Origin: Bryobacterales bacterium
GTDB lineage: Bacteria; Acidobacteriota; Terriglobia; Bryobacterales; Bryobacteraceae
Assembly: GCA_020846745.1 (NCBI GenBank)
Contig: JADLDI010000059.1
Coordinates: 1 to 64,000 of the forward strand
Length of the DNA stretch: 64,000 nt
Reading direction: 5' to 3'
Notes under the pieces: model-generated
Seen by the model: the letters and a program-made list of their open reading frames with translations, nothing else
What the model was told of the DNA's origin: nothing
Database searches by the model: none
Program-made: the position numbers and the translations under genes
Part shown: piece by piece, positions 1 to 64,000 of the stretch
Numbering within the stretch: the first letter of the stretch is position 1
Layout of the letters: each line of letters starts with the position of its first letter

Positions 1-390
1 CCCGTCGCCCAGGTCGGCCATCTACGGAATCTAGCCTAGGGGAGTGCCAAAAAGGCCTCGCCAATGTTCAATCGCCTTCCTGGAGCCATGCTGACTATGC
101 GGCATTCGCACGAATGAACTAAGGGCCTTAACTGCGACCGATGTCCTCTTGCACCATACCGCTTCTCACCACCCCGAGTCACACCCTATTCAATCCGGTC
201 CCCACCGGAGGCAGGGCTGACTTCTGGCTCAGCAATACGGCTCCTACTACCATCAAATTCACCGCTGATAGTTCAACGCTGACGGCTTTGGTCATTCTTA
301 GTACTGACTCCTGTCTCCTGGTTCTGTGTCCTTACTCTTGATCTGACAATGCGAATCCTCTCCCACTCTTAACACTCTTGTCCGGTATTC
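1..390. other. Upstream stretch without a recognised gene
   Basis: No protein or RNA family is recognised here. One forward frame stays open from the window edge to a stop near 122, so the tail of a gene starting before the window is possible, but the 40 or so residues are not recognisable. A 66-codon open frame at 141-341 has a composition that does not look like protein. The rest is presumably the leader of the methyltransferase that starts at 391. Confidence 0.4.
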
Positions 391-1362
391 ATGTCCTACT
401 CGCACGATCCTCTCCTCCGTCACTCGCGCATTGATACAACCTCCGTCGCTTCCGTTCGATCCGGCCCGCTAGCTCGACTGGTGAGAGTTGGCGCGCGAAT
501 ACTTGCCGGAGATACGCAGACATTGAAGTCACTTGCTCATCGGATTCAATGGGATGCCCTCTCGCGAACGGATCGAGAAGTCTCTTTCAAACGCAGTGGA
601 TTCGTCTGGACCGGTTCCACAAAGTGCTCGATCACCAAGAACCTTTTCCTTTCAGGACACCACCAGGACGGGCTAATTCCAAAGGTCATGCGATGGCTAA
701 GTCCTCCAGGTGACACGATACCTGTGTTCGTCAATGTGGGAGCGAATATGGGCGACATCGCGATCCCCATGACTAGGTATGCCACTCGCGTGCTCGCCAT
801 AGAGCCGAACCCTCGGACTTTCACTCGGCTTCGTAAGAACGTCGAATCGAACCAACTCGAGCATAGAATAAGTTGCGCTCAGGTCGGAATCGCGGAAGAA
901 GGTTCTCTGCGATCCTTCGTGATGACAACTGATCCCGGCAACTCAGAAGTATTCGACGCGGGGGGGAGTTGTGGATTCGATGGTCTGGATACCGGCCTCG
1001 AGCTCACAAGCATTGAAACCGTCAGGTTGGACGATCTAGTCGCCCAACTCCAAATCCCCCTGTCACACATCCGTTTGGTCTGCTCGGACACACAGGGTTT
1101 TGAATCTCAGGTGATCGCATCAGGTGGTTCTCTATGGCGAAAGGGAGCCTGCCTCTGGGTTGAAGTCTGGCCGCGGGGGCTTCGGTGTCACGGTGGTGTC
1201 GAGCGGTTTGTGAGCCTCTGTAATCAGCACTTCACGTACTTTCTTCCGCTGGACAGTAATACTGAAGGCCTTATCCCGGTCCAAGCAATTGACGACTTAG
1301 TAAAAGGCCTCACAGAATACGCATTCACTGACATTCTCTTGGTCCACAGTAAACCAAGATAG
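391..1362 (+). CDS. FkbM-family SAM methyltransferase
   Basis: A 323-residue protein with the FkbM methyltransferase pattern. The glycine-rich SAM site reads FVNVGANMGDIAIP at about residues 111-124, and an acidic residue follows in VLAIEPNPRTF at about 132-142. The C-terminal half carries the usual SDTQGFE-type motif after a VRLDDL segment. FkbM enzymes O-methylate hydroxyls of polysaccharides or secondary metabolites. Here, as the first gene of a + strand polysaccharide run, a sugar O-methylation role is inferred. The ATG at 391 is the first start of the frame, and no strong ribosome site is visible. The substrate is unknown. Confidence 0.85.
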   Translation: MSYSHDPLLRHSRIDTTSVASVRSGPLARLVRVGARILAGDTQTLKSLAHRIQWDALSRTDREVSFKRSGFVWTGSTKCSITKNLFLSGHHQDGLIPKVMRWLSPPGDTIPVFVNVGANMGDIAIPMTRYATRVLAIEPNPRTFTRLRKNVESNQLEHRISCAQVGIAEEGSLRSFVMTTDPGNSEVFDAGGSCGFDGLDTGLELTSIETVRLDDLVAQLQIPLSHIRLVCSDTQGFESQVIASGGSLWRKGACLWVEVWPRGLRCHGGVERFVSLCNQHFTYFLPLDSNTEGLIPVQAIDDLVKGLTEYAFTDILLVHSKPR

Positions 1363-1497
1363 GTCGCTCCTCAGCGGTCCCGAGGCGCTTGCCCAAGGCT
1401 CCACTTGGCTCCAACCTCCCCGCCGCAGGCCATGTGCCCGGGCGATTCAATAGTCGAGAGTAAGTCTCAAGTCACAATTGCGGTTCAGGTCAGAGCG

Positions 1498-2916
1498 ATG
1501 GTGACCCTCACTCCCACTCCATCAATCCGCATGCTACTGGCCCTCGGGGTTGCCGCAAGGACACGACTTTTGAGAGTCTTCCCCGCAGATTCAGTACGCG
1601 GCCGTTTGGCTTCTGGCACCTTCTGGTCTTTGCTTGCCGCACTTACGACGCAGTTGTCCGCTATCGGCAGTTCAGTGGTAGCTGGACGCGTTCTGGGACA
1701 AGCTGGGTTCGGTCAGCTCGGCATAATCAACAGTACGATTGGAATGTTGGGAGCGTTTACGGGGTTCGCTCTCGGAATGACCGCCACGAAGTACGTAGCT
1801 GAATTCCGAGTAAAGGACCCGGTCGGGGCGGGGCATATTATCGCTCTTTCATCGATTGTTGCACTCCTAGCCAGTGGGTTCATCTCGCTCCTGCTCATCC
1901 TCTTTGCTCCCGTACTTGCTTCCCATATTCTGGCGGCTCCTCATCTCGTTCCCGAACTGCGCGTTGCCGCACTGCTCCTACTCTTCAACGCCGTCAATGG
2001 GGTGCAAATAGGAATCCTCTCCGGCTTGGAAGCCTTCCAGGGCATCGCCCGGGCCAACATTCTCCGTAGCCTTTTGTCTCTCCCCGTGGTCGTGGGCGGG
2101 TTGCTGCTCGGCCGCTTGCTAGGCGTGGTGTGGGGACTCGTGCTCGCCGCAGCGATCGGCTGCTTGATAACCCAGTACATTGTCAGCGATGAATGCCGTC
2201 GTGCAGCGATACCAATCCGCTATGCAGCAGCAAACTCTCAGCTTCGTGTCCTCTGGCATTTTTCGCTACCAGCCTTCCTGAGCGGCACCTTCGTTGGGCC
2301 TGTCACTTGGGTTGCCCACGCGATGCTAGTAAATCGCCCTAACGGCTACGCAGAAATGGGCGTCTTTAATGCCGCTAACCAATGGCGCACTGCTGTCCTG
2401 TTTCTTCCAGGTCTCGTCGGTCAAGTATCCGTACCGCTGCTCTCCGCAATGCAGGCAAAAGGTGAAACGCATCGAGGTCGTAAGATACTCGCCGGCTCGA
2501 CATTGACTAGTGCTTGCTGCGCCATCCCGTTGGTCCTGATCCTGCTCCCTTGTGGTAGCTGGATAATGTCATTCTATGGAGAGGGCTTCTCTAAATCGAC
2601 CGCCGTCTTTCAAGTCTCGCTCCTTTCTGCTGCCCTGCTTGCAATCCAAACTCCGATCGGGAACGTTATCACTGCGTACGGAAGAATGTGGCTGGGCCTC
2701 CTCATGAATATGGGCTGGGCCGCCTGTTTCCTCGTCACCGCGCACATACTCCTTGCGCTCGGCTGGGGAGCCAACGCCCTCGCCTCAGCATACCTGACAG
2801 CGTATGCTCTGCATGCTATGTGGACGTTCTGGTTCGCTGCGTCTCTTCTCAGACAGGGGGACAATAACTCTGGGTCCTCCACCGCACCCTCCGACATCGA
2901 TGAGCAACCCTTTTGA
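1498..2916 (+). CDS. Wzx-like polysaccharide flippase (MATE/MVF superfamily)
   Basis: A polytopic membrane protein of about 472 residues with roughly twelve hydrophobic segments. It has the opening typical of oligosaccharide flippases: a basic stretch, then FWSLLAALTTQLSAIGSS and VVAGRVLGQAGFGQLG. Such proteins flip undecaprenyl-linked oligosaccharide units across the inner membrane for Wzy-type polymerisation. The frame is open back to a TTG at 1405, but the extra 31 residues are polar and unlike the family, so the ATG at 1498 is preferred; 1531 is also possible. The stop overlaps the next start (2900). With the polymerase at 7340 and the glycosyltransferases nearby it makes a Wzx/Wzy pathway likely. 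Confidence 0.85.
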   Translation: MVTLTPTPSIRMLLALGVAARTRLLRVFPADSVRGRLASGTFWSLLAALTTQLSAIGSSVVAGRVLGQAGFGQLGIINSTIGMLGAFTGFALGMTATKYVAEFRVKDPVGAGHIIALSSIVALLASGFISLLLILFAPVLASHILAAPHLVPELRVAALLLLFNAVNGVQIGILSGLEAFQGIARANILRSLLSLPVVVGGLLLGRLLGVVWGLVLAAAIGCLITQYIVSDECRRAAIPIRYAAANSQLRVLWHFSLPAFLSGTFVGPVTWVAHAMLVNRPNGYAEMGVFNAANQWRTAVLFLPGLVGQVSVPLLSAMQAKGETHRGRKILAGSTLTSACCAIPLVLILLPCGSWIMSFYGEGFSKSTAVFQVSLLSAALLAIQTPIGNVITAYGRMWLGLLMNMGWAACFLVTAHILLALGWGANALASAYLTAYALHAMWTFWFAASLLRQGDNNSGSSTAPSDIDEQPF

Positions 2917-3808
2917 ACGCTCCGGCCTCGCGTCAATCGACGACCTATCGACTGCCACGTGGAAATCTCTATTCAGTCATCTCGAATCTATCCAGAAAGA
3001 GTTCCTCGCGGTTCAGCCTCACACTCCAGGTTATCCGTGGCCTCGAGACCCGTTACACAACTTCATAAGGGTATGGGAATATCCTTTTGTCTACAATCAC
3101 CTAAAAGCTCAATTTGCCAAGGCAGTTGCCGGTATTCCGCCGAAGGTAGTTGATCTTGGCTCCGGTGCCACGTTTTTTCCGTTCGCGGTTGCCCGCCTCG
3201 GCTGGGACGTAATCACCGTCGATGCGGATCGCCGGGCCACTTCTTCGATGGACCGCGCCATTGTCGAATTGTCGACAGCACCCGGCTCTGTTCGTACTCT
3301 GGAGTCTGATGCTCGCGCAATCGATCTTGAAAGCGAATCCGTTGACTGCGTCTACTGCATCAGCGTCCTGGAACATATACCGGATTTCGAAAGCGTCGTC
3401 GCTGAAGCTCACAGGATTCTGCGACCATCGGGCCTGTTCCTACTCACCTTTGACATAGACCTCAACGGCAATTTCGAACTCGGTCCAGATGCATTCTCAC
3501 GGCTTCGAGGGGTTCTAGATTACAGATTCTCTCCAGTTTACCCCGAGCGAGTCACGCATCCACTGCGGATCCTAACCTCAGAAAACAGTCTGTATCCAGC
3601 CTATCAGCGCATGTCTCTATCCCGAAGGCTAACGCGATCGCTCAAACGGCGAATCCGTGTCCTGTGCAACTCCCTTGGACTCGCTGAGCCTCCCTCGGGT
3701 AGACTCCTGTTATCTACGTTCGGCGGTTCCCTTCAAAAGCGAGCCCTTCTCACGCAGACTGCATCGTCATCTCAACAAGAACCTACTCGCGTCGATTCTC
3801 AATTGTGA
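2900..3808 (+). CDS. Class I SAM-dependent methyltransferase
   Basis: A protein of about 302 residues. The SAM-binding motif is VVDLGSGATFFPFAVA, followed by the acidic VITVDAD strand end, then DCVYCISVLEHIPD and the LRPSGLFLLTFD segment, all standard for Methyltransf_11-type enzymes. The ATG at 2900 overlaps the last 17 bases of the flippase gene and begins MSNPFERSG. The frame is open to 2804, but that extension lies inside the flippase. It probably modifies a sugar or a lipid-linked intermediate. The substrate cannot be told from sequence. The last 50 residues are basic and serine-rich. Confidence 0.8.
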   Translation: MSNPFERSGLASIDDLSTATWKSLFSHLESIQKEFLAVQPHTPGYPWPRDPLHNFIRVWEYPFVYNHLKAQFAKAVAGIPPKVVDLGSGATFFPFAVARLGWDVITVDADRRATSSMDRAIVELSTAPGSVRTLESDARAIDLESESVDCVYCISVLEHIPDFESVVAEAHRILRPSGLFLLTFDIDLNGNFELGPDAFSRLRGVLDYRFSPVYPERVTHPLRILTSENSLYPAYQRMSLSRRLTRSLKRRIRVLCNSLGLAEPPSGRLLLSTFGGSLQKRALLTQTASSSQQEPTRVDSQL

Positions 3809-4043
3809 GCTGTTCGTTTGTCATCATCTCGATCCAAGTGGGCGTACGAACTCCAGTCGCTATCATTCCATTACATGCCTCCCGGATCAAATCCTTTGAT
3901 AGGGATTATTTGGGATCCAAATCTGAGCCGATCATACCCTGCCAAGCACGTCCGCCCACCCACGGAACCATCGGGGCGGCGTTGCATGTTACACGCCTCA
4001 CCTCAGGGGCGTTAAGGGCGGCGATTGACCTAAGGGCCAAGCA
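3809..4043. other. Intergenic region, nothing recognised
   Basis: This is 235 bases between a methyltransferase and a glycosyltransferase. Short open frames are present in all forward frames, but none has a convincing ribosome site or composition. No hairpin with a T-run is evident. It may carry a promoter for the gene at 4044, but no clear -35/-10 pair was found. Confidence 0.4.
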
Positions 4044-5102
4044 ATGAAAGAACCAAGCCCGTCAGTGTCACTCTTGACCCAGTGGTACATTCCAACTCAA
4101 CGCCCTCACCACATGGTAGAGGTCGCAGCGGCCTGCGATGTGAGAACACATATTCACTCAATCCGACCCGCATCATGGGTTCTAACACGCCAAATGACGC
4201 GGAAAGATGTTTTCCTTCACGCGAACACCGCGCTTCCACGTCGGTTCGAACGCCTCCCAGGAGTGAGACGCTACAATTGCTCAGTCGAGCGCCTAACTAC
4301 ACGTCAATTTCTCGCGGACTGCTCATTCATCAAAATCGTGCAAGTCTTGCCCCGATTCTTTCGGCGTCCGCCAGAAGGATACCTTATTTACGACTGCGTT
4401 GACGACCATGCTGCCTTCCCAGGAGCCGCACGCGAAGAGATCCTTGAGCAAGAACGCAACATCTGCCTTTCCGCTGACGAGATCTGGGCCAGTAGTAAGG
4501 CCCTTGTGGGTCGCCTCGGCTCATATACTTTGAAACCGGTGCTTTACGTTCCAAACGGCGTGAACCCTGCGCTATTTAGGATGCGTGCTTCATTCACGGG
4601 TAAACCAATTCTTGGCTATGTAGGAGCCATTGCGCCGTGGTTCGATGCACGCCTCACAAGGACTGTCGCGGATACACTCCCAAACTGGCAGATTCATCTG
4701 TATGGGCCAACGAGCTTGACTGTCGAGCAGCAGCGCCTTCTAAAGAGGCCGAATATCCACTTCCACGGTGAGATCCCGTACTACCGTGTGCCGGACACTA
4801 TCGCAACCTTCGACGTTGGGATGATTCCATTCTGCATCAATCCGTTGACCATGGCTACAAATCCGATAAAGGTATATGAATACCTCGCCGCGGGTGTTCC
4901 TGTCGTCGCAACGCCTCTCCCCGAATTGAGTTCATACGTAAGCCCGGGGGTGCTTGAGCTCGCAAAAGAGCCACGCGCTTTCGCTGATGCATGTATCAAG
5001 CTTCGCGATGAGAATGACCCGCAAAGTTGTCGTGCCCTCGCCGAAGCCAATAGCTGGGCTGCCCGATTTGAACCGCTATTTACTCGATTGTTATCAATCT
5101 AA
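4044..5102 (+). CDS. Glycosyltransferase, GT4-like (GT-B fold)
   Basis: A 352-residue protein. The C-terminal half shows the donor-binding pattern of family 4 enzymes: PVLYVPNGVNPALF, then PILGYVGAIAPWFD, then NPIKVYEYLAAGVPVVATPL near the end. The segment DCVDDHAAFPGAA in the N-terminal half recalls TuaH-like glycosyltransferases of wall-polymer clusters. It probably adds one sugar to a lipid-linked oligosaccharide on the cytoplasmic face of the inner membrane. The ATG at 4044 follows a 235-base gap, so this gene may begin its own transcript. Donor and acceptor are unknown. Confidence 0.83.
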   Translation: MKEPSPSVSLLTQWYIPTQRPHHMVEVAAACDVRTHIHSIRPASWVLTRQMTRKDVFLHANTALPRRFERLPGVRRYNCSVERLTTRQFLADCSFIKIVQVLPRFFRRPPEGYLIYDCVDDHAAFPGAAREEILEQERNICLSADEIWASSKALVGRLGSYTLKPVLYVPNGVNPALFRMRASFTGKPILGYVGAIAPWFDARLTRTVADTLPNWQIHLYGPTSLTVEQQRLLKRPNIHFHGEIPYYRVPDTIATFDVGMIPFCINPLTMATNPIKVYEYLAAGVPVVATPLPELSSYVSPGVLELAKEPRAFADACIKLRDENDPQSCRALAEANSWAARFEPLFTRLLSI

Positions 5103-5163
5103 ACATGCCAAGACGATTCACAATCCTCCACCTTCACTGCGTCTCATTCGCTCCTGAAGGTCT

Positions 5164-5934
5164 GTGGAAAATATCCCAACTCACGGCTGCATGTGTTTTA
5201 TGACACATAATGTTTTTGAAACCGAGGCGGACTCATTCACCAGCACATGTGACAAGGCCAGCAGATTGGGGATCAACAAACGCCCTGAACTGTTTACGGA
5301 TCTCACAAAGAGGTATCTCGCGCACGGCTCGCGAGTCCTCGACTACGGTTGCGGTCCAGGACGCATCGCGCATCGACTGGCCAGCGAAGGTTTCCGCGTA
5401 ACAGGGGTAGATCCCTCGCCTGCAATGATTGCCCATGCAATCGCACAACGGCGCGACGGCTTGGACCTGACTTTTCTGGTATTGGAGACTACGGGTTCCT
5501 CACGGGACAAGTTAGTAGCAACTCAGCGCAACAGCCACTTGACGACGGACGAATTGATTGTGCAAATGAAATGTCAGGCATTCGATGGAATCGTGTGCTC
5601 AAGCGTTATAGAGTACGCTCGAGATACTGGCGCCTTTCTGCTCACCATTCGGTCGCTTCTGCGCCCGAATGGAGTACTGATAATTAGTTTCGCCAACAAA
5701 TTCAGCGTCTGGCGCGCATATGTGCACATCACTGGTAAAGGCACATTCACCTCAATGCAGCCGCAGACGTGGTCCAGGCGGCAGTTCCGCAGACACCTCG
5801 TTCAATCCGGCTTCACAATAATCGACGAACCACTATACTTCGAGTCCGCTTGTGACAAATATCGTCCAACTCGTTGGATGTCGCGCCTGTCGAGCGTTGG
5901 TCTCCTTGGAGTATATGTCGCACGGAGAGATTGA
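5164..5934 (+). CDS. Class I SAM-dependent methyltransferase
   Basis: Up to 256 residues. Motif I is VLDYGCGPGRIAHRLA, followed by RVTGVDPSPAMI, and FDGIVCSSVIEYARD marks the post-I region. It resembles the methyltransferase at 13804 (VLDYGCGPG against LLDYGCGTG, FDGIVCSSVIEY against FDGVVLSSVLEY), so the two are probably paralogues. The frame opens with GTG at 5164; ATG codons at 5191 and 5200 are equally plausible starts. The stop codon is one base before the next start (5936), which suggests co-translation. It presumably methylates a sugar or sugar-nucleotide of this cluster. Confidence 0.82.
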   Translation: MENIPTHGCMCFMTHNVFETEADSFTSTCDKASRLGINKRPELFTDLTKRYLAHGSRVLDYGCGPGRIAHRLASEGFRVTGVDPSPAMIAHAIAQRRDGLDLTFLVLETTGSSRDKLVATQRNSHLTTDELIVQMKCQAFDGIVCSSVIEYARDTGAFLLTIRSLLRPNGVLIISFANKFSVWRAYVHITGKGTFTSMQPQTWSRRQFRRHLVQSGFTIIDEPLYFESACDKYRPTRWMSRLSSVGLLGVYVARRD

Positions 5935-5935
5935 A

Positions 5936-7255
5936 ATGGTTCAGAACCTAAAATCGTCTCGATCCGGCTGCCACGATCAGGACAAAAAGACCGTGGTTGT
6001 GTCCATATCTCCTCATGCGCTAATCAGCATGGAGAACGTGTCGGGAGTAGGAATGCCATCCGTATTGGCAATCCATCGGGAGCTTGCGCGGCGTGGATAC
6101 ATTGTTAAGTACTTTCAGGTTGGTCAGGGTACTACGCTCGTTGCACCATGTCATGGTGTTGAAACTATCGGGATTGAGGTTCCAGGACTGCCGCAGTCGG
6201 GGCTGCTCTGGAGAAGCGTTGGTAAAGCTTTAAATCTTATTACGTATGCGTTATTAGGGTTCTTTCGTACATACAGAATACTCAAGCGTCATCTTGATGG
6301 CGTTGATCGCGCAATAATATACGGCCACACCGCGTATGGAGCCGTGCTGGCGAGCCTTTTAGCCCGCGCCGTGCGTCGGCCGAACATAACCCGTCTGTAT
6401 GGAACTCTTGCCCCCTACCACCTCGGAATGAGCCCTCACTATCCGAAGAGTCATCTGGAGAAACTGATAGGATTATGTTATGCCTGGGAGGATCTCGCGG
6501 CTATCGTTGCTCCCGCTTCGCGTTACATCATCACTAACGACGGTACATTGGGCGAGCGCCTATTTCGCGCAGTGAGACCCACGGCACAAACTCTGGTGTT
6601 TCCCCGCAACGGAATTGATATCGACTGGCACGCATGGCTATCTACGGAACGAACCGCGACAGTCTGGAAGACGACTTTTGCTATGGATGCCCCGACGATT
6701 GTGACAGCTGGGCGCTTGATGAAGTGGAAGCGGTTTGACCGTGTGGTCGATGTTGCTTCGCAACTCAGGAATCGAGGTGTTCACGTCAACGTAGCAATCT
6801 TAGGAAGCGGCCCGGAGGACTCCGATTTGGTCCGGAGGATCGATGACGCCCGGCTGGCCGACAGAGTGAAGATTATCAGACATACTCCACATTCGGAAAT
6901 GCCTCGTTTCCTGTATGCTGCTGACGTAATCCTGCTCTTGCAGGACTATACGAATCTTTCAAACACGCTCCTTGAAGCTCTGAGTTTGGAACGACCGGTA
7001 GTGGCTCTGGATGTTGGCGGGACGGGTACGGTGATCAGGCATAAGTGGAACGGATACCTTGTGAGCTTAGATAATTGTGTGCCAGCTGCTGCCGAAGCTT
7101 TAGCCCACATTTTAAGTAGCGAGGAAGAACAACGGAGTCTCTCTCGCGGTGCCAGAGAGTGGCGCGAGTTACATGGCTATTCATGGGAGAAACGCGCCGA
7201 GGTTGATATAAATGAGATTCGCCACATTCTCAAAAGCGAAAAGCCCCACAGGTGA
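5936..7255 (+). CDS. Family 4 glycosyltransferase
   Basis: A protein of about 439 residues with a GT-B layout. The N-terminal domain has GMPSVLAIHRELARRGY and the C-terminal domain has TIVTAGRLMKWKRFDRVVDV, VAILGSGPED, and the donor-site segment SNTLLEALSLERPVVALDVGG. The frame is open to 5852 inside the preceding gene. The ATG at 5936 is chosen because GGAGAG lies six bases upstream and the previous stop ends at 5934. It is predicted to be a retaining glycosyltransferase acting at the cytoplasmic membrane. The specific linkage is unknown. Confidence 0.88.
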   Translation: MVQNLKSSRSGCHDQDKKTVVVSISPHALISMENVSGVGMPSVLAIHRELARRGYIVKYFQVGQGTTLVAPCHGVETIGIEVPGLPQSGLLWRSVGKALNLITYALLGFFRTYRILKRHLDGVDRAIIYGHTAYGAVLASLLARAVRRPNITRLYGTLAPYHLGMSPHYPKSHLEKLIGLCYAWEDLAAIVAPASRYIITNDGTLGERLFRAVRPTAQTLVFPRNGIDIDWHAWLSTERTATVWKTTFAMDAPTIVTAGRLMKWKRFDRVVDVASQLRNRGVHVNVAILGSGPEDSDLVRRIDDARLADRVKIIRHTPHSEMPRFLYAADVILLLQDYTNLSNTLLEALSLERPVVALDVGGTGTVIRHKWNGYLVSLDNCVPAAAEALAHILSSEEEQRSLSRGAREWRELHGYSWEKRAEVDINEIRHILKSEKPHR

Positions 7256-7339
7256 ATGTGACGTTTCAGGGCTCGCCTCAGCGATCGCCCTGGAAGTCTG
7301 CGCAAAACTTGCGCTCGGGCCGTCGGGCAGCACAGAGTA

Positions 7340-8722
7340 ATGAACGAGATTACTATCGTTACGATCATGAGTGTCGCTACGGCGATTCAGGTGTATATGT
7401 CATACACGAGCCGATTGCGAGGCGTCGTGTGTTATCTGATCGTGGGATGGCTCAACTACTTTTCCGTTTGGGCGGGAACAACGTGGACCCTGGATCGGCT
7501 CTGTGGCTTGGTTCTAATCGCAATCCCGCTATTTAGGCGGAGTCGAGTCTTTCTACCAGCACGTACAAGGGACCGGGCAGTACTACTGTTTGGTTATGGA
7601 ATTATGGTCACCGTCTGCGGGATGTGCCTCTGGCCCGTCGAGCAGCTTGCGGGACAGAGAGCAGTATACAGCAGCCTCCGAGGGATCGTTCAGATCGTTA
7701 ACTGGGCGTTAATGTTCGGCGTAGCATACGAAATCTGCTATGCGGCCGCGGCCGCACGGGAGTTTCTCCAGGCGTGTCGCGTCGTAAATGCGGCGGCGAT
7801 TATTCTGTGCGCGTACGGAATCTATCAGGCCGCCGCTATACCGCGAGGTTGGCCCTCTACCGGAATAAGAAGACCGATCGCGGGCATCTCCGCATCTACG
7901 ACCGGTGAACAACAAGCCGCGTTCGTGGTCCAGGGACAGACGATATATCGCCCAGGCTCGCTTCTGGGCGAACCGAAGACGCTGGGCGGGGCGTGCATCA
8001 CTTGGATCGCATTTGCGTTAGGTCGCGCCTTCACGGGCCGCGTGACCGGTATTGGACTATGTTCGATCGGACTTTTTATTCTAACACTATTTCTGACCGC
8101 TTCTACGTCTGCCTGGGGAGCTGCCCTGGTTTCCATGTTGGTCTTTGTCTACGCAGTTCCACCACAGCGTCGAACTCAGGTGTTCATCTGGGGCGGCATA
8201 ATGTGGGGGCTTCTTATGACAAGCGGGAGCTTCGACATAGTGGGAGCCTATCGAGTGGCCGACTCTATCACAGTCTCCGATGTCATAGTCGAGCGAACTG
8301 TATCGCGCATCGAGGATTCGGGCGTGCTTGAAGATCTACCTGAACAATACGCCCTTTCGGTCCTCCGTAGCGACTACTGGAAGACTGTGTTCGGTGTTGG
8401 CCTCGGCGGTATGTCATTCTACATAGCGCAGGAGCTTCCCTTTGCGTCTGAGTACATTCTGTTTCCAAACAATGGCCTATTGGGATGGATATGCAATGTA
8501 GGGATTGTGGGGTTAGTCCTATTGTTGCTGACGGTAGCACCTGGTGTCAGCGTATTGCAGACGGGTTGTAGGGATACATATCGGCGCGGGCTGGCATTTG
8601 TGGGAACTGTCGTGCTCTTGCAGTGTCTGATTCATGGGGGGTACTTCATGTGGAGCATCGCATTGGGACTGTTATTTGCTGCGGCGATGCTTTCGGATAG
8701 CGATTGTGTGAACCTGAGCTGA
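7340..8722 (+). CDS. Wzy-like O-antigen polymerase / ligase-family membrane protein
   Basis: A 460-residue protein with about ten to twelve hydrophobic segments and one long periplasmic loop in the middle (about residues 300-350, rich in charged residues, containing the SVLRSDYWKTVFGVGLGGM segment). This layout matches the Wzy/WaaL superfamily, which polymerises or ligates lipid-linked glycans in the periplasm. Sequence similarity inside this superfamily is low, so polymerase is inferred from topology and from a flippase and glycosyltransferases nearby. A second member of the superfamily is encoded at 24982. The ATG at 7340 has only a weak upstream ribosome site. Confidence 0.72.
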   Translation: MNEITIVTIMSVATAIQVYMSYTSRLRGVVCYLIVGWLNYFSVWAGTTWTLDRLCGLVLIAIPLFRRSRVFLPARTRDRAVLLFGYGIMVTVCGMCLWPVEQLAGQRAVYSSLRGIVQIVNWALMFGVAYEICYAAAAAREFLQACRVVNAAAIILCAYGIYQAAAIPRGWPSTGIRRPIAGISASTTGEQQAAFVVQGQTIYRPGSLLGEPKTLGGACITWIAFALGRAFTGRVTGIGLCSIGLFILTLFLTASTSAWGAALVSMLVFVYAVPPQRRTQVFIWGGIMWGLLMTSGSFDIVGAYRVADSITVSDVIVERTVSRIEDSGVLEDLPEQYALSVLRSDYWKTVFGVGLGGMSFYIAQELPFASEYILFPNNGLLGWICNVGIVGLVLLLLTVAPGVSVLQTGCRDTYRRGLAFVGTVVLLQCLIHGGYFMWSIALGLLFAAAMLSDSDCVNLS

Positions 8723-8731
8723 ACGCTTCCC

Positions 8732-9856
8732 ATGTTTGAAGGCGTGTCATCTTATGTATTGTGGACTGAGATCCCAAACACTTACATTCGGGCATTTGTT
8801 CATGCCCTCAAAGCCTGCGGAAATTCCGTAACTCCGGTCTTCTTCCGCTGTTACCAGAAGGACCGGGCGGAGATGGGATGGGACCTTACTATACAGTCGG
8901 GCGAAGGCATCGTCGTATCTAGGCCTGACGAAGTACGAGCAATTATCAACGAACACTCAGCGGCACTTCACATCATTCCTGGTTTTAGGTCGTGTGTTCT
9001 CAGGAGTGTAATACGAAGCGCCATACATGGTAATGTTCGGTGGATGCACTGGAGTGAAGTGAGCCATCCTGGCTGGAAGCGTATTGTCGGAGCTCTCCCG
9101 AAAAAGGTATACGCAAATCTTATTAATCGTTACTCACTCGGTGCGTTTGGGGTCGGCCAGCGAGCAATGACTGAGTTTCAAGAATGGGGTGTAAAGAGGG
9201 AGCTAATTGGATATCTTCCTTACGTTGCACAGGCGCCTTCACTCGGTATTGGGACGCTGGCGACGCGGATTCGGGCGTTCCGGGGATCGTCGCGGACGTT
9301 CGCTTCAGTCGGGAGTTTGTGCCGCCGAAAGGGTAGCGACATTCTACTCGCTGCCGTGCGAGAAGTTGTTCGCCTTGGGTGCGACGTCAAAGTGGTACTG
9401 TCAGGTCCGAGCGTTGAACCCATTCTTGACTCCGAAACCGCCCGCTTTTTGCTACGGAAGGGGCGCTTACTTGCACTAGGGTCTGTTCCCTGTGCTGAGA
9501 TCGGAGAAGTGTACTCTTCATGTGACGTATTCGTGTTGCCAAGCCGGCGTGAAGGCTGGGGCGTCGTTGTGAATGAAGCCTGCGGTTCCGGTTTGCCGAT
9601 CATTGTGTCGAATTCGGTTGGCGCAGCAGATCATTTGGTAAGACATGGCCACAACGGTCGTGTGTTTGAAAGTGGCTCGTTGACGGCCCTTATTGAGTCA
9701 CTTCTCGACTATTGCGGCCCGATTCCTAAGAGTGAGCGGGAAGAATCTCTGCGCATGTTCGAGGCTGCTAGGCCCGAGGTCATTGCGTCTCAGTTTCATG
9801 CTGCTATTTGTGAAAGAAGCGAGCGGCATCATAGGGGCTCAGTTTGGCGAGCGTAA
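8732..9856 (+). CDS. Family 4 glycosyltransferase
   Basis: A 374-residue protein. The C-terminal GT-B domain is clear: FASVGSLCRRKGSDILLAAV, KVVLSGPSVEP, VFVLPSRREGWGVVVNEACG and SGLPIIVSNSVGAADHLV. These match the alpha-glycosyltransferase donor site (the E in the NEACG segment is the usual EX7E glutamate region). It starts nine bases after the polymerase stop, so the two genes are probably co-transcribed. It is predicted to transfer a hexose or pentose from a nucleotide sugar to the growing oligosaccharide; the sugar is unknown. Confidence 0.88.
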   Translation: MFEGVSSYVLWTEIPNTYIRAFVHALKACGNSVTPVFFRCYQKDRAEMGWDLTIQSGEGIVVSRPDEVRAIINEHSAALHIIPGFRSCVLRSVIRSAIHGNVRWMHWSEVSHPGWKRIVGALPKKVYANLINRYSLGAFGVGQRAMTEFQEWGVKRELIGYLPYVAQAPSLGIGTLATRIRAFRGSSRTFASVGSLCRRKGSDILLAAVREVVRLGCDVKVVLSGPSVEPILDSETARFLLRKGRLLALGSVPCAEIGEVYSSCDVFVLPSRREGWGVVVNEACGSGLPIIVSNSVGAADHLVRHGHNGRVFESGSLTALIESLLDYCGPIPKSEREESLRMFEAARPEVIASQFHAAICERSERHHRGSVWRA

Positions 9857-9981
9857 TCTGATTGCGTTACGAATGCTTCTGTTCGAAAAGGGTGTGAAAG
9901 GGCACGCTAGGATGATATCGTGTGTGGAATGTGTGGGATGTCTGGCTCTATGTCAGCTTGTGGTTACTGGAGGAATTAGCC

Positions 9982-11802
9982 TTGTGCGGGATAGCTGGTA
10001 GTGTGAGCCTAATCGGCTCCGAAGGCCAGGTAAGTCCACGGGAGGTCGATCTGATGACCGCGGCCATGGAAAGACGTGGTCCAGACGGGCAGGGGTTATG
10101 GCAATCGACAACTGGCAATGCAATCCTTGGTCACAGAAGGCTAGCGATTATCGACCTGACCGAGAGTGGACGCCAGCCAATGAGCAGCGCCTCGGGGCGG
10201 TTCATAATCACCTTCAACGGAGAGATATATAACTACCAGACACTGCGCGCGAGGCTGGAGCAGGAGGGTGTCGTCTTTAGAAGTACTTCCGATACCGAAG
10301 TTCTGCTGGCTCTGTATGAACGCTACGGTACGGCGATGTTCGAGCAGCTGCGCGGAATGTATGCGTTCGCTATCTATGACACACATAGTAATTCTCTGTT
10401 ACTGGTCCGCGATCCATACGGAATAAAGCCTCTTTATGTGTCATCGGTCAACGGAATTGTGCGGTTTTGCAGCCAGGTGCGGCCGCTTCGGAGGGTCCTC
10501 GGAAAGCTAACCGTGAGTGTGGCGGGTGTAGTTGGGTTTCTGCTCTATGGTAGTGTGCCTGAGCCCTACACCATGTTTGAGGAGATACGAAGCGTTCCTG
10601 CCGGCCACTACATGGTTCTGCGCGAAGGTCAGTTGAGTGCTCCGGTTCTGTACTGTAGTGTCAGTAAGGTACTGGCTTCAGTTCACGAGGGTGCCGGACG
10701 CGTGGTCAATCAGCCATGCGATCGTTACACAGAGGTATTTCGTGAAACGATCGAATGTCATATGGTGGCGGATGTCGACACGCATGTGTTCCTCTCAGCT
10801 GGTAAGGATTCGACGGCGATCGCCGCCCTCGCTAGCAAGATGAGGAGGGATGTGAAGTCGCTAACGGTTGGGTTCCCCGAATTTGTGGGAACGCCTATGG
10901 ACGAGCGGCCGGTTTCGAGTGAGGTAGCAAAGCGACTTTGTCTAGACCACCGAGAGGTAACCTTATCTCTCCATGATAGAAAGACGTTGGTCGGGGAGTT
11001 TCTGCGGGCTATGGATCAGCCAACTATAGATGGACTGAATACTTTTTATGTCTCGCATGCGCTTCACCAAAGTGGTGGAAAGGTTGCACTTTCCGGACTG
11101 GGCGGCGACGAACTACTTATGGGCTACAGTACATTTCGTAGTATCCCGGCCTTGGTTCGGTTCTGCGGTAGCCACCTCGTGCGTCGATGGCTGGGCGGGG
11201 ATCGTGTCCGAAGGCTTTTGACCAAGCAGCTATCATCGAAGGCAGCCAGTGTTTTTGCTTTGGGTGGCACCATGAGTGGTGCCTACTTACTAAAACGTGG
11301 TGTTTTCATGCCGTGGGAACTTTCTCATGTGATGCGCGCGGACGCGGCCGCGCTGGGCCTGGAGCGGTTGGGCTGGTTCGAGTCTTTGGAGCGTCTGACC
11401 TCGGGTATCGGTGATAAGAGACTGCAGGTTGCCGCGTTGGAGTCTCAGATGTATATGCGTAATCAACTCCTCCGCGATGCGGATTGGGCGGGTATGCACT
11501 GGTCGGTTGAGGTACGGACTCCGCTTGTGGACTTTCAACTCCTGAAAAAGATAACGGAGGGACGAACGAAAGGGCTGGGCTGGCCTGGAAAGAATGCACT
11601 TCTCGGAGGCGCTTTCAACACACTACCGCGATCGGTGCATGTTCGGCGGAAGACGGGTTTCTCGATTCCTGAGTTTGACCCGTGCGGTTCAGCGGAAGGA
11701 AGACGAACCGGATATCGAGAGTGGAGTCTTAGGGTGCTTCGTCATTACCTCCAGTCAGAGGGTGTGCCGAATTGTGAGGCTCTGCGGGCGTGCGCCTCCT
11801 AA
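9982..11802 (+). CDS. asnB: Asparagine synthetase-like glutamine amidotransferase (AsnB type)
   Basis: About 606 residues. The class II glutaminase domain starts with the required cysteine (CGIAGS) and has RRGPDGQGLW and GHRRLAIIDL; the C-terminal domain is an ATP-pyrophosphatase. The start is a TTG at 9982, chosen because it puts the catalytic cysteine at residue 2 and because GGAGG lies eight bases upstream. An ATG-initiated frame from 9922 would bury the cysteine. The PP-loop reads SAGKDST, a change from the usual SGGxDS. Members in polysaccharide clusters (WbpS-like) are thought to amidate uronic acids rather than make asparagine, and that role is inferred here. Confidence 0.88.
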   Translation: MCGIAGSVSLIGSEGQVSPREVDLMTAAMERRGPDGQGLWQSTTGNAILGHRRLAIIDLTESGRQPMSSASGRFIITFNGEIYNYQTLRARLEQEGVVFRSTSDTEVLLALYERYGTAMFEQLRGMYAFAIYDTHSNSLLLVRDPYGIKPLYVSSVNGIVRFCSQVRPLRRVLGKLTVSVAGVVGFLLYGSVPEPYTMFEEIRSVPAGHYMVLREGQLSAPVLYCSVSKVLASVHEGAGRVVNQPCDRYTEVFRETIECHMVADVDTHVFLSAGKDSTAIAALASKMRRDVKSLTVGFPEFVGTPMDERPVSSEVAKRLCLDHREVTLSLHDRKTLVGEFLRAMDQPTIDGLNTFYVSHALHQSGGKVALSGLGGDELLMGYSTFRSIPALVRFCGSHLVRRWLGGDRVRRLLTKQLSSKAASVFALGGTMSGAYLLKRGVFMPWELSHVMRADAAALGLERLGWFESLERLTSGIGDKRLQVAALESQMYMRNQLLRDADWAGMHWSVEVRTPLVDFQLLKKITEGRTKGLGWPGKNALLGGAFNTLPRSVHVRRKTGFSIPEFDPCGSAEGRRTGYREWSLRVLRHYLQSEGVPNCEALRACAS

Positions 11803-12926
11803 TCCACGCCCTCGGTCTAGAGATGGGTGGGGGAGTACGCCATTTATCTGGGTTGCAGCAGGCGGTTGCGAGTCGGTCTGACCTTTCGGTGTCCTGGTTG
11901 CTTCGCGAGGAGCTTGCGACCCATCTAAGAGTCTTTGATCACTCCCTAATCCGCGTACCGCGATGGGTTCAACGCACTCTTTGGGGACGAATGCTTTTTG
12001 ACATCGTGCTTTGGCGTCTTTATGTCAAAGTCGGGGATTTCGACTGTCTGGTTATCCTTGCCAACCACGGTATCCTGACCTACCGCCATCCGTCTGTTGT
12101 TCTTCAGCGTAACGCATTGCTATTTCACCCACTTCGCAATGCTCTCTATAAAGGATGGAAACGACGATGGAAGTTTGACGTACAAAGATCGCTGGCTCTG
12201 CTAGCATGTCGTAGCGCCCGCCTCGTTGTGTGTCCTTCGCGAGTCATGTTGGACTACGTTTCAAGATGCATTTCTCTCGACGGACGAGGGCGGGTCGTGC
12301 CGCATGCGTTTGAGCGGAGGGAATACTTATCCCCCCTAAACTCTGACATCGCCGCTCGCTTTGACCACAGTTCGATCAAGGTACTATTCGTTGGCCTGGG
12401 CGCGCCACATAAAAACCTCGGAGTGGTACTCCGAGGGATCAAACTTATCCCTAGGGAAAAATGCATAAAACTATACTTAACCATCGGTGAAGAAGACCTC
12501 ACCCTTCGCCAATCTCTGCTCGAACAAGCTCGGCGGCTCACGATCGAGGATCGAGTCGTTCTACTTGGAAATGTCGGGCAAAGCGAGATCGGCGAACTGT
12601 TTCGTACCGTTGACGTTGTTGTGAACCCTTCGATAGTCGAATCTTTCGGTTTTGTTGCTCTTGAGGCGATGGCGTTCGGGGCTGCACTCCTGGCGTCCGA
12701 CATTGAACCCAATCGTGAGATCTGCGGCGATGCAGCTCTCTATTTCGATCCTGCAGATCCTGCCGATTTGGCTTCTCGCCTTCTTCAGCTAGCTGATCCT
12801 TACGTCAACGCTGAGTTCCGAAGTCGCGCCCTTCAACGGTATGAGCAGGTCGGCACGGATTGGGCAGTCTACCTTGATCAACTCATGCGTGTGTGTACGG
12901 AGGCAGTCAACTATGGGAGAGATTAG
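11790..12926 (+). CDS. Family 4 glycosyltransferase
   Basis: A 378-residue protein starting with GTG at 11790, thirteen bases inside the amidotransferase gene. The N-terminus has a GGVRHL segment typical of GT4 acceptors. The C-terminal domain shows IKVLFVGLGAPHKNLGVVLR, DRVVLLGNV, VVVNPSIVESFGFVALEAMA and GAALLASDIEPNREICGDAA, the family 1/4 donor site. It is predicted to work at the inner membrane with the neighbouring transferases. Its stop overlaps the start of the GT2 gene at 12913. Confidence 0.88.
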   Translation: MRLLIHALGLEMGGGVRHLSGLQQAVASRSDLSVSWLLREELATHLRVFDHSLIRVPRWVQRTLWGRMLFDIVLWRLYVKVGDFDCLVILANHGILTYRHPSVVLQRNALLFHPLRNALYKGWKRRWKFDVQRSLALLACRSARLVVCPSRVMLDYVSRCISLDGRGRVVPHAFERREYLSPLNSDIAARFDHSSIKVLFVGLGAPHKNLGVVLRGIKLIPREKCIKLYLTIGEEDLTLRQSLLEQARRLTIEDRVVLLGNVGQSEIGELFRTVDVVVNPSIVESFGFVALEAMAFGAALLASDIEPNREICGDAALYFDPADPADLASRLLQLADPYVNAEFRSRALQRYEQVGTDWAVYLDQLMRVCTEAVNYGRD

Positions 12927-13782
12927 CTCCGCGGCTGACGTCGCCGTTGTTATCCTGACGTACAACGAGGAAGTGAATCTTCCGCAGGCGCTTAGTTCGA
13001 TACAAGGGTGGGCGAAAGAAGTATTCGTCGTCGACTCTTTTAGCGCGGATGGCACAGAGGCGGTGGCAAAGACGGCCGGAGGATGTGTCTTTAAGCACGA
13101 GTTTGAAGACTATTCGAAGCAGCGGAATTGGGCCTTGCAGGAATTACCGTTTACGGCGGAATGGATTCTGTTCCTGGACGCGGATGAGTGGCTCCCGCCT
13201 GAGCTTAAAGACGAGATTTCTTCAATGGTGGCCTCAAATCCTGTTGAAAATGGATTCTACCTTAAGTGGCAAATGATATGGATGGGGAAGTGGATTCGGC
13301 GCGGGTACTATCCGACCTGGATTTTGCGTCTGTTTCGGAGAGGCACTGGATCTTGTGAAGCGAGGGGAGTCAACGAACACCTGATTGTATCAGGACAGTT
13401 GGGGTATTTGTCGAGTGATTTCGTTCATGAAGACAGGAAGCCACTTGTGTCGTGGATTCGGAAACATCTTGCGTACGCAGAAAGGGAGGCGGCGGAGCTT
13501 GTAAAGGGAAGAAGTGAGTGTGAAATTCAAGCGGACCTATTCGGAAGTCAGGCGGAACGTAAGCGGTGGCTAAGATATCGTGTGTACAATCGGCTTCCAC
13601 CACTCGTTCGCCCGCTCCTTTACTTTGTCTACCGATATTTTTTTAGGGCAGGCTTTCTCGATGGGCGTGAGGCGCTGATTTTCCATTTTTTGCAGGGGCT
13701 GTGGTTCCCGCTACTTGTGGATGCTCGATACATAGAGATGCAACGTGCATCATCTGAAGCGAGGAGTGGTCGTAAGAGTTGA
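12913..13782 (+). CDS. Family 2 glycosyltransferase (GT-A fold)
   Basis: About 289 residues. The GT2 opening VAVVILTYNEEVNLPQALSS is followed by VFVVDSFSADGT and the metal-binding LFLDADEWLPPEL (a DAD version of the DxD motif). Such enzymes invert the anomeric configuration and often extend O-antigen or lipid A glycans (WaaE/KdtX-like). The ATG at 12913 is preferred over 12841 because GGAGG lies nine bases upstream and because the protein then starts close to the first beta strand. It overlaps the previous gene by 14 bases. Confidence 0.88.
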   Translation: MGEISSAADVAVVILTYNEEVNLPQALSSIQGWAKEVFVVDSFSADGTEAVAKTAGGCVFKHEFEDYSKQRNWALQELPFTAEWILFLDADEWLPPELKDEISSMVASNPVENGFYLKWQMIWMGKWIRRGYYPTWILRLFRRGTGSCEARGVNEHLIVSGQLGYLSSDFVHEDRKPLVSWIRKHLAYAEREAAELVKGRSECEIQADLFGSQAERKRWLRYRVYNRLPPLVRPLLYFVYRYFFRAGFLDGREALIFHFLQGLWFPLLVDARYIEMQRASSEARSGRKS

Positions 13783-13803
13783 TTGCTTGAGCGAGAAGAA
13801 GTG

Positions 13804-14514
13804 ATGTCAACTGAAGTTGTCCGGCATTTTGATCGAATCGCGGATCGCTGGCAGGCAAAATACTTCCCATCCGGCTCGATGGGACATCGCCTCGCGAGAT
13901 TCACAGGCTCAGTTGGGGAAGTGCTTCCAAGAGGTGCTCAACTTCTTGATTACGGGTGCGGTACCGGGGATATTTCATTCGCGTTGGGGGACTTTGGATA
14001 TCGAGTGCTCGGCGTCGATAGAGCCTCCAAAATGATCGAGGCTGCTCAGATTAGGAGTCAGCGGCAAGATGTAAGGTTCGAGCGCGTTCGTTGTTCCGAT
14101 GACGAAGTCGCCTCGCAGTTCGGCCGGAATCGGTTTGACGGTGTCGTGTTATCGAGCGTGCTCGAGTATGTACAAGTCCCTGCCGTTCTGCTCCGGCAAC
14201 TAAATGAGGTGTGCCGCGACGGGGCTTGGCTGTTCGCCACCGCGCCGAACACGAGGCACCCTTGCCGCTGGGCTGAGGCATTGGTTGCACGGGTGGACCG
14301 TCGCATTCATCCGGATGGCAGCAGGCTCAGCCCGTATCGGGAGTATCTGCGGGTGTCGACCACGCGGTATGGCTTAATGAAGTGGTGTTCGGTGCTCAGA
14401 GAGAGCGGCTGGCACGTGGAGCAGATCGTTGGCCGGTACGCTGCGCTGTCGATGCTGATTGCGAAGCGTCTCGGTGGGGTACCCGGCAGCTGCTACGGGC
14501 AGTTCTCGAAGTAG
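13804..14514 (+). CDS. Class I SAM-dependent methyltransferase
   Basis: About 236 residues. It starts with a VVRHFDRIADRW segment common in UbiE/Methyltransf_11-like enzymes, then LLDYGCGTGDISFAL (motif I), YRVLGVDRASKMI and FDGVVLSSVLEYV. It looks like a paralogue of the methyltransferase at 5164. GTG at 13801 and TTG at 13783 are alternative starts. The gene ends four bases before the next one, so it belongs to the same transcript. It is probably a sugar or lipid-intermediate methyltransferase; the substrate is unknown. Confidence 0.82.
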   Translation: MSTEVVRHFDRIADRWQAKYFPSGSMGHRLARFTGSVGEVLPRGAQLLDYGCGTGDISFALGDFGYRVLGVDRASKMIEAAQIRSQRQDVRFERVRCSDDEVASQFGRNRFDGVVLSSVLEYVQVPAVLLRQLNEVCRDGAWLFATAPNTRHPCRWAEALVARVDRRIHPDGSRLSPYREYLRVSTTRYGLMKWCSVLRESGWHVEQIVGRYAALSMLIAKRLGGVPGSCYGQFSK

Positions 14515-14518
14515 TCGG

Positions 14519-16582
14519 ATGCTTCAAATCACGCAGAGCCTACGCGATGGAAGTACCGAGTTAGCGGCGGGACCTTCGGTGCAACTAATGCGTTCGGCCG
14601 TACAGATACGGTCAGACCGTACCCTGCTTTCCGCCGGTACCGAGCGGATGCTGGCGGAGTTTGGGCGGGCGAGTTGGGTGGGGCGGGCGCGGCAGCAGCC
14701 CGACAAGGTACGGATGGTATTGGACAAGGTGCGAACCGATGGTTTGCTGGCGACCATCGACAGCGTCCAGGCGAAGCTGGCACAGCCGATCGCGCTGGGC
14801 TACTGCAATGTGGGAGTGGTGTTAGACTGTGGCCCTGAAGTATGGGGTTTCGGGCGGGGTGACCGGGTGGCTTCCAACGGCCCTCATGCGGAAGTGGTCT
14901 CAGTGCCTCAGAATCTTTGTGCCAGAATTCCCTGTAACGTCAGCGATGATCAGGCATCCTTCACCGTTCTTGGCGCGATCGCTCTTCAAGGGGTTCGCCT
15001 CGCCCAGCCGACCCTCGGCGAAACGTTCACCGTGATGGGACTCGGACTCATCGGTATCCTCACTGCCCAGATCTTGCGTGCTCACGGTTGTCGCGTCTTT
15101 GGTGTAGATCCCGATCAGTCAAAAGTGGAGTTTGCCCGGCAGTTTGGTGTGCTACCTTACCCCGAAGGTCAAATTGTTGATGGCGTCTTGATCACCGCTT
15201 CCACGCGCTCCTCCGAACCCGTTTCCAAGGCTGCTCTCATGTGCCGCAAGCGCGGCCGTATCGTTCTCGTAGGTGTTACCGGGCTCCAACTCTCTCGCGA
15301 CGACTTCTATAAAAAGGAGCTTTCTTTTCAGGTTTCCTGTTCTTATGGTCCCGGCCGGTACGACCCTTCTTACGAAGACCAGGGGCACGACTATCCTCTC
15401 CCCTACGTCCGCTGGACCGCGCAACGCAACTTCGAGGCCGTTCTTCAGCTGTTGTCTGAAGGCAAGCTTGTTGTCGATCCGCTTATCTCTCACCGCTTCC
15501 CGTTCGAACGGGCTACTGAAGCTTACGAACTGCTCCTTTCGGGCAAACCCCACATGGGGATCCTCCTGGAATACCCCACCAAACCAACAACCGAGTTGCT
15601 CGCTCACACCATCAATCTCTATCCGCCCACACCAGCCCGGCAGACTGTTCCCTCGTGTCCCAACGTCGGCGTGATTGGTGCTGGCGGCTATGCCTGCAAG
15701 GTCCTTCTCCCTGCCTTCCTTAAGGCCTCTGCCAATCTCATCTCCATCGCATCCCGCTCCGGACTCAGTGCGGCCACTGCCGGTCGGCGGTTCCACTTCA
15801 AAAAGGCCACCACCGACATTCATTCGATGTTGTCTGACCCGCGCATCGACACCATTGTCATTGCCACACGTCACGACTCCCACGCTCAACTTGTCTGCGA
15901 TGCACTCACGGCCGGCAAGCACGTCTTTGTTGAAAAGCCGCTCGCTATCTCGGCAGACCAGCTAGAGGCGGTTCGTAACGCCTACACATCCACAACTGTC
16001 CCTCGCCTGCTAATGGTGGGCTTCAACCGCCGCTTTGCACCCCACGTCCAGCGCATCAAGCAGTTACTTGCTTCCTCCCCAGCAGCTAAGTCCTTCATCT
16101 ACACCGTCAATGCCGGCGTCATCCCGCCAGATCATTGGACTCAGGACTCTTCCATCGGCGGCGGCCGAATCCTCGGCGAGGCCTGTCACTTCATTGACCT
16201 TTTACGTTTCCTCGCCGCCTCCCCTATTGCTTCTGTCCAGACCTCACGGCTTGCCGCCGATACGGTAACCATCTCTCTCACCTTTGCCGATGGCTCCATC
16301 GGCTCCATACACTACTTCGCCAACGGCAACAAGAGCTTCCCAAAGGAGCGTCTTGAGGTATTCGCCTCCGGCCGCATCTTGCTGCTCGACAACTTCCGCT
16401 CTTTGCGTGGCCACGGCTGGCCGGGCTTCAAAAAGATGAACCTCTGGCGCCAGGACAAAGGCGCCGACGCGATGGCCGCAGCCTTCATGGCCGCCGTCCG
16501 CGAGGGCAAACCCTCCCCCATACCCTTCGACGAACTACTGGAAGTAACCCAAGCCACCCTACAAGCGGCCACCCGATCCTGA
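14519..16582 (+). CDS. Bi-domain oxidoreductase: zinc-type alcohol dehydrogenase fused to GFO/IDH/MocA oxidoreductase
   Basis: About 687 residues. Residues 1-340 form a medium-chain dehydrogenase-like domain (VMGLGLIGILTAQILRAHG nucleotide site, RIVLVGVTGL). Residues 360-687 form a GFO/IDH/MocA domain (VGVIGAGGYACKVLLPAF, then HVFVEKPLAIS with the conserved EKP, then GGGRILGEACHFIDL). This fusion recurs in bacterial polysaccharide and sialic-acid-like clusters beside heparinase-type lyases, as here. It probably oxidises or epimerises a sugar intermediate with NAD(P). The ATG at 14519 follows the previous stop by four bases; the frame is open to 14459 inside that gene. Confidence 0.88.
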   Translation: MLQITQSLRDGSTELAAGPSVQLMRSAVQIRSDRTLLSAGTERMLAEFGRASWVGRARQQPDKVRMVLDKVRTDGLLATIDSVQAKLAQPIALGYCNVGVVLDCGPEVWGFGRGDRVASNGPHAEVVSVPQNLCARIPCNVSDDQASFTVLGAIALQGVRLAQPTLGETFTVMGLGLIGILTAQILRAHGCRVFGVDPDQSKVEFARQFGVLPYPEGQIVDGVLITASTRSSEPVSKAALMCRKRGRIVLVGVTGLQLSRDDFYKKELSFQVSCSYGPGRYDPSYEDQGHDYPLPYVRWTAQRNFEAVLQLLSEGKLVVDPLISHRFPFERATEAYELLLSGKPHMGILLEYPTKPTTELLAHTINLYPPTPARQTVPSCPNVGVIGAGGYACKVLLPAFLKASANLISIASRSGLSAATAGRRFHFKKATTDIHSMLSDPRIDTIVIATRHDSHAQLVCDALTAGKHVFVEKPLAISADQLEAVRNAYTSTTVPRLLMVGFNRRFAPHVQRIKQLLASSPAAKSFIYTVNAGVIPPDHWTQDSSIGGGRILGEACHFIDLLRFLAASPIASVQTSRLAADTVTISLTFADGSIGSIHYFANGNKSFPKERLEVFASGRILLLDNFRSLRGHGWPGFKKMNLWRQDKGADAMAAAFMAAVREGKPSPIPFDELLEVTQATLQAATRS

Positions 16583-16623
16583 TCGCGAGCCATCTTCCAT
16601 CGATAGCTGTTAGCCAAAAGCTC

Positions 16624-16836
16624 TCACGCCACCGACAAGGTCAACCGTCCGCTATCTCTGCTCTTCGGCGCCGGCTTCACCACAATATGCACATCTCGCC
16701 CCAACCGTGTCAGACACTCCAGCAACCGGTGTTCCGAAATGCCTCTGAATCTCCCTTTCAACAGGTCTGATACCTTCGGCTGTGTCAATCCCAGAATCTC
16801 CGCTGCTTGCGCCTGAGTAAATCGGCGCTGCTGCAC
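16624..16836 (-). pseudogene. XRE-family helix-turn-helix antitoxin-like gene, 5' end apparently lost
   Basis: The 70 residues from the GTG at 16836 contain an XRE helix-turn-helix (FTQAQAAEILGLTQPKVSDL) and the tail LGRDVHIVVKPAPKSR, typical of HigA-like antitoxins that usually have about 100 residues. The same frame reads on upstream through KAKLASKIADIVQ, which is also family-like, and then into GC-rich repeat-like sequence with no plausible start codon. The N-terminal third therefore seems replaced by the dispersed repeat at about 16862-17000. No toxin partner is adjacent. It is the only minus-strand gene in the first 26 kb. It could still be expressed from the GTG as a short DNA-binding protein. 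Confidence 0.6.
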
Positions 16837-16861
16837 AATGTCAGCTATTTTCGAAGCGAGC

Positions 16862-17000
16862 TTGGCCTTTTCGTTGAACAGTCGGCTACAGCCGCCGCGC
16901 CAAATCGAGCCGTCGAGCCAGACAGGGCGGCGTCCCCAAACAGAACCCGCGAGGAGTAATCCGGCGCAGCCGGAGTCCGGGCTGACGGCTGAACGCGGAA
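16862..17000. repeat. GC-rich dispersed repeat-like segment
   Basis: A non-coding GC-rich stretch between the truncated antitoxin-like gene and the heparinase gene. It holds a perfect inverted repeat, TCCGGC-gca-GCCGGA, at 16960-16974. The antitoxin reading frame continues into it without a natural start, which suggests that the element inserted into or replaced the gene's 5' end. Only one copy is in the window, so its repeat status is an inference from its character. Confidence 0.4.
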
Positions 17001-17016
17001 AGTTGACAGCTCAGAC

Positions 17017-18519
17017 ATGTTGCTCTACTTCCACACCGTCCGTCACCTCAAACCCGAGCAGGTGCTCTCTCGTTTCACCCGCCGCCGTCCGCGCCTCGTT
17101 CACCGTTCCGCCACACCACTCTCGGAGCTAACTCGCGGATGGCTTCCGTCAATCAACCGGCCCGATCCGGAGATTGCCCCTCGCCGGTTCCGCTTCCTCA
17201 ACGAGTCGCACACAGTTTCGTCCTGGAACGACTCCCATCTGCCCAAACTCTGGCTCTACAATCTCCACTACTTCGATCACCCCACCCTTCCTCTGATCCA
17301 AGCCTGGATCGACCAGAATCCTATCGGACATGGCAACGGTTGGGAGCCCTACCCACTCTCGCTCCGCATTGTTAACTGGATCAAATTTGCCCTTGGCGGA
17401 ACCCCACTGCCGACTGCCGCTCTCGATAGCCTCGCCCAGCAAGGCCGCTACCTCTATCGCTCGCTCGAATATCATCTGCTTGCCAACCACCTGTTCGCGA
17501 ATGCCAAAGCGCTTACATTTGCCGGTTCCTTCTTCACTGGCCCTGAAGCCGCCGCCTGGCGATCCCGCGGTCTACAGGTTCTCGCTCACGAAATTTCCGA
17601 GCAGATCCTGGCTGACGGCGGTCATTTTGAGCGCAGCCCCATGTACCACTGCCTCATCTTGGAAGACCTCCTCGACCTCATCAATCTCGCCAACGCATTC
17701 GACGCCATCCCCGTTGCCGCCGCTGCTTGGCGCGAAGCCGCGTCCCGCATGCTCGGCTGGCTCCAGTCCATCCTCCACCCCGACGGTGACATTCCTTTCT
17801 TTAATGACACTGCCCTTGGAATTGCGCCTCGCCCGGACAGGCTGTTTCAGTATGCCCGCTCTCTCGGTGTTCAGCCCCTTTCTCAGCCGCTCAAAGAGTC
17901 TGGTTACTACCGCCTCGAAAACGAGCGAGCTGTTCTTCTCATCGATGCTGCTCCCATCGGGCCTGACTATCAGCCTGGTCACGCGCACGCCGATGCCCTG
18001 TCATTCGAGTTATCGCTCGACAATCAGAGAGTAATCGTTAATTCCGGTACATCCACATACGACAACAATGCGCTTCGCCATCGCCAGCGCTCTACCTCTG
18101 CGCACAACACCGTCGCCGTCGATCGGCAAAGCCAGTCCGAGGTTTGGGCCGCTTTTCGCGTTGCGCGCCGTGCCCGTCCGTTCAACGTTCAAACCGACCG
18201 CTCTAGCTTCCTTGAAGCTTCCCACAACGGCTACCAGCGCTTGTCCGACCCCGTTATCCACCGCCGCCGCTTCGCGCTCCATTCTAACTCGCTTACCGTT
18301 ACTGACTACATTGAAGCCCGCGGCCCTCATCAGGTTGAAATCTACTTCCATTTCCATCCCGACGCCAACCCGCGCATCGACATCGACCCTACCCTTACCG
18401 CTACCCTCATGCCGAACTGTTGGTATCCGGAGTTCAACAAAAGCGTTCCGAACCAAACCCTACGTGCCTCTTACCACGGTCCGTGCCCGGTTGGCTTTAC
18501 CAATACTATTCATTTTTAG
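17017..18519 (+). CDS. Heparinase II/III-like polysaccharide lyase
   Basis: A 500-residue protein. The N-terminal two thirds form the alpha/alpha toroid (LWLYNLHYFDH, YPLSLRIVNWIKFAL, YRSLEYHLLANHLFANAKAL with the NH(L)F motif). The C-terminal third is the beta-sandwich signature GHAHADALSFEL and NSGTSTYDNN of heparinase II/III. These enzymes cleave uronic-acid polysaccharides by beta-elimination. In biosynthetic clusters they may trim or edit the chain made by the cluster. No signal peptide is obvious, so export is uncertain. The gene lies 43 bases before a GT4 gene. Confidence 0.88.
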   Translation: MLLYFHTVRHLKPEQVLSRFTRRRPRLVHRSATPLSELTRGWLPSINRPDPEIAPRRFRFLNESHTVSSWNDSHLPKLWLYNLHYFDHPTLPLIQAWIDQNPIGHGNGWEPYPLSLRIVNWIKFALGGTPLPTAALDSLAQQGRYLYRSLEYHLLANHLFANAKALTFAGSFFTGPEAAAWRSRGLQVLAHEISEQILADGGHFERSPMYHCLILEDLLDLINLANAFDAIPVAAAAWREAASRMLGWLQSILHPDGDIPFFNDTALGIAPRPDRLFQYARSLGVQPLSQPLKESGYYRLENERAVLLIDAAPIGPDYQPGHAHADALSFELSLDNQRVIVNSGTSTYDNNALRHRQRSTSAHNTVAVDRQSQSEVWAAFRVARRARPFNVQTDRSSFLEASHNGYQRLSDPVIHRRRFALHSNSLTVTDYIEARGPHQVEIYFHFHPDANPRIDIDPTLTATLMPNCWYPEFNKSVPNQTLRASYHGPCPVGFTNTIHF

Positions 18520-18562
18520 CTGATAACTGCCCGTCGTCTCTGCGTGCTTCGCCTCCTATCAG

Positions 18563-19873
18563 ATGCACATTCTGTTCCTCGCCGATAACTTTCCTCCTGA
18601 AAAGAATGCCCAGGCTTCTCGCGTCTACGAACGCGCTTGCTATTGGGTGCGCTGGGGGCATCAGGTTACCGTCATTACCTGTGCTCCTAACTTCCCTGAA
18701 GGCAAGGTCTACCCGGGGTACACCAATCGCTGGTTTCAGATTGAAGAGATTTCCGGCATCCGCGTTGTTCGCGTCAAGACCTACATCGCACCCAATGCTG
18801 GTCAGTACCGCCGCATCCTCGACTTCCTATCCTTTATGATCACCGCGTTCGTTGCCGGACTCTTTCAGCCCGCGCCCGACGTCATCGCCGCTACCTCCCC
18901 GCAGTTCTTTGCAGCCGTTGCCGGTTGGGCCCTCTCAAAACTGCGCCGCCGGCACTTCGTTTTCGAACTTTCCGACCTTTGGCCCGAGTCCATCGTCGCC
19001 GTTGGCGCCATGCGCCAGTCTCTTGCCCTGAAACTGCTCGAGCGCTTCGAGTTGGTTCTCTACCGCCAATCCAGCGCTATCATCGCGCTCACTCCGTCGT
19101 TCCGCGACAATCTCATTCGTCGCGGCATTGAGCCCTCCAAGATTAACGTTGTAACCAACGGTGTCGAACTCAGCCGCTTTTGCCCGCGCCGCCGCGACCA
19201 CTCCTTGGCTAAGAGCCTTCGGCTTACGCCTAACCACTTCGTTGTTGGCTACATCGGCACCCTCGGCATGGCGCATAACCTCGAAAATGTTCTTGCTGCC
19301 GCTGCCTCCCTCCGTTACGAATCTGTTCGCTTCCTCTTTGTCGGTCCAGGCGCTGAGCGCGACAAGCTCATTTCGCACGCTCAACGTCTGGACCTCGATA
19401 ACGTGATCTTCGTGCCGCCCCAGCCCAAAGACTGCATGCCGAATTATTGGAGTGTTTGTGATGTCGCTCTGGTCCATCTCAAAGACACACCGCTGTTCGA
19501 AACGGTGATCCCCTCTAAAATCTTCGAGGCGATGGGTATGGGTAAGCCCATCCTTCTCGTTGCCCCCGAAGGGGAAGCCAGCCGCATCGTCCTCTCCGAA
19601 CAAGCCGGTGTTCACGTTCCTCCTGCCAATCCTGTTGCTCTCGCATCGGCTATTCGGAACTTCGCTAGTTCGTCAAGTGTTACTGCCTCTCTGGCTGCCA
19701 ACAGCCTTGCCGCCGCGCCTCGCTGGTCCCGCGAACGCCAAGCGCGCGACATGCTGGCTGCCATCTCCTCCCTTGTCCCACTCTCAACGCGAGGTTTCAT
19801 TCCGGTCGCCAACCGAACGTCAGCTAGTCATGACTCCACAGCCAACGTTCGGAAATCCGAACTAGTGTCCTGA
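18563..19873 (+). CDS. Family 4 glycosyltransferase (WbuB-like)
   Basis: A 436-residue protein. The start MHILFLADNFPPEKNAQASR and the ACYWVRWGHQVTVIT segment match WbuB-type GT4 enzymes that work on N-acetylated amino sugars. The C-terminal domain has VVGYIGTLGMAHNLENVLAA, FLFVGPGAERDKL and VIPSKIFEAMGMGKPILLVA, the donor-binding region. The C-terminus has about 40 extra polar residues. Its neighbours (heparinase, WecA-like transferase) fit assembly of an amino-sugar-containing repeat unit on undecaprenyl phosphate. Confidence 0.88.
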   Translation: MHILFLADNFPPEKNAQASRVYERACYWVRWGHQVTVITCAPNFPEGKVYPGYTNRWFQIEEISGIRVVRVKTYIAPNAGQYRRILDFLSFMITAFVAGLFQPAPDVIAATSPQFFAAVAGWALSKLRRRHFVFELSDLWPESIVAVGAMRQSLALKLLERFELVLYRQSSAIIALTPSFRDNLIRRGIEPSKINVVTNGVELSRFCPRRRDHSLAKSLRLTPNHFVVGYIGTLGMAHNLENVLAAAASLRYESVRFLFVGPGAERDKLISHAQRLDLDNVIFVPPQPKDCMPNYWSVCDVALVHLKDTPLFETVIPSKIFEAMGMGKPILLVAPEGEASRIVLSEQAGVHVPPANPVALASAIRNFASSSSVTASLAANSLAAAPRWSRERQARDMLAAISSLVPLSTRGFIPVANRTSASHDSTANVRKSELVS

Positions 19874-19981
19874 TAAGCGACAGGGCTCCCCTACTTCTAC
19901 TGCTGGATTCTTCCTTCTGACTCCCGATTCCCTTCTCCCGTCGAGCTCAAGTGAATTCACTCTGCGGAGAATTCACTCCGG

Positions 19982-21400
19982 ATGTACTCACTAACCATCC
20001 TCGCCATTAGCTCTTTCATACTAGCCTTACTCTTTACGCCACTGGTCCGCAATATGGCCAGGCGGTTCCGGCTTGTCGATCAACCGGACTTTGGTCGGAA
20101 GGTCCACGCCACTCCCATCCCCCGCATTGGCGGCGTGGCTATCGCTATCTCTTACGTTCTCTCCTGCTCCCTCCTACTCATCCTCAATACTGCCGGTGCC
20201 GGTATCTTCCGCGATGAGTTACCTCGCGTCTTAGCCTTACTTCCTGCCGCCATTGTTATCTTTGCTACTGGTTTATGGGACGACCTGCGCTCGCTTCATC
20301 CTTGGCAGAAGATACTCGGTCAGTTAGTCGCCGCATTCCTCGCGTTCCACGCCGGCGTACAGATTCACTTCCCCTACACTTCCGATTGGTGGAACTTCCC
20401 CGTTACCGTCCTGTGGCTGCTGCTGTGCACCAATGCTGTCAATCTCATTGACGGTGTCGACGGACTCGCCGCCGGTGTCGGTCTCTTTGCTGCCTCCACT
20501 TCTCTCTTCGCCGGCCTGCTTACCGGCAATGCGGCCCTCGCCATGGTCACCGTCCCCCTCGCCGGCGCTCTCCTCGGCTTTCTACGCTTCAACTTCAACC
20601 CCGCCACCATCTTCCTCGGCGACTCCGGCTCTCTCCTGATCGGTTTCCTTCTCGGCTGTTTTGGCGTCTTCTGGTCGCAGAAGTCCGCCACCATTCTCGG
20701 GATGACCGCGCCTTTGATGGCCCTTTCCATCCCCCTGCTCGATACCCTTCTCGCCATCGCCCGCCGCTTCCTTCGCCAGCAGCCCATCTTCACCGCCGAC
20801 CGCGGCCACATCCACCACCGCCTCCTTGATCGCGGACTTACACCCCGCAAAGTCGCCCTGGTTCTCTATGGCTGCTGTGCTCTTGGAGCCATGGCGTCGC
20901 TTGCCACCTTGCATGACTCTCTATCAGGCCTGGCCATCATTGTTTTTTGTGTGATGACGTGGATCGGGGTTCAACACCTCGGTTACGTTGAGTTCGGCAC
21001 CGCCCGCCGCATGTTCCTCGAAGGAGCCTTCCGCCGCGCCCTCAACTCCCAAATCGCCCTCAAGACATTCGAGGATCAGCTCCACCAAGCCGTCTCCCTC
21101 GAAGAATCCTGGGCCCTCATCCACTCCGCCGCACGCGACTTCGGGTTCCAGCACGTCTCCCTCCGGATGAACGGTCATCTGTTCTCTTATTCCGATACCG
21201 TCGACCAGCTCAACCACTGGCACATCCGCATTCCCATTTCCGGCCGCGACTTCGTCGAACTCTCCCGCCCCTTTGGACCCAAGTGTCACGACAGTCTCAT
21301 CTCCCCCTTCGCCGACGCCATCCGTTACACCCTAGGAGCCAAGTTCCCCACCCAACAACCCGAACCAGCCCAAGCCCTGGCCGCCCAAACCGGCGACTGA
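19982..21400 (+). CDS. WecA/MraY-family undecaprenyl-phosphate sugar-1-phosphate transferase with C-terminal extension
   Basis: A 472-residue membrane protein. Family motifs appear in order: LWDDLRSLHPWQK (Asp-Asp), NAVNLIDGVDGLAAG, NPATIFLGDSGSLLIGFLLG and DRGHIHHRLLDRG. It starts glycan assembly by moving a HexNAc-1-phosphate from UDP-sugar to undecaprenyl phosphate in the inner membrane. WecA enzymes are usually about 350 residues. Here about 120 soluble residues follow the last membrane segment (from about 340), and they look regulatory but match no family I recognise. The sequence GCGGAG-AATTCACTC precedes the ATG, and a near copy precedes the small gene at 21851. Confidence 0.88.
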   Translation: MYSLTILAISSFILALLFTPLVRNMARRFRLVDQPDFGRKVHATPIPRIGGVAIAISYVLSCSLLLILNTAGAGIFRDELPRVLALLPAAIVIFATGLWDDLRSLHPWQKILGQLVAAFLAFHAGVQIHFPYTSDWWNFPVTVLWLLLCTNAVNLIDGVDGLAAGVGLFAASTSLFAGLLTGNAALAMVTVPLAGALLGFLRFNFNPATIFLGDSGSLLIGFLLGCFGVFWSQKSATILGMTAPLMALSIPLLDTLLAIARRFLRQQPIFTADRGHIHHRLLDRGLTPRKVALVLYGCCALGAMASLATLHDSLSGLAIIVFCVMTWIGVQHLGYVEFGTARRMFLEGAFRRALNSQIALKTFEDQLHQAVSLEESWALIHSAARDFGFQHVSLRMNGHLFSYSDTVDQLNHWHIRIPISGRDFVELSRPFGPKCHDSLISPFADAIRYTLGAKFPTQQPEPAQALAAQTGD

Positions 21401-21404
21401 TCCC

Positions 21405-21681
<277 letters not shown>

Positions 21682-21850
21682 CCCCACTTCTCCTCCCCAC
21701 TTTTTTCCATTCACAACAAATTGAAATTTATTTTTGGCTTATTTTCTTGAGTTTGCAAAAACCAACAAGTCGGTTTTCAGATTCGATACTCCACAATAGT
21801 GTCCGGCTGGGCAACTCTCGCCCGGACCCAACTATGCGGAGGATTCACTC

Positions 21851-21988
21851 GTGTCTATTACTGCTTCCAACCTGCTCTCATCTCTGGCCGTTTCTCTCGA
21901 GGAACTGGCAAATGCCATCTTCGCCAACGACGACGACCACTTCTGCCCTCCTCCCGCCGTCCTAGCCGGTCTCGCCCATGTCAGCTAA
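21851..21988 (+). CDS. Candidate small protein, 45 residues
   Basis: A GTG-initiated open frame preceded by GCGGAGG with a spacer of about seven bases. The product (MSITASNLLSSLAVSLEELA..., then NDDDHFCPPP...) has an amphipathic N-terminal half, an acidic Asp triplet, one Cys and a Pro-rich turn. No family is recognised. The leader GCGGAGGATTCACTC almost repeats the leader of the WecA-like gene (GCGGAGAATTCACTC). It lies alone between two heptamer repeat arrays in a 1 kb region without other genes. Good start signal and normal codon use support it, but length alone does not. Confidence 0.45.
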   Translation: MSITASNLLSSLAVSLEELANAIFANDDDHFCPPPAVLAGLAHVS

Positions 21989-22196
21989 GTCCCCCATCTT
22001 GGCGCAAACTCTAGTTTGCCGGGACGGCATTCCTGCCGTCCTCCAATCAGCCGCCCCGCGCACCACTTCCTGCCCCTCAACGAAAAAATACGGAAAACGA
22101 ACCCGAGAAGTTATTGAAAACAAACAACCGACAACTTTTCGCCATTTCTTTCCCCGACTCCTGTCTTCTCTTCCCTCCAGTCTCCGAAACAAAAAC

Positions 22197-22344
22197 TACA
22201 AAACGAACCCACCGACAAATAACTCGTTTGCAATCAAAAGGTTGCGAAGCTGCACTGACTTCTGACTCTGACTTCTGAGTCCTGACTTCCAAAATTACCA
22301 AACGAACCCACCGACCAATAACCGATTTGCAATCAATAGGTTGC
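22197..22344. repeat. Imperfect direct repeat, 49 bp, two copies 99 bp apart
   Basis: Copies at 22197-22245 and 22296-22344 differ at about six positions. Each contains AACGAACCCACCGAC and TTTGCAATCAA followed by GGTTGC. The segment between them is AT-richer than the surroundings. It lies between the small gene candidate and the second heptamer array. No coding role is apparent. The rest of 21989-22196 shows nothing recognisable. Confidence 0.85.
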
Positions 22345-22358
22345 AGGACCGTAATCCC

Positions 22359-22446
<88 letters not shown>

Positions 22447-22453
22447 TCCCCCC

Positions 22454-23557
22454 ATGCGCTTCCTCCTCCCCGCCGCCCTCGCCGTCGGAGCCTACTGGTC
22501 CCTCACTCACCCGCCGCTAACCGCCCTCTCGCCAGAAGACGCCCTGCGCTCCGCCCCCTCTCACGCCCACTACTGGGCCGGCCTGGCGGAGGCTTACGCC
22601 TCCCGTCACGACATCCCCAAAGCCCGGCTCGCCTTCGACCACGCTCTCCGCCGCTCCCTCGACGTCCCCCAGATTTACCTGCGCTACGCCAACTTCCTCT
22701 TCTCGCAGAATGAGCCCGAAGCGGCCCTCGTACCTGCCGCCCGAGTCCTCCGCCGCATCCCCGACTACGACGACATCCTCTTCTCCTACTTCGACCGGTT
22801 CGAGGTCCCCCCAGCCCGCGTCCTCTCCCACATCGGCCGGCACAAGCGGTCCTCGCAAGGCTACTTCACCTACCTGCTCGCCGCCAACCTGCCCACGGAC
22901 GCGCGCCTGGTCTGGGACCACCTCACCGCCTCCCACTTCGCCTCCGACCAGCTCGCTTCCACGTACGTCGATACCCTTCTGAGAACCAAGGACTACCAGA
23001 CCGCCACCGCCATCTGGTCCAACTGGCTCGGCAGTGCCCGCCGCGCCGACTACCCCACCCCGAACATCCTCTTCAACGGCTCCTTCGACCAACCCTTCAC
23101 CGGCTGCGCCCTCGACTGGCGGGTTACCCCCCTCGCCTCCGTGCAGGTTACCCGCGACTCGACCCACACCCATCACGGATCAGCCTCCCTGCGCCTGACC
23201 TTCCCCGGTACCGAGAACCTGTCCTACGCTCACGTCACACAGGCAGTACCAGTATCTCCCGGCCTGTATTCCCTAACTGCCTGGGTCCGTTCCGAGGGCC
23301 TGACTACTGACGAAGGCCCTAGACTGGAAGTCATCGATGCCGCAAACCCTTCCAGGCTGTCTGTCGCTTCACCTCCAATCACCGGGACCCGAACATGGTC
23401 GCCGTTAACCCTCAACCTCTCGATCCCCTCCGCAACCCGTCTCATTCAGGCACGAATCGTCCGCTATCCGTCCGTCAGATTCGACAGCAAGATTGCTGGT
23501 ACTTTGTGGATTGATCGCCTTGTCCTACACCGTCTCGGTACTAGGTCCGGAATGTAG
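22454..23557 (+). CDS. Exported TPR-like protein with C-terminal jelly-roll (CBM-like) domain
   Basis: A 367-residue protein. A hydrophobic start ([18 protein letters not shown]) suggests a membrane anchor or signal. Residues 30-200 show degenerate tetratricopeptide-like helices ([39 protein letters not shown]). Residues 205-360 look like a carbohydrate-binding beta-sandwich ([12 protein letters not shown] at its start, [22 protein letters not shown]). The context, within a PEP-CTERM and exopolysaccharide block, suggests a periplasmic or outer-membrane role in glycan assembly or export. No exact family was recognised. Confidence 0.7.
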
Positions 23558-23644
23558 GCTATGTCATACAAGAAAATGGACTTACCAGGCTGTATGGGAT
23601 TGCTTTACGGACCTATTGCTCCTAGAATCTTATCGAGGTGGACG

Positions 23645-24124
23645 ATGTCGCTTCCTTTGCGCGCTGCTGCTGCAACTCTGGCACTAGCCTTCGGGTTATC
23701 CGCCGCTTCCTCTGTCGGACAAATCACAAGTTCTGAGTCGTTCTACCTCCGCGGGAAACTCGTGCAAGTCGCCGGCGTCCCATCCTGGAGTGCATTACCT
23801 GGAGATGAGATAACCGCGGGTGACTCCTCTTTGATGGTCACCTTCACTGACGGATCGCAGGCCACCATTGCGACGCGGAGCAAAGCTCGGATTGAGCAGT
23901 CGGCACGAGGTCAGATCCTATTCCGGTTACTGGCTGGCGATATGACGGTCCGCGCCACCGCCACATCCACAACAGCTTTCTACAACGGGACCTCGTCTCT
24001 CCGAGTGCGGCCTTCGGAGGAAGTCACCGTAACGTTCGGTAATTCCAGTTCTGCACAGTCAGCCGTTAGGCGGGTTCCGCCGCCCCCCCCGCCGTCCGTT
24101 CCAAAACCAACTAGCACACGATAA
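23645..24124 (+). CDS. FecR-domain exported protein
   Basis: About 159 residues after a signal peptide (LRAAAATLALAFGLSAASSVG). The middle matches the FecR domain: WSALPGDEITAGDSSLMVTF, then DGSQATIATRSKARI, then GQILFRLLAGDMTVRA. The C-terminus is a proline tract and a short charged tail. The frame is open to 23561, but ATG 23645 has GAGG six bases upstream and puts the signal peptide at the start. FecR-domain proteins without a sigma-factor partner are common beside PEP-CTERM genes; no sigma factor is seen here. It may sense or bind a surface polymer. Confidence 0.75.
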   Translation: MSLPLRAAAATLALAFGLSAASSVGQITSSESFYLRGKLVQVAGVPSWSALPGDEITAGDSSLMVTFTDGSQATIATRSKARIEQSARGQILFRLLAGDMTVRATATSTTAFYNGTSSLRVRPSEEVTVTFGNSSSAQSAVRRVPPPPPPSVPKPTSTR

Positions 24125-24148
24125 ATACTTACCCCTCGGAGGAACTTA

Positions 24149-24907
24149 ATGATGAAGCTTCAAAGCTTTTTGAGGATCGCTGTATCTGCACTGACCCTTG
24201 CCTCGCTTGCGTCCGCCGGTCCAATCTTCCAGCGCGCCATGCCCACGGGTCCGAATGTCAACGCCGCCGGCCCAAACCGCTCAAACATCAAGTGGGAGCC
24301 GTCTTCTGGCGGCGCGACCTTTCTCGGGGATGACTTCTTCCTGAACGACGACTTCCTTGTCACCAGCCTGTCCGTCTGGATGGTTGCCAATGAAACCTCG
24401 ACCACCAACCCCAATCAGGAAATGAAGGATCTTAGCCTCTATATAGGCCAGGATCAGTCACCGGATCCTTCCTCTGTCTCATTCGTCTCCAATACTTACT
24501 CCTTTTCCCCGGGCCCGTTTTTGTACTTCAATGACGTTCGCGGCATCAACCAGCCAATCTTCAAGATCACGTTCGATAACTTAGCCTACCCCGTGTTGGG
24601 CAACTCGCTTTACAACTTCGGTATCTTGGGCACTCCCATCAGCCCAACCGCCGGATTCGATTTGTCCCTGGCCGGTTCCAACGCCGCCCTGAGCGTCTCG
24701 CAGCAGGACGGGCCGGATGGATTCTTCTTAGTCTTCGACACGTCCAATGGCGACTTTCTCGGCGGCTACAACTCCTTAACTGATGCGCTGTGGGACAAGG
24801 AGTCCGACATCAACGTCGAGATTTCCGGTGTGCCTGAGCCCTCGACCTTCGCGCTGCTTCTATTGGGTGCTGGTTCACTACTAATCGTTCGCAGGCGCCA
24901 ACGCTAA
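24149..24907 (+). CDS. PEP-CTERM sorting-signal protein
   Basis: A 252-residue exported protein. A signal peptide (SFLRIAVSALTLASLASAG) is followed by a polar beta-rich body. The C-terminus has the sorting signal VPEPSTFALLLLGAGSLLIV followed by an Arg cluster. Exosortase enzymes recognise this tripartite signal. No exosortase is in this window, but the sugar transferase at 26625 belongs to the associated type. The leader contains GGAGGA close to ATG ATG (24149/24152). A terminator follows at 24935, so this gene ends the block. Confidence 0.85.
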   Translation: MMKLQSFLRIAVSALTLASLASAGPIFQRAMPTGPNVNAAGPNRSNIKWEPSSGGATFLGDDFFLNDDFLVTSLSVWMVANETSTTNPNQEMKDLSLYIGQDQSPDPSSVSFVSNTYSFSPGPFLYFNDVRGINQPIFKITFDNLAYPVLGNSLYNFGILGTPISPTAGFDLSLAGSNAALSVSQQDGPDGFFLVFDTSNGDFLGGYNSLTDALWDKESDINVEISGVPEPSTFALLLLGAGSLLIVRRRQR

Positions 24908-24934
24908 TCGACATCTAAATATCGACTCGATACC

Positions 24935-24976
24935 GGGCCGGCAGGGGTTATCCTTGCTGGCCCCTTTTTCTTTTTG
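24935..24976 (+). terminator. Rho-independent terminator
   Basis: A GC-rich hairpin (GGGCCGGCA... pairing with ...TGCTGGCCC, loop around GGTTATCC) is followed directly by TTTTTCTTTTT. It lies 28 bases after the PEP-CTERM stop codon and just before the next gene's start, so transcription of 24982 must come from read-through or from a promoter inside this short interval. Confidence 0.85.
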
Positions 24977-24981
24977 CATTG

Positions 24982-26325
24982 ATGACTTACTTCATCCTCA
25001 CCTGCTTGTCGGCCGCTCTGGCCTACGCCGTGTTCAACGCAGGTGGAACCCTCCACGAGTCCTGGAACACGTGCCTTGTACTGATCGGATTGACGGGAAC
25101 AATCTATTTCCTGAATCCCAAGTACAGGCGAGTTCCGCTCGACCGCATTACAAGCATTCTACTCGTGCTGGTCGTGCTACTATCGGCCGCGCAGGTTGTT
25201 CCCATCCCTGTGGCCTGGATTCGCTTCCTCTCTCCCCTGCGTTATGAGGACCTTCAGGCGCTCCGGCAATTTGGGTGGCTCCCGAACCTTGCTCCAATCT
25301 CCTCGGCGCCCCAGGAAACAGTCCAGTATCTGCTCACTCTAGGCGGCGCCTTGACGACCTTTCTACTTGTCCGCTCGATCACCCTCAGTCTGGACCGGAG
25401 CGCCTGGGTAATAACCTGGCCGTTGCTGGCGATCGGGACGATTGAAGGAATTCTCGGGATTATGCAGGCCTATATGGATGGAGGCGAAGGGCTCGCCCGG
25501 GGAACGTATGCCAATCGCGACCATTACGCCGCCCTGTTGGAGATTGTTTTCCCATTCGCGCTGCTCTATCCATTCGCGATAGTCCGCAGTGCGAAGGCGC
25601 GTTACACATTCCCCGCCGCGGTCGCACTCAAGGCCTGCGTTCCGCTCGTTGTCGCCGGTATATTGATTACAGCCATTATTCACTCGCTTTCGCGTGGAGG
25701 ATTCCTCTCAACCCTCGGCAGCCTGCTTGTCTGCGGGATGATTGCAATCGGCCTCCGCGATGGCCCCGTTAAACAACCCCGGCCCGCCTTTTGGAGACTG
25801 ATTCCTGCCGCGCTAGCTCTGCTCATCTTAATCCTGGCCTTCATTTACCTGCCACCGGACTCGCTTATCTCACGATTCTCGGAGTTCGCGCAAACAGACG
25901 ACATCTCCGCCGACACCAGGGCACAAATCTGGCGCGACACGGCCGCAATGATCAAACCCTACATGTGGACCGGCGCCGGATGGGGCGCTTACCAGTACAC
26001 GTTTTTGCGCTTCAAAACAGTAGCACCCATGAATACGGTTGATTATGCCCACAACGACTATCTTCAGGTTTTGGTGGAAGCCGGTCCCCTCGTTTTCACC
26101 TTGCAGCTCATGTTTTTGCTTCGTATGCTCTGGCTCGCGCTTCGACGTCCTCACGACAACTCGACTGAGCCACTCACGCTTTCAATCGCATGCGCCGGAG
26201 CGTGCGCGTCGATTCTGCTTCACTCCGTTGTCGATTTCAGTCTGTACGTCCCTGCAAATCTGCTGATCTTCGCTTGGGTCGTAGGCATCACCAGCGCACT
26301 GGCCAACAACCCTGTCCGGGAATGA
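24982..26325 (+). CDS. O-antigen ligase / Wzy-family membrane protein
   Basis: A 447-residue polytopic protein with about ten membrane segments. The large periplasmic loop before the last helices carries TWAGWGAYQYTF-like and DYAHNDYLQVLVEAGPLVF segments, the latter being the hallmark of the Wzy_C (O-antigen ligase) domain. The region GTYANRDHYAALLEIVFPF is also typical. It either ligates or polymerises undecaprenyl-linked glycan in the periplasm. It is the second member of this superfamily in the locus, with the other at 7340. ATG 24982 is preferred over the adjacent TTG 24979. Confidence 0.85.
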   Translation: MTYFILTCLSAALAYAVFNAGGTLHESWNTCLVLIGLTGTIYFLNPKYRRVPLDRITSILLVLVVLLSAAQVVPIPVAWIRFLSPLRYEDLQALRQFGWLPNLAPISSAPQETVQYLLTLGGALTTFLLVRSITLSLDRSAWVITWPLLAIGTIEGILGIMQAYMDGGEGLARGTYANRDHYAALLEIVFPFALLYPFAIVRSAKARYTFPAAVALKACVPLVVAGILITAIIHSLSRGGFLSTLGSLLVCGMIAIGLRDGPVKQPRPAFWRLIPAALALLILILAFIYLPPDSLISRFSEFAQTDDISADTRAQIWRDTAAMIKPYMWTGAGWGAYQYTFLRFKTVAPMNTVDYAHNDYLQVLVEAGPLVFTLQLMFLLRMLWLALRRPHDNSTEPLTLSIACAGACASILLHSVVDFSLYVPANLLIFAWVVGITSALANNPVRE

Positions 26326-26502
26326 CTGACCCAACTCAAGAGGCGATAGGATTTTCGATTTGGCGATGCCCAAGTCTCACCTGTGCGAACGTGGCATTTT
26401 TCGGGTGACCTGTGGAACGGAGGCGAGCAACATTGTGATGTGCACCGGCCCCCACAGCGGGGTAAACGCTAATGTCTCAAGGCCGACAAGTTCTTGGAGT
26501 CT
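26326..26502. other. Intergenic region, nothing recognised
   Basis: This is 177 bases between a + strand membrane-protein gene and a minus-strand tRNA gene. No RNA structure, repeat or small gene with a convincing start was found. Confidence 0.4.
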
Positions 26503-26577
26503 TGGAGCGGGAGACGAGAATCGAACTCGCAACCAACAGCTTGGAAGGCTGTGACTCTACCATTGAGTTACTCCCGC
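26503..26577 (-). tRNA. tRNA-Gly (anticodon TCC)
   Basis: On the minus strand the sequence folds as a full cloverleaf. The acceptor stem is GCGGGAG/CTCCCGC with discriminator T, and CCA is encoded at 26503-26505. The anticodon arm is ACAGC-CTTCCAA-GCTGT, giving anticodon TCC. The T arm contains GGTTGCGAGTTCGATTC. The D arm has AACTCAATGGTAGAGT. Confidence 0.95.
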
Positions 26578-26599
26578 CCTTCCAGGAACGCTCTCTGCT

Positions 26600-26605
26600 A
26601 TTGTA
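26600..26605 (-). promoter_or_regulatory. Extended -10 element of the tRNA-Gly promoter
   Basis: Read on the minus strand, TGCTACAAT gives an extended -10 hexamer TACAAT. It lies 22 bases upstream of the tRNA 5' end, which fits a short precursor leader. A good -35 hexamer was not seen. Confidence 0.55.
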
Positions 26606-26624
26606 GCAACACCCCGCCGCTCTG

Positions 26625-28004
26625 CTACTGCGCCCCGCGGCTTAACAGCATCACCTTCACCGTGTTGAAGATCGTGTACAGATCGAGCATCGGCGACAAG
26701 TTCTTGATGTAGTACAGGTCGTACTCGAGCTTCGTGATCGTGTCCTGGATCGTGTCGCCATACTTGTGGTTAATCTGCGCCCACCCCGTCAATCCCGGCT
26801 TCACGAAGTGCCGCTGGCGATAGAACGGAATCTGCTGGCTCAGTGTCGCCACGAATTCCGGACGCTCCGGCCGCGGCCCCACCAGCGACATCTCGCCGCG
26901 CAGCACATTAAACAATTGCGGCAGTTCATCCAACCGCGACCGGCGCAAGAACTTTCCGAATCTCGTAATCCGCGGATCGTGGCGTTGCGCCCACACTGCT
27001 CCGCTCTTGGCCTCTGCATCTACGCGCATCGACCGGAACTTGTACAGCGTAAACACCTCTCCGTGACGCCCCACGCGCTTCTGGCTGTAGAATGCCGGTC
27101 CCTTCGAGGTCAACCGCACGAGCACCGCCACAATCAGCATAATCGGCAGCGCGACGATGACACCGATCAGCGCCAGTATGAACGAATATAGATTCTGCAC
27201 CGTCAGGATGAACGGCCGCGGACCCAGTTCGTTCGAGAAGATCAACTGCGACGGCCGCAACTCGGGGATGCAAACCCGTTGGAACACGCGCTCAAACGTC
27301 GTTGCCGCTTCCTCCACGATTACGCCCGAGAAGTTCAGGTCCAGCAGGTCGTGCACCGGCATGCGTTGCCGCCGCTCCGTCAGCCCCACCACCACACGAT
27401 CGGGCCGAATCCGCTGCACTCCGGCGTGAAACTCGGCGAGCGGCGCGACCACTTCCCCTTCCGTCAACGACTCCGTCTCAGCCGGATCGGCCACAAAGCC
27501 CACCACGCGCCACCCGAGTTCCGGCCGTTCCGCGATTCGCTGCGCAATGCGCCGCGACAAATCGCTCGCCCCTAGAAACAGCACCTTCTCGCCCGTGAAC
27601 GCCTGCATCACTAGCGATGCGTAAAACATCCGCCACACCGGCAGAATAAGGAGCAACCCCAGGCTGCCGAACATCATGATCCACCGGGGCAGTTGCAACG
27701 CCGGGGAAAAGTAGCTGATCAGTGCCTGGAACAGAAATCCAATGCCGATCACCATACACACCTGTTGCACCAAGGTAAACCGGCTTGTAACCCGCAAGTC
27801 CGAATAAAGGTCCTGAAAATAGAACCCCAGCACCAGGCTCGACACCAGCAGCCCGATTCGCAGGAATCCGTCTTCGTACAGGAACCATACCATCGGGTCG
27901 ATCGGCAGCAGAAAATACGCCGGAATGACGAACGCGCTGATCAGGATCGTCAGTTCGGAGATTAGCAGTGCCAGGACGGTCGGTGGTACTAGTCGATTAA
28001 GCAC
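26625..28004 (-). CDS. Sugar transferase, PEP-CTERM/exosortase-associated type (TIGR03013-like)
   Basis: A 459-residue polyisoprenyl-phosphate hexose-1-phosphate transferase. The N-terminal half has about four membrane segments and a nucleotide-binding-like domain (VLFLGASDLSRRIAQRIAER). A fifth membrane segment precedes the catalytic domain with KRVGRHGEVFTLYKFRSMRV, RLDELPQLFNVLRGEMSLVG and VKPGLTGWAQI. It starts chain assembly from undecaprenyl phosphate, in parallel with the WecA-like enzyme at 19982. The start is GTG at 28004, preceded by AGGTGAT. It is transcribed against the rest of the locus. Confidence 0.88.
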   Translation of the reverse strand: MLNRLVPPTVLALLISELTILISAFVIPAYFLLPIDPMVWFLYEDGFLRIGLLVSSLVLGFYFQDLYSDLRVTSRFTLVQQVCMVIGIGFLFQALISYFSPALQLPRWIMMFGSLGLLLILPVWRMFYASLVMQAFTGEKVLFLGASDLSRRIAQRIAERPELGWRVVGFVADPAETESLTEGEVVAPLAEFHAGVQRIRPDRVVVGLTERRQRMPVHDLLDLNFSGVIVEEAATTFERVFQRVCIPELRPSQLIFSNELGPRPFILTVQNLYSFILALIGVIVALPIMLIVAVLVRLTSKGPAFYSQKRVGRHGEVFTLYKFRSMRVDAEAKSGAVWAQRHDPRITRFGKFLRRSRLDELPQLFNVLRGEMSLVGPRPERPEFVATLSQQIPFYRQRHFVKPGLTGWAQINHKYGDTIQDTITKLEYDLYYIKNLSPMLDLYTIFNTVKVMLLSRGAQ

Positions 28005-28122
28005 ACATCACCTGCGATTAGGCCCACCGTTGCGGAAACACAAACCCTAGTATGCCAGAGGAGTGTGTCGCAGGGTTGATGCGCGAGTACTCCGTTGGTG
28101 TTAGTACAACCCCAAATGAGGG

Positions 28123-28935
28123 CTAGAACCGGCCCTTCGCGATCTGCGCCACTTCATTTCCGGATAATGTCCGCTGAAATAGCGCGACGTCGTCCATCAA
28201 ACCTACATATGCGACGCCCAGCCGGATGGCCCCTTTGTTCATGTCCCATTCGAACGGCTCTTTGATATTCGCCGCCTCTCCCTGCAATTGGCCATTCACA
28301 TACAGGCGCGCTTTGCCCTTCCCGCTTCCCAGCGCTTCGTGGACCACAGCGATGTGCGTCCATTTGCCCTTGGCGAATGGCGTCTTTTTCATCACCACCA
28401 GCCGGTTCAGAAAATCGGGATTCTTGTCCGCCGCCACGTTATTCGGATTCCAGCTCTTCAATGCCCCAAACACACCTAGGCGGTAATGGCGCGGCTTGTC
28501 GTCTTTGGTGAAGTCAGTCCAGATCGCGGAATCGTTGTAAGCCTTGTCCGTTACCTGAATCGGATCGCAGTAGCCGGGTTCCAGGTCCGTTTCGGGATCA
28601 AGGCTTAACCAAAATGAAACCGTGCCCGTCCAGCCCTTCGGATCGAAGTGGACGTTTCCGGCCGCTTGATAGAACACCGCGCGGTCGTTCTTCTTCCGGA
28701 AACGCAGTGCGTCACCCTTACGTCCAGCACCCTTGGCGATCTCCACATCGGTTCCGGCCAGGCCAGGCTGGGCCTTTGCCTGCTCTTTGTAGCTCGGCGC
28801 GCTGTAGATTCTTTTGTCACCCTGTGCGATCGTGGCGTCCGTTCCGCCATCGAAGGTCGCGCGGAACGTAACATCTTTTGTCAGGTCCGCTGCGAATGCG
28901 GACGCAAGCGTCAGAAATCCAAGCAACAAGCGCAT
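28123..28935 (-). CDS. Exported LamG / concanavalin A-like domain protein
   Basis: A 270-residue protein. The signal peptide is MRLLLGFLTLASAFA. The body is a lectin-like beta-sandwich with GNVHFDPKGWTGTVSFWLSL, WTHIAVVHEALGSGKGKARL, LYVNGQLQGEA and GLMDDVALFQRTLSGNEV, which are landmark strands of LamG/laminin-G-like domains. No catalytic residues are recognised, so it is probably a carbohydrate-binding or surface protein. A TAGACT hexamer lies seven bases before the ATG, and no ribosome site is present. Confidence 0.8.
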   Translation of the reverse strand: MRLLLGFLTLASAFAADLTKDVTFRATFDGGTDATIAQGDKRIYSAPSYKEQAKAQPGLAGTDVEIAKGAGRKGDALRFRKKNDRAVFYQAAGNVHFDPKGWTGTVSFWLSLDPETDLEPGYCDPIQVTDKAYNDSAIWTDFTKDDKPRHYRLGVFGALKSWNPNNVAADKNPDFLNRLVVMKKTPFAKGKWTHIAVVHEALGSGKGKARLYVNGQLQGEAANIKEPFEWDMNKGAIRLGVAYVGLMDDVALFQRTLSGNEVAQIAKGRF

Positions 28936-28942
28936 ACTGCAG

Positions 28943-28948
28943 AGTCTA
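28943..28948 (-). promoter_or_regulatory. -10-like hexamer TAGACT for the LamG-like gene
   Basis: On the minus strand TAGACT ends seven bases before the ATG at 28935. Transcription would start at or next to the start codon, giving a leaderless message. Confidence 0.4.
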
Positions 28949-28988
28949 CTCTATTCCTGTCCGCCGCCACTGGGTATGGCCGGTCATT

Positions 28989-29213
28989 TGCTACAATGAA
29001 TGTGGGTAGTTGGGGGCCTCTCACATTTTTCACTGGATTCTCGACGCATTCCATGCTAGATAAGAAGTGACGGTACAGACTCCGCGTGGTGCAGGGTCCG
29101 TTCCCGAGTTTATCTGGCTGGTTCCCCCATCCAAAGTCCACTCATCTCCCTCTTTCGTTCAGACGGCGATGCATTGGCACTACGGTTGCACATAGGAGTA
29201 GAGAAAGCTGCCA
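28989..29213 (+). promoter_or_regulatory. Extended -10 promoter and about 200-base leader or non-coding RNA
   Basis: TTGCTACAAT at 28988-28997 is an extended -10 identical to that of the tRNA gene. The predicted start is near 29004, which would leave a leader of about 210 bases before the ATG at 29214. GGGGG at 29012-29016 can pair with CCCCC at 29124-29128. No known riboswitch or 6S RNA consensus was confirmed. The segment could be a separate small RNA or a long leader. Confidence 0.3.
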
Positions 29214-29690
29214 ATGGAAGGCGATCGCAAGTACAGACAACGCGGCTATCAGGATAACGATAGACCGGCGAACGGCATGGATCGTGACCGCGGCGAGCGG
29301 CCGCGTCAGCAAGGGCCTCGACCTCCGCTCGACATCACCGGTCCGCGCCTCCCGCGCCTCGTCCAGAACGTGACGGCCTCGCGTTGCTGGAACTGCGCCA
29401 CGACGCTGCCCGCCGGCGTTGATTTTCGTGGCGCCTGCCCGAAGTGCGCTTCTCCATTGCATTGCTGCAAACAGTGCGCCCACTTCGAATCCTCCACTCG
29501 ATATCAGTGCTTGAAGCCCATTCCCGTTCGCATCGCGTATAAGGATCAGGCGAACGAATGCGAACTCTTCTCGCCCCGTGTCACCGTCGCGCGCGAAGCC
29601 ACCACACCCGTTTCCAACGGTCCTGTGGTCAACGCGCCGCGTACCCCGCAGGATGCTCGCGCCGCGTTTGATAACCTGTTCAAGAAGTAG
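29214..29690 (+). CDS. Zinc-ribbon-like conserved protein of unknown function
   Basis: A 158-residue protein. The first 45 residues are polar and Arg-rich. Residues 60-95 hold a cysteine-rich core: CWNC, then GACPKC, then CCKQC and a later RYQC and ECELF, enough for one or two zinc sites. The C-terminal 50 residues are disordered, with an AFDNLF end. No enzyme function is visible. It precedes a TIGR00300 enzyme gene by about 50 bases. AGGAG lies about 13 bases before the ATG, a long spacer. Confidence 0.65.
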   Translation: MEGDRKYRQRGYQDNDRPANGMDRDRGERPRQQGPRPPLDITGPRLPRLVQNVTASRCWNCATTLPAGVDFRGACPKCASPLHCCKQCAHFESSTRYQCLKPIPVRIAYKDQANECELFSPRVTVAREATTPVSNGPVVNAPRTPQDARAAFDNLFKK

Positions 29691-29740
29691 TTACACACCT
29701 TGTGCCAGGCCCCGCGAGGCCCGGACTGACTGGAGTTTAC

Positions 29741-30979
29741 TTGGCTGAATCGACCCCCGTGCAGACGGCCGTTAGTGAGGTCGTCGAAGCCGAAGGCCAC
29801 CTGATCGACTCCCACATCATGGAGCAGATCTTCGATACGGTCGTGGAGTATAACGGCCGCTTCGAGGTGGAGCGCTTTTACATCGGTAAAACCAATAGCG
29901 ACCCTTCGCATCTGCGTTTGCGCATCGAAGCGCCCGACCCGGGAGCCATGCAACGCATGCTTGCGCAGTTACTCGGCCTTGGCTGCACCCCCGTCGAAAG
30001 CGGCGACGTTCAACTGGAAACTGTCGCCAAGGATTGCTGCGCGCCCGACGATTTCTATTCCACTACCAACCACCGCACCATGATCCGCCACAACAGCCAG
30101 TGGATCGCTGTTGAAAACCAACGCATGGACGCCATGGTAGTTGTTACCGATTCCGGTGCTTACTGCCGCCGCCTGCGAGATTTGCGCGCCGGCGATCGCG
30201 TCGTTGTCGGCATGCGCGGCATTCGCGTCGTTCCTGAATCTAAAGAGCGCGACCGTCTCCATTTCGCGTTCATGTCGAACGGCATCTCCTCGGAACGGCA
30301 AGTGGAAACCGCCGTCCGCCAGACTGTATCGCTGCTCAAACAGACCCGCGAACAAAATCTCCGCATTGTCGTCGTTGCCGGGCCCGTTGTCGTCCACACC
30401 GGTGGGCAGAAACCGCTCGCTGAGCTAATCCGCCGTGGATATGTCGACGCACTGCTCGGTGGCAACGCGGTCGCGGTCCACGATATCGAATCCGCCCTCC
30501 TCGGCACCTCACTCGGCATTCGCCAGGCCGACGGCCGCCAGGAAGAGCACGGTCATCGCAATCACATGCGGGCCATCAACGCTATCTATCACGCCGGCGG
30601 CATTCGCCAAGCCGTCGAAAGCGGCCGCCTTCCCAGCGGCATCTTCTTTGAGTGCGTGAAAGCGAACGTTCCCTTCGTGCTGGCCGGCAGCCTTCGCGAC
30701 GACGGTCCGCTCCCCGACACGATCACGGATATGAATAAGGCCCAGGACGCTTATGCCGCACAACTCCGCGGAGCCGGCCTCGTCCTTTGTCTCGGCTCGA
30801 TGCTTCATTCTATTGCTACCGGGAACATGTTACCCAGTTGGGTCAAAATCGTCTGCGTCGATATCAACCCCGCCGTAGCCACCAAGGTAAGTGACCGCGG
30901 TACTGGACAGGCGGTAGGTGTGGTTACCGACGTCGGCCTGTTCCTCGACTTACTCGCTCGTTCAATGGTGCCTGCATGA
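29741..30979 (+). CDS. TIGR00300 / LOR-SDH family protein, ornithine cyclodeaminase type
   Basis: About 412 residues. The N-terminal domain contains RFYIGKTNSDPSHLRLRIEA and the SGDVQLETVAKDCCAPDDFY segment. The C-terminal half has VVVAGPVVVHTGG, YVDALLGGNAVAVHDIE, and SMLHSIATGNMLPSWVKIVC, the pattern of TIGR00300 proteins. The same domain forms the C-terminal part of cyanobacterial AgrE/ArgZ and archaeal ornithine cyclodeaminase, which convert ornithine to proline and ammonia. That activity is inferred from the family. TTG at 29741 has GGAG five bases upstream; GTG at 29702 is an alternative. It overlaps queF by four bases. Confidence 0.78.
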   Translation: MAESTPVQTAVSEVVEAEGHLIDSHIMEQIFDTVVEYNGRFEVERFYIGKTNSDPSHLRLRIEAPDPGAMQRMLAQLLGLGCTPVESGDVQLETVAKDCCAPDDFYSTTNHRTMIRHNSQWIAVENQRMDAMVVVTDSGAYCRRLRDLRAGDRVVVGMRGIRVVPESKERDRLHFAFMSNGISSERQVETAVRQTVSLLKQTREQNLRIVVVAGPVVVHTGGQKPLAELIRRGYVDALLGGNAVAVHDIESALLGTSLGIRQADGRQEEHGHRNHMRAINAIYHAGGIRQAVESGRLPSGIFFECVKANVPFVLAGSLRDDGPLPDTITDMNKAQDAYAAQLRGAGLVLCLGSMLHSIATGNMLPSWVKIVCVDINPAVATKVSDRGTGQAVGVVTDVGLFLDLLARSMVPA

Positions 30980-31392
30980 AGAAGTCGGTTAGTTATACGG
31001 ACGAACACGCCCGCGCCGGCCTCAATGCCCCGCTGCCGGAAATCGAATGCTGGGAGAATCAGTTTCCCGGCTACGAAATCGCCATCGAGACTCCTGAATT
31101 CACCTCCGTCTGCCCCAAAACCGGCTTGCCTGACCATGGCGCCATCACGCTGACCTACATTCCGGACAAACTCTGCCTGGAACTGAAGTCGCTCAAGATG
31201 TACTTACTCGCGTATCGCAACCTCGGGATCTTTCAGGAAAACATCGTCAACCGTTTCCTGGCCGATGTCGTCAAGGCGTGCGATCCCATTTCCGCCACGG
31301 TCATGGGCGATTTCGCCGCGCGCGGCGGACTTACTTCGCGTATCTCCGCCACTTACAACCGTCCCCAAAAGGTTACCCGTGGCCGGCGGTAA
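30976..31392 (+). CDS. queF: NADPH-dependent 7-cyano-7-deazaguanine reductase
   Basis: A 138-residue short-form QueF. The catalytic region is FTSVCPKTGLPDHGAITLTY, with the nucleophilic Cys, followed by the ELKSLKMYLLAYRN signature of the family. QueF reduces preQ0 to preQ1 in queuosine biosynthesis. The length is normal for the YkvM-like unimodular class. No other queuosine gene is close. The ATG overlaps the TIGR00300 stop (ATGA), and the end overlaps the next gene by 14 bases, so it is co-transcribed with both. Confidence 0.93.
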   Translation: MKKSVSYTDEHARAGLNAPLPEIECWENQFPGYEIAIETPEFTSVCPKTGLPDHGAITLTYIPDKLCLELKSLKMYLLAYRNLGIFQENIVNRFLADVVKACDPISATVMGDFAARGGLTSRISATYNRPQKVTRGRR

Positions 31393-32821
31393 CGCAATCG
31401 ATCCCAAGTTAGCCGAACTCACTGAGTTACTGGACGAGGTGCGTGCGCGCGTGCGCGAACGGCACGCCCAACAAACCCCGGCGCACATCACCCTGCCGGA
31501 CCTGTTACCCATCCTCCACGCACGCGACGCCGCTTACGGCAAAGTCGCGGCCATCGGACGCGTCAACCCCCGCCCCGGCGGCGTCGTCAACTCGATCATC
31601 CAATCGGTCAAGCGTACGGTTTCGCGCTCGCTCGGCTGGTTTGTGCGCGACCAGGTGGATTTCAATCAGAGCGCCATCACTTCCATCGAGGCCGTGCTCG
31701 CCGCGCTGGAAGAAAACAACCGCGCGCTCAAGGAACTCGCTTCGCGCATTGCCGCGGTCGACACCAAAATTGAAATAGGAATTCGGGAATCCGTCGAACC
31801 TGCCGTGCGCGACTTCAACGATCTGCGCAGCCATTGGATCGCCTGGCGCGCCGATTGGGTCCGCAAGCTCGAAATCAACGAAGTACAGTTTCTGCGCGGC
31901 TTGGCCGACCTGCAGAACGACTTTCATCGCCGCCTCACTCAGTTGGAGGCGAACTACCGCGACCTTGTCAAATCACAGCACGCCGACTTCGAGGGCGCAC
32001 TCGCCCGCTCCAACAACGAAATCCAGCAGCGGCTCTGGGCCGATATCGAGCGTGCCCGCGACGAGTTCTTCGTTCTTGTCCATGAGGAACTGCGCCGTCT
32101 TCGCCAAAAGGCATGGATGTTTTCTCCCGGGCTCTCCGCCGGCGGCGGCAGCGCCTCTTCAACCAGCGCCGGCATGGCCGACTTCGCGGAACTCGACTGG
32201 TGGCTGTTCGCCGACAAATTCCGCGGCCCCGAAGAGTATGTCCGCCGTAACCACGAGTTCTATCTCGACCACTTCCGCGATTGCCGCAACGTGGTCGACC
32301 TCGGTTGCGGTCGCGGCGAATTCCTCTTCCTTCTCAAGGAACACCAGATCCCCGCGCGCGGCGTCGAACTCAGCCAGGAACTCGTTCAATACGGCCGCAG
32401 CAAAGGCCTCCACGTCGACCACGGCGATATATTCGCTTACCTCGGCGCGCTGCCCGAAGAATCGGTGGACGGTCTGTTCTGCGCGCAGGTCGTCGAACAC
32501 CTCCCACCCCCGCGCGTTTGGGAATTGATCCGCCTTGCTTATTCGCGTCTTACTCCGCGCGGTGTGCTCGTCATTGAAACGCCAAATCCTGAATGTCTTG
32601 CTATTTTCTCGAGCCATTTCTTTATCGATCCCACTCACACGCGGCCCATCCCGCCGGTTCTTATGGAGTTCTATTTCGAAGAGAACGGCTTCCGCGAACG
32701 TCTCACCCGCCGCTTCGCTCCTGCCGTTGATTCCATTCCCGAGCTGGCATCTCTCCCTCAGGAGTTTCGAAACAGAATGTTCGGCTCCCTCGATTACGCA
32801 GTAATCGGCCGAAAAAACTAA
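31379..32821 (+). CDS. Coiled-coil N-terminus fused to class I SAM methyltransferase
   Basis: About 480 residues. Residues 1-265 are charged and helical, with long coiled-coil stretches (LAALEENNRALKELASRIAA, RLTQLEANYRDLVKSQHADF). The C-terminal 200 residues are a methyltransferase: VVDLGCGRGEFLFLLKEH, ARGVELSQELV, VDGLFCAQVVEHLPP and LTPRGVLVIETPNPE. Similar layouts occur in O-antigen chain-terminating methyltransferases, so a glycan-capping role is possible, but this is only an analogy. The GTG at 31379 overlaps the end of queF. The frame is open to 31265 inside queF. Confidence 0.78.
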   Translation: MAGGNAIDPKLAELTELLDEVRARVRERHAQQTPAHITLPDLLPILHARDAAYGKVAAIGRVNPRPGGVVNSIIQSVKRTVSRSLGWFVRDQVDFNQSAITSIEAVLAALEENNRALKELASRIAAVDTKIEIGIRESVEPAVRDFNDLRSHWIAWRADWVRKLEINEVQFLRGLADLQNDFHRRLTQLEANYRDLVKSQHADFEGALARSNNEIQQRLWADIERARDEFFVLVHEELRRLRQKAWMFSPGLSAGGGSASSTSAGMADFAELDWWLFADKFRGPEEYVRRNHEFYLDHFRDCRNVVDLGCGRGEFLFLLKEHQIPARGVELSQELVQYGRSKGLHVDHGDIFAYLGALPEESVDGLFCAQVVEHLPPPRVWELIRLAYSRLTPRGVLVIETPNPECLAIFSSHFFIDPTHTRPIPPVLMEFYFEENGFRERLTRRFAPAVDSIPELASLPQEFRNRMFGSLDYAVIGRKN

Positions 32822-32942
32822 TCGGCGCCCGGCCGCGTAGTTCACGGTCTTCCCGGCTCGTAACCGCTCGCGCTCGCACGCCCCCAAAACGCGCTCCTCC
32901 GGTCACGCCCGGTGTACCATGTGTGTCAACTGGACGATTGCC

Positions 32943-35009
32943 ATGACCTGTCTCAAACCCACCGCCGTCCTGGTGGCCATCGTATCGCTGACCTGGAACT
33001 GCAACCGTCCGGCCGCCACCTCGAACAACGCTGCCGCTGCCTCATTCCTCGACCTCGCCGGCATGGACAAGTCCGTCCAGCCCGGCGACGACTTCGACGC
33101 TTATGCCAACGGCGCCTGGCGCAAGAACAATCCCATTCCCGCCGACAAAGCCAGCTACGGCGTATTCGCCATCGTAGAGGACCGTACTCGCGAGCAGGTC
33201 CGCGCCATTATCCAGGAAGCGGCCGGAGCCCCCACCGGCGTCTCGGACGACGTTCAGAAGATCGGCAATTTCTACACCAGTTTCATGGACGAGCCCGCCA
33301 TTGAAGCCAAAGGCATCGAACCGCTCAAGCCCCGGCTCGATACCATCGCCCGCATCTCCACCCGTCAGCACCTCGCTCGCGCCATCGGCTCTACCCTCCG
33401 TGCCGACGTCGACCCGCTCAACAACACCAATTTCCAAACCGGCAACCTGTTCGGCGTCTGGATCGCGCAAGGCCTCACCGATCCATCGCGCCACTACCCC
33501 TATCTCCTTCAGGGCGGCCTCGACATGCCCGATCGCGACTACTACATCTCGCGTTCCCCCAAGATGGCCGCGCTCCGCAGTCAGTATCGGGTTCACATCG
33601 AGACCATGCTCAAGCTCGCCGGAATCGCCAGGCCCGAACTGCGCGCCCAACGCGTTTTCGCTCTCGAAACCAAAATCGCCAAAATCCACGCCACCCGCGT
33701 TGAATCGGCCGAGGTCCAGAATGCAGCCGCCTGGAAGCGCACGGAACTCACCGCCAAAGCGCCCGGCCTCGATTGGAGCGCCCTGCTTACTGCCGCCCGC
33801 CTCAACGACGCACCCACGTTCATCGTTTGGCATCCCAAAGCCGTCGCCGGCATCTCTGCCCTTGCCGCTTCCGAACCAATCGACGCCTGGAAAGACTGGC
33901 TTACCTTTCACGCCATCGAAGAGGCCGCCCCATTCCTGACCAAAACCTTTGTCGACGAACGCTTCCATTTCCACGGCAAGGCTCTGAGCGGTATCCCCGA
34001 GCAGCGTCCGCGCTGGCAACGCGCCGTCGATATCACCAGTGCCGCCCTCACCGGCTCCATCGGCAAGGTTTACGTCCGCCGCCTGTTCCCGCCCCAGGCC
34101 AAAGCCCAGGTCCAGGCACTCGTCGACGGGCTCCTGAAAGCCTTCGGTCAACGGATCGATCAACTCGCCTGGATGTCGCCGGAAACCAAAGCCAAGGCCC
34201 GCCGCAAGCTCGAAACCCTGAAGGTCGGCGTCGGCTACCCCGACCGTTGGATCGACGACTCCGCCCTCAGCATTGCCAAAGGCGACCCGCTCGGCAATGC
34301 CGAACGTGCCGGGCTTTTCTATTACCAGCAGCAACTAGCCAAGCTCCGTCAATCACCCGACCGTGGCGAGTGGTGGATGTCCCCCCAAACCGTCAACGCC
34401 GTCAACCTGCCCCTCCAGAACGCCCTCAATTTCCCCGCCGGCTATCTCCAGCCCCCTTACTTCATTCCCGAAGCCGACGCCGCCTATAACTACGGCTCCC
34501 TCGGCGCCACCATCGGACACGAAATCAGTCACAGCTTCGACGACCAGGGCGCCCAGTTCGATGCCGATGGCCGCCTGGCTAATTGGTGGACTCCCGCCGA
34601 TTTCGAGCATTTCAAATCGGCGGGAGAAGCTTTAGTCGCCCAGTACAACGCCTATCGCCCCTTCCCCGACTTAGCCGTCAACGGCCGGCAGCCCCTCAGC
34701 GAAAACATCGCCGACTTAGCCGGATTACTTGCCGCCTACGACGCTTATCAGTTGTCCCTCAACGGCAACCCCGATGTTACGAAAGACGGACTAACCGGCG
34801 ATCAGCGTTTCTTTCTGAGTTACGCCCAAAGCTGGCGCTCCAACGAACGCGAAGCCGACCTCCGCCGCCAGATCATTACCGACGGCCACGCCCCAGACCG
34901 CTACCGCCTCGCCACCGTCCGCAACCTCGACCCCTGGTACCCTGCCTTTAACGTAACTCCCGCCCAAAAACTCTTCCTATCCCCCGAAAACCGCGTCAAA
35001 GTCTGGTAA
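32943..35009 (+). CDS. M13-family zinc metallopeptidase (neprilysin/PepO-like)
   Basis: About 688 residues, the usual size. A hydrophobic start suggests export. The N-terminal domain starts with LAGMDKSVQPGDDFDAYANG, conserved in M13. The catalytic helix is GATIGHEISHSFDDQGAQFD (HExxH at about 526-530), and the third zinc ligand lies in SENIADLAGLLAAY (ExxxD, Glu at about 587). It would cleave small peptides in the periplasm. ATG 32919 is also possible, but it overlaps a TACCAT hexamer that could be the -10 for 32943. The C-terminal W residue is typical. Confidence 0.9.
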   Translation: MTCLKPTAVLVAIVSLTWNCNRPAATSNNAAAASFLDLAGMDKSVQPGDDFDAYANGAWRKNNPIPADKASYGVFAIVEDRTREQVRAIIQEAAGAPTGVSDDVQKIGNFYTSFMDEPAIEAKGIEPLKPRLDTIARISTRQHLARAIGSTLRADVDPLNNTNFQTGNLFGVWIAQGLTDPSRHYPYLLQGGLDMPDRDYYISRSPKMAALRSQYRVHIETMLKLAGIARPELRAQRVFALETKIAKIHATRVESAEVQNAAAWKRTELTAKAPGLDWSALLTAARLNDAPTFIVWHPKAVAGISALAASEPIDAWKDWLTFHAIEEAAPFLTKTFVDERFHFHGKALSGIPEQRPRWQRAVDITSAALTGSIGKVYVRRLFPPQAKAQVQALVDGLLKAFGQRIDQLAWMSPETKAKARRKLETLKVGVGYPDRWIDDSALSIAKGDPLGNAERAGLFYYQQQLAKLRQSPDRGEWWMSPQTVNAVNLPLQNALNFPAGYLQPPYFIPEADAAYNYGSLGATIGHEISHSFDDQGAQFDADGRLANWWTPADFEHFKSAGEALVAQYNAYRPFPDLAVNGRQPLSENIADLAGLLAAYDAYQLSLNGNPDVTKDGLTGDQRFFLSYAQSWRSNEREADLRRQIITDGHAPDRYRLATVRNLDPWYPAFNVTPAQKLFLSPENRVKVW

Positions 35010-35072
35010 CCTCGTTCGTCTTTTTCCGCGAAATCGCCTCACCCTGTCCCCTTCTCTTGGCAAACTCCGCTT

Positions 35073-35078
35073 TACAGT
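35073..35078 (+). promoter_or_regulatory. -10-like hexamer TACAGT
   Basis: TACAGT ends eleven bases before the ATG at 35090. It supports that start over the TTG at 35057, which would lie upstream of the predicted transcript. Confidence 0.35.
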
Positions 35079-35089
35079 ATGGAACGCCT

Positions 35090-36748
35090 ATGAGCAAAAT
35101 CCGTCTAATTCTAATGCCACTTCTGCTGGCGGCTATCCCATTTGCCGCTTGGCCACAACCTGTAGACGACCTGCTATCCGCACCCTTTGCCAAACCCTAC
35201 ATTCGCGTGCGCTTGTCCGCCGACGACAAATCGATGGAATGGAATGTTCCAGCGCAAGGCGACACCAGTTACCACACCCTAACCGATAACCAGATCTTCG
35301 TCGCCCCCGGCTCCGTAAGCGTCGCGTATCCGCTATTCAATCCTCTGAAGGTGAAGGCATCCGTAAGCGCCAAAGCCGCCGCCGACCCCAACGCCGCTCT
35401 GATTGGCACCCTGATCACAAGTATTCTCACCGTCGTGTCGCAGGTTGCGCCGGGTGCCCCGGATATTAGTGCGGTGTTAAAGCAAAGCGAGGCCGCAAAG
35501 AACAAATTCCTGGCCTTAACGACAGGTGGGGAATCTTCAACGCCTGCACACGCCTGCGCCAACTTCCATCCGGAAGTGAAGGACTTGAAGGATGCCCTTT
35601 ACAATGACAACTTCTCGAAAGAGGAGATTCTCAAGAAGATCGCAGATTGGCGCAAGGCGATTCAGGACACATTTCCCGAAAGCGGTCCGAAGGCGCTCGA
35701 GGCCGGCAACACAATGTTAAAGACCGACAAAATCGCGTGGACAGAGTCGATCAAAAATGCCAACAAGGCTCTCGCCGCCATTACAAAGTGCGCCGGGACC
35801 GACCCGATCGTCCCAACTCCTGCAGAGAAAGCCGAGGAACCCGCAGGCACCCGCCCTGATGACCCGCCTGCCGAGTTGGAGAAGACGGATCCAAAACAGT
35901 ATGTCGAGCAGATCGTCGCCATTCACAAATGGGACCTGGCTAAAAAGAAGAGCGAAGCCTGGGAGAAGTATCAACTGGATCTCACCCTCGCCGAGAACCG
36001 CCGCTTAGCCATCCTAGTCCTACTCGTGAACCCCGCCCGCCGCATCGCCGAACTCAATGCCATCGTGAAGTTCGCCGAAGACATCTCCAAACAGTTGACC
36101 GCCATGTCCGCGGATAGCCATTGGAGAGCCATCGATCACGGCGGCATCGCGAACGACTATGTCCTCCTCAACGACGCTAAGGTGACTCGCGAAAACATGC
36201 AGAACGTTTCCATCACCCTCACGCCGCTCGATTATGACGCCGATAGCCAGACCGGAGCCATTTCGTTGATTCCCGCTACTCCTGTCGACCGCAAGCTAAC
36301 CGTGCGCAACTACTCCCGTTTCGCCGTCGAGCCCGGAGTCGGCGCTGTCTTTGGCAGCTTCAAACAGCCCAAATACACCACCGGCACCAACTCCGCCGGT
36401 CAAACTATCGTCACTCGATTGCCTGACTCAACCGTCTCAATCAATCCCGCGGTTATGCTGAACTTCGTCTGCCGTTGCGAACTAGGACCCGTCGCGCCCA
36501 TGTTCCAGATCGGCGCCGCCACTTCGAAGACTCTTCCGGCAATCCTGCTGGGCGGCGGCCTCCGCCTATGGGGCCTCGGTTCGGGACACGTCGCCATCGG
36601 TGGGGGAGCCATGTTCGGCTGGATCAAGGACCTTCAAGACCTCAAGGAGGGGCAGAAGGTAGCGGATCTCGCCGCCATCGAAGCGGACCTTCGCTACCGC
36701 TCCGGACCCAAACGTGGCGCTTACTTCGTCATTCAGTACAAGTTCTGA
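35090..36748 (+). CDS. Exported protein of unknown function, outer-membrane-like C-terminus
   Basis: About 552 residues. A clear signal peptide (KIRLILMPLLLAAIPFAAWP) starts the protein. The middle is helical and charged (lysine/alanine-rich, about residues 130-330). The last 170 residues alternate polar and hydrophobic residues, contain GGGLRLWGLGSGHVAIGGGA, and end in FVIQYKF, a terminal aromatic like that of outer-membrane barrels. No family was recognised. It stands alone between the M13 peptidase gene and the subtilase gene, followed by a strong hairpin. It could be a surface or pore protein. Confidence 0.65.
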   Translation: MSKIRLILMPLLLAAIPFAAWPQPVDDLLSAPFAKPYIRVRLSADDKSMEWNVPAQGDTSYHTLTDNQIFVAPGSVSVAYPLFNPLKVKASVSAKAAADPNAALIGTLITSILTVVSQVAPGAPDISAVLKQSEAAKNKFLALTTGGESSTPAHACANFHPEVKDLKDALYNDNFSKEEILKKIADWRKAIQDTFPESGPKALEAGNTMLKTDKIAWTESIKNANKALAAITKCAGTDPIVPTPAEKAEEPAGTRPDDPPAELEKTDPKQYVEQIVAIHKWDLAKKKSEAWEKYQLDLTLAENRRLAILVLLVNPARRIAELNAIVKFAEDISKQLTAMSADSHWRAIDHGGIANDYVLLNDAKVTRENMQNVSITLTPLDYDADSQTGAISLIPATPVDRKLTVRNYSRFAVEPGVGAVFGSFKQPKYTTGTNSAGQTIVTRLPDSTVSINPAVMLNFVCRCELGPVAPMFQIGAATSKTLPAILLGGGLRLWGLGSGHVAIGGGAMFGWIKDLQDLKEGQKVADLAAIEADLRYRSGPKRGAYFVIQYKF

Positions 36749-36771
36749 TTGCCACTACCCTGTCCCCTGAG

Positions 36772-36802
36772 GGGGTGCAGGTGCACCAGCCACCTGCGCC
36801 CC
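36772..36802 (+). terminator. Strong hairpin after the exported-protein gene
   Basis: GGGGTGCAGGTG at 36772-36783 pairs with CACCTGCGCCCC at 36791-36802 over 12 positions, one of them a G-U pair, with a 7-base loop. No T-run follows, so it may end transcription with Rho or protect the 3' end. The remaining bases to 36976 show nothing recognisable. Confidence 0.45.
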
Positions 36803-36976
36803 GATTCGCCAAGTCCCTCCCGAAAACCGCGCCAATCGGCATGAGTGTCCCCCAACTTCCACCCCCAACCTGACAACATGTCGGATCACACCTGACAAGT
36901 TGGCGCTCGTCTATACGTAACCCATTCAAAACATTAGCCACAGATCTGGTCACCGAACTGCCACTCCACTTCCGTG

Positions 36977-38707
36977 ATGACACTCCGATCGGCGTTGTTT
37001 CCTCATCTGCTCCAAGCGGCTTTGCTAACTCTTCTTTCCAACTCTGTCGCTCTCGCCCAGAACCCCCGCGCTTTCCACCACGTCAAGGCCGCGCCCGACC
37101 TCGATCGCGACTCCGATGCCGCCGGCGTCATCGTGCAGTACAACGACGACGCTCAAGACACTCGCCGCCAAGATCACGCCCGCCGCCACGGCCTCCGCCA
37201 GATGCGCCACTCCCCTTTCGGACACGGCCATTTGCGCCGCGCTCAGATCGAAGAACTCCTTAACGACCAGGACGTCAAATACGTGTCTCCTGACCGCGAG
37301 GTCTCCCTCGCCCACTTCCCCCCATGGATGCTCAAGGAAGCCATCGGCTACCGCTTCGCCGCCATGGCCGTACCCGAACGTCCCGTGCAAACAGGCAAAG
37401 GCATCGGCATCGCCATCGTCGATTCCGGTGTCTCCGTTGACGATTACTTCAAGGACAGCGCCTGCGCCTCTTCTCGTCTGGTCTACCGCCAGAACTTCGT
37501 CACCGGCGAAACTACTGTCGACGACGGCTACGGCCACGGCACCCACGTCGCCGGCATCCTCGCCGGCACGGGCCTCTGCCTCCCGGGCGCAAACGTCGAC
37601 ATGTCCGGAATCGCCCGCGAAGCGAAAATCGTCAGCCTCCGCGCGCTCAATGCTCGCGGACAAGGCCGCGACAGCGACGTCATCGCAGCCATCGACCGCG
37701 CTATCGCCCTGAAGTCTACCTACAACATTCGAGTCCTCAACCTCTCGCTCGGCCGGGTCGTCCAGGAATCCTTCAAACTCGATCCTCTCTGCCAAGCCGT
37801 CGAGAAAGCTTGGAAGAGCGGCATCGTCGTCGTTGTCGCCGCCGGTAACAACGGCCGCGACTACAGCATGGGCACCCAGGGCTACTCCACCATCACCTCC
37901 CCCGGCAACGATCCGTTCGTCATCACCGTCGGCGCCACGCGCATGCTCGGCAATACCGGCCGCGAAGACGATGCCGTCAGCTCCTACAGCTCCAAAGGAC
38001 CCTCCCTCCTCGACCAGGTCGTCAAACCCGACCTCGTCGCCCCCGGCAACATCGTCTACGCCCGTATGTCCCCCACCGCTTATCTCGCCGCTACCTACCA
38101 AGCCAACTTGGTTGGCGTCAGCATGGCCGGCGGTCCAAATGTCCCCAATATCTTCCTGCTGAGCGGAACCAGTATGGCCGCGCCCGTCGTCAGCGGCTCG
38201 GTAGCCTTGCTCCTCCAGAAATCGCCCAGCCTCACCCCAAACCAAGTGAAGGCCCGCCTCATGAAGACCGCCTGGAAAGGTTTCATGCCGGCCATCACAC
38301 ACTACGACTCCACCACTAATCAGTACTTCTACGTCCAGCACGACCTGTTCACCATCGGAGCCGGCTATCTCGACCTCGAATCCGCCCTCGCCAATACCGA
38401 TTCCATTTCATCCACCGCGCGCGCCCTGTCCCCGCGAGTTACTCGTAACTCCAACGGCGAAGCCGTACTCACCACTACTTACCCGAACATCACCGGCGCC
38501 AACGTCGTCTGGGGCACCAACGTCGCCTGGGGCACGAACGTCATCTGGGGCACGGCCCTCGTCTCCGGCTCCAATGTCGTTTGGGGCTCCAACGTCGTCT
38601 GGGGCACTTCCAGCACCGCCGGCTACAACGTCGTCTGGGGCACAAACGTGATCTGGGGAACAGCCTCACCCTTCTCCGAATCCCTCTCCATCCGCGGCGA
38701 CCAGTAG
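36977..38707 (+). CDS. Subtilisin-like S8 serine protease with C-terminal NVxWGT repeats
   Basis: A 576-residue exported protease. A hydrophobic signal comes first, then a propeptide-like region (about 40-110). The catalytic triad lies in IAIVDSGVSVDDYF (Asp149), GYGHGTHVAGILAG (His187) and LLSGTSMAAPVVSGSVALLL (Ser399). The C-terminal 70 residues contain seven clear and two degenerate hexapeptides of the form NVVWGT/S (38501-38662). The repeats probably stack as a beta element used for surface attachment. ATG 36977 is preferred over the adjacent GTG 36974. The gene stands alone. Confidence 0.9.
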   Translation: MTLRSALFPHLLQAALLTLLSNSVALAQNPRAFHHVKAAPDLDRDSDAAGVIVQYNDDAQDTRRQDHARRHGLRQMRHSPFGHGHLRRAQIEELLNDQDVKYVSPDREVSLAHFPPWMLKEAIGYRFAAMAVPERPVQTGKGIGIAIVDSGVSVDDYFKDSACASSRLVYRQNFVTGETTVDDGYGHGTHVAGILAGTGLCLPGANVDMSGIAREAKIVSLRALNARGQGRDSDVIAAIDRAIALKSTYNIRVLNLSLGRVVQESFKLDPLCQAVEKAWKSGIVVVVAAGNNGRDYSMGTQGYSTITSPGNDPFVITVGATRMLGNTGREDDAVSSYSSKGPSLLDQVVKPDLVAPGNIVYARMSPTAYLAATYQANLVGVSMAGGPNVPNIFLLSGTSMAAPVVSGSVALLLQKSPSLTPNQVKARLMKTAWKGFMPAITHYDSTTNQYFYVQHDLFTIGAGYLDLESALANTDSISSTARALSPRVTRNSNGEAVLTTTYPNITGANVVWGTNVAWGTNVIWGTALVSGSNVVWGSNVVWGTSSTAGYNVVWGTNVIWGTASPFSESLSIRGDQ

Positions 38708-38789
38708 TGAGGATCCAAATGCAATTCCTTGTGTCCCCACGAATCGATAAACAGCGCTACACGCCACCACACAAACTCCGCGCCCTTGC

Positions 38790-38795
38790 TAGACT
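38790..38795 (+). promoter_or_regulatory. Extended -10-like TGCTAGACT
   Basis: TAGACT preceded by TGC lies 15 bases before the ATG at 38811. It is a plausible promoter for the Trm112-GT9-MsbA run; the leader would be about nine bases. Confidence 0.4.
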
Positions 38796-38810
38796 GGTGA
38801 CTTCCTGCCT

Positions 38811-38978
38811 ATGGCAATCAGTAAAGAACTGCTGGAAATCCTGGTATGTCCCGCCTGTAAGACTCCCGTCGAACTGCTCCAAGACGAAAATGGTCTCCGC
38901 TGCCCTGCGTGCAGGCTGGTCTACCCCATCCGGGACGACATCCCCGTCATGTTGATCGACGAGGCGCGAAAGGAGTAG
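38811..38978 (+). CDS. Trm112-family zinc-binding small protein
   Basis: A 55-residue protein. The pattern [17 protein letters not shown] ... [12 protein letters not shown], with two CPAC knuckles and the terminal [15 protein letters not shown], is the UPF0434/Trm112 family. In bacteria these proteins are often encoded with lipid A or envelope genes; in other domains they stabilise methyltransferases. The stop TAG shares its last base with the next GTG start, so translation is coupled with the GT9 gene. The length is normal. Confidence 0.9.
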
Positions 38979-39883
38979 TGAGCATACTGGACCAGCTCCC
39001 GTCGGGTTCGCGGGTGCTGCTGGTCCGCTTGCGTTCTCTGGGCGACTGCGTTCTGACTACCCCTGCTATCGAACTGCTGAGCCGGCGCCGGCCCGACCTC
39101 GAAATCGCGGTGGTGGTCGAAGACCGTTTCCGTTCCGTCTTCCGTGGCAATCCCTACCTCATCGCCCGGCTGTCGCCTACGGTTACCGAAGTGGCGCGGT
39201 TCCGGCCCAAGCTCACCGTCAACCTGCATGGCGGCACACGCAGCCTGCTGCTCACCCTCGCCTCCCATCCGGCCTATCGCGCCGGATTCGCCCACTTCCG
39301 CCACAACTGGGCCTACAACGTGAAGATTCCCCGCGCCCAGCAGATTCTCGGCGAAGACCGCATCGTTCACACCGCGGAGCACGTTGCCTCCGCGATGTTC
39401 TTCCTCGGCGTTCCGCGAACCGAGATTCCCCGCGCCTCGCTATTCGCCCAGGCCACCCAATTCACCAAGCCCTACGCCGTCCTGCACCCCCTCGCCTCCA
39501 CGCCCGAAAAAACCTGGCCCGCGGACCGCTTTGCCGCCGTCGCGCTTCAGCTCCAGAGCATGGGCATCGAACCGGTCTTCATCGGCGCCGCTACCGACGA
39601 CCTTTCGCCCTTCGACCACTTTCAACAGCGCAAAGGCGCCTCGCTCGACGACATCAAGTCCCTTCTCAAATCGGCCACATTGTTTATCGGTAACGACTCC
39701 GGACCCGCGCATATGGCGGCCGCCTTCGGCCTGCCCGTCGTCGTGTTGTTCGGTTCATCCGACCCCGTAGTCTGGGCTCCGTGGAAAACCCCGGCCCAAG
39801 TCCTCGTCGGCCAAGGACACGTCTCCACCATCTCGGTCGGCGACGTCCTCGGCGCACTCACCCGCCTCCCGGTGCGCGCATGA
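38978..39883 (+). CDS. Family 9 glycosyltransferase (heptosyltransferase-like)
   Basis: About 301 residues. The N-terminus RVLLVRLRSLGDCVLTTPAI is the ADP-heptose:LPS heptosyltransferase opening. The C-terminal half has LHPLASTPEKTWPADRFAAV and the signature LFIGNDSGPAHMAAAFGLPV, followed by VLFGSSDPVVWAPW. It adds heptose to the LPS inner core or a similar acceptor. GTG 38978 overlaps the Trm112 stop; an ATG frame from 38909 would lie in that gene. The end overlaps the MsbA-like gene by four bases. Confidence 0.9.
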   Translation: MSILDQLPSGSRVLLVRLRSLGDCVLTTPAIELLSRRRPDLEIAVVVEDRFRSVFRGNPYLIARLSPTVTEVARFRPKLTVNLHGGTRSLLLTLASHPAYRAGFAHFRHNWAYNVKIPRAQQILGEDRIVHTAEHVASAMFFLGVPRTEIPRASLFAQATQFTKPYAVLHPLASTPEKTWPADRFAAVALQLQSMGIEPVFIGAATDDLSPFDHFQQRKGASLDDIKSLLKSATLFIGNDSGPAHMAAAFGLPVVVLFGSSDPVVWAPWKTPAQVLVGQGHVSTISVGDVLGALTRLPVRA

Positions 39884-41688
39884 AAGAACTGGTGCGCCTT
39901 CTCTCCTATACGCGGCCGCACCTTCCGGCGCTCATCGTGTCCGTCATTCTCATGGCTATCGCCGGAGCTGCGCATGCCGGCATCGCGCTGCTCATCCGCC
40001 CGGTGTTCGACCGTGTGCTCGACCCGTCCTCCCCGGAAACCCCCGTCCTGCTCATCAGCGTGCTCGGCCGTTCGCTCTACCTCCAGGACCTCATGCCTGC
40101 CGCCATCCACAACGTGTGGACCGCCGTCGCCGCCGGCATCCTCGCCGTCTTCGTCGTCAAAGGCATCGCCGAGTACTTCGGGAACTACCTGGTGAACCAT
40201 GTCGGCTTCTCCGCGGTCACTGACTTGCGCCAAACCATCTTCGAGCGCCTCCTCCACCAGGACTCCGCCTTCTACGAGGCAAACTCCACCGGCCGCCTGA
40301 TGTCCTCCATCATGAACGACATCGAAAAAATCCAGGTCGCCGTTTCCCACATGATGGCGGACTGGCTCCGCCAGACCTTCTCCGCCCTTGGCCTGCTCTA
40401 CGTTGTCCTGCAAACCGACTGGCGCCTCGCCCTGGTCAGCCTTACCCTCCTCCCGTTCGTGCTGATTCCAACTGCCCGAATCGGTAAGCGCATCCGCCGC
40501 ACCACCCGCCGCGCGCAGGACGATGCCGCCAACCTCAATCAGATCCTCCAGGAAACCCTCGCCGGCCACCTGGTCGTGAAATCGTTCGTCGCCGAAAGCC
40601 ACGAAGCCGCGCGGTTCTCGAAAGCCTCCGCCAAGCTCAAAGCCTCCTCGCTCCGCTACGTCGCGATGCAATCGCTGTCATCGCCCATCATCGAGTTCTT
40701 CGGAGCGCTCACCATCGTCGCCCTCCTTACCTACGCCCGCAACCAGATCAAGGTAGGCGCGATGACTACTGGCGAATTCACCAGCTTCATCATCGCCCTC
40801 CTCATGCTCTATGAACCGGTCAAGCGGCTCACCGGCATTCACAACATCTTCCAGCAGGCCCTCGGCGCTTCCCAAAAAGTCTTCGAATACCTGGACATGA
40901 AGCAGTCTGTCGCCAACCGCCCCGGCGCTGCCGTCCTCAAGGGCTTCCGCGACTCCGTCATCTTCGAAAACGTCAGCTTCCATTACCCCAATTCGCCCGA
41001 AGGTTTCCACCTCAAGTCCGTCAACCTCACTTTGCATGCCGGTGAAGTGGTCGCCCTTGTCGGTCCCTCGGGCGCAGGCAAGTCCACCATGGCCGCGCTG
41101 CTCCCCCGCCTCTACGACGTCGACGCAGGCCGTATCCTCCTCGATGGCCGCGACGTTCGCGACTACACCCTCGAGTCGCTCCGCTCCCACATCTCGATCG
41201 TCGCCCAGGATACTTTCCTGTTTAACGAATCCGTCACCGCGAACATCCGCTACGGCCGCCGCGACGCCACCGCCGAAGAGGTACATCAGGCCGCGCGCAA
41301 CGCCATGGCCGACGAATTTATCCGCCAGTTGCCCAACGGGTACGACACCGTCATCGGTGAACGCGGCACGCGTCTTTCCGGCGGTCAACGCCAGCGGATC
41401 GCCATTGCCCGCGCCCTGCTGCGCAACGCCCCCATCCTCATCCTCGACGAGGCCACCTCACACCTCGACACAGAGAGTGAGATGCTGGTGCAAAGGGCGC
41501 TCGCCAACTTGATGGCCGGCCGGACCGTGTTTGTCATCGCACACCGGCTCTCGACCATCCGGCGGGCGGACCAGATTGTGGTGATGGAATCCGGTGCCAT
41601 CCGCGAAATCGGAACGCACCAGGAGTTGCTCCGCGAAGGCGGCCTCTACCATCGCCTGCACGAATTACAGTTCCTGGAGGCTGATTGA
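39880..41688 (+). CDS. msbA: MsbA-like ABC exporter (permease and ATPase in one chain)
   Basis: About 602 residues. Residues 1-330 form six membrane helices with the TMD1 pattern (YEANSTGRLMSSIMNDIEKI). The ATPase domain has Walker A GPSGAGKST, Q-loop AQDTFLFNESVTANIRYG, signature LSGGQRQRIAIARALL and Walker B ILILDEATSHLD. MsbA flips lipid A-core across the inner membrane. The Trm112-like and GT9 genes directly upstream support an LPS role. The ATG overlaps the GT9 stop as ATGA. Confidence 0.85.
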   Translation: MKELVRLLSYTRPHLPALIVSVILMAIAGAAHAGIALLIRPVFDRVLDPSSPETPVLLISVLGRSLYLQDLMPAAIHNVWTAVAAGILAVFVVKGIAEYFGNYLVNHVGFSAVTDLRQTIFERLLHQDSAFYEANSTGRLMSSIMNDIEKIQVAVSHMMADWLRQTFSALGLLYVVLQTDWRLALVSLTLLPFVLIPTARIGKRIRRTTRRAQDDAANLNQILQETLAGHLVVKSFVAESHEAARFSKASAKLKASSLRYVAMQSLSSPIIEFFGALTIVALLTYARNQIKVGAMTTGEFTSFIIALLMLYEPVKRLTGIHNIFQQALGASQKVFEYLDMKQSVANRPGAAVLKGFRDSVIFENVSFHYPNSPEGFHLKSVNLTLHAGEVVALVGPSGAGKSTMAALLPRLYDVDAGRILLDGRDVRDYTLESLRSHISIVAQDTFLFNESVTANIRYGRRDATAEEVHQAARNAMADEFIRQLPNGYDTVIGERGTRLSGGQRQRIAIARALLRNAPILILDEATSHLDTESEMLVQRALANLMAGRTVFVIAHRLSTIRRADQIVVMESGAIREIGTHQELLREGGLYHRLHELQFLEAD

Positions 41689-41689
41689 C

Positions 41690-42589
41690 ATGGCGGAACC
41701 GATACGGTCGATGACCGGCTTTGCGCGCGTCTCGCGCGACCTGCCCGAAGGCAAGCTTTCGCTCAGCCTCCGTGCGGTCAACCACCGGTCGCTCGACCTC
41801 CATTTCCACTTGCCCGCCGAACTCGAACCGTTTGAAGCCGGCCTCCGCAAACTGTTCTCCGGCAAGATCCTCCGTGGCCACATCGACGTGCGCGCTCAGT
41901 TCGTTCCCGCCGGAACCAATGCTGTCGTCCGCTTCAATCAACCCCTCCTGGCCGCCTATGTTGCCGCCTTCCGCCAGGCCGCCACTGAATTCGGCCTGAA
42001 AGGCGACCCCGACCTGAACGCCGCCCTCCGCATCCCCGGTATGCTCGCCGATAGTTCCCTCGTCGAACTCGAACAAAGCTTCGAGCCCCGCCTCCAGGAA
42101 CTGCTCACTGATGCCGTCGACACGCTCAACGCCGAGCGCTCCCGCGAAGGCCAGGCCACCGGCAACGCCCTCCGCGACCATGCCTCGCGCATCCGCGTCG
42201 CCCTCGAAGAAATCGAGCGCCTCCGCGCCAACATCGTTCCCGCTCTCCAAAGCCGCCTGCAAGACCGGCTCACCGAACTGCTCGGCGGCAACAACCTCGA
42301 CATGTCCCGCCTCGCCCAGGAAGCCGCCTTCCTCGCCGACCGGTCTGACATCGCCGAAGAAATCACTCGCCTCAAAATCCATCACACGCGGTTGCTCGCC
42401 ATGCTCGGAGCCGGCGGCGAAATCGGCAAAAAGCTCGATTTCCTCCTCCAGGAAATGAACCGCGAAACCACCACCATTCTGTCGAAAAGCAATGCCGCGG
42501 GCGAATCCGGCCGCCGCCTCACAGAATTAGCCCTCCAGATCAAATCGGAGATCGAAAAGATTCGCGAGCAATCGCTCAACCTCGAATGA
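41690..42589 (+). CDS. yicC: YicC-family endoribonuclease-like protein
   Basis: About 299 residues. The start IRSMTGFARVSRDLPEGKLS and the NHRSLDLHFHLP segment are diagnostic. The C-terminus (FLLQEMNRETTTILSKS, then LALQIKSEIEKIREQ) is the DUF1732 domain. E. coli YicC is reported as an endoribonuclease acting on RNA. The ATG at 41690 has GGAGG nine bases upstream, whereas the frame to 41594 lies in msbA. It overlaps gmk by four bases. yicC-gmk adjacency is widespread in bacteria. Confidence 0.92.
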   Translation: MAEPIRSMTGFARVSRDLPEGKLSLSLRAVNHRSLDLHFHLPAELEPFEAGLRKLFSGKILRGHIDVRAQFVPAGTNAVVRFNQPLLAAYVAAFRQAATEFGLKGDPDLNAALRIPGMLADSSLVELEQSFEPRLQELLTDAVDTLNAERSREGQATGNALRDHASRIRVALEEIERLRANIVPALQSRLQDRLTELLGGNNLDMSRLAQEAAFLADRSDIAEEITRLKIHHTRLLAMLGAGGEIGKKLDFLLQEMNRETTTILSKSNAAGESGRRLTELALQIKSEIEKIREQSLNLE

Positions 42590-43218
42590 GCCTTGTCTTC
42601 ATCGTTTCCGCGCCTTCCGGGTCAGGCAAATCCACGCTGGTCCGCAGGCTTCTTGAACTCGACCCGCGCTTGCGGTTCTCAGTCTCTTACACCACCCGGC
42701 AGCGCCGCGGGCTCGAAAAGGATGGTGAAAACTACCACTACATCTCCCGCACTGAGTTCGAACAGCGCATCGCCAACAACGAATTCCTCGAATGGGCCCA
42801 GGTCTTTGAAAACTATTACGGAACTCACTGTTCCTGTTTAGACCACGCCGCCCAGGCCGGCGCTGACCTCGTGCTCGACATCGATGTGCAGGGTGCGAGA
42901 CAATTACAAGAGCGGATTCCGGACGCAGTCAGTATCTTTATCCTTGCGCCGTCGCGCGAAATCCTGGAACGCCGTCTTCGGGCTCGCTCCGAAGATAGCG
43001 AACAGGTCATCCAGCGCCGCTTGCGGGAGGCTGCCGAAGAGATTCGTAATTTCGATCGGTACGATTACATCCTGGTCAACCGGGAAGTGGACGATTCGGT
43101 AAAGCGGCTGCAAGCGATTGTGGACGCCGAACGCATTCGGACCCGCCGGGTCAAGGAACAGATCCAGCCGATCCTGGCGACCTTCCAGAACGCGCTGGTC
43201 CCGGTTCGAGGAGAGTGA
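42586..43218 (+). CDS. gmk: Guanylate kinase
   Basis: A 210-residue protein. The P-loop is SAPSGSGKSTLVRR near residue 8. The GMP-binding region reads SVSYTTRQRRGLEKDGENYH, and FLEWAQVFENYYGT is typical. Gmk phosphorylates GMP to GDP with ATP. It lies in the order yicC-gmk-rpoZ, which is conserved in many bacteria because Gmk and omega are both tied to (p)ppGpp physiology. The ATG overlaps the yicC stop (ATGA). Confidence 0.96.
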   Translation: MSLVFIVSAPSGSGKSTLVRRLLELDPRLRFSVSYTTRQRRGLEKDGENYHYISRTEFEQRIANNEFLEWAQVFENYYGTHCSCLDHAAQAGADLVLDIDVQGARQLQERIPDAVSIFILAPSREILERRLRARSEDSEQVIQRRLREAAEEIRNFDRYDYILVNREVDDSVKRLQAIVDAERIRTRRVKEQIQPILATFQNALVPVRGE

Positions 43219-43220
43219 CT

Positions 43221-43472
43221 ATGGCAGAACTGAACATTCGTAACATGCAACACGCGATTCCGGACGATCCGGAGTTGAGCACCTATCGCTTCATCATCGT
43301 AGCGGCCAAGCGCGCCCGCCAGTTGCAGGCCGGCGGACGCTCGTTCCTGCCCACCACGTCGCGCAAGCCTACGGTTACCTCTATGGAAGAAGTGCGCCGT
43401 GGTCTCATTAAGTACACCGACGCGGCTCAGGAGCCGCCAGTGGGTCACGAACCTCCCGTCGCTGCCGACTAA
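43221..43472 (+). CDS. rpoZ: RNA polymerase omega subunit
   Basis: An 83-residue protein. The core STYRFIIVAAKRARQLQAGG matches the omega motif (R-x(3)-V-x-x-A-x-R-A-R-Q) and is followed by KPTVTSMEEVRRGLIKYT, the short helix of omega. Omega helps RNA polymerase assembly and, in proteobacteria, forms part of a ppGpp site. The C-terminal 15 residues are a flexible Pro/Glu tail. The ATG at 43221 lies just after the gmk stop; a GTG at 43215 is a possible alternative. GAGGAG lies upstream. Confidence 0.92.
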   Translation: MAELNIRNMQHAIPDDPELSTYRFIIVAAKRARQLQAGGRSFLPTTSRKPTVTSMEEVRRGLIKYTDAAQEPPVGHEPPVAAD

Positions 43473-43478
43473 CCTCCG

Positions 43479-44711
43479 ATGAGAGTTGCCCTCGGTGTCG
43501 GAGGCGGCATCGCCGCCTACAAGGCGGCCGAACTGGCCCGCGCACTGATGGAGCGCGGTTGCTCGGTCCAGGCCATCCTGACTGCCGCTGCTCAGCATTT
43601 CATCACCCCGCTCACATTTGCCGCACTCACCCAGCGGAAAGTCATCACCAGTCTGTTTCCCGCCAACAGCGCCGAAGAGATCTACTCATCGTCAATAGAC
43701 CATATCCGCCTGGCCCAGGAAACCGATATCCTCGTCGTCGCCCCGGCTACCGCGGACCTGCTGGCCCGCTTCGCCCAGGGCCTTGCATCTGACTTCCTCA
43801 CAGCGTTCCACCTGGCCTTCCCCGGTCCTGTAGTCCTCTCGCCCGCGATGAATACCAACATGTGGCTTCACCCCGCCACCCAGGCGAACATTCAGTTGCT
43901 CCGCAGCCGCCAGTTGCTCCGCAGCCGCGGCTACCACATCATCCCCCCCGATGAAGGCTTGCTGGCCTGCGGAACCACCGGTGCGGGCCGCCTCCCCGAC
44001 CCGATTCGCATCGCCCAGCACGTCATTGACATCGGCCATCCTCGCCGCGACCTCGACGGCGAAACCATGCTCATCACCGCCGGTCCCACCCAGGAATCGC
44101 TCGACCCCGTTCGCTTCATCTCCAACCGCTCCTCCGGCAAAATGGGATACTCGCTCGCGGAAGCCGCCATTGCCCGCGGAGCCAAGGTCGTCTTGGTGTC
44201 TGGTCCCGTGCCACTTGCTGCGCCGCCTGAGGCCGAACTGATCCGGGTCCGCACGGCCCTTGAAATGCGCGACGCCGTGCTGGCCAACCTGCCGTGTTCC
44301 ACCGTCATCATCAAATCCGCCGCCGTCGCCGACTATCACCTCGAAAACGTGCCCGACCAGAAGGTCAAAAAAACCGCGATGCGCATGTCCATCGAACTGT
44401 CGCCCACGCCGGATATCCTGGCCGAAGTCGGCAGGCAAAAAGGCGACCGCCTCCTGATTGGGTTCGCTGCGGAAACCCAGAACCTGGTGGCCGAAGCCCG
44501 CCGCAAACTGGAAACCAAGAATTGCGACATGGTCGTCGCCAATCTCGTCAGCCAACAGGGTATCGGCTTCGAATCGGAAGAAAACGAAGTGATGCTGGTC
44601 ATGCGCTCGGGCGATACCGTCAAGCTCGATAAAGCCCCGAAGCGCAGAATTGCCGACGGCATTCTCGATCATGTCCTGAAGCTCGGCCTCGCGCTCCGCG
44701 AGACCCATTAA
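43479..44711 (+). CDS. coaBC: Phosphopantothenoylcysteine decarboxylase / phosphopantothenate-cysteine ligase
   Basis: A 410-residue bifunctional protein. The CoaC half has GVGGGIAAYKAAELARAL and the active-site SPAMNTNMWLHPA and ACGTTGAGRLPDP segments. The CoaB half starts near residue 188 with MLITAGPTQESLDPVRFISN and RSSGKMGYSLAEAA. It makes 4'-phosphopantetheine from phosphopantothenate, cysteine and CTP, using FMN, in coenzyme A biosynthesis. It starts six bases after rpoZ. The order gmk-rpoZ-coaBC is common. Confidence 0.96.
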   Translation: MRVALGVGGGIAAYKAAELARALMERGCSVQAILTAAAQHFITPLTFAALTQRKVITSLFPANSAEEIYSSSIDHIRLAQETDILVVAPATADLLARFAQGLASDFLTAFHLAFPGPVVLSPAMNTNMWLHPATQANIQLLRSRQLLRSRGYHIIPPDEGLLACGTTGAGRLPDPIRIAQHVIDIGHPRRDLDGETMLITAGPTQESLDPVRFISNRSSGKMGYSLAEAAIARGAKVVLVSGPVPLAAPPEAELIRVRTALEMRDAVLANLPCSTVIIKSAAVADYHLENVPDQKVKKTAMRMSIELSPTPDILAEVGRQKGDRLLIGFAAETQNLVAEARRKLETKNCDMVVANLVSQQGIGFESEENEVMLVMRSGDTVKLDKAPKRRIADGILDHVLKLGLALRETH

Positions 44712-44718
44712 CCTCTCT

Positions 44719-45498
44719 ATGCAGCGCGAGCAACTGAAACAATACCTCGAGTTTTATCGCGACCTCGGCATCGACGAACTCCGCCTCCCATCGCCCTCGC
44801 CAATCGTCGCGGAACCTCCTCCGCCGCCTGCTCCTCCAGTTTCTGAACCCGCCATGCCGCCACGCGCCGCCGCTACTCCAAAACCCGCCATCGCCCCCGT
44901 CACGCTCATCCCGCTGGCTCCCGAAAACGACACCCTGCTCACCATCCAGCAGGATATCGGCGATTGCAAGCGCTGCCGTCTCTGCCACGGTCGAAACAAA
45001 ATCGTCTTCGGCTCAGGCAACGAGCAGGCGCCGCTCGTGTTCGTCGGCGAAGGTCCCGGCGCCGACGAAGACGCGCAAGGTCTGCCCTTCGTCGGCCGCG
45101 CCGGCCAACTCCTTACCCAGATGATCGACGGTACCGCCGGCAAGGAAGGCATCCCTATCAAGCGGCAAGACGTCTATATCTGCAACGTGGTCAAGTGCCG
45201 CCCGCCCGAAAACCGCACGCCCGAGCCCGATGAGATGGAAATCTGCGGCCAGTTCCTGTTCCGCCAGCTTTTGGCCATCAAGCCCAAGGCCATCTGCGCG
45301 CTCGGCTCCACGGCCGCCAAAGCCCTGCTCGGCACCAAAGACGGTGTCATGAAACTCCGCGGCAAATGGCACAAGTGGCGCGACATCCCCGTGATGGTCA
45401 CCTATCACCCGTCCTACCTCCTACGCCCCTATAACCAGAACGCCAAACGCGAATCCTGGGAAGACCTCAAAAAGGTGCTCCACTTTGTCTACGACTGA
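44719..45498 (+). CDS. Family 4/5 uracil-DNA glycosylase (Fe-S)
   Basis: A 259-residue protein. Residues 1-70 are an acidic, Pro-rich leader. The catalytic domain has the Fe-S cysteine pattern DCKRCRLCHGRNKIVFGSG, VGEGPGADEDAQGLPFVGRA (the motif that binds uracil, E and G residues conserved), CNVVKCRPPENRTPEPDEM and VTYHPSYLLR. It removes uracil from DNA arising by cytosine deamination. It lies between coaBC and tmk, overlapping tmk by 14 bases, and is part of the same run. Confidence 0.93.
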   Translation: MQREQLKQYLEFYRDLGIDELRLPSPSPIVAEPPPPPAPPVSEPAMPPRAAATPKPAIAPVTLIPLAPENDTLLTIQQDIGDCKRCRLCHGRNKIVFGSGNEQAPLVFVGEGPGADEDAQGLPFVGRAGQLLTQMIDGTAGKEGIPIKRQDVYICNVVKCRPPENRTPEPDEMEICGQFLFRQLLAIKPKAICALGSTAAKALLGTKDGVMKLRGKWHKWRDIPVMVTYHPSYLLRPYNQNAKRESWEDLKKVLHFVYD

Positions 45499-46156
45499 TC
45501 GTCGCGGCCTGTTCGTCACCTTCGAAGGCGGCGACGGCTCCGGTAAAACGACCCAGATCCGCCGCCTCGTCGCCCGCCTCCGTGCCGAAGGCTGCGACGT
45601 GCTCGAAACCGCCGAACCCGGCGGTACGCCCATCGGCGGGCAGATCCGTCACATCCTGCTCGACCCCGCCAACGATGCCCTCGACCCGCGCGCCGAACTC
45701 CTGCTCTACTTCGCCTCCCGCGCCCAGAACGTCCACCAGTCGATCCTGCCCGCCCTCGCCGCAGGCAAAGTGATCGTCTGCGACCGCTTCACTGATTCCA
45801 CACTCGTCTACCAGGGCTATGGCCGCGGGCTCGGCGAGGCGTACGTCCACCAGTTGCACCAGCTCGCCTGCGGAACTCTCCAGCCGGACCTCACCCTCTA
45901 CCTCGACATCGACCTCGAAACCGCCCTGGGTCGCGCCCACGCCCGCAACCGCGAGCAAACCGGACCCGCCCAGTCCCGCATGGACGAACAGTCCGTCGAC
46001 TTCCACCGCTCCGTCCGCGACGCCTACCTCGACCTTGCCTCCAAAGAACCCAACCGCATCGTCGTCATCGACGCCCGCCCCGATCCCGATACCGTCGAGC
46101 AGTCCATTTGGCGAACCTTAGCGCCCCGCCTGGAGGCTGTCCGTGCCATTCGATAA
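45485..46156 (+). CDS. tmk: Thymidylate kinase
   Basis: A 223-residue protein. The P-loop FEGGDGSGKTTQIRRLV is followed by the DR motif (VIVCDRFTDSTLVYQGYGRG) and a lid region with ARNREQTGPAQSRMD. It phosphorylates dTMP to dTDP. The start is TTG at 45485, inside the previous gene; no ATG lies before the P-loop in this frame. The end overlaps the start of holB by 14 bases. tmk-holB is a common pair. Confidence 0.94.
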   Translation: MSTTDRRGLFVTFEGGDGSGKTTQIRRLVARLRAEGCDVLETAEPGGTPIGGQIRHILLDPANDALDPRAELLLYFASRAQNVHQSILPALAAGKVIVCDRFTDSTLVYQGYGRGLGEAYVHQLHQLACGTLQPDLTLYLDIDLETALGRAHARNREQTGPAQSRMDEQSVDFHRSVRDAYLDLASKEPNRIVVIDARPDPDTVEQSIWRTLAPRLEAVRAIR

Positions 46157-47171
46157 GTTCTACGGCAACTCGACCGCAGCCGACACGCTCATCGACATGG
46201 CCGCCCGCGAACGCATACCGCAGACCATCCTGGTCGACGGTCCCGAAGGTGTCGGCAAAGCCACCCTCGCCCGCCGCTTTGCCACCCACCTCATGGGCCA
46301 CGCCGGCCTCATCGAAAAGGACGACCTCTCGCTCCCCGAAAACGTCGACCTCCTGGCCGAACGCGAGAAACTTGTGGCCGAAAAGCGCGCCGACGACCCG
46401 TTCGTCCTGGCCACTTTCCCCGACTTCGTCACCTTCGGTCCCGACGGTCCGCTGCGCCAGATCTCCATCCAGCAGATGCGGCTCCTCAAAGAGCGCGCTC
46501 AGTACGGTCCGCTCCAGGGCCGCTACCGCGTGTTCCTCGTCGACGGCATCGACCGCGCCAACGAACAGGCCGCCAATTCGCTCCTCAAGATCCTCGAAGA
46601 ACCGCCCCCGTACCTGATCCTCTTCCTGACGGCCGAAAACCCCTACGATCTCCTGCCGACCATCCGCTCGCGTTCCGTTTCCCTCCACCTGAACGCACTC
46701 TCCGACGACGAAATGCGAATCTTCGCCGCCACTCGCGGATTGCCCGATGCCGACCGCCGTGTCGCTTTAGCCTCCGGTTCCCCGGGCGTGGCCTTGTCCC
46801 TCGACCTCGCCGCCTACGACAAGCGCCGCGAAGCCATGCGCGCCCTGCTTGAAGCCGCCTCCGGTAAAGCGCCGTTCTCCCACTGGGCCGCCCAGGCCGA
46901 AAAGGTAGCCCTGGCCCGATCCGAGAAACTCGAAAACTACCTCAAGGTCCTCTATCTTCTTTTGGAAGACATTCTCCACCTCAGAGAAGGTCACGGCGCC
47001 ATCCGCAATATCGACATCCGCCCCGCTCTTACCCAAATCGCTCAAACGGTTTCCTTCGATTGGCTCCGCACCGCCGTCCTCAAAACCGACGGCCTCATGC
47101 GCCAACTCCGCCGCAACATCCAAAAGAGCATCGCCCTCGACGCGCTGGTTCTGGAACTAAGATCCGCTTGA
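46143..47171 (+). CDS. holB: DNA polymerase III delta prime subunit
   Basis: A 342-residue AAA+ clamp-loader protein starting with GTG. Walker A-like LVDGPEGVGKATLARRF, then SIQQMRLLKERAQYGPLQ, VFLVDGIDRANEQAANSLLK and ILEEPPPYLILFLTAEN match delta prime (IRxR after it as TIRSRS). The zinc-cysteine cluster of E. coli HolB is absent. It helps load the sliding clamp. It ends the housekeeping run; a minus-strand gene converges from the other side 25 bases later. Confidence 0.9.
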   Translation: MPFDKFYGNSTAADTLIDMAARERIPQTILVDGPEGVGKATLARRFATHLMGHAGLIEKDDLSLPENVDLLAEREKLVAEKRADDPFVLATFPDFVTFGPDGPLRQISIQQMRLLKERAQYGPLQGRYRVFLVDGIDRANEQAANSLLKILEEPPPYLILFLTAENPYDLLPTIRSRSVSLHLNALSDDEMRIFAATRGLPDADRRVALASGSPGVALSLDLAAYDKRREAMRALLEAASGKAPFSHWAAQAEKVALARSEKLENYLKVLYLLLEDILHLREGHGAIRNIDIRPALTQIAQTVSFDWLRTAVLKTDGLMRQLRRNIQKSIALDALVLELRSA

Positions 47172-47195
47172 CGTGAGATCTCCGCCCGCCGAACG

Positions 47196-47942
47196 TCAGA
47201 ACAACCGTGAAACCGAGAAACTGTAATAGGTGTTCTCCGGAATGCCGTTCAACAATGCCACCTGCCGCCGCACGCAGCTTTCGATGGTGTAGTGATTGCC
47301 TTCCAAAGCCAACGCTGCGCCGTAACGAAACACGCGGTGTCCGCTTCGGTCCCAGAAGTGCCAGGAATACGTTGTCGAAACCGTCGGCTTCAGCACAAGC
47401 CGTGTCGTCTCATGACGCCACAGAACGTGAGTACTCCACGCCTGCGGATACAGAATAGTACCTAGCCGATAAGGGGAGGAGACCAGCCGCCACGAGTCTG
47501 CTGTGACTGTTACCGGCACTCTTCTGATCCTTGACCGAAACGTCAGGTTCGCCGCCGCCAAATGATCGTTCGTTCCGCAAAAAACCGATCCAAACTCCCA
47601 GTGCTGGTATCCGATCGTCCCCGTCAACTCGTGCGTTTTCTTCACCAGCAACAGCCGGCGCTTGTATCCAATCCCCGTATGCCAGTCGGGCTTCGGCGCA
47701 CGCGTATCCGTCGTCGTGAATCCGTAAACCTGAATCGCATCTCCTTCCACCAGAACATTGTTCAGACCAACCGTCACCTTGTTCTGCCACGCCGGCCCCT
47801 CTCCGAAGGTTCCTCCTAGCGTCAACTGAAACGTTTCCGCTACTCCCGTCTGAATCGAACCGGATAAGCTTCTCTGCAGCGCCTCTGTTTGCGCCATTCC
47901 TCGCACCGCCACAAGGCAGAGAAACAGATATCTAACTCCCAT
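47196..47942 (-). CDS. Exported protein of unknown function, outer-membrane barrel-like
   Basis: About 248 residues. A signal peptide (GVRYLFLCLVAVRGMA) precedes alternating beta segments, with a final SFSVSRLF aromatic end, as in small outer-membrane barrels. No family was recognised. The upstream frame to 47987 adds 15 residues before the signal; ATG 47942 is better placed. A TAATAA hexamer lies five bases before that ATG. The gene converges with holB and is not obviously in an operon. Confidence 0.65.
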   Translation of the reverse strand: MGVRYLFLCLVAVRGMAQTEALQRSLSGSIQTGVAETFQLTLGGTFGEGPAWQNKVTVGLNNVLVEGDAIQVYGFTTTDTRAPKPDWHTGIGYKRRLLLVKKTHELTGTIGYQHWEFGSVFCGTNDHLAAANLTFRSRIRRVPVTVTADSWRLVSSPYRLGTILYPQAWSTHVLWRHETTRLVLKPTVSTTYSWHFWDRSGHRVFRYGAALALEGNHYTIESCVRRQVALLNGIPENTYYSFSVSRLF

Positions 47943-47947
47943 TGATA

Positions 47948-47953
47948 TTATTA
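47948..47953 (-). promoter_or_regulatory. -10-like hexamer TAATAA
   Basis: On the minus strand it ends five bases before the ATG at 47942, in an AT-rich patch. It would give a leaderless or near-leaderless transcript. Confidence 0.3.
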
Positions 47954-48028
47954 TCGGACGCGCCGGCCGTTTTTCGCGCTTAAACAATTGTCCGACGACC
48001 CCGGATCACGCGACGAAACGAACCCAAC

Positions 48029-50236
48029 TCAGCGTAGATGCACCGGCTGAGCGATCGCGCCGTTGCCGGCTGAGTCCCACGCCGCGAAACGAACCCATTT
48101 CTTGCCCGGCAGTTCGATCGGAATCCGGAACCGTCCTGTCCCAAGCGGCGCTCGATCCGTAGCTTTAAATAGGATGCGGTCCACCTTTTGTCCGTCCCCC
48201 CACACTACCTCTACGAAATCTAAGGGGTAGGTCCATTCCAGGTCTGCGGTCACTGCACCCGACTTCTCCACCGCCGTGTTCTTGATCAGCACCTCGCCGC
48301 TCGTCACGAAGAAGTTCCCCTTCCGCATCGCTGCCGTGATCGGCGTCCAGTCTTCATCAAACGCTGGCAGTTTGTCGACCTTGATGTAGTTCACCATCAA
48401 ATGTGGATACGTCTCGTCCTCCGGAAACTTTGCATACGTATCGCCCTCCGCCACCAGGAACTTCTCACCCGCCCAGTTGTTCATGTCGTCCATCGTCCCC
48501 AGGCACCGCACCTGACACAGCCGAGGCTCCGAAAGATCGGCCGGCAGCGATTGGAACGAAGCCCCCAGATACCGGTCCGACAGAAAGTGATCGGTCTCTC
48601 GAATCGCATCCGGGTACCCTGCCGAGCCCTTTGTCCGCGGATGCGCCTGCCACGCCAGGCCGTTCTCCAGCTTCAGCATCTCCAATTCCTCTTTGGCATT
48701 GCCCACGTGGTACACCTTGCCGTACTCCGGGTGGTTCTCGACAAACTGCTGTCCGTCCTTGCGCACATGGGTCCAATAGACCGGCTTCGGGAAAACAGTT
48801 GTATAGTGCCCGCCGAAATGAGCGTCCGGCTCCTCCCCAGGCATGATCAGGAAGTCTCTATCCGAATGCCGCCGGCTCCCGTCGAAGTACGCCTTCTGCT
48901 CCTTAAGCCGCATTGGACCGGCATCTTCCGGATGCCCATCGCCATGGAAGTCCGACATCATCGCGATGTTAATCCCTAGCGCTCGAAAAGTAGGAATCCA
49001 CGGCGGCTGGTAGTCGATCGACCCCGCATCGAGAATCTGTTCGTGGAAGTGCGTATGAAAGTGGCCGACGCCTACCTGATAACCCGGCAGCGCTTTGTAC
49101 CGGTCCCCATGCGTAAACGCGAGCACCGCGTTCTGTGCCGCCCGCGGCACTTCAGGACTTAAGTAGAAATACACAGCCATCCGTTGCCACGTGCCCGGCG
49201 GGGCGTTGTACAGCGCAAAATTCCCCATCGCGAACCCCCGCGACTGCCGCATACGCTTGTTCCACTGTTCGTCGCTATAGCCGAACGGCCGGTACATCTC
49301 CTCGCGCTCCGCCTGCCGCACACCAACCGCGAACGTATTCGCATCGTCCTTGCGGTAATACACATAGCCGAGGTTCAACTCGATCTCGCGGGCAAAGAAG
49401 AACTTATGAGGCGCCGGAAACACCGCCAACGAGCCGCCGGCCGCCTCGACCATCGCCATTCGATTGCGCGCCCGCAACGCCACCGGGTCCGTATTGGGCG
49501 ATCCGCCGAACTCATATTTCTGCCACGCCCGCGCGACATCCTGCCACAATACCCGCTTGGCATCCGAGGTGCTCAACCCTTTCAGGCCCGCCGAATACTT
49601 ATATGCCACCGATTGCTCGTCCGTCTTGGCGATCGCCTCCTGCCGCATCAGGTTTGTGCCCTTATAAACGGTGAATCGTAGCCGCCCGCTGAAGATTCCC
49701 AAACTCAGGCCGGGAAACTCCACTTCAATCCGCCCGCCGTCCGTCTTCACCTTGCAAGAGGCAGCGTTGAACGTCGCGCCGGCGCGCCTGATTTCTTCGG
49801 GCTTACGAGGCAATCCGGGATTGGTTCCGCTGCTTCCCGGAACCATGAGCGGCGCGTCCCAGAACACCTTCCACTTCTCGCGTTCGATCACGTCCTGGCT
49901 CGTTAGCCCCAATTTCGACAGAGGCTGCATCTGTTGATTCGAGATCCGCCGCACACCGCTCACCGTTTGAAACTCCGGCGTGAGGTTCTTGCCAAGAACC
50001 GCCCACGTCCCCGCTGCCTTGCGTGCCGCCAATTCCAGCACCACCGGCGTCGTGCCGTTCAACCCGAACGCCGCGCGCAGTTCCTGGCCGGGAGCGCCCG
50101 CCCACTCCAAACGCAGCGTACCGTCGGCCGCAACGGCTGTCAGTCCCGGTTGTAACCGGTATTCCGAAAGATCGCAGGCCAGGGGTTCAGCCCAAACGGC
50201 GGCTGTCAGCAGGAGCAAAGTGCAGAACGGTTTCAT
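48029..50236 (-). CDS. Large exported PHP-like metal-dependent hydrolase
   Basis: About 735 residues. A signal peptide (PFCTLLLLTAAVWA) starts it. The middle has histidine-rich metal-site signatures: VGHFHTHFHEQILDA, then MSDFHGDGHPEDAGP, then MPGEEPDAHFGGHYTT and NGLAWQAHPRTKG. These resemble the PHP-domain metal-binding motifs (HxH, D-H, E, H). The N-terminal 250 residues are beta-rich and the C-terminus has another beta domain. The substrate is unknown; phosphoester or peptide cleavage is possible. TACAAT on the minus strand lies eight bases before the ATG. It is divergent from the gene at 50320. Confidence 0.6.
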   Translation of the reverse strand: MKPFCTLLLLTAAVWAEPLACDLSEYRLQPGLTAVAADGTLRLEWAGAPGQELRAAFGLNGTTPVVLELAARKAAGTWAVLGKNLTPEFQTVSGVRRISNQQMQPLSKLGLTSQDVIEREKWKVFWDAPLMVPGSSGTNPGLPRKPEEIRRAGATFNAASCKVKTDGGRIEVEFPGLSLGIFSGRLRFTVYKGTNLMRQEAIAKTDEQSVAYKYSAGLKGLSTSDAKRVLWQDVARAWQKYEFGGSPNTDPVALRARNRMAMVEAAGGSLAVFPAPHKFFFAREIELNLGYVYYRKDDANTFAVGVRQAEREEMYRPFGYSDEQWNKRMRQSRGFAMGNFALYNAPPGTWQRMAVYFYLSPEVPRAAQNAVLAFTHGDRYKALPGYQVGVGHFHTHFHEQILDAGSIDYQPPWIPTFRALGINIAMMSDFHGDGHPEDAGPMRLKEQKAYFDGSRRHSDRDFLIMPGEEPDAHFGGHYTTVFPKPVYWTHVRKDGQQFVENHPEYGKVYHVGNAKEELEMLKLENGLAWQAHPRTKGSAGYPDAIRETDHFLSDRYLGASFQSLPADLSEPRLCQVRCLGTMDDMNNWAGEKFLVAEGDTYAKFPEDETYPHLMVNYIKVDKLPAFDEDWTPITAAMRKGNFFVTSGEVLIKNTAVEKSGAVTADLEWTYPLDFVEVVWGDGQKVDRILFKATDRAPLGTGRFRIPIELPGKKWVRFAAWDSAGNGAIAQPVHLR

Positions 50237-50244
50237 CAGGCCAG

Positions 50245-50250
50245 ATTGTA
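50245..50250 (-). promoter_or_regulatory. -10-like hexamer TACAAT for the PHP-like gene
   Basis: On the minus strand TACAAT ends eight bases before the ATG at 50236. The expected transcription start is about at the start codon. Divergent with the hexamer at 50303. Confidence 0.5.
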
Positions 50251-50302
50251 TACCCATCGCCCAAATTCACGAGCGCCAAATCCGGAATCCAGTGCCGCCC
50301 CC

Positions 50303-50308
50303 TACAAT
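50303..50308 (+). promoter_or_regulatory. -10-like hexamer TACAAT for the cobalamin adenosyltransferase gene
   Basis: CCTACAATC lies 11 bases before the GTG at 50320, so the leader would be about four bases. No B12 riboswitch fits in this short interval. Confidence 0.5.
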
Positions 50309-50319
50309 CAAAGAAAAGA

Positions 50320-50946
50320 GTGCCTGAAACCGAAAAACCCTTTAACGACCCTAAGATCGCGCTCAATCGCATCTACACCCGCCGTGGCGACCGTGGTGAA
50401 ACCTCGCTCGTCGGCGGACAGCGTGTGCCCAAGCATGCCTTACGCATCGAATGCTACGGTACCGTCGACGAACTGAACTCGTTTGTTGGAATGGCCCGCG
50501 TGTCCGCGCTCGAAACTCCGGTGCTGGCGCAGTTTGCTGCCGTTCTCCTTCGCATTCAGCACGAGCTTTTCAATTTGGGTTCCATTTTGGCAACCCTCCC
50601 CGAGGATATCCACCCGCGGCAGCCCCGTGTAACCCAAACCGACGTCGAGCAGTTGGAGCGCGAAATCGACCAGGCGAACGAAGTCCTCCCCGAACTGCGT
50701 AGCTTCGTGCTGCCGGGCGGATCGCGGCTGAACGCCGAACTCCACGCCGCCCGCACCGTTTGCCGCCGCGCCGAACGCATTGCCGTCGCGCTCGCCGCCG
50801 AGGACTCGCTGCCCGAAGACGCAATCAAATACCTGAACCGGCTCAGTGACGCCCTGTTTGTCTGGTCCCGTTGGGTGAACCACCAGTTGGGGATTCCCGA
50901 GACGCTGTGGCAACCCAACCAGTCCACCGCCGGAAAAAGCCTGTAA
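50320..50946 (+). CDS. Cob(I)alamin adenosyltransferase, PduO type
   Basis: About 208 residues. The family opening IYTRRGDRGETSLVGGQRVP binds ATP, the cobalamin-proximal RIECYGTVDELNSFVGMAR follows, then the ETPVLAQF and LPGGSRLNAELHAARTVCRRAE region with the conserved basic cluster, and YLNRLSDALFVWSRW at the end. It transfers the adenosyl group from ATP to cobalamin. The start is GTG at 50320. The frame is open to 50023, opposite the PHP-like gene, but those residues are Arg/Pro-rich shadow sequence. Confidence 0.9.
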   Translation: MPETEKPFNDPKIALNRIYTRRGDRGETSLVGGQRVPKHALRIECYGTVDELNSFVGMARVSALETPVLAQFAAVLLRIQHELFNLGSILATLPEDIHPRQPRVTQTDVEQLEREIDQANEVLPELRSFVLPGGSRLNAELHAARTVCRRAERIAVALAAEDSLPEDAIKYLNRLSDALFVWSRWVNHQLGIPETLWQPNQSTAGKSL

Positions 50947-50995
50947 GCCGCGCTTCTTCGCCCAATTCCGGCCCGGCCTATGCCCAGTGAAGTGC

Positions 50996-51001
50996 TAAAG
51001 T
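50996..51001 (+). promoter_or_regulatory. Extended -10-like TGCTAAAGT
   Basis: TAAAGT preceded by TGC lies nine bases before the ATG at 51011. A start of transcription at about the start codon is expected. Confidence 0.35.
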
Positions 51002-51010
51002 AAGCGCGAC

Positions 51011-52603
51011 ATGATTCGCAGACGAGACTTCCTGGCCACCGCGGCCGGAACATCCGGCGCCCTATGGTTGCCCCCATCGGCCCGCACCGGCACCCACACG
51101 TTCGATGTTGTTGTCTACGGTGCAACCGCCGGGGGGGTGGTGGCGGCGGTAGCCGCCTCGCGCGAAGGATTGAAGTCGGCTATCGTCGAACCGGGCCGGC
51201 ATCTCGGTGGCATGACCTCCGGCGGACTCGGTAGAACGGATCACGGCCGCAAAGAGGTCGTGGGCGGCTACTCGCTCGAGTTCTATCAACGCGTTGGCAA
51301 GAAGTACGGCGAAGACATCACCTGGTACTTCGAACCGCACATCGCCGAACAGGTGCTGCAGGACATGGTGAAGGAAGCAGGCGTCGAGGTGTTCTTCGAT
51401 CACCGTCTGCGCCAGGATAGCGGTGTCGACAAACGGCGCTCGGCTCTAACCGAAATCTTCTGCGAGAATGCCACCTCCTTCAAGGCCAAGGTCTTCATCG
51501 ATGCAAGCTACGAAGGCGACCTGTTGAAGCAGGCCGGCGTCAGCTACACACTCGGCCGCGAATCTACGGTGGTCCATGGCGAGTCGCTGGCTGGCGTACG
51601 CCCGAAAGACCGTGCGCACCAGTTCGACATCCCCGTCTCGGGACTCGACTCCAACGGCCAGTTGCTGCCCGACATCAACCCTGTCCAGCGCGGCCGATTA
51701 GGCGACGGCGACAGAAAGGTACAGGCTTATAACTTCCGCATGTGCCTTTCCTCTGACCCTCGAAACCAGGTTCCCTTTCCTCAACCACCCAATTACCAAT
51801 GGTGGCGCTACGAACTCCTCCTGCGTCACATCCACGCCTTCACCAAATACTATGGGCGTCCGCCCAAACCCAAAGGCGACCTGTTTATCTGGTCGCTCAT
51901 GCCCAATAACAAGACCGACATCAACAATCATGGCCCGGTGTCGACCGACTTCATGGGCGCTTCCTGGGACTATCCCGAAGCCACCTACGACCGCCGCGCC
52001 GAGATCTGGCAGGAGCACATCAACTACACCGCCGGCTTGTTCTTCTTCCTGGCAAATGACGAACGTGTTCCCGCCGTCATCCGCGACGAGATGAAGCAAT
52101 GGGGCTTGGCCGCCGACGAGTTCGTGGATACCAACAACTGGCCGCACCAGCTTTACGTCCGCGAAGCGCGCCGTATGGTCGGCGATTTCGTCATGACCCA
52201 GCGCGACATTCAGGTGGACCTCGCCAAACCGGACGTCATCGGCATGGGATCCTACAACTCCGACTCTCACAACGTCCAGCGGTATCTTGAGGCAGATGGC
52301 ACGGTGCAGAACGAGGGGAATATGGAGGTGCCTGTTACCCCCTACCAAATCCCCTACCGCGTCCTGCTGCCCAAGCGCAAACAGGCAACCAACCTGCTCG
52401 TCCCCGTGTGCGTCTCCTCCAGCCATGTCGTCTACTCGACACTCCGCATGGAGCCCGTTTACATGATCATGGGACAGGCTGCGGGCGTAGCGGCTCGCAT
52501 GGCGATCGGCGGCAAAGTCGATCTACACGATATCGACACCAAGGGACTTGCGGAAAAGCTCCGGTCGCAAGGCGCAATATTCGAGTGGAAGAAGCCCGCC
52601 TGA
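51011..52603 (+). CDS. Tat-exported FAD-dependent oxidoreductase (FAD_oxidored family)
   Basis: A 530-residue protein. The twin-arginine signal [20 protein letters not shown] is followed by the FAD-binding fold [20 protein letters not shown] and the ADP-side [20 protein letters not shown]. The C-terminus has [20 protein letters not shown] with the conserved flavin-contact region. The family (PF12831) oxidises unknown small molecules; many members are exported in acidobacteria and planctomycetes. It starts 64 bases after the cobalamin gene. The convergent gene at 52609 lies five bases past the stop. Confidence 0.88.
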
Positions 52604-52608
52604 CTGAT

Positions 52609-52890
52609 TCAGGTGAATTTCGCCCGGCACCCCTGGGAACAGAAGTGATAGGTATTCCCATCGCGCTGCAGGGTAAGGCTCGCTACCGGACTTGCGAACG
52701 TGCCGCACACCGAGCACTTCATCAATTCTCCGCCAAACCCGCCTTGTGGCGCGGAGCCTGGTTTGGTCGCCGCGGTATTCGTCTCGCCTTCGAATAGCTG
52801 CCCAACACCCTTCGTGATAATGCCGATGATGCCGCGCAACAGCGTGATCAGAAAGATGCTCACGACAATGTAAACGATTGCTCGGAGCAT
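52609..52890 (-). CDS. Small membrane protein with C-terminal zinc-binding finger
   Basis: A 93-residue protein. One N-terminal membrane helix (VYIVVSIFLITLLRGIIGII) is followed by a flexible linker and a treble-clef-like CSVCGTFASPVAS ... HFCSQGCRAKF with two CxxC-like pairs, suggesting one zinc ion. It resembles PP0621-type short membrane proteins. The role is unknown. It may belong to the same minus-strand group as the TPR gene at 52959, 68 bases upstream. Confidence 0.7.
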   Translation of the reverse strand: MLRAIVYIVVSIFLITLLRGIIGIITKGVGQLFEGETNTAATKPGSAPQGGFGGELMKCSVCGTFASPVASLTLQRDGNTYHFCSQGCRAKFT

Positions 52891-52958
52891 TTAGATAGCT
52901 TTCTCCACTGCTGGTGCGCGGCACCGGCGAACTCACATTCCTACCGTCGGAAGTACTA

Positions 52959-54134
52959 CTACTTCTTCTTCGTAGTTGCTTTCTTCTTGGCGTCTGCAGC
53001 CTTCTTGGCGTCCGGATTGGTGAACTCCGTCTGAACCGATCCTTCCAGCGTTTGCAGCATGCCTTTCGCCGAGTCGGCGAAAGGACCGTTCGGCTTCAGC
53101 TCGAGATACTTCTGGAACGCTTCTTTCGTTCCAGGAGGCGGAACAACTTTTCCGTCCGCAGTCGTCTGAGCTTTCGAAACCAGATAGACGCCATACTGAT
53201 ACTGAGCGTCAGCGTGATTCGGATCCGCTTCCACCGCCTTCTTAAACGCCTGACCCGCGGGCTCTAACTGGCCCTGGTTCGTCAAAACCGCCCCGAGGTT
53301 GTAGAAGTAGGTGCCCGCCTTCGGCGGATCGAGCGCCGCAGCCTTCGTTAACTCCTCCTGCGCTTCGGGGAACTTCTTCGCTTTCACCAAGGCAAGAGCA
53401 AAGTTGTTGTGGTACGCCGAATCGTCAGGCTTCAGCTCAATCGCTTTGTTCCACGCTTCTATCCCTTTAGTAAACGCCGCCTGCTGATCCGCCCCCGTCT
53501 TCGCTGCTCCTACTCCGAAATACGCTTCGGCCAGGTTGGCCCAAATCACATGTTGCTTCGGATCGGCTTCCGTTCCCTTGGTGAACTGCTCCACCGCCTG
53601 GTCGTATTGCTTCGCCTGCAGGGCAGCCATACCGCCGTTGAACGCGTCGTTCAGGGCTTTGTTCTTCGCCATCGCCGCGGCTCGTTCTTTCATCTGCTTT
53701 TCAAGAGCCGCTTTCTGCTCCGCGCTCATTTCGCGGGACATTTCCTGCGTCAACTGTCCGCTTTCAGCAGCCTTCTGCATCGCCGCCTGGCGATCCGCCT
53801 GCTGCTTCAGGTCGAAGTTGATCTCCGTGGGATCCCCTAAGCGGGTGCGAACTCCCTGCATCCGGTCGGCAGCCTGACCGTTCACCTCGCAGATGACGTT
53901 GTAGGTGCCAAGCGGCAGACCAGCGTGAAAGTATTCACCCTTCTTGTTGGTCTTAACTTTATAGTTTCCTTTAATATCCGTGCGCTCGATCTTGATCAGA
54001 GCGTCTTTCAGGGGGGCACCGTCGGGACCAGTGACCTTACCCGAGATCGCACCCGTCTGACCATACACCACGGGAGCGAACAACGCGGCGGCCATGAGCA
54101 CAGCCGACGAGCTCAGCCTACGAAAAGATAGCAT
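52959..54134 (-). CDS. Carboxypeptidase-regulatory-like domain plus TPR protein, exported
   Basis: About 391 residues. A signal peptide (SSSAVLMAAALFAPVVYG) precedes a beta domain that starts QTGAISGKVTGPDGAPLKDA, the CarboxypepD_reg-like fold. A basic, Gln/Met-rich helix follows (about 115-160). Residues 165-360 are TPR units (ALNDAFNGGMAALQAKQYDQ, AIELKPDDSAYHNNFALALV, VEADPNHADAQYQYGVYLVS). The tail is lysine-rich. ATG 54134 has GGAGG nine bases upstream; the frame to 54179 is upstream of it. It may be a periplasmic scaffold or chaperone. Confidence 0.78.
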   Translation of the reverse strand: MLSFRRLSSSAVLMAAALFAPVVYGQTGAISGKVTGPDGAPLKDALIKIERTDIKGNYKVKTNKKGEYFHAGLPLGTYNVICEVNGQAADRMQGVRTRLGDPTEINFDLKQQADRQAAMQKAAESGQLTQEMSREMSAEQKAALEKQMKERAAAMAKNKALNDAFNGGMAALQAKQYDQAVEQFTKGTEADPKQHVIWANLAEAYFGVGAAKTGADQQAAFTKGIEAWNKAIELKPDDSAYHNNFALALVKAKKFPEAQEELTKAAALDPPKAGTYFYNLGAVLTNQGQLEPAGQAFKKAVEADPNHADAQYQYGVYLVSKAQTTADGKVVPPPGTKEAFQKYLELKPNGPFADSAKGMLQTLEGSVQTEFTNPDAKKAADAKKKATTKKK

Positions 54135-54246
54135 TGAAAGGGACCTCCACAGGATCCGGATTGCCTTCTCCAGAATCATACTACGAGGCGGTTTGATCCT
54201 GCGTTACAGCAGAACACGCGAATACTGGCCGAAACGGCTAAAATCC

Positions 54247-54675
54247 TTACGCTTCGACGAGCGTTTCCGTCGCCGGAGCCGCTACAGACGGAGAACTCGG
54301 AGCGGTAGTCTGAACAGCAAGACGGCGGGCACGAATCGAATCGCGCTGAAAACCGAACCTCTTTAACTTATTGTAGAGAGTCGTGCGGTCGATTGCGAGG
54401 ATGCGCGACGCCTTTGACAAGTTGAATCGCACCTGATCCAGGACGCGTTCGATGTGCTGGCGTTCCACCTCCTCCAGCGTCGGCAGCACTTCTTCGATAG
54501 CACGCGTCCCCGCCAGATCGGCAATCACCAGGTCGTAGCCCGCGTTACGCACGGCACTCGCCACCGCCGGATTCGTCGGAGCCACCGTAACCTGATAGCC
54601 TTGCTGTTCCAGCATCGAAGACAAAGTTTGACCGGAGCCGGTATCTGCAAGGATAAGTACGTTCTTTGGCTGCAT
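54247..54675 (-). CDS. Half-receiver plus Fis-type DNA-binding protein
   Basis: A 142-residue protein. Residues 1-57 resemble the first half of a receiver domain (NVLILADTGSGQTLSSMLEQ, then YDLVIADLAG with an Asp in the phospho-acceptor position). The second half of the receiver and the AAA+ ATPase are missing. Residues 64-110 form the NtrC-type Fis helix-turn-helix (LEEVERQHIERVL, LSKASRILAIDRTTLYNKLK). The last 30 residues are Ala/Pro-rich. Possibly it regulates nearby genes. GGAGG lies upstream of the ATG. Confidence 0.72.
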   Translation of the reverse strand: MQPKNVLILADTGSGQTLSSMLEQQGYQVTVAPTNPAVASAVRNAGYDLVIADLAGTRAIEEVLPTLEEVERQHIERVLDQVRFNLSKASRILAIDRTTLYNKLKRFGFQRDSIRARRLAVQTTAPSSPSVAAPATETLVEA

Positions 54676-54780
54676 GGCAACCCTCCAGGCATAACAATAA
54701 CACGAATTCAGATTGTTCTATCGGAAATTACGACTGAGAAACGCCACTCTCCCCGCGAAAGATACTGTTCCCCCAAGCTG

Positions 54781-54809
54781 CGTTTAGTGAAATCAGATCA
54801 CCGTTTAGT
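54781..54809 (-). promoter_or_regulatory. Direct repeat of ACTAAACG, 21 bases apart, upstream of the Fis-type gene
   Basis: Read on the minus strand, ACTAAACG occurs at 54802-54809 and 54781-54788, two helical turns apart on the same face. It lies in the 149-base interval between the ATP-grasp-like gene and the Fis-type gene. It could be an operator for a dimeric regulator, possibly the Fis-type protein itself. Confidence 0.3.
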
Positions 54810-54824
54810 CAAACAGAACAGACG

Positions 54825-55736
54825 TCAACTAACCCCCGCCAAGTACTTGACAAGAGAGTGCGCAATCCGCCCGCCCAACCGTCCCCTGCAGTAACTTAGC
54901 GCCGGATGTGCGTCCACTCCAACGCAGTAGTAGCACCCACTATCCGTCAACCTGAGGTTCACCCTGGCCCATTTCAATTCGAGCGCCTGTACCAGCCTCA
55001 GACAGCCCTCCTCAACCTCCGCCGGCAGGCACGGCGGCTTATCCGAATCCCCATCGGTCCCACGCTCTCCGCAACCACTGAGGGTCCCGGCTATCACGCA
55101 TCGTTCGCCCAACGTAGTGACAGCCAGGCTTAGCCCTTCAATGCGCTTCTGCAGCAACACTGCGCCCCGCCCGAGTTGCGAACGCATCCAGTCAATGCCG
55201 GCAGGCAAGTTCAACTCCACCTCCATCGAGACGCCGTCCGCTGTCACCATTACCTGCCCGTGCTTCCGTATAAACCGGAGAGCTTCCACCCCATCGTTTG
55301 TAAGTAACGAGTCCGGCACTCGAAAGAAACGGCGGATCACCTGCGGCTGAACCAACGCCGCTAACTCACCGGCCGAAGGTTCCCCGGGTTTCACTACCCG
55401 CGCGGGCGAGCTATCGATCCACGCGCTTAGTTGATGGTGAAACCTCGAAAGCCGCCGCTTATCTGAGCAACCGCATTCCGCGAACCCCGGCAAGATAGCA
55501 GCGTCGACAAGCCTGGAAAATACCCCAGTTACGCTCGAAAGTTGATAACTCTCGTTATAATATGTCAACCTTCCCTCCACGCCCTGCGGTGTGTCGGCGA
55601 AGTCGATCGTCGCGTTCCCAAATTCCCGCTGATCGAGGAAAACGTGTCGAACCGACAAATCGCGGGCAGCTTCCACGGTCGCTTCAACCGACGGGTCGGA
55701 CGCGACGCCACAAATCAGGACGAGTGGTTGCTTCAC
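54825..55736 (-). CDS. Degenerate ATP-grasp (MvdD/RimK-like) protein
   Basis: About 303 residues. The N-terminal pre-ATP-grasp domain has LVLICGVASDPSVEATVEAA, then LDQREFGNATIDF and SSVTGVFSRLVDA. The middle VIRRFFRVPDSLLTNDGVEA matches the VPxTLxTND motif of MvdC/MvdD-type ligases. The C-terminal domain has VLLQKRIEG-like and NLRLTDSGCYYCVGVDAHPA segments, where the usual metal-binding ExN reads GVDAHP. The conserved Lys after TND is also not seen. It may have lost ligase activity or act with its partner gene. GTG 55736 overlaps the partner's stop. Confidence 0.6.
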   Translation of the reverse strand: MKQPLVLICGVASDPSVEATVEAARDLSVRHVFLDQREFGNATIDFADTPQGVEGRLTYYNESYQLSSVTGVFSRLVDAAILPGFAECGCSDKRRLSRFHHQLSAWIDSSPARVVKPGEPSAGELAALVQPQVIRRFFRVPDSLLTNDGVEALRFIRKHGQVMVTADGVSMEVELNLPAGIDWMRSQLGRGAVLLQKRIEGLSLAVTTLGERCVIAGTLSGCGERGTDGDSDKPPCLPAEVEEGCLRLVQALELKWARVNLRLTDSGCYYCVGVDAHPALSYCRGRLGGRIAHSLVKYLAGVS

Positions 55737-56458
55737 GGTGCGCCTCCGCCGCCCGAGCCCGCCGAGCGCTTCGCAACCTGTTGAAAAATCAACGCGAGGG
55801 AATTCAGAAACGGAGCGCCGCCCGCCCTCAGGTCGGGACACAAACAAATCCCGCTAAACACCACGCCGCTCGTATTCTTCTCGAACTCCACCCCCATCAG
55901 CGGCGTTCCCGCCAGCGCCGCCAGCCTTATGCAAGCCGGCTCAAATTGCTCGGGCACGCTCTTTGAGAAGAACCGGTCGAAAAGGACGAGCCCTGAACAA
56001 CTCGGCGCGGCGCTACTTGCCCTTGCCGCCACCGGCAAGCCCGCCCGCCTGGCTAACTCCGCCCATTGCTGCTTCGTCCGCCGCCCCGGCTGATGCTCTC
56101 CAAAGTGCGGTCCTGGCAGTACGGGAACCTCAAGGCAAGATAGACAACTGAACACAACAGACTGTAACTTCTCCGAAGCCGTGAAATGTCCATCCTCGCG
56201 GGCGCCCCACCAACTCCCGTCAACCGCGCACTCCAATCGGTTCAGTACCCCGCGTATCGCCGCGCTGTGCAGTCTCCGCCCATCCGCCATCCTGATCGAG
56301 AACGACGCTTCGGTCGAACTCAAATGGTGCGCAATCCGTGCGCCTCTCAGTAACTCCTCCGGGTATAAGTAGTGAATTGGACCCATTCCCCGCCGTGACA
56401 ACCCACGATATACCCATTCGGCGGAACGGTCGCGTTCCGCGGCTAATATCAGCCACAT
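55733..56458 (-). CDS. ATP-grasp-like partner protein of unknown function
   Basis: About 241 residues. The start MWLILAAERDRSAEWVYRGL and AAIRGVLNRLECA resemble the N-terminal domain of the downstream protein (SVTGVFSRLVDA). The last 60 residues (LAALAGTPLMGVEFEKNTSG, then CLCPDLRAGGAPF) resemble its C-terminal part. The middle ATP-binding lobe is very short, so it cannot be a complete ATP-grasp enzyme. ATG 56497 and the frame to 56677 are possible starts, but upstream sequence contains a dispersed repeat. The stop overlaps the downstream GTG as GTGA, so they are coupled. Confidence 0.5.
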   Translation of the reverse strand: MWLILAAERDRSAEWVYRGLSRRGMGPIHYLYPEELLRGARIAHHLSSTEASFSIRMADGRRLHSAAIRGVLNRLECAVDGSWWGAREDGHFTASEKLQSVVFSCLSCLEVPVLPGPHFGEHQPGRRTKQQWAELARRAGLPVAARASSAAPSCSGLVLFDRFFSKSVPEQFEPACIRLAALAGTPLMGVEFEKNTSGVVFSGICLCPDLRAGGAPFLNSLALIFQQVAKRSAGSGGGGAP

Positions 56459-56710
56459 GACAGCGCCGGCCCCACTCCGCCTTGTCCCCTGAGACATCCA
56501 TATGTTCTCACCATCACCACTTGTGTTGTGCCGCCCGCCGGCCGCCCGTTTCAGTCTTGAGCCGCGATTTCCGCTCCGGCAAACCATTCCAAACACGGCG
56601 CCTGTGACTCCCGAATCCAAAACACTCGCGCGAACCCCGGCCCGAGCCGCCGCTTTGCTAAGCGTGGGTGCCCGCAACTCGCCTCAGGGACCCCTTCCAA
56701 GGCGGACCCA
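56459..56710. other. Intergenic region with a partial copy of a dispersed repeat
   Basis: The interval before the ATP-grasp-like pair holds CCGGCAAACCATTCCAAACACG at about 56576-56597. This is a near match of a segment of the 70-bp units at 62538 and 62616 (CCGGTAAACCATTGCAAACACG). No convincing small gene or peptide precursor was found on the minus strand here, although the frame of the pair's first gene stays open to 56677. Confidence 0.45.
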
Positions 56711-56749
56711 GTAAAACCGCTAGGGGCGCCTCGGACGGAAGCACCCCTA
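56711..56749 (-). terminator. Terminator of the isomerase gene
   Basis: On the minus strand TAGGGGTGC at 56749-56741 pairs with GCGCCCCTA at 56729-56721, with one mismatch, and GCGGTTTTAC follows. It lies about 45 bases after the isomerase stop and separates that gene from the ATP-grasp-like pair. Confidence 0.55.
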
Positions 56750-56792
56750 CTTCAAACGTGCGGAATGATCGAGCCGAATCGCTCAGCGTTCC

Positions 56793-57842
56793 CTACGACA
56801 ATCCGATAATGCGCCGGTTCCGTGCCGTATCCGAGGCTGCGCCCGCAAAGTCGTCAAACGCCTTTTTCGGCACATCGATCAGGTGCGACGCGATGAACGG
56901 CGCGCCTTCCGCGGCCCCCTGCGCGGCATCCTTGTAGCAGCACTCCCATTCGAGCACCGCCCATGACGAATAGCCCACCGCCGTCAATCGCGTGAACACC
57001 TGTTTGAAATCCACCTGCCCATCACCCAGCGACCGGAACCGCCCCGGACGCTGCTTCCAATCCAGATAGCCGCCGTACACACCAGCCCTCGCCGACGGCC
57101 GGAACTCCGCGTCTTTCACATGGAATGCCTTGATGCGCGACCCATACACATCGATAAAACCCACATAGTCCAGGCACTGCAGAATGAAGTGCGACGGGTC
57201 GTAGTTGATGTTCACGCGCGCATGGTTTCCGGTCGCTTCCAGGAAGCGCTCGAAGGTGGCGCCGTCATAAAGGTCTTCACCCGGGTGCAACTCATAGGCG
57301 AAATCCACCCCATACTTATCCGCCATGTCCAGAATCGGCTTCCAGCGCGCAGCCAGTTCCTTGAAACCTTCTTCCACCAGTCCTGGGGGGCGCTGCGGCC
57401 ACGGATAGATGGTCGGCCACAAAAGGGCCCCCGAAAATGAGGGCGTAACCGGCAGGCCCAGGTTGGCGGAAGCCTTGATCACCAGCTTCAACTGCTCGAT
57501 GGCCCATTCGGACCGCACCTTCGGGTTGCCCCTCACTTCAGGCGCCGCGAAGACATCGAACAGTTCATCGAATGCCGGGTGCGACGCCACCAACTGGCCC
57601 TGTAAGTGCGAGGCCAGTTCTGTTATCGTCAACCCGTTAGTCTGGCCCTTCAGCTCATCGCAGTACGTCTTCGACTCGGCAGCTTTACGCAGATCCATGA
57701 TGCGGCTGTCCCAAGAGGGCAGTTGGACGCCGATGTAGCCGAGCGACTTAGCCCAGGCGGTTATGTTCGGCAGGGAATTGAACGGGGCTTCGTCGCCCAT
57801 GAACTGGGCGAGGAAGATTGCAGGTCCTTTGATCTGAGACAT
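56793..57842 (-). CDS. Sugar phosphate isomerase/epimerase (xylose isomerase-like TIM barrel)
   Basis: About 349 residues. The barrel starts AIFLAQFMGDEAPFNSLPNI and has WAKSLGYIGVQLPSW, then YGVDFAYELHPGEDLYDGAT with the metal-ligand Glu, then VNINYDPSHFILQCLDYV, FHVKDAEF and WAVLEWECCYKDA. These match AP_endonuc_2-type sugar isomerases that use Mn or Mg. The start MSQIKGPAIF at 57842 is preferred; the frame to 57995 is Pro/Arg-rich. TAACAT lies eight bases upstream. A terminator follows. The substrate is unknown. Confidence 0.85.
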   Translation of the reverse strand: MSQIKGPAIFLAQFMGDEAPFNSLPNITAWAKSLGYIGVQLPSWDSRIMDLRKAAESKTYCDELKGQTNGLTITELASHLQGQLVASHPAFDELFDVFAAPEVRGNPKVRSEWAIEQLKLVIKASANLGLPVTPSFSGALLWPTIYPWPQRPPGLVEEGFKELAARWKPILDMADKYGVDFAYELHPGEDLYDGATFERFLEATGNHARVNINYDPSHFILQCLDYVGFIDVYGSRIKAFHVKDAEFRPSARAGVYGGYLDWKQRPGRFRSLGDGQVDFKQVFTRLTAVGYSSWAVLEWECCYKDAAQGAAEGAPFIASHLIDVPKKAFDDFAGAASDTARNRRIIGLS

Positions 57843-57850
57843 ACACGAAT

Positions 57851-57856
57851 ATGTTA
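57851..57856 (-). promoter_or_regulatory. -10-like hexamer TAACAT
   Basis: On the minus strand it ends eight bases before the ATG at 57842; a leaderless start is expected. Confidence 0.4.
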
Positions 57857-58051
57857 CGCGAGCCACGCGAACAGGGATAGGCGGAGTTCCGCGCGGTAAG
57901 CGAAACCCCGGATCAGGCCAGGAATCATTCACTCGTAACCCGCTGCCGCCCCGAAACGGAGCGGGAGCGTCAGCGACCCGGCCCGGCGCACCCAACCCCC
58001 CGAAGCGCGATCACCCTCTCCGTTGCGGGCCGACCGCTGATCGCTATGTGC

Positions 58052-58840
58052 CTACGCCGATTTCGCGCACCGGAACCCGACATCCGGCGCCGGACCGCCC
58101 GGCGCGTGGCTACGCCTCGCCGTCACCCGCAAATCCAGTTCGCCCACTGCATAGCTGCCCCCGCGAATCACCCGCGCAACCGTCGCTTCCTTCCAATTCC
58201 CGGGCAAAGCCGCGGGCCGGTAAGCGGCATCGTACGGAGCTTTCCATTCGTCCACACAATACTCCCAAACATTACCCGCCAGATCGTACAACCCATATTC
58301 GTTGCCTTCGTATGATTGAACGGCCACCGGTTCGCCTACACCCGAACCCGCGTAGTTGCACGTGTCCGGTGCCGCCTTTATGTCACCCCACGGAAACTCC
58401 GCCCCTGTCTTGCCGCCGCGCGCCGCCAACTCCCATTCCGCTTCGGTGGGCAACCGGCGCCCGCGCCACTGCGCGTACGCCACGGCAGCCTGCCAGCTTA
58501 CAAAGGTTACCGGATGCTCTTCCTTCCCCGCGGGCGGCTTGCCCTCTTTCCAGTGCGACAGGTACTTGCCCCTAGGCCGCCACTCCGGGTTGGCTTCCAC
58601 AAACTCCGCAAACGCGGCGTTCGTCACCTCGCACCGTTCCATCCAGAACGGGGTCACGATCGCTTCGTGCCGCGGTGTTTCAGCCATCAGGCGAGCCATT
58701 GCCGACGCGCTCAACCCGGCATACCGCGCGCGCAACTCCGCTTCATCCGACCCTTGCAGATACTTTCCGCCCGGAACCTTCACCAGTTCCGTCGTCGGCG
58801 GTCCGGCCAGAAATGCCAGCAACAGTTCGCGGCGCCGCAT
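58052..58840 (-). CDS. SUMF1/FGE-sulfatase-like domain protein without catalytic cysteines
   Basis: About 262 residues. A short hydrophobic N-terminus is followed by the formylglycine-generating-enzyme fold: LVKVPGGKYLQGSDEAELRA, TPFWMERCEVTNAAFAEFVE, RLPTEAEWELAARGG, YGLYDLAGNVWEYCVDEWKA, then VIRGGSY and the end DVGFRCAKSA. The two active-site cysteines of true FGE are replaced (SYAVGELDLRVTAR). It is more likely an EgtB- or SumF-like structural protein than a sulfatase activator. TATATT lies six bases before the ATG. It runs 36 bases after the acyltransferase gene. Confidence 0.82.
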   Translation of the reverse strand: MRRRELLLAFLAGPPTTELVKVPGGKYLQGSDEAELRARYAGLSASAMARLMAETPRHEAIVTPFWMERCEVTNAAFAEFVEANPEWRPRGKYLSHWKEGKPPAGKEEHPVTFVSWQAAVAYAQWRGRRLPTEAEWELAARGGKTGAEFPWGDIKAAPDTCNYAGSGVGEPVAVQSYEGNEYGLYDLAGNVWEYCVDEWKAPYDAAYRPAALPGNWKEATVARVIRGGSYAVGELDLRVTARRSHAPGGPAPDVGFRCAKSA

Positions 58841-58846
58841 GCGGCG

Positions 58847-58852
58847 AATATA
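58847..58852 (-). promoter_or_regulatory. -10-like hexamer TATATT
   Basis: On the minus strand it ends six bases before the ATG at 58840, and no ribosome site is seen. Confidence 0.4.
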
Positions 58853-58876
58853 GCGCGAACCGTCCCTCGAAAAGCG

Positions 58877-59995
58877 TTACAGCTTGAAAAAGATCTTCCG
58901 CTGATACAGCCACCAGCAGATGTAGATCTGGAACGCGATCACCAGGTTATCGTTCAGCATCTTGCCGGCCGGGCCCCACCAGTCCACCGCCCATCCCGTA
59001 AACACCAGGCCGGCCTGCGTCATCCACCGCAGCATAATCTCGTGGAACAGATAAATAAAAATCGAGTTCGCCCCCACCATCGCGATGATTGCTGTGCTCT
59101 TCCGCCAACCCTTCAAATCGATCGCCCAGTAGAACAGCGCCAGCGTCCACAACGTGATCCCGACGCTAACAAAGGCAAAACTGGCGGTCCAGATTTTCTT
59201 GATCACCGGAATCAGCGGATCGAGCGCCAGCCCGAGCGCGATTCCCACCGCTCCCGCAACTACCAGCTTCCGTAACTTCTCTTGCGCCGGCGCCGGGCGG
59301 AACAGTACCCACCCCGCCATCATGCCCCAAATCGTGTTCGCCGCCGACGACAGCCAGTTGATCGTCGCATAGCCGCCGCCCCAGTTCTTCCCTAGCACCA
59401 TCGTATCGAGCACATAGCCGAAATTCGCGTTCTTAGCCCATGCCCCGGTCACCCCGGGCAAGCGGACCCACTCATAGAGCGCCGTGTGCAACGCCAGCAA
59501 CCCGAGCGACACGCCCAACTGCACCCGCCACGAACGCCGCAGCAGCAGGTACGCAATCATGTACGTGAACGCCAGCTGTCCCAGCACGTTAATCAGGTCG
59601 AGAATCGGCTTGCCTGTATTCAACGACCGCGCCATCGTACCCAGCAAAATCAGCAGCGCGCACCGTTTCACTACATGCCGGAACGTCACCGCCCGCGGCT
59701 CCCCCAGTTGCTCGCGCCGCGTGAATGCCCATGGCATCGCCACACCCACAATGAACATGAAAAATGGTTGGATGAGGTCCCATGGATACATCCCGTGCCA
59801 GTCCGCATGCGTGAACTGCCGCGCCACCGGACCCAGCACCGGATCGTCCATAAACCAACGCAATCCGAAACCGTTCGAAATCATCCAGATCATCGTCAGC
59901 CCGCGAAACACGTCCAGCGAGTAGAGTCTTTCCCCGACCGTAGTGCTGGGGGAACCCACCGATGAGTCCTGCGGACGAACGCTCACTGTCGGCAT
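58877..59995 (-). CDS. Membrane acyltransferase (heparan N-acetyltransferase/DUF5009-like)
   Basis: A 372-residue protein with about ten membrane segments. The start YSLDVFRGLTMIWMI with the conserved Asp-Arg, then WHGMYPWDLIQPFFMFIVG and SSAANTIWGMMAGWV, matches NagX/HGSNAT-type acyltransferases. They are thought to acetylate sugars using a membrane acyl donor. The last segments contain GANSIFIYLFHEIMLRW. TACAAT lies six bases before the ATG. It is followed by the SUMF1-like gene and is probably co-transcribed with it. The acceptor is unknown. Confidence 0.85.
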   Translation of the reverse strand: MPTVSVRPQDSSVGSPSTTVGERLYSLDVFRGLTMIWMISNGFGLRWFMDDPVLGPVARQFTHADWHGMYPWDLIQPFFMFIVGVAMPWAFTRREQLGEPRAVTFRHVVKRCALLILLGTMARSLNTGKPILDLINVLGQLAFTYMIAYLLLRRSWRVQLGVSLGLLALHTALYEWVRLPGVTGAWAKNANFGYVLDTMVLGKNWGGGYATINWLSSAANTIWGMMAGWVLFRPAPAQEKLRKLVVAGAVGIALGLALDPLIPVIKKIWTASFAFVSVGITLWTLALFYWAIDLKGWRKSTAIIAMVGANSIFIYLFHEIMLRWMTQAGLVFTGWAVDWWGPAGKMLNDNLVIAFQIYICWWLYQRKIFFKL

Positions 59996-60001
59996 GAGGG
60001 G

Positions 60002-60007
60002 ATTGTA
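60002..60007 (-). promoter_or_regulatory. -10-like hexamer TACAAT for the acyltransferase gene
   Basis: On the minus strand TTACAAT ends six bases before the ATG at 59995. TTGGTG at about the -35 position may be weakly used. A leaderless start is expected. Confidence 0.5.
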
Positions 60008-60075
60008 ACCCTATTGCGATTCCACCAACCGGTCGATTAATCGGGCACACTAGTTATGCTTGTGGAGGAGGACCT

Positions 60076-61833
60076 TTGGAACAAATCTTATTAGCTTTGT
60101 GCGTTGTGGCCGGCGTCATTTTCGGCTTCCTCATCGCTTGGATCAGCCTGCGTTCCGAGCGTGTCGCCATCTTCGATAAAGGTAAGGCCGATGGCGCCAA
60201 TGAGCGCGCCGCCCTTGAAGAGCGCGCGAAACAGAAAGATCTGCGTATTGAGGAAATCTACGCCGAACGCGCCCAAGAGCGTGCCGAACTCGAAAAGCTC
60301 CGCGAAGAGATCGCCACCCTCCGCGCCGCGCAAAACGATTACGAACAGCGCGTCTCCACCGCCCGCGAACAAGCGCAGCAGGGCGTGGCTGTGAAGCTCG
60401 AAGCACAGGAACAGATGCTCGTCACCGTGCGCGGAGCTTTGAACGAAAAGACCATGGAAACCGAACGCCTCCGTTCCGCGCTGATAAGCTCGGAAGTGGA
60501 AGCCAAGGCCCTGCGCGAAGCCGTCGCCGCCGCAGAAGCGAAAGACGCGGCCCACCGCCAGAAAATCGAATCGCTTGAAGCCGAGGCGCTTGCCCGTAAG
60601 GCGGAGATGGACGCCATTCGCGAAGAGGCGGCTTCTCTCCGTGCCGATGGCAACGCCCTGCGTACTTCGCTTGCCGAAAAAGATGCGCTGCTTAAGGAAC
60701 TGCGCGACGCTCAGCAGCGCCTGGCCGATACCTTCCGCGCCCTCGCGGGCGAAGCCCTTCAAACGGCCAGCAAAGACTTTGTCGAACTCGCCCGTGGCGA
60801 ACTCGCGCGCATCCAAACCGAGGCCAAGGGCAATCTCGAAGTGGTGGTGAAACCGCTTCACGAACACCTCGACAAGCTCGACCGCAATGCCGGCGAACTC
60901 GAACGCCTCCGCAGCGAGTCCGATGGCCGCCTTCGCGAACAGCTAAACGCCTTGAACACCGTCCAGCAGCAATTGCGTGCCGAAACAGCCAACCTCGTAA
61001 CCGCGCTCCGCACTCCGGCTGTCCGCGGGCGCTGGGGCGAAGTCCAGTTGCGCCGCGTGGTCGAACTCGCAGGCATGCTCCAGCATGTCGACTTCTCTGA
61101 GCAGCCATCCGTCGATACCGACCGCGGCGTGCAGCGCCCCGACATGATCATCCACCTGCCCAGCAAACGCCAGATCGTCGTCGACGCGAAGGTCTCCCTT
61201 CAGGCTTACCTCGAATCGCTCGAGGCGCAGGATGAAACCGTGCGCCTGGCCAAGCTCGGTTCACACGCTGCGCAGGTCCGGGCGCATCTCTGCAAACTCG
61301 CCGACAAGCGCTATTGGAACCAGTTCCCCGAGGCTCCGGAGTTCGTCGTTGCTTTTCTCCCCGCCGAAACGTTCTTCAGCGCCGCCCTCCAGCAGGACCC
61401 CGGCCTCATCGAATTCGGTGCCGAGCAGGGCGTAATCCTGGCGACGCCCACCACCCTGATCGCCCTTCTGAAAGCCGTCGCCTACGGCTGGCAGCAGGAA
61501 CGGCTCGCCGAGAATGCCCGCCACATCAGCGAACTCGGCCAGACCTTATATGACCGTTTGCGCGTGTTCCTGGGCTATGCGGACGATATCCGCAAAAACC
61601 TCGTCCGCACGGTCGACTCCTACAACCGCGCCGCGGCTTCGCTCGAAACGCGTGTCCTCGTAAGCGCGCGCAAGTTCAGGGAATTGGGTGCGGCGACGTC
61701 CGACGAACTGCCGGTTCTCGATGTCATCGACGAGGTTCCCCGAAATCTGCAAGCCTTAGAGCAGGCTTCGCTGTTTGAAGAGCAGACCAAGGTCTTGTCA
61801 GCCGGAGCGGTGCCCGTAACCGTCGCGGATTGA
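60076..61833 (+). CDS. rmuC: DNA recombination protein RmuC
   Basis: A 585-residue protein. A membrane helix ([19 protein letters not shown]) is followed by about 230 residues of coiled coil ([20 protein letters not shown]). The RmuC domain follows with [20 protein letters not shown], then [20 protein letters not shown] and [20 protein letters not shown]. The family limits inversions and is related to nucleases (D/E-x-K in [11 protein letters not shown]). It starts with TTG at 60076 behind GGAGGAGG. Confidence 0.92.
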
Positions 61834-61854
61834 GCGGCTCGACCGCTCTTCTCC
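61832..61854 (+). terminator. Weak terminator after rmuC
   Basis: GAGCGG at 61832-61837 pairs with CCGCTC at 61843-61848 with a five-base loop, then TTCTCCT. It overlaps the stop codon of rmuC. Confidence 0.45.
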
Positions 61855-61962
61855 TAAATTTCGCCTGGACCGAAAAAATTCATTCACAACAGTTTTGAAA
61901 TTTTAATCAAAAACTTTCGGCTGATTACTGTCAGTTGTTTACAAGGAAAACGTCCGCTTACG

Positions 61963-61985
61963 GATCCTTCCGCTGAGGAAGGATC
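61963..61985 (+). other. Perfect 9-bp hairpin upstream of the SEC-C gene
   Basis: GATCCTTCC at 61963-61971 is the exact reverse complement of GGAAGGATC at 61977-61985, with a five-base loop. It lies 27 bases before the ATG at 62013, after an AT-rich patch. It may be a leader hairpin or an operator. Confidence 0.5.
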
Positions 61986-62012
61986 TCAAACCGGCCATGG
62001 TATTCCCTGGGC

Positions 62013-62537
62013 ATGTCGACAACAGTTCTACCCCCGGCAATCTCCGCCGCCCAGCGCAACGTATTTGATGCCTTGGCCGCCTCCATCCGCGACGCCGCTC
62101 GCCCCCACGGTTGCCTCGAAGACTTCGCCTGCCAGCGCCTGGCCTACGCCCAATGGCACTTCGAACGTGCCGCCCAACTGGCCATGCAATTCGAAGAAGG
62201 TAGCCCCGAATTCGTGAAGTATCAGAAACTGTCCCTAAGCTGGGAAGCCTCCTTCAACCGCGCCATGCGCCACCTCCGCGACCTCCAAACCCTCCGCGCC
62301 CACTCCAACCCCAACGCCGACACACCCCTGCGCTACCTGGACCGTAAAGCACGCGTTGCCGACGCCCCCACGACACCCGCCGCTGACCCACAACCCGAGC
62401 AAAATCAAAATTTTGCGAAACGAAATCCCCACCCCGCGGAAGTTGGCCGTAACTCCCCCTGCCCCTGCGGCTCCGGCCAAAAATACAAGCGCTGCTGCGG
62501 CGTCAACGCTCCCCCGATCCTGAACCAAGCCGCATAA
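62013..62537 (+). CDS. SEC-C motif protein
   Basis: A 174-residue protein. Residues 1-95 are helical with Ala/Arg-rich repeats of a four-helix type ([29 protein letters not shown]). The end has the SEC-C zinc motif [17 protein letters not shown] (CxCx8CC), also found in SecA and many small proteins, which binds zinc and often a nucleic acid or ribosome partner. Residues 130-148 include a linker encoded by a sequence nearly repeated at 62790. The role is unknown. Confidence 0.78.
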
Positions 62538-62719
62538 CCGGGTCCGGTAAACCATTGCAAACACGCACTGCTCCGGAAACGGAACCGCAACCGTAAGGGC
62601 GCGGGCCCTAAAGTCCCGGGTTCGGTAAACCGTTGCAAACACGCACTGCTCCGGAAACAGAACCGCAACCGTAAGGGCGCGGGCCGCGTTTTTTCTCAGC
62701 CCCGTAAGGGCGCGGGCCC
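62538..62719. repeat. 70-bp direct repeats plus a partial third copy
   Basis: Units at 62538-62607 and 62616-62685 are nearly identical and contain GCAAACACGCACTGCTCCGG and CCGTAAGGGCGCGGGCC. A shortened unit (CCCGTAAGGGCGCGGGCCC) is at 62701-62719. T-runs follow the last two (GTTTTTTCT, ATTTTTTTCAG), so they may act as terminators for the SEC-C gene. A diverged part of the same repeat is at about 56576. The remaining bases to 62878 show no gene. Confidence 0.9.
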
Positions 62720-62878
62720 AATTTTTTTCAGTCCCGTCACCTTCTGGCTTCTGGCTTCTGACTTCTTGCGTAAGCTCTTTGACATCACGATTTTGCGAGA
62801 CGAAATGCCCCGCTCCGGGAGCCCCCTTGTCCTCGACCACGCTACGCTCTATCCTGAACAGCAATACGGTTGTCCGAA

Positions 62879-64000
62879 ATGAAAAAGGGTCGAAGAGAGT
62901 TCCTCCAGGGAGTCACCTTAGCGGCCGGAACGGCCGCGACGAGCGCCCCAGCTCCGTCACAATCGCAGCCGGCGCCCACGTCCGCGCCCGTAGTGCGCCC
63001 CACCATTGCTTACCCGCGCACCTTCCGCGGACGCCAGCTCAGCATGATCGCGTTCCCGCTGGGTGGCGTGGGCGCAGGTTCCGTCAGCCTCGGCGGCCGC
63101 GGCCAACTCCGCGATTGGGAGATCTTCAACCGGCCCGACAAGGGCAACAACCTGAGCTATGCCTTCCCGGCCATTTGGGTGCAGGCGGGCAATACGAAAC
63201 CCGTTGCGCGGGTGCTCGAAAGCCGTATCCTCCCTCCCTACGAAGGCGCCAGCGGACTCGGCTCCCAGAACGTCCCCGGCTTGGCGCGCCTCTCTTCCGC
63301 CTCCTTCACTGGCGAATTCCCGTTCGCCCGAATCGACTTCACCGACCGCAAGCTGCCGGTCAAAGTGCGCCTCGAGGCCTTCACCCCCTTCATCCCCCTC
63401 GAACCCGACGACTCCGGGTTACCGGTAACCGTCCTCAGGTACACAGTCACCAACCCTGGACCGGCGTCCGCCAAAGTCTCCATCGCCTTCTCCATCGACA
63501 ACCCCGTGGGCAGCCCTCCCCGCGGGCAGCAGAAGGATACCCGTCAAAACGAGTTCCGCCGCGGCCAGTCCCTCCAAGGCCTGTACATGTCCAATTCCGG
63601 CCTCGCCCCGGACGACCCCCTCCAAGGCAGCTTCGCCCTCTGCCTGCTCGATACCGGCGGAGCGCAAGTCACCCATCTTCGCGGCTGGCCCCGCGGCCGC
63701 TGGTGGAACGCGCCCATGCTCTTCTGGGACGACTTCAGTGCCGATGGCTCCCTCGGGCCCGAACCCGCCGACCTCGGCACCGTCGGCGCTCTGTGTTCCT
63801 CCGAGACCATCGCCCCCAACGCCACCGCCACCTATACCTTCGTCCTCGCCTGGCGTTTCCCCAACCGCACCCCCGAGCGTTGCGGTTGGGCCGCCGTCAA
63901 AGGTTACGAAAAACACCCCATCGGTAACTGGTACGCTGAGCGCTTCCCCAGCGCATGGGACGCCGCCGAATACCTCGCCGCCAACCTGCCCCGCCTCGAA
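62879..64000 (+). CDS. GH116-family glycoside hydrolase, N-terminal part (runs off the window)
   Basis: The open frame continues to the window end, giving 374 residues without a stop. A Tat-like start (KKGRREFLQGVTLAAG) leads into the N-terminal domain: LSMIAFPLGGVGAGSVSLGG, QLRDWEIFNRPDKGNNLSYA, VKVRLEAFTPFIPLEPDDSG and LPVTVLRYTVTNPGPASAKV. These are hallmarks of GH116 (non-lysosomal glucosylceramidase, GBA2-like) enzymes. The catalytic domain lies beyond the end. A frame from 62779 to 63927 in another phase is an Arg/Pro-rich shadow. It probably hydrolyses beta-glucosides or beta-xylosides outside the cytoplasm. Confidence 0.88.
   Translation, partial: MKKGRREFLQGVTLAAGTAATSAPAPSQSQPAPTSAPVVRPTIAYPRTFRGRQLSMIAFPLGGVGAGSVSLGGRGQLRDWEIFNRPDKGNNLSYAFPAIWVQAGNTKPVARVLESRILPPYEGASGLGSQNVPGLARLSSASFTGEFPFARIDFTDRKLPVKVRLEAFTPFIPLEPDDSGLPVTVLRYTVTNPGPASAKVSIAFSIDNPVGSPPRGQQKDTRQNEFRRGQSLQGLYMSNSGLAPDDPLQGSFALCLLDTGGAQVTHLRGWPRGRWWNAPMLFWDDFSADGSLGPEPADLGTVGALCSSETIAPNATATYTFVLAWRFPNRTPERCGWAAVKGYEKHPIGNWYAERFPSAWDAAEYLAANLPRLE

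Follow-up and report, generated by a model that had tools for sequence, protein, structure and literature searches.

What can a pair of genes do when both resemble peptide ligases, the catalytic residues seem to be missing and no peptide is in sight? The question is raised by two genes near one end of the window, by which we mean the whole stretch of 64,000 nucleotides analysed here. P0002 comes first and P0001 follows, both on the minus strand, and their start/stop overlap, GTGA, lies at the coordinates given in the original prediction, which saw in them a coupled pair of degenerate ATP-grasp-like genes. The features are as follows.

55733 to 56458, minus strand: P0002, the partner subunit, 241 aa (ATG at 56458, stop at 55733), a truncated pseudo-ATP-grasp
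54825 to 55736, minus strand: P0001, an ATP-grasp homologue with its catalytic residues lost, 303 aa (GTG at 55736, stop at 54825)
55733 to 55736, minus strand: the GTGA start/stop overlap, read from the sequence
55353 to 55361, minus strand: AAL, residues 126-128, replacing the conserved S-K-P (family alignments)
55293 to 55319, minus strand: VPDSLLTND, residues 140-148, corresponding to the PETLxTND motif (family alignment)
55236 to 55250, minus strand: MVTAD, residues 163-167, replacing VIYKSIS, with loss of the Lys (family alignments)
54903 to 54920, minus strand: GVDAHP, residues 273-278, replacing EVNPSP, with loss of ExN (family alignments)
54721 to 56798, no strand assigned: the segment bearing the pair, missing from a genome of the same genus, G001 (blastn to L187)

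Neither protein has a significant match in Pfam and P0002 has none in NCBIfam, while P0001 matches an NCBIfam subfamily of ATP-grasp peptide maturases (TIGR04187) with an E-value of 1.3e-7, under the family cutoff. As homologous pairs are also found in many phyla, the resemblance to ATP-grasp proteins is not a matter of chance. AlphaFold (AF2) models of P0001 (pLDDT 86.9) and P0002 (pLDDT 89.4) were made with family alignments, an input that favours the family fold and thus supplies much of the models' confidence. Compared to known structures with Foldseek, the P0001 model displays the graspetide-synthetase fold, with CdnC (7mgv, E 3.6e-20) as its top PDB match, MdnC, PruB and PsnB also among the best, and RimK and LysX/ArgX as weaker matches. 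The P0002 model matches PruB, PsnB and MdnB with E-values of about 1e-10. An unrelated fold is thereby ruled out for either protein, and the MvdC/MvdD-type fold that had been recognized by eye in the downstream protein is borne out.

The active site tells a different story. The VPDSLLTND motif that had been claimed is located at residues 140-148 of P0001, and MVTAD aligns on VIYKSIS, so that the Lys expected after the motif has been lost (K165T). The ExN metal site (EVNPSP) reads GVDAHP, again as first noticed, and alignment of the catalytic positions adds a loss that had escaped notice, that of the second conserved Lys, in SKP (K127A). The DYRYA loop is missing, together with a conserved Arg and a conserved His (R205, H207). 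By contrast, the SKP Lys, the VIYKS Lys and ExN are kept in all informative relatives aligned with P0001, hence the loss of catalysis concerns only the downstream protein of this locus. Among the near-invariant columns of the family alignment (those at least 90% conserved), 37 of 65 are changed in P0001, whereas none of 42 relatives has more than 8 changed (mean 1.8), and its branch length is 4.23 against a median of 0.33, with an unsure position in the tree. With these residues gone, P0001 would be incapable of normal ATP-grasp chemistry.

P0002 associates a pre-ATP-grasp domain with a C-terminal part, without the central lobe. It had been described as resembling the two ends of the downstream protein, and this is what profile comparison finds: hhalign aligns the partner with the ATP-grasp profile at 98.4% probability (E 6e-15) over 236 columns, almost the entire partner, with a central gap. 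Since the partners of the relatives are also devoid of the lobe, this truncation is not the outcome of local decay; the missing lobe is a fixed family feature and the partner a standing subunit. The original prediction of lost catalysis in the pair therefore holds for P0001, while the lobe missing from P0002 is family-wide and witnesses no local loss. P0002 has nevertheless diverged too, with changes in 5 of 10 near-invariant columns where relatives have at most 1.

How general is the pairing? Searches of the phylum and of the order yielded few homologues, of which three were informative: two are tandem pairs with 4-nt overlaps (L003/L011 and L004/L012) and the third is a fusion of partner and ligase into one 510-aa protein (L002/L010). 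When genome contigs were scanned with P0001 alone no relatives came up, probably because P0001 has diverged too much, and an alignment of seven ligases was used in the scan that produced the 80 loci considered below. These come from Acidobacteriota, Pseudomonadota, Actinomycetota, Cyanobacteriota, Bacteroidota, Chloroflexota, Myxococcota, Planctomycetota, Verrucomicrobiota, Gemmatimonadota, archaea and others. Several are near-duplicates, L039 and L044 apparently repeat L033 and L035, and intact enzymes are over-represented because the search pattern spanned the ExN region. The partner sits directly 5' of the ligase in all 80 loci, with a 4-nt start/stop overlap in 56, so that the pairing, whose absence among homologues would have spoken against the first reading, is conserved. 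It is plausible that ligase and partner form a heterodimer, as initially proposed, and the natural fusion supports this view.

Some other arrangements are worth recording. In Spirosoma luteum (L068, 6001-6963) the ATP-grasp frame is broken into two parts (6001-6600 and 6616-6963). L036 (5619-7690) and L037 (6586-8636) have full-length ATP-grasps in tandem, which belong to a different graspetide-like group and come without truncated partner. An MvdD-like ATP-grasp that stands alone and has kept its ExN (L005, 1459-3418, also L013) lies beside a 325-aa ORF largely made of (Q/S)(F/Y)DPK repeats, possibly a long repeat precursor, and another ATP-grasp gene (L007, 1447-3665) adjoins a SPASM-type radical SAM protein in an arrangement that is grasp-with-spasm-like by eye. 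Directly after the pair of L011 (7237-9183) comes a 648-aa protein with an N-terminus that we take to be like that of B12-binding radical SAM peptide maturases.

What might the intact pairs act upon? A survey of gene neighbourhoods had been suggested in the hope of finding a conserved small ORF or a transporter. Neither is conserved in the loci, nor is any export gene or any fourth gene, but the survey uncovered a larger protein, encoded directly upstream of the pair, that carries the pattern [FY][IV]x4RP near its C-terminal end in 79 of the 80 loci. The consensus of this tail is FIxxxxRP[D/S/N/A][L/V], where R and P, fixed by the search pattern, are invariant by construction; within the pattern F is found in 78 of 79 and I in 77, followed by D in 61 and by L, V or I in 78. 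The same pattern is rare in the other ORFs of these loci (2 of 672, 0.3%) and in shuffled C-terminal ends (0.2%). Typically the tail comes after a short stretch predicted to be coiled (RLAxLE) and a linker where Lys, Asp and Glu abound, making up 35% of its residues against 15% elsewhere in the tail proteins, with Lys-[Asp/Glu] neighbours 2.8 times as frequent as in shuffled linkers; a few members (L085, L060, L115) have linkers poor in Lys and Glu. What precedes the linker is highly diverse. Some tail proteins are hardly more than linker and tail; among the rest there are subtilase, M6, M64, M43 or trypsin-like domains, or Ig, Kelch or lectin-like parts, so that many are proteases of several families while many others comprise no recognizable protease. 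With a simple hydrophobicity test, only 3 of 74 have an N-terminus resembling a signal peptide, and these three look mis-started. Two tandem tail genes precede a single pair in L195 (second tail-bearing protein at 4664-6064), while L067 has no tail and L032 a divergent one. This tail is likely to be the substrate that had been missing, or a docking element; it could also serve for targeting or binding without being a substrate.

Further observations concern individual tail proteins. L046 codes for two of them (the second at 1637-3616), and L062 has a second one on the opposite strand (3509-4072). The 103-aa protein that comes before the pair in L032 (5401-5712) ends with AFTRQAPQAGL, which is tail-like without FIxxxxRP. 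An archaeal tail protein displays Ig-like domains (L079, 2634-5273), and one of 53 scanned tail proteins matches the contractile injection system family CIS13 (NCBIfam). An anti-phage system was considered and discarded, PADLOC matching nothing but one tail protein, with a generic model for subtilases.

At the window itself no tail protein was found, and the upstream FIxxxxRP feature is absent. In the whole draft genome a profile search for the tail protein had a best E-value of 1.4, and DNA patterns of the tail gave either no match or fewer matches than the reversed-pattern control; the gene was possibly missed, as this genome is a draft in 157 contigs, with 98% completeness. No short ORF for a precursor was seen beside the pair, in line with the original prediction, and a likely explanation is that the candidate substrate of the relatives is the upstream tail protein, the gene of which is absent here. 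Neither of the two flanking genes codes for a peptidase, and scans for promoters and terminators gave nothing beyond chance level. In G001, of the same genus, these flanking genes follow each other at a distance of 114 bp, without anything in between, and the pair is thus a variable insert that was either gained here or lost in G001.

Is the pair, then, a functionless pseudogene remnant, left behind after the tail gene was lost? The tail gene detected neither beside the pair nor in the genome, the conserved columns lost in P0001 and the patchy presence of the pair within the genus would all fit. However, both frames are open, whereas simulated neutral drift, limited to substitutions and started from the gene of one relative, produced stop codons in all 60 runs made at every level of 70% identity or less, so that long neutral decay is unlikely. 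Moreover, the GC content at codon positions is about that of the neighbouring genes, and both structure models are confident, even if the alignments account for much of this. A mere remnant is, on balance, unlikely, though it deserves to be kept in mind. Retention of the overall fold might conversely suggest that the pair is still catalytic via altered residues, but both Lys, R205, H207, the DYRYA loop and the ExN residues have all been lost together, and we consider this highly improbable. What we have is a rare, fully inactivated member of the family that has kept its pairing, and it has the appearance of a relic maintained as a pseudoenzyme: with ligase chemistry lost, yet frames open far past what neutral decay predicts, a pseudoenzyme pair is the likeliest state.

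For the family at large, the tail might instead serve in sorting or export, as a signal that the pair recognizes; the ligase would then attach to it something like an amino acid or surface group, with no crosslink made in the linker. The motif is near the C-terminal end, as sorting tags are, and many tail proteins are similar to proteases, lectins or Ig proteins that are secreted, and yet have no signal peptide. Against this stand the lack of a conserved transporter or fourth gene and the fact that the nearest folds are those of side-chain macrocyclases, which leaves the idea doubtful. A further possibility, put forward for branches 7 and 8 of the ATP-grasp systems classified by Makarova et al. 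(2022), is that the upstream proteases cut other proteins, with the ATP-grasp enzyme modifying the resulting peptides. Several protease families are indeed common upstream; however, many upstream proteins are not recognizable proteases, some being mostly linker and tail, and the same tail is present in 79 of 80, so that this explanation appears improbable.

The reading that we prefer, with a probability of about two in three, is that of a dead member of a two-subunit ATP-grasp family, the intact members of which carry out ligation by docking on the tail, the window pair being kept for non-catalytic binding. In this family, a truncated pseudo-ATP-grasp partner would work with an ATP-grasp ligase of graspetide-synthetase fold, and the window pair would have diverged from such a module. 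Directly 5' of the intact module lies the gene of a larger protein, which usually ends with linker and tail and is often a protease devoid of signal peptide. The heterodimer would dock on the tail and drive, with ATP, the joining of side chains within the linker or close to it, the amines of Lys being most likely linked to the carboxylates of Glu or Asp. The window pair may then have been reused as a non-catalytic binding pair. Of what was first proposed, binding or regulatory reuse after lost catalysis remains our best guess for this copy. In its most explicit form, the proposal is that of a widespread bacterial and archaeal system where a ligase/pseudo-ligase heterodimer recognizes full-size cytosolic proteins by their C-terminal FIxxxxRP tag and crosslinks the Lys-Glu/Asp-rich stalk that they carry; the pair in the window would derive from this system and be reused without substrate. 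This we hold as tentative, with the odds somewhat against it.

How does this compare with known systems? The tandem of two microviridin-type ligases, MvdC and MvdD, that had been envisaged must be rejected, the upstream protein being the truncated partner found family-wide; P0001 scores 10.4 and 12.3 bits with the corresponding equivalogs TIGR04185 and TIGR04184 (cutoffs 425 and 475), and intact relatives 75-101 bits. RimK and LysX/ArgX, which share the ATP-grasp fold and work on the C-termini of proteins or on carrier proteins, have no truncated partner and are less similar than graspetide synthetases. Closest by description is branch 8 of Makarova et al. (2022; PMC8939145), where an ATP-grasp is associated with a truncated inactive one, with two N-terminal domains, and where peptidases of unrelated families lie nearby, no precursor being predicted; those authors suggested that the peptidases cut other proteins, thus supplying peptides. 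A truncated inactive ATP-grasp beside a full-length one is what we see in the window and in all 80 loci, and peptidases are common upstream in the relatives, though none flanks the window pair. Branch 8 was described without the C-terminal tail shared by the neighbouring proteins themselves, and the window copy departs from it further in that its full-length subunit is also inactive and its tail gene absent. The rosaritide synthetase MirB/MirC also needs a co-encoded partner protein, PPIase-like rather than a truncated ATP-grasp (Carter et al., 2026; PMC13097080), and group 32 of the same study, with its diverse neighbouring proteases, may overlap the tail-linked family. Among the main texts of mostly open-access papers we found none pairing the tail letters with ATP-grasp, and on this ground the tail as likely substrate is probably new, as far as can be checked. 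Present in 79 of 80 upstream proteins, it offers a concrete, testable substrate for loci described in 2022 without one. The graspetide synthetases MdnB/MdnC (MvdC/MvdD), CdnC, PsnB and PruB have the same fold and pre-ATP-grasp domain, retain the catalytic residues that the window copy has lost, and act on short precursor peptides, where the relatives described here have a larger, tailed protein instead; if our reading is correct, graspetide-type chemistry would not be confined to short peptides but would also take place on full-size proteins, at their stalks.
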